28,861 bases of DNA from a virus. The position numbers and the translations under genes were made by a program. Shown here in pieces: positions 1 through 28,861 of the stretch (position 1 is the first letter of the stretch; each line of letters starts with the position of its first letter). Under the pieces are notes generated by a model, which was not told where the DNA came from, searched no databases, and saw only the letters and a list, made by a program, of their open reading frames with translations. The stretch is from the IMG/VR virus record IMGVR_UViG_3300023063_000037, positions 1 through 28,861 of that record, one strand, 5' to 3'.

Positions 1-118
<118 letters not shown>

Positions 119-757
119 ATATAATCTATCCAAACTAGTTACGCAGCAGGTAAGTAATTTATAGTTGTTTCAGTCTTACCGTGAAACTGAACTTAATAAA
201 AAATTTAGATTACTGAACACTGCAGATTTATATATGCAAATTACCTATTATTAGTTTAAACTATTTAGGGTTAACCAAGGTTAAACCAGCCAAAGTGTAT
301 GAGATAAAGAGTAGATGATGTAAAGAGTAAAAGCCTTTAATGCCTTGCCACAGAGGCAGCATCACTATATAGTAAATATAGATACATTTTTGTCATATTG
401 TAGAGTAAAAGAAAAAACATAAAAAGCATTTAATCGCGGTTTTTCCAATTATATATATTTGTTGAAAGACCCGTCCAACCCTATTTTGGGTAGTTGAATA
501 ACAGACCTAATATACCATTATACTAAAAAATATTTATCAAGTTAGGGTTTTATTATACAGGTTTTATTTTACTTATTTAATAATCAAAAACATAATTACA
601 GTAAAAAAACAATAATGATAAAATAAAACCAGGATCACCATTTTCCGCTAAACGTTCATACAAATAAGCGTATTATTAATAAATATTTATTTTTTTAGTT
701 TTTTTCTTTTTGCATTAGAAAAAAAGCTAAAAAGAGCAGGTCAGCTCATCTGTAAAA
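119..757. other. AT-rich spacer without recognised gene
   Basis: I see no convincing ORF, tRNA or rRNA here on either strand. Structure present: an inverted repeat GGTTTTATTTTA (560-571) with TAAAATAAAACC (619-630), an A/T hairpin near 692-735, and a short stem at about 476-496 (CAACCC...GGGTAGTTG). A small structured RNA such as a mitochondrial RNase P RNA was considered but no conserved core could be recognised. Confidence 0.5.
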
Positions 758-841
758 AGAGATATGGAAGAATCGAACCCCAAATTTTCGATCTGCAATC
801 AAAATGTAGAACCATCTACTGCATATCCCTTATGTATCTAT
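730..841 (-). repeat. direct repeat copy 1 containing trnC
   Basis: 112 nt matching 15387-15498 with a single difference (G739 versus A15396). It covers the whole tRNA-Cys plus about 28 nt on its 3' side and 12 nt on its 5' side. Both copies point the same way and lie 14,657 bp apart, one on each side of cox1. Confidence 0.95.
758..829 (-). tRNA. trnC: tRNA-Cys (anticodon GCA), copy 1
   Basis: 72-nt cloverleaf on the minus strand. The acceptor stem GGGATAT pairs with ATATCTC (one G-U), the D stem is GTAG/CTAC, the anticodon stem TTTGA/TCGAA closes the loop TTGCAGA with anticodon GCA, and the T loop is TTCGATT with a weak G-U-rich stem. The sequence is identical to the copy at 15415-15486. 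The usual place of trnC in this group is between cob and cox1, so this downstream copy is the likely extra one. Confidence 0.92.
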
Positions 842-968
842 CTTATAAGGTTCATAAGATAGATACATATAGCAGATTAATATATTTAATACTAATTAGT
901 TTGTTTTTACACACAGGTAAAAACAAAAGAACAGTTAAGTTAGGCATAGCAAGGCTTAAATAAACAAT

Positions 969-1387
969 TTAATGTTTATATGAAGCATTTAATTTCTTAA
1001 ATTTTTCTATCTGATCACTTAACTGTGACGTATAGTTCTGATCAGGTTGTTTGATTTCTTGTTCTATGCTCAACCCTTTTTGAATTAAATCATTTATAGA
1101 TGAACCATGATTGTTTATCAAACGATCAACAATACCTAATCTATTGCTAATATTCATGTAAGTAGTTTCAGACATGCTAGCTGGAACATCCATAGACATA
1201 TTACCTTGAGCATCTGTTACTACATTAATACCATGTTGACTAACTATGTTATTGAATTGTTCTACAAACCCCACAAGTTGAGGAAGCATTCTATTTACTT
1301 CTAAAATAATATTATCTAACTCTAAGCTACTTTTTAATTGTAGAGTTACAAACCCATGAGGTTTAGGTGGATTATGTAACCCTAGCA

Positions 1388-1388
<1 letters not shown>
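969..1388 (-). CDS. ORF overlapping the cox1 stop; begins with a diverged copy of the COX1 C-terminus
   Basis: 139 codons. Its ATG shares the A of the cox1 stop (TAATG), an arrangement that allows re-initiation as at nad4L/nad5. Residues 7-21 (PPKPHGFVTLQLKSS) mirror the end of COX1 (PPKPHAFVSLPLQSN), and the DNA is clearly related too, so this is a duplication. The rest is helical and hydrophilic, with no membrane segment and no endonuclease motif, and ends KKLNASYKH. Similar unassigned ORFs seem familiar to me from other fungal mitogenomes, but I cannot name a family. Function unknown. The clean open frame and overlap with cox1 argue that it is expressed. Confidence 0.7.
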
Positions 1389-14938
<13,550 letters not shown>

Positions 14939-15414
14939 CTTATCGCTAGATTTTTGGTTAAAAATTAAGATAGGTTGGGTATGGGTATCGGTCAAAAATT
15001 TTTTCTATTACTCTATGCCTTATATATAGTACAATTTACTAATAGCAATAGGTAGGTATATTATTATATAAAAACTTAAAGGACAGACTAAAACTACCTT
15101 TTAAGGTCTAAACAGACTAACTACTTAGACTAAACTAAAAAGACTTAAATCGTCTACTCTTTAAATTGCATTAACAAAACCTTGGATTCCATACTATGCA
15201 ATCCTCTTACTGCGGATAGCATAAACAGATAATAAGGTAACCTAGTAAGATTCCAGTGCAAACACACAATTTACTATTATAGATTTCTTTTGGTGCAGGG
15301 CACGCCCCCCCCCTCCCACCTTTGGTGGGGATAGGTCGACAAAGTGTATGAGGCTATAAATTTTCCTGGAAGGTGCGGGGATTAAGAAAAGAGCAAGTCA
15401 GCTCATCTGTAAAA
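14939..15414. other. spacer between trnC and cox1
   Basis: Presumed cox1 leader region. The cox1 frame stays open to about 15004 without ATG. Upstream, a C9 tract and the hairpin CCCACC-TTT-GGTGGG (15315-15329) are the only structures I see. No promoter consensus was recognised. Confidence 0.5.
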
Positions 15415-15498
15415 AGAGATATGGAAGAATCGAACCCCAAATTTTCGATCTGCAATCAAAATGTAGAACCATCTACTGCATATCCCTTATGTATCTAT
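15387..15498 (-). repeat. direct repeat copy 2 containing trnC
   Basis: Matches 730-841 with one difference over 112 nt. The flanks diverge immediately outside it. Confidence 0.95.
15415..15486 (-). tRNA. trnC: tRNA-Cys (anticodon GCA), copy 2
   Basis: Identical in all 72 positions to the tRNA at 758-829, with the same cloverleaf and anticodon GCA. This copy is in the expected place between cob and cox1 and is probably the ancestral one. Confidence 0.93.
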
Positions 15499-15808
15499 GT
15501 TATAAAGTCTTATAACACAAATACATAAGCCTAATATAATTAAAGAGAAGGACCCTTCTTTGCAGTGCTTTATAAAAAATACTGCGAGTATTTAGCCCAA
15601 AAGGTATAAGGTACTGTACGAAAACATATTAATTTAAATAAGGAGCCAAGTAACTTAAAATATGTCTAAAAAGAACTACTTATAGGCAACCTTACTATAT
15701 ATTGACCATCCGAATTTATTTTTTTATTATGCGTGCAGAGCACGTATAATAAAAAAAAAAATAAGAGAAATAATACGAGTAAATATAAACAAAGCCTAAA
15801 GATTATCA
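15487..15808. other. spacer with long hairpin
   Basis: No gene seen. A strong hairpin lies at 15717-15764: ATTATGCGTGC-AGA-GCACGTATAAT with one mismatch, extended by T and A runs. It could act in 3'-end formation of the cob/ORF transcript or be another mini-element. Confidence 0.6.
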
Positions 15809-16207
15809 TTATCTATTATTAGTATAGTGAGTAAAGGCAGCTTGTCTAACACGAGCTTCTAGCTCTTCCACACTTTCAAACAACCGTCCTGCTTGATTTA
15901 ACGTTTCTCGAAGTGGTTCTCCTCGAGGACTAGTTAAATATTCAGGATTAAGCAACTCAATTGAACGGATAGCATTATTACCCACAAGACATACAGTACG
16001 AAGATTTTCTCTAATAACATCTAAAGACCTTAATATATCTTGTAAAGTTTCAAGTTCGGACACCGTATAGTCTAGCCCTCTAACTAAGTTTATAACTACT
16101 ACTCCTACATAAATTGTAGATGTAGTTATAACTAGTCCTCTAAAAATAGCAGCAAATGTAACAACAGCCCCAGTTGCAGCTGCAACTGCACTTGTAGTAC
16201 CAGGCAT
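15809..16207 (-). CDS. unrecognised ORF downstream of cob
   Basis: 132 residues from ATG at 16207 (MPGTTSAVAAATGAVV...). The frame is open upstream with code 4 and overlaps the 3' end of cob in the +1 frame, so an earlier start is possible. Residues 10-45 are hydrophobic (AVVTFAAIFRGLV, TIYVGVVVINLV), likely one or two membrane segments. The rest is a charged helical domain (LETLQDILRSLDVIRENL; RLFESVEELEARVRQAAF), possibly a coiled coil. Arginine uses CGN codons and the region is GC-richer than neighbours, unlike the AGA-biased mitochondrial genes, which hints at foreign origin. Function unknown. It could be translated by re-initiation after cob. Confidence 0.6.
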   Translation of the reverse strand: MPGTTSAVAAATGAVVTFAAIFRGLVITTSTIYVGVVVINLVRGLDYTVSELETLQDILRSLDVIRENLRTVCLVGNNAIRSIELLNPEYLTSPRGEPLRETLNQAGRLFESVEELEARVRQAAFTHYTNNR

Positions 16208-16292
16208 ACCTAATGAAGATGTAGCTTTAAATGGACCAAGTGTAGGTGCAGCTATACCTGGTGTGGTTTTAGTTATTTTTCTAGTTTTAGGT

Positions 16293-16651
16293 TTACTGCA
16301 GGGGACTCACAATACGTGAATTATGACTTGCCAATTCTGTTAAACTATTTTCTAGTAAACTAACTACAGGTACGATAATAAAGAAATGTGCAAAGTAAAG
16401 AACGGTACTAATTTGCCCAAATTCTATATATGGACTCTCAACGTGTTTTGCACCTAATTGCATTAATATTAAGAAATTAGCTATAAATACATAGAAAGCT
16501 ATTTTACTTAAAGGTCTGAATTGTATACCTCTACTTCTACTTAAATCAGTAAATGGCATAGCTAATAATGCTAAGATAGCACTTAACATAGCAACAACAC
16601 CTAATAATTTGTTAGGTATAGATCTTAATATAGCATAGAAAGGTAAAAGAT
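16293..16651 (-). CDS. cob: cob exon 7 (last)
   Basis: Encodes (Y)[19 protein letters not shown] to the stop TAA, including the last three transmembrane helices. Confidence 0.93.
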
Positions 16652-19600
16652 CGAAAAAAAAATCAACATACAAAAAGAGATACTTTAAGCTAATACTTAA
16701 AAAAACCTCTAATGTAAGTGACAGCTTTATAAACCTAGTTTATATAACATTTCTTTAATAAAATACGGACTAATTAAAGGTCTTAATTTATCCATAGATT
16801 CCTTAAAAATGTAGATTCTAGGTTTTTTATCCCTGTTATAATGTATTGAACATCTAAGATTGAATTTATCTTGTAAAGTATACATTAGTTTATCTACGTC
16901 TTCATTCGAGAAGGCGTAAACACTAATATGCAATCCATCCCCATGACGAGATCCATCATCCATTATTCAAAAAGCTAAACCTCTAAGAGTTAACAGTTCA
17001 TAAATATTGTCTGGGACTTTTTTTACATTTGATACATAAAACATCTCTTTAAATACATTAAAACAAGGAAGTTGCATAGTTGTGAAAGATATAGCACTAT
17101 ATATTTTTTTAGTTCTATTATCTCTAACTGTTCTAAGTTGGGGTAAGTAGTCCTTGGCACAAAAAGGAAGAAAAAAACTATGTACATAGTCAAAATATTC
17201 TTTATGCGCTACGGCTGTTTGAGCATACACCAATCTAGAATTAGCAGTAGAGGATCTTCTAACTATGTGGGCATCACCGAGTAAGATACCTACTAATATA
17301 TCCTTTACATCATCAGGTATTGTTATCAAGCTTCTTTCAGAAGGAGATAAACGTGTAATACCTTTTGTAGAACGAATTGCATAGAGAACTATGCTAGCCG
17401 ATATTAAAAGAATAATTGTACTTAGATCATGTTGATTATATAAATATTTATATATTTATATACATCATATTACTACAATGATTGGACTATATCTTCATTT
17501 ATATGATTAAAGGGTTAATCTTAAAATGTCTCGCATATAGTCTCTGAAGATCCCACTAGGATAATAAGAGCTAAGCTACGAATATACCTGATGGTTTCCT
17601 GCTGATTATCCTTTAAGCAACTTTATTATTCATCGTACTTTAAAGGGTTTTCCAGCAAACAGCGAGATTAGGTGACATCTTTTCTTTATCACTCCGGAAC
17701 TATCGCAGGAGGAGTTTGCATAGGATTAGCCCAGATCGAATTAGTCTGACATGTTATTTCCTCTAGCACCTTAGCCCTTTTTCCCCCAACTTCGTAGGGG
17801 GAAATAAAGCTTTATTTATTAGCAACGGGATACTACTAAGTAGGTGAAAACAGATTATTATAGTTAACCTAAAAATTTTGATTAATTCAATCTGAAATAA
17901 TTTTATCTCTATATTGCACAGCAGCTGCTAAAGCTTTATCTTGACCGCCACAAGTTGAACACATAAATGCTTTATTAGACTTCGGTAATTTCAAAGTAGA
18001 AGGGAAACGTACTTGTCAACCTCTAATTTCAATATTAGAAGTATATATAGGAGAAATAAAGTATTCTCCTCACTCTCTACGAGCAGAAACTGCTTTTAAT
18101 CAATCCTCGATACGACCCATTCAAACTTCTTTATCTGTGAAACGTTCATTAGTACTATCGTATATTTTATTAATAAGCGCTCTTAAACCAAAATAAGTGT
18201 GATGGCCTCCTGATCTAACCAGCCGCTCTACTCACACTAATAAATTAAAACTATCACTTTTTCCATATAAGAAATGTGAATAAATTTTTAATAAAGGAAA
18301 TAAAGAATTAAATACATTATTAATACCTTTAACTCTTAAAGTGTAAGTATTAGTACTTTTCTCTAAAGAAGTTTTGATATTAAGAGCATTTAAAGCGTTA
18401 GTCATTATTTCCATTATATATTTATTAGATTCAACATTAGATTGTACTATATTAAATAAAGGAACAATAACAACAGTACTATTTTTCTCTTTTCATTCGA
18501 GTTTCAAATGTAAAGTACCATCACCTAAAAAGAATCCCAGTATAAATAAGAAAGAAGGTTTTATAACATTTTCTTTATAAGAAACCTTTGGTAATTCTTT
18601 CAATAAGGCCAGATCTAGGCCTAAAGAAAGTAATTTCTCTTCCAAACTTACTTTATAACGAGGAGAATGAGCAGTTAAAGAATAAACAATACTTACTAAG
18701 AGAACTTTAGACATATTATCCGAATTATGTTTAATGTAATTTTTTAATTCATAAATTTTTTTTAGTTTATAAATAGCACGGTGTTTTTCACCATATAGCA
18801 TATAGAAATAAGGAACAAACACAGAAAAGAAAGTATCTCAACCGGACAATCTATAAGCGATAACAAATTTACCGAAACTATTTAAAGTTATACTAAAAGT
18901 ACCTTTATTACATAAAGCTTTGTCTAATCTAATAAAAAATTTGGCGCTTTCTACAGAAAACAATTGAGTAGCCGTGCAAATAGGATAAAAATTAAACCCA
19001 GATCTAAAGATACCTCCAATATACCCTTCTGCTTGTCAGAAACCGTTGGCAAGTAAACAAAATTCTTTATCTGAACCTTTACCCAAAGGATCTGAAAATT
19101 TTAGAGTCAAAAATAAACTTTTAACTTCAGAAAGAGTCATTAAATTCTTCCCTTTTTTACCTTTAACGATAGATTTAATATCGTACCCTGGTTCAATTAG
19201 GTGAGATTTCTCTTGATCTGTAGAGGATATATAACTTTCAGTCTTTAAACAAGTATAGAAAGTAATTAAATAACAGATATGCCTGACTAAGGCCTTCTCC
19301 CTAAATAGGTTTAAACCTATCCATTTAACGGAACCTTCTCATCAAAGAACTTCCTGCATTCTTTCGAATGGGGCTTGACTATATCTTAAGCTTGCGCCAA
19401 CCAACATTTAGTCGATGAACTGCACACCATTATTTTAAATAACCCTCCTTAGTTTGTAGTGGAATATGTTATTTAAAGTAGTGGAGCTTGGCTGCGGATT
19501 ACCCATTTATCTGTATTTCCTACTCACCCTCCAATGAACGATAAAGTCCTTTTTATGGAAAAGGAGAGCGAAAGTAGCAATCACATAGATAATCAATTTC

Positions 19601-22600
19601 GATTTTACCATACCACGAGTCATTACCTGTGCCACAAACTGTGTTGCCACGTTTGCTTGGTTGAAATTGCTTTAGGGACTTCCCGCAATTTGATGGTTTA
19701 ATAGCCAGAAGTTCATTCTGACAATAACTAAGCTTTTTTCCTAATTATATAGTTATCACTATCTCCTAAAACGTTAGGCATGAAGAATACAAATACACTT
19801 AATATCACTATAAATAAGAATATAGTTATTAAGTCTTTGAAAAGGAAGTAAGGAGCCATAGGTAATCTATCATAGTTACCTGAAACACCTAAAGGGTTAC
19901 CTGACCCTGCACTATCGTGAAGTGCAATTAAGTGCATTAAAGCTAAAGCAGCTAATACGAAAGGTAAAACAAAATGTAAAGCAAAGAATCTGTTTAAAGT
20001 AGCATTGTTACAATTGTGTTGGTAATCCCACCTTTAATTTAATTAAATTAAAGGTTCTCATTACACTCAATATGTTTGTATCCATATTGTTCGGACTATA
20101 TCTTAATCTTATTTTTGTTTAATATTTTTGGGGGATTTCAAAATTTTTACTGTATCTAGGTATAGTTCTAAGTTCTTTTATTCACAATAAATATTGTAAT
20201 CTTTTATTACCTAATAGCTTAACAGGTGCTCTATCTAAAAACCGTATAACATTTTCTACAGATCTAACACTAGAAGCTTTAAGATTAAAATGATTAGTTT
20301 TATCACATGTAATTTTTTTACTTAAAGATAAATATTTAGCAATTGCTAATATCAAGGTTTGACTATTAGTTTGACCAATACTAAAACTAGCAATCTTGGA
20401 AGCATCTATAGTAGGTTTACAAATACTAAAACAAGCTTCGGCTTCCATAAACCCAACTAATCAAGATGAAAAGTAAGGTAAATCTATAATAGACTCTATA
20501 GAATTTAAAGGAAATTCCGAGTTTATAGGTCTAATATAAGAAGGCATATCCACATGTTTTTTAATCCCAGATACTAATAAATGTTTGAATCTTAGATAAT
20601 CATATTGCTTATCGGAAATAAAGGGGTATTTATCGAAAATAGGTAAAATAATGTTAACTAAATGAGTTTTGTTTCTAATTCTTAAAGCCACCATTTCTAC
20701 AGAATTTATTGTTCTGAAGCTAACAACACCTACACCCAATAAGGCTTTTATTTTATAAATAAGCTGTACATCTCTAATACTTAATTCTATTCCTAATTCA
20801 TATGAAAGATAATCACCTTTCTTTGTTACAGAAAAATACCCGTCTCCCTCTATTAATCCTACAAAGTAGGCAAATTTAAGATCTTCTGCGTTTAGTCTCT
20901 GAGGAGCTTCTGGAGCTATAAACTCCTTAACCCCTGCTGATTGTCCCAAAATTGTTGGCTTTTTTACGTCTATATTTAAACTATATAGAACGTATCCAAC
21001 AATACTTATACAGGATATTCCAGCAATAAGCAGAATTTGCAATTTAACTTCACAGCTAAATGGCGCTTCGCAATACAAAACGCTAAAACCACCTCACAGG
21101 AACTCAACTATATCTTGCCCTATTCATGGTATTGCACTCATAAGGTTAGTAATAACTGTTGCCAAATCTTTAATTTGCTTATTCTAGCTTAATCTTTGAA
21201 AAGTTACTTCAAATACTCTAGCTTTATATGTTTAAAACAAGCAAACCCTGTGCAATATACTCACCTCTTAGATGCTTTCCTTATATCCTGAAAATTCGGA
21301 ATATTAGCAATAGATGATCGTAATTTAATACAGCATAAAGCCTTGTGTTCCTGCAAAAAAAAATACAGAAAAAAGATTCCGACTGTACATTAAGCATCAT
21401 TTCAGACACCCATCGATGAACCAGTCTGTAGCGATAGTTTACTCTACCGACGGTCTTAATGTAAAACAAACATCTTTGACCGTTTTCATCAATATGGCTA
21501 TATGGCTAATAGTCTAAATTCTTAGTAAAAATTATTTTTAGAGAACACCATATAACTATGTAAAACTTTTATTTCATTTAAATTATTTTGTATTTCATTT
21601 CAGGTATCATGTATGGAGATACTATCTTTCTAAGATCTTGCATAGATTCTTTTCAAACATAGATAATATATTGATCTTTACTACCCGCGGATTGAACAGT
21701 GGCTTTAAGATTAAAATTATCACTTAAAACTTTTACTAGCTTTAAACAATCATTATAAGTAAAACAGTTAGTAGAAAATTTTAATCCTTGACTAACTTTA
21801 GAGCCATCATCCATAATTCAAATAGCTAAAGCTAAAGGAGTTAAGTATTCACCAATACATTCTGGCACACGTTTTATATTATTAATATATCATATGTCTC
21901 GAACTCAATTAAGACTAGTATAGGTCCATGTAGAAAATCTAACTACTTTACGTAATTTACCCTTAGTACCCAATCTATAGGTTATAACTGGTATTTTTGG
22001 ACTACAATATCCCCATTCACTGACAATATTATGTAAATAAAGTATGTATTCTACGTGGGAATCTTCTTGAAAAAAAGAAAATCTTGTACCTACACCTCCT
22101 AATCTTTTTTCTGCATGACCATCTCCTAAAAGAGATCCAAATATAATAGATAAAAAATCTTTATTATGTGGACCAATTCTATAAATACCTTTTAGCCTGC
22201 TTACTTTAGGAGTGTAAGTTAAGTAAGCAGGACTTATTAATACTAAAAAAAATAAAATTAAATAAAAACTAAACATTTGAGGCTTTAATAAGAAACCTCA
22301 TAATGACATTTGCCCATATGGTAAAACATACTGATTTACTTAATATAAATAAAAATGCAATTTATAATAAGCTAGAATAACTTTGAATTCGTGTATTCTA
22401 TTAGTTATAGAATATAACTAAAAATTCCGACTGTGCATTAAGCATCATTTCAGACACCCATTAGTGACCCAGTCTGTCGCGATTATATGGATAACCGACG
22501 ATCTCTAACCTTTAATCTCGTATATCTCTACTGATTAGCCTTTAAGTAAAGCAAGATTAAAAATTCTTTGATCGTTTTCACTAACATTGCCAAAGAAGCC

Positions 22601-25600
22601 ATAAAAAACTCCGTTTTTTTTTGGTCTTCTTCAATATCCCTGTCGGGCTATTCCACTTTAGTTTTTATTTCTCTCCACAGATTGCATAAAAAGTTTTACT
22701 TGTGGGACTATAATTTAAACTCAAAATTAAACATACAACAACTTATGTTTAAACATACTTAACAACTCAACGTCTTCTCAATATCTGTTTTGGGCTTTGT
22801 AAAGCCCGAATGATGGTTTTCTGATCACAACCTAAAGATTTCGCGGCATCTACTATGCTAGGAAATTCACCATATACTGTGTAATCCATATTATATACGA
22901 GTATAGCATTAGACTTTTTCTTCATATTTTTAATGGATTCTTCTAAATAGATAGGTTTTGTACGGTTTAAAGCCGCTTCCTTCATCAATTCAATAGTATT
23001 AGGAGATAAGCTTTTACCTCTATTCAAACTACCAATAGTAGCTCTACGCTCTTCACTGTAACTGCCCTTCATTTTTAGTCTGGTTATCTCACTATGTTTA
23101 TAACCAAAACTTGAACCAGCTTCAGTCAAGATGTTATAGTTGGGTAATAAAGATTTTAAGTAAAAGTCTTCCAAATCTAATAATTGCTTATTGTTCTCCT
23201 TGTTTACTTGTTCAGGGAACAATTCTAAAACTATAAATGCAAATGAAGATATACCGTATTTTTTTACTGCATTCTTCACCACTTTACTACCATGAAAGTT
23301 AAATAAGTGATTAGAAAATCTAGCATGGAATCTCCCTGTAGCAGCCGATCCAATATAATAATCCATAGTAACCTTATTTAAAATTAAATAAATACCACTA
23401 AGATTACGAGTTTCATTTAATACTCTGGTTTTAACAGTATTATCTGATAGGTTTTCATATATAAAGACAGGATTCAGGTTTTTTTCTGCTATAAATTTAT
23501 TCAATTCTACACTATCTTGCTTACGCGGCAATGATACTTGAAAACTTCTTTTACTTGAACTAGAAAAAGTTCTTTTACCTATTGCATTTAATGGTTTTAC
23601 CAGCGTTGCTGCAAAAGTATGAGGATATTTGTTGTCGTTGTTGTTGTTATTCTTGAGTATAAACCATTTTGGGCTATGTAACAAACCCAAGAAAGCTGTA
23701 ACGATCATTAATATGAATATAACAACACCTAAAGTTCAAACTAATGTTCTTGGAGCTCTGTATGATCCATAGTATAAACCTCTTCCTATGTGTAGGTAAA
23801 CCAAGAAGAAGAAAGCTGAAGCTGTGTTAGCGTGTAAGTAACGTATTAATCAACCGTTGTTTACATCACGCATGATCAACGAGTCATAATTATCTACTAC
23901 GGTCTAAACCTTAGACGCACTATCTATAGGTTTAGATGAAAATATATATTTCTTTTTATACAATCTATCTGTATCTATGTAACGATTACATGTATTACTA
24001 CTAGGCTTTAACCCTAACGATTTATGTGCCGCACTATAAGAAGCAAAAGGAGAACCTTTAACCATATTATTATTTTCATAAATATAAACCCCCGCACTCA
24101 TCACTACGTTCGATGAGTGCGGGCCCGGGTACAATTGGGTTTAAAGATCTATTTGCTATGCTTAATTTACGTACATTATCCATATGGGGTATATTAGCTT
24201 TGACATCAAATGGAGAATCTTTGGCTAATATAGCTTGAGATCTCTCAAAAATCTCTCTAATAATTTCATCTGTGTTTCTAGTAGATGTAGATCTACTGTA
24301 TCTTTTGTTAATAGTGTCTGAAATGTCCAAAAAGAATTTTTTACCTTCCGGTAAAAAATAATAGCCATGTATTTTTAGTAACAAAGCTAGTCTTCAGAAT
24401 TTAAATATATTCTCCGTAATAAGTTTATTATTTATATATAAAATGGGATTAAATCAATTTCTACTCTTTAACACTGATTAAGATTAGGTTTAATAACCTT
24501 AATCTTATTAGTACATCAGTTGTTAAAAGAGCTTTAAAATATGCTAACCAAAATGCTTCCTCTCAAATTAAATAATTAGTAACTATACATATAAAAACTA
24601 GATTTTTCTTGGCTTTTTTTTTCTTGCTTTGCAAGAAAAAATTTGCCATAAAACGTATATTCCTTTATAAGGTTTTTGTTGATTACGTTGAATATAATTA
24701 TTAATGTTAGATACATTAATGTTTAAAGCTTTCGCTGCAGCACGCATTGAATGATAAACAGCTATTTCATTATTTCTTAAATATAAAACTTCTATGCTTA
24801 CCTTGTTAGGGTACGCAATAGATAGATTTATTTTATGTTCTTCCGATTTTGATATACCCAATTTTCGAATACTCATCTTAGCTAATGCTTCATTAGAAAG
24901 CAGTAACCCTAGAAAGGGTGAACTAGGATGTTGTGAAATATTGTATTCTGGTTTAAAAAGATCAATATAATGCTTTTCTCTTTCTAAACATAAGTTCGAG
25001 TCACAATACTCTAAATTTTCTAAGCTAAATTTATAATAACCATATTTAAGTAATGCTCTACAAATACGCATACTAACATTTCTTTCTAAATAGTTGACAT
25101 TGAAATAGTTAGAAAATCTGAATCTTAGATCGATAGAGCTACCAATATATGTATTACCATTTATTAGATTTTTTCAACGATAGATACCAGACTTTCCTTT
25201 ATTTTCCACTAGCCCCGCAGGGGCGAAAACTAGTATTTTTTTTGAACATCTGTGTTATAATAAGTAGAAATAGCATTAAATTTAAGGTATGAGGTCAAAA
25301 CCGGTAAATTAAGGTTTGAAGTCAAACCTATAAGCATGAAAAAAGATACATAAGCCGGTAGCTGGCCTATGTATTTAATATGAAAATTAGCTATAATCAT
25401 TTTACCCTTCAAGGGTTTAATGGTCAATTATGTGTTAAGATACGAATAGTTAACCACGTGTATACATATTAGACGACTCTAAATAAGGTAAAACACAGTA
25501 ATATAGACTATCTACACTATTAACCACTAAAGATACTACACCTGTTTTTGCATTAATCGTACTTACTACATTCATAGCTAGTATTTTACTATTTGGTAAA

Positions 25601-26969
25601 ACACTAGGTAATTCTATTAAGAAGGTTGTTATGGCATTTAAACTTTCTTGACTAGCCCCGCAGGGGCGGGACTTGTTTCCTAGATTTTTTTTATTATTTT
25701 GACCATAAGTCAAAATAATAAAAAAAATAAACCTAAGGGGTAAGTTTTCCTTCCCCCATAGGGGGCGAAAACTAGTATTTTTTTGAGCTACTTGAAAATA
25801 CAAAGCAGATCCAGTTTTAATACCAAAAGTACCTTCACCTTCTAAAAATCCTATGAGTCAGTTGGGGTTTATTATAATTTGAGATTTGCTAGTTTGATAT
25901 GTAAATGTTTCTCTATTAGAATTCATACCATTTTTAAGTGATATAATTCTTTCCATTTCAGCCTCGGATATATTTTTATTTATATAATCTTTAATAAGGA
26001 CAGCCTTATTAAAGTCTTCAAAATCTAATCTTTTACTTGTATGTAAAGGGTAACTTTTAAAGAGAGGAGATATTACATTTCTTATATCATCATATTTTTC
26101 TACAATAAAAGAACAACGATCTCGATTAATTTCTACTGTAACTCTACCTATATTTAACTTAGATTTGATGATATTAAGAGCCTCAATATCATCAATATGT
26201 AATGATATTTTTAATCTAAATTTTACAAAACTACGATCTATAGTAATAAGGAAATTACCTTCTGCATCAGTAAACCCTGAAAATCAAAAGAAGAAATCAT
26301 CTTTTTCCCCTTGATCCCCCCTGATTCCTGTAAGGAAAAGGGGGGGATCAGAAGTTGGGGTATGAGACATTTCCTGATCTGGAGCCATCTATATTGGATA
26401 CTTCAGACTTTTTATTGGAAATAGATAAGTTGCTGCAAAGCGATCCCATTTTATTTTTACTACCTGATACACAAACAGATAATAATAAACTTATACCTAT
26501 TAAAAGGTATAGATAATTGACCAATTATCCGTGATTTTTCAATCACGGTTGGACTATATCATCATACCTAGTTTATATCTAGAATGCCAAGCGTGTAGTC
26601 TCTGAAGATCCCGTTAAGGCTTAGGCAAAGACTGAGCTAAACCCTTATCCCTGCAGGTTTCCTGCTGATTGTCCAATATATTATCCAAGGTACGACAGTA
26701 CCTTTATATTTATCGGATTTTCCAGCATATAGCTCGGTTTAAAGAACACACCATGCGGATTTTTAAATATGCTCTACGGAGTTAAAGGCTTCTGCTACAC
26801 TAGGGTTGTAGTGCATTGCAAGAGTTACACCTGTAACAATTTGTATAATTAAGCAAAAAGCTAATAAAGAACCAAAGTTTCATAAGTAACTTATGTTACT
26901 TGGTTGTGAAGAATCGATTACATAGGAATTAACCAATTTTAATATAGGATGACTTTTAAAAATTCTCAT
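16293..26969 (-). CDS. cob: cytochrome b (7 exons, joined)
   Basis: Membrane subunit of complex III carrying haems bL and bH. Exons in order: 26969-26769, 23876-23685, 22330-22295, 21162-21080, 20010-19744, 17731-17688, 16651-16293; total 1182 nt, exactly 394 codons with stop. Landmarks: [59 protein letters not shown] (haem His), GQMSLWGATVITNL, the [16 protein letters not shown] loop (PEWY, Qo site), and [16 protein letters not shown]. It ends after [12 protein letters not shown], slightly longer than usual. Start ATG follows a long AT leader. TGA Trp codons occur throughout. Confidence 0.95.
16652..17687 (-). mobile_element. cob intron 6, group I
   Basis: 1036 nt inside the Tyr codon of PEWY. 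The core is at the 5' end: GTTTGCTGGAAAACCC near 17660, AATCAGCAGG about 17607-17597, ATCTTCAGAGACTATATGCG about 17551-17532, AAGATATAGTCC about 17495-17484. An endonuclease gene follows. Confidence 0.88.
16727..17455 (-). CDS. LAGLIDADG homing endonuclease (cob i6)
   Basis: Open from just after a TAA; about 242 codons with no ATG before the nuclease domain, so the start is probably ATA or another non-ATG codon. An N-terminal hydrophobic stretch ([17 protein letters not shown]) is followed by motif 1 [10 protein letters not shown] and motif 2 LAFWIMDDGSR, the pattern of LAGLIDADG_2-type enzymes. Between them lies [22 protein letters not shown]; after motif 2 comes [16 protein letters not shown] and the usual end [19 protein letters not shown]. 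One linking Trp is TGA. Intact. Confidence 0.88.
17688..17731 (-). CDS. cob: cob exon 6
   Basis: 44-nt exon encoding (M)[14 protein letters not shown] and one base of Tyr. Confidence 0.88.
17732..19743 (-). mobile_element. cob intron 5, group I
   Basis: 2012 nt at DNYI|MANPMQT. Core at the 5' end and of a distinct subtype: AATTGCGGGAAGTCCC near 19690, AATCCGCAGCCAAGC near 19500-19483, TTCATCGACTAAATG about 19421-19405, AAGATATAGTC 19389-19379. The endonuclease ATG lies inside the R-S part of the core. The 3' end (17732-17868) has a hairpin TTTCCCCC...GGGGGAAA (17780-17804). Confidence 0.87.
17869..19407 (-). CDS. LAGLIDADG homing endonuclease (cob i5), long form
   Basis: 512 residues once TGA is read as Trp. 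ATG at 19407 directly follows an in-frame TAA. N-terminal [20 protein letters not shown] and a long spacer precede motif 1 ([14 protein letters not shown], atypical: QAEG) and motif 2 ([12 protein letters not shown]). The C-terminal third includes [19 protein letters not shown] and a CSTCGG element that might bind metal. It is much longer than the 240-320 residues common for such proteins. Because its first 10 codons overlap P7 of the ribozyme, translation and folding may compete. It looks intact. Confidence 0.86.
19744..20010 (-). CDS. cob: cob exon 5
   Basis: Encodes (V)[17 protein letters not shown] through [14 protein letters not shown] and two bases of Met. Confidence 0.92.
20011..21079 (-). 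mobile_element. cob intron 4, group I
   Basis: 1069 nt inside a Val codon (GGFSV|NNATLN). P, Q and R lie early (TTGCTGGAATATCC near 21020, AATCAGCAGGGG about 20943-20932, TCCTCAGAGACTAAACG about 20905-20889), whereas S (AAGATATAGTCC) is at 20104-20093. The endonuclease gene therefore fills the P8 region and also reads through P, Q and R. Confidence 0.88.
20119..21079 (-). CDS. LAGLIDADG homing endonuclease (cob i4), fused to exon 4
   Basis: About 320 intron-encoded residues continuing from GGFSV as [12 protein letters not shown] membrane-like leader and a stretch encoded by the ribozyme core ([20 protein letters not shown]) precede motif 1 [12 protein letters not shown] and motif 2 [12 protein letters not shown]. 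Motif 2 has Ala where Gly is usual after the acidic residue. Ends [14 protein letters not shown] with TAA. Probably a two-domain nuclease; the altered second motif keeps its Glu. Confidence 0.88.
21080..21162 (-). CDS. cob: cob exon 4
   Basis: Encodes [19 protein letters not shown] then EFLWGGFS and two bases of Val. Confidence 0.9.
21163..22294 (-). mobile_element. cob intron 3, group I
   Basis: 1132 nt at MSLWG|ATVITN. The core is at the 3' end, of the same kind as in cox1 i5 and cob i2: AAGACCGTCGG near 21460, ACAGACTGG near 21430, TGTACAGTCGG near 21380. Confidence 0.87.
21578..22294 (-). CDS. LAGLIDADG homing endonuclease (cob i3), fused to exon 3
   Basis: About 238 intron-encoded residues continuing from MSLWG as [13 protein letters not shown] hydrophobic leader is followed by motif 1 [13 protein letters not shown] and motif 2 LALAIWIMDDGSK. 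It ends [18 protein letters not shown] before TAA. It is homologous in plan to the enzyme of cob i6 (compare [19 protein letters not shown]), so the two probably share ancestry despite sitting in introns with different cores. Two TGA Trp codons. Intact. Confidence 0.88.
22295..22330 (-). CDS. cob: cob exon 3
   Basis: 36-nt exon encoding [12 protein letters not shown]. Confidence 0.9.
22331..23684 (-). mobile_element. cob intron 2, group I
   Basis: 1354 nt at TAFLG|YVLPYG. The core is at the 3' end (GATCGTCGG near 22500, GACAGACTGGG near 22470, TGCACAGTCGG near 22435). The endonuclease gene occupies the 5' two thirds. Confidence 0.87.
22749..23684 (-). CDS. GIY-YIG homing endonuclease (cob i2), fused to exon 2
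   Basis: About 311 intron-encoded residues continuing from TAFLG as [12 protein letters not shown], with a short poly-Asn stretch. Domain: [19 protein letters not shown], then [12 protein letters not shown], the Glu in [17 protein letters not shown], and [19 protein letters not shown] (NUMOD3). C-terminal NUMOD1-like segment [17 protein letters not shown] with [17 protein letters not shown]. With code 4 the protein extends past TGA (RRRWVVKYV) to TAA at 22749-22751. Intact. Confidence 0.9.
23685..23876 (-). CDS. cob: cob exon 2
   Basis: Encodes [20 protein letters not shown] through LMIVTAFLG. Confidence 0.93.
24086..24128. repeat. 12-bp hairpin, frame-breaking
   Basis: CCCGCACTCATC (24091-24102) and GATGAGTGCGGG (24112-24123), followed by GGCCCGGG. 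The inserted length inferred from protein homology is 43 nt, which breaks the outer LAGLIDADG frame. No 5-bp flanking repeat is evident. Confidence 0.78.
24598..25427 (-). pseudogene. GIY-YIG homing endonuclease of the inner intron, one-base frameshift
   Basis: The leader frame starts near TTG 25427 ([20 protein letters not shown]...) and runs to [11 protein letters not shown], then stops. The nuclease frame continues [58 protein letters not shown] and a NUMOD-like tail ([20 protein letters not shown]), ending ARKKKPRKI. One extra A in the A8 run at 25235-25242 would join them (...QKKILV...). The 21-nt hairpin insertion (25208-25234) is itself in frame. So the gene is one base from intact; a homopolymer miscall is possible. 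Confidence 0.8.
25208..25234. mobile_element. short CTAGT-flanked GC mini-element
   Basis: On the minus strand: ACTAGT-TTTCGCCCC-TGC-GGGG-CTAGT. Target CTAGT is present at both ends, offset 21 nt (7 codons). It begins with the same 16 bases as the longer element at 25651-25776. Confidence 0.83.
25651..25776. mobile_element. long CTAGT-flanked hairpin element
   Basis: 126 nt, same ends as the short element (ACTAGTTTTCGCCCC... and ...GCCCCTGCGGGGCTAGT on minus). Three hairpins: CCCCC-ATA-GGGGG, a perfect A/T stem of about 19 bp around CATAA (25691-25734), and GCCCC-GCA-GGGGC. CTAGT repeats are offset by 120 nt (40 codons). Excision restores [13 protein letters not shown] in the LAGLIDADG protein. 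Confidence 0.85.
26304..26345. repeat. GC hairpin in the N-terminal region of the outer LAGLIDADG gene
   Basis: TGATCCCCCC ... GGGGGGATCA with an inner TTCC/GGAA stem; the frame remains open ([14 protein letters not shown]). Confidence 0.75.
26769..26969 (-). CDS. cob: cob exon 1
   Basis: ATG at 26969; [20 protein letters not shown] to [16 protein letters not shown]. The exon frame meets TAA directly in the intron. Confidence 0.94.
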
Positions 26970-27134
26970 TTTTGTTTATTTAAATATATATATTTTTTTT
27001 TTTTCTAGAAGTCTATAGGAATAGAGATAATATGTAAACCGTTATATTTTTATTTAATTTGTTTATTCTCTTAATGGTTTGATTAAACACAGGTTTTAGG
27101 CTTTTTACTACGAAGCTGTTACAGCTACGCACGT
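26970..27134 (-). repeat. cob 5' leader, repeat copy A
   Basis: Upstream of the functional cob start. About 85 nt (27007-27093) are identical to 28602-28688, and weaker similarity extends to 27134. It may contain the cob promoter or leader signals; no consensus was identified. Confidence 0.85.
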
Positions 27135-27978
27135 AAAAAGGATAAAAAACAAGGGATAAGCAAAACATCCGAAAATTTATTTTTTTATACTCTAGTAGTT
27201 TATGTAAAACTATTTATTTTTTTTCAGTAAAGAACTATAGTTCTTTGCCTAGGTAATAGTAGATATTACCATTACTAATGTGTATTTATATGTATTACTA
27301 TAAAGAGGTATTTTATAGTAATAATAAATCCAAGTAGGCGTATTACTAAAATATATCGGTAACAGGTATTAATTGCATTAAAAAAAAAGATATAATAAAA
27401 AGATATCATCATCAATTTAGAATTTTTTTTCTTTAATTTTATATAAAACACATACACAATTATACCAAAATAAAACTCCTAAATAACTAGCTAAGCTAGT
27501 TAAATTTTTAAGAAGTTAATTCTAATAAAACCCCTTAGAAGCTAACCTTAAACACTATTGTTTCCTTTTTATTAGGAGATTCATCCACATCAAAGGTAGA
27601 CAAATAACTTCTTTTCTTTGAAGCTTGAGATTAAACTTGAGATTCAGCTTGAGATTCAGCTTGAGTATCTAAATTATAGATAAACCCTAAAAAAAAACAA
27701 CTTCTTTTTTATGACTGCTTGTACAGCAGTCCTTATTCCCCCACCCTGCTATGCTCCGCAAGCTGGGTAATTAAGGCTTTTTTTATTATTTTTGAGCCTG
27801 TCGAAAAAAAAAGGGAAGAATTCTTTTTAACGGTAGATCTGTTAAAATTTAATAAGATGAAAAACTACATACATCTAAATGTCATCTTTCCAAATCTTTT
27901 TATAGCGGAGCATGTAAAACAAACATTTCCCAAAAATACGCCGATAAAAAGTGGATAATAAAGCAATATTCTTAGAAG
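27135..27978. other. non-coding stretch upstream of cob
   Basis: Very AT-rich, with no ORF I trust. It contains the hairpins GACTGCT-TGTAC-AGCAGTC (27711-27729) and ACCC...GGGT (27742-27768), and an A/T palindrome around AAGGCTTTTTT...GAGCCT (27773-27799). Confidence 0.55.
27624..27668. repeat. 12-bp tandem repeat, about 3.7 copies
   Basis: Unit CTTGAGATTCAG; the first copy ends TTAAA-like (CTTGAGATTAAA), two exact copies follow, then a partial one. Confidence 0.88.
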
Positions 27979-28239
27979 TTAAATAAAAATAGTGATTATT
28001 ATATTATTTCATACTAAAAAAAAAAAAGATCAGATAAAATAAAGTATAACCGTCAAATTTTTTTGCATATAACGCTTTATTTTATCTTTAAATAACACAT
28101 AAATGACCAAAATAATAATAGCAGCTAATACAACCCTTATAAGAATTATATCTACAGGATGATAACCTAATTGACAAGCAAGTGATATAAAGATAAGTGA
28201 AACAAAACTTAAACATATACCTAAAGAATAATCTATCAT
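27979..28239 (-). CDS. small hypothetical membrane-protein ORF
   Basis: 86 residues with code 4 (TGA Trp twice near the end). Two clear transmembrane segments: LGICLSFVSLIFISLA and IRVVLAAIIILVIYVLF, then a basic stretch KDKIKRYMQK. The frame is open further upstream to about 28333 (HRVDIYFVILVKVWLNRLK), so a longer product is possible. I do not recognise it; it is not a standard mitochondrial subunit. It lies in the block bounded by the two cob leaders and on the same strand, so the duplicated leader could drive it. Low-complexity AT sequence makes chance openness possible. Confidence 0.4.
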
Positions 28240-28444
28240 AGTATGACTCTTTAATCTATTTAACCAAACTTTGACTAATATAACAAAATATATATCTACC
28301 CTATGGTCTAAAGAAATTAAAAAAAAAACTTATACTATAATAATAAATTAATATAGAGCAAGACGTGCCAATTTTTTTTTTCTTTATAAGATAAAGAAAA
28401 AAAACGCAAGGCGTAGCCAAGAAAAAACCTAGAATTTTTCTTAA

Positions 28445-28560
28445 AAGTCTGACTTGTATAACTAAGCAAAGACTTAGTAAAGAACCCATGCTTCAAAAAT
28501 AACTTATGTTACTTGGTTGTGTAGAAGTGGTTACATATAAATTAACCCTTTTGAATAAAA
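28445..28560 (-). pseudogene. cob: decayed copy of cob exon 1
   Basis: Minus frame reads KRVNLYVTTSTQPSNISYFW, SMGSLLSLCLVIQV; compare [34 protein letters not shown] in the real gene. The ATG is lost within an A-rich run and the first codons are deleted. Homology stops abruptly near 28445, after IQ-V. The open frame continues to 28301 with unrelated sequence. Confidence 0.88.
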
Positions 28561-28601
28561 ATTCTCTTTTTTTTTTCAAATTTGCGTATTTAAATATTTT
28601 T

Positions 28602-28731
28602 TTAGAAGTCTATAGGAATAGAGATAATATGTAAACCGTTATATTTTTATTTAATTTGTTTATTCTCTTAATGGTTTGATTAAACATAGGTTTTTAGTCT
28701 TTTTACTTGGAAGCTGTACCAACTACGCACA
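28602..28731 (-). repeat. cob 5' leader, repeat copy B
   Basis: Near-identical to 27007-27134; begins at the shared GTGCGTAG just where the atp6 fragment ends. Same orientation. Confidence 0.88.
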
Positions 28732-28861
28732 TATTAAATAAAGTATACATAAAGGGGAAGTATATTTGTCCTTTAGTAGGGTTTATTTGGTTTGTTACAA
28801 TGCTATGAACAGTAGCATACATAGTTTCTTGGCTAATTGATCAGTTGTTACTTACTACTTT
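28703..28861 (-). pseudogene. atp6: truncated atp6 (ATP synthase subunit a) fragment, 5' end outside the window
   Basis: The frame enters from the window edge: NNWSISQETMYATVHSIVTN, QINPTKGQIYFPFMYTLF. This is the conserved stretch before the second helix of ATP6. Homology ends at TLF (28736); the frame then runs NMCVVGTASK in the cob-leader repeat to a stop at 28703-28705. It is either a duplicated, truncated copy or, less likely, exon 1 before an intron. atp6 is not the usual neighbour of cob in this order. Confidence 0.75.

What the first reader, a model, noticed from the sequence alone, without database searches (positions are those of the whole stretch)
28703..28861. atp6 fragment broken exactly at the leader repeat
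ATP6 homology ends at YTLF (28736) and within a few bases the cob-leader repeat starts (GTGCGTAG). The junction suggests that recombination at this repeat moved an atp6 5' portion next to cob. A complete atp6 must exist elsewhere, unless atp6 is split.
Basis: inference. Interest (0 to 1): 0.55.

Follow-up and report, generated by a model that had tools for sequence, protein, structure and literature searches.

The report
Broken atp6 copy beside mitochondrial cob
In a piece of fungal mitochondrial DNA, a fragment of the gene atp6 is joined directly to an old, decayed copy of the start of the gene cob; this is most likely an ordinary extra gene fragment left by recombination, with the working atp6 elsewhere.

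Summary
The window is an intron-rich fungal mitochondrial contig filed as viral. On the minus strand, 42 atp6 codons (28861-28736) end at YTLF, and 2-3 bases later a copy of the cob leader begins. No atp6 3' part lies in the window, and Rfam finds no intron in 26960-28861. An 83-nt leader core is identical in both copies (0 of 20,000 permutations), while the cob part differs at 18 of 96 sites, with dN above dS, a lost start codon and a deletion. The atp6 fragment shows no decay (dN/dS about 0.1 against a relative). The contig ends 127 nt inside the stretch that an intact atp6 would share. 127 is the last k-mer of JGI's standard metaSPAdes run, so the contig probably stops at a graph branch where an identical intact atp6 diverges. 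Best reading: a young truncated extra atp6 copy joined without visible homology to an older leader-cob duplication. Truncated atp6 and cob copies are already described in Pezizomycotina. A split or trans-spliced atp6 is unlikely. The perfectly conserved leader core is the only unexplained part.

The parts
28736..28861 (-). atp6 fragment, 42 codons ending at YTLF (about codon 105 in contig C173); runs off the contig end
28735..28861 (-). 127-nt stretch expected to be shared with an intact atp6; its length equals the final k-mer of JGI metaSPAdes assemblies
   Evidence: k value from PMC10604447 and PMC10434106
28730..28735 (-). junction between atp6 homology and the leader repeat; 1-3 unassigned bases
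28571..28733 (-). cob leader, copy 2 (upstream)
28604..28686 (-). leader core, 83 of 83 bases identical to copy 1
28454..28570 (-). decayed copy of cob 5' codons (start codon lost, 14-nt deletion, 18 of 96 mismatches in the codon-aligned part)
27136..28453 (-). 1.3 kb of unassigned sequence between the two copies; no endonuclease or intron match
26970..27135 (-). cob leader, copy 1, before the intact cob
27007..27089 (-). leader core, copy 1
26766..26969 (-). first exon of the apparently intact, intron-rich cob

Best explanation
This is an extra, truncated copy of atp6 in a fungal (Pezizomycotina-like) mitochondrial genome, not the working gene. First, the cob leader with about 43 codons of cob was duplicated next to cob, and one copy decayed (shown by the two copies). 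Later a piece of atp6 was joined to the 5' edge of that copy by non-homologous joining or template switching (inferred). The fragment is still near-identical to an intact atp6 elsewhere (inferred from lack of decay and from the contig ending exactly one 127-mer into the shared stretch). It is read for 10 more codons and then stops, and probably has no function.
For: ATP6 identity and sharp end. No atp6 3' part in the window: best of 16 tblastn matches from 2 queries has E 0.059, and Pfam at E<=10 finds only this place. Two misfiled fungal mt contigs, L003 and C173, have intact atp6 continuing IFIL after YTLF, the first base A shared and the second different, giving 127 shared bases to the contig end. 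JGI metaSPAdes uses k up to 127. atp6 dN/dS 0.129/1.227 against L003, with no excess of amino-acid changes over the relatives. cob copy 2 is dead. Truncated extra atp6 and cob copies are described in S. borealis, B. fuckeliana, C. camelliae and P. fijiensis.
Against: No intact atp6 of this organism was found: its record is only 28,861 bases, and 4 of 4 viral-contig scans found nothing related. That this contig was assembled by JGI metaSPAdes with k 127 is assumed. A low-coverage chimaeric junction cannot be excluded without reads.
Confidence: 0.72

Rival explanations
1. Element insertion with N-terminal duplication, as proposed in Tremella: a mobile element carrying a leader and cob start entered cob at about codon 43, displacing the old start upstream (copy 2), and a further gene fragment (atp6) came the same way.
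For: The layout old N-part / 1.3 kb / new N-part / rest of gene matches the D-type genes described in PMC7315562, where truncated copies of two genes may be stacked in one intron.
Against: No homing endonuclease or intron match in the 1.3 kb. Copy divergence has dN above dS, not that of two genes diverged under selection. Codon 43 is not among the cob intron sites of the S. borealis table.
Confidence: 0.3
2. Assembly chimaera or a rare recombinant molecule (heteroplasmy) rather than the main mitochondrial genome.
For: The junction lies one k-mer from the contig end, where the graph would branch. Two direct repeats with an identical core, 1.6 kb apart, could also recombine.
Against: metaSPAdes joins bases only where reads give overlapping k-mers (general knowledge); the atp6 part is followed by 28.7 kb of consistent mt sequence.
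Confidence: 0.13
3. atp6 is really split: YTLF is an exon end and an intron (GTGCG looks like a group II start) or trans-splicing joins it to a 3' part elsewhere.
For: GTGCG is the recalled 5' consensus of group II introns, and the fragment shows no decay.
Against: No group I or II match in 26960-28861 at E<=5. The same GTGCG stands before the cob leader with no atp6 exon. No 3' exon in the window. Published atp6 introns of Helotiales lie at codons 24 and 113, and by length I estimate that 113 is about 13 codons further on.
Confidence: 0.05

Closest known systems
Truncated extra atp6 copies of Sclerotinia borealis and Botryotinia fuckeliana mtDNA (PMC4162613, passages and section 13 read)
   Same: Partial atp6 copy in addition to an intact one; the S. 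borealis copy is an internal 183-bp piece
   Different: In S. borealis the copy is 80% identical and follows the intact gene; here it is undecayed and abuts a cob leader copy
Truncated cob, atp8 and atp9 copies of Ciborinia camelliae (PMC10512376, passages read)
   Same: A 68-aa cob-like piece with 80% identity; the divergence is like that of copy 2 here
   Different: It lies between cox3 and rnl, not beside cob, and no leader is described in the passages read
N-terminal duplications of host genes in Tremella fuciformis (PMC7315562, sections 8 and 12 and passages read)
   Same: Displaced N-terminal part, inserted stretch, second N-terminal part and rest of gene, including a cob case
   Different: Here no endonuclease or intron is recognised between the parts, and the copy includes the leader
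Truncated conserved genes of Pseudocercospora fijiensis and other Mycosphaerellaceae (PMC7999263, passages read)
   Same: Two truncated atp6 copies, one truncated cob copy, intact genes also present
   Different: No atp6-to-cob-leader junction is described in the passages read

Membership tests
Truncated extra copy of a mitochondrial gene | Homology covers only part of the gene and stops abruptly | tested here: met
   atp6 homology ends at 28736/28735 at protein and DNA level
Truncated extra copy of a mitochondrial gene | An intact copy exists in the same genome | tested here: inconclusive
   Only indirect: 127-nt distance to contig end and lack of decay; the record holds no other atp6
Truncated extra copy of a mitochondrial gene | No intron or second exon nearby that would complete the gene | tested here: met
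   No 3' part in 28,861 bases, no intron match in 26960-28861
Group I or II intron-split atp6 | Recognisable intron core after the exon | tested here: not met
   cmscan, E<=5, 3 matches, all chance-level miRNA families
N-terminal duplication element (Tremella type) | Old N-part, inserted stretch, new N-part in series | tested here: met
   cob copy 2, 1.3 kb, cob copy 1
N-terminal duplication element (Tremella type) | Mobile intron or endonuclease in the inserted stretch | tested here: not met
   5 ORFs in or overlapping the stretch scanned, none matches an endonuclease; no intron

The most novel reading that the evidence does not exclude
The 83-nt leader core is a working cis element (promoter, RNA-processing site or recombination site) kept identical in both copies by selection or by continuing gene conversion, while everything downstream in copy 2 decays. 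It would then be a live recombination point in this mtDNA: it would release the 1.6 kb between the copies as a circle and could have captured the atp6 fragment.
Probability: 0.22. Interest if true: 0.45.

Novelty: new member of a known kind. Interest (0 to 1): 0.25.

Why it matters
It shows one of the routes by which fungal mitochondrial genomes fill with gene fragments, with two events of different age side by side. It warns that partial atp6 or cob sequences must not be read as split genes, and that fungal mtDNA is filed as virus or bacterium in public collections. The conserved leader core would be a handle on poorly known mitochondrial promoters or recombination sites of filamentous fungi.

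Tried and rejected
Group II start GTGCG as an intron boundary: rejected, since the same motif starts the leader before cob without an atp6 exon and no intron core follows. Leader as a structured RNA: minimum free energies are ordinary for the composition (z -0.27 and -1.23), and Rfam finds nothing. Leader core as a known promoter: the Neurospora consensus occurs 9 times against 8.97 expected, one of these at the edge of copy 2 but not in copy 1; the entomopathogen consensus, with up to 2 mismatches, occurs 72 times against 65.5 expected and not in the core. Both consensus strings come from PMC8979003 (passages). Relatives in viral contigs: 4 scans, none gave a locus. Leader in G001, the genome holding C173: no match beyond chance (8 matches, best E 0.024, none on contig C173). 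The 1.3 kb stretch against C173 and L003: 0 hits from 19 ORFs. Paper searches for this junction: (0 papers); some searches listed only the general literature cited here or papers on other subjects, judged from the listings except where passages are cited.

Full report
What the window is. The record is listed as a virus record of 28,861 bases, but it carries cox1 and an apparently intact cob on the minus strand, split by many introns. Rfam gives seven group I introns at E 3.1e-6 or better, five of them over the gathering score. LAGLIDADG and GIY-YIG reading frames are present. tblastn with proteins of a fungal mt contig places cob pieces in order from 27005 down to 16323, and cox1 pieces from 14950 down to 6011. 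It is therefore a fungal mitochondrial contig, filed wrongly. The order cob, trnC-like, cox1 and the sequence similarity point to Pezizomycotina; that placement is my inference, partly from recalled gene orders, since no taxonomic search against fungi was possible.

The observation. Minus strand 28861-28736 encodes 42 residues that match ATP6: Pfam E 6.5e-5, under the curated cut-off; yeast ATP6 E 1.4e-5; 76% identity to L003 and 67% to C173. L003 and C173 are fungal mt contigs that I found inside a Tolypothrix and an Atribacteria assembly. Both continue after YTLF as IFIL..., that is ATA or ATT. The window reads AAT ATG TGC GTA and stops ten codons after YTLF. DNA alignments to both relatives end at 28735. 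The leader repeat starts at 28733-28730.

The repeat. The two copies align over about 280-300 nt (81% identity, E 2e-77): copy 2 at 28733-28454 and copy 1 at 27135-26841. They hold the leader and the first cob codons. An 83-nt core (28686-28604 and 27089-27007) is identical. The 5' part has 8 mismatches in 52 aligned columns, 6 of which columns belong to the core. The codon-aligned cob part has 18 of 96. Among 279 ungapped columns with 37 mismatches, the longest identical run is 90, and 0 of 20,000 shuffles reach it; Fisher core against cob p = 6e-6. In copy 2 the cob start codon is changed and 14 bases are missing (alignment). dN is 0.229 and dS 0.133 over 33 codons, that is, no sign of selection. 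Copy 2 is thus a dead cob start, recognised as cytochrome b by Pfam (E 9e-4, under the cut-off) and by PDB search (E 7.5e-10). The core has stayed identical through either constraint or gene conversion; I cannot tell which.

The atp6 piece is younger than the cob piece. Against L003 it has dN 0.129 and dS 1.227, the pattern of a gene under selection. Read from the alignment, residues private to the window number 4, private to L003 3 and private to C173 7 (my count), so there is no excess of changes. With 42 codons this is a modest test.

Why the contig ends where it does. From the last base shared with an intact atp6 (28735, A) to the contig end is exactly 127 bases. JGI, which I recall as the source of many IMG/VR contigs, assembles metagenomes with metaSPAdes at k 33, 55, 77, 99 and 127 (PMC10604447, passage; PMC10434106, passage). 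A contig that runs into a repeat ends one k-mer inside it (general knowledge of the assembler). The simplest reading is that the 127-mer is shared with a second path which diverges at 28734, just where an intact atp6 would. This is an inference: I have neither the reads nor the assembly, and the assembler of this contig is assumed.

What it is not. Nothing in the window encodes the rest of ATP6: of 16 tblastn matches from the two 3' queries, the best has E 0.059, and Pfam at E<=10 gives only the fragment. Rfam at E<=5 over 26960-28861 gives three chance miRNA matches and no intron. Published Helotiales atp6 introns lie at codons 24 and 113 in P. subalpina numbering; by counting back from the C-terminus in a 256-residue protein I place YTLF near codon 100, so the break is not at that site, but I did not have the P. 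subalpina sequence.

How it most likely arose. (1) Leader plus cob start was duplicated, with 1.3 kb of unassigned sequence between the copies (shown as present state). (2) The outer copy decayed except for the leader core (shown). (3) A piece of atp6 was joined to the outer edge of that copy; intact atp6 has no leader sequence, so the joint was not homologous recombination at the repeat (inferred). (4) The piece stayed identical to the intact gene because it is young or is still converted (inferred). The layout of the cob part matches the N-terminal duplications of Tremella (PMC7315562), but the intron or endonuclease expected there is missing.

Known or new. Truncated extra copies of atp6, cob, atp8 and atp9 are described in Sclerotiniaceae and Mycosphaerellaceae. 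This is one more case, with an unusual neighbour. I found no paper on an atp6 to cob-leader joint in searches, which cover only open papers. The verdict is a new member of a known kind, of modest interest; the invariant leader core deserves a second look.

Noticed in passing
730-851 and 15387-15508: A 122-nt repeat (98%) holding a tRNA-Cys(GCA)-like gene stands on both sides of cox1.
   Followed up: partly
969-1448: The cox1 3' end is repeated in tandem (1320-1371 and 1397-1448, 79%); the second copy opens a 144-aa frame without Pfam match.
   Followed up: partly
15809-16339: A 176-aa frame just after the cob 3' end without Pfam match.
   Followed up: no
27979-28329: A 116-aa hydrophobic frame between the two leader copies; only sub-threshold Pfam matches, no relative in C173 or L003.
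   Followed up: partly
L002 (JADBKX010000149.1) and L003 (NZ_JACJRE010000084.1): Fungal mitochondrial contigs mis-binned in an Atribacteria MAG and a Tolypothrix genome.
   Followed up: yes
1-130: The other contig end lies in a poly-T/poly-A inverted repeat (arms 6-42 and 89-125), perhaps why the assembly stops there.
   Followed up: no
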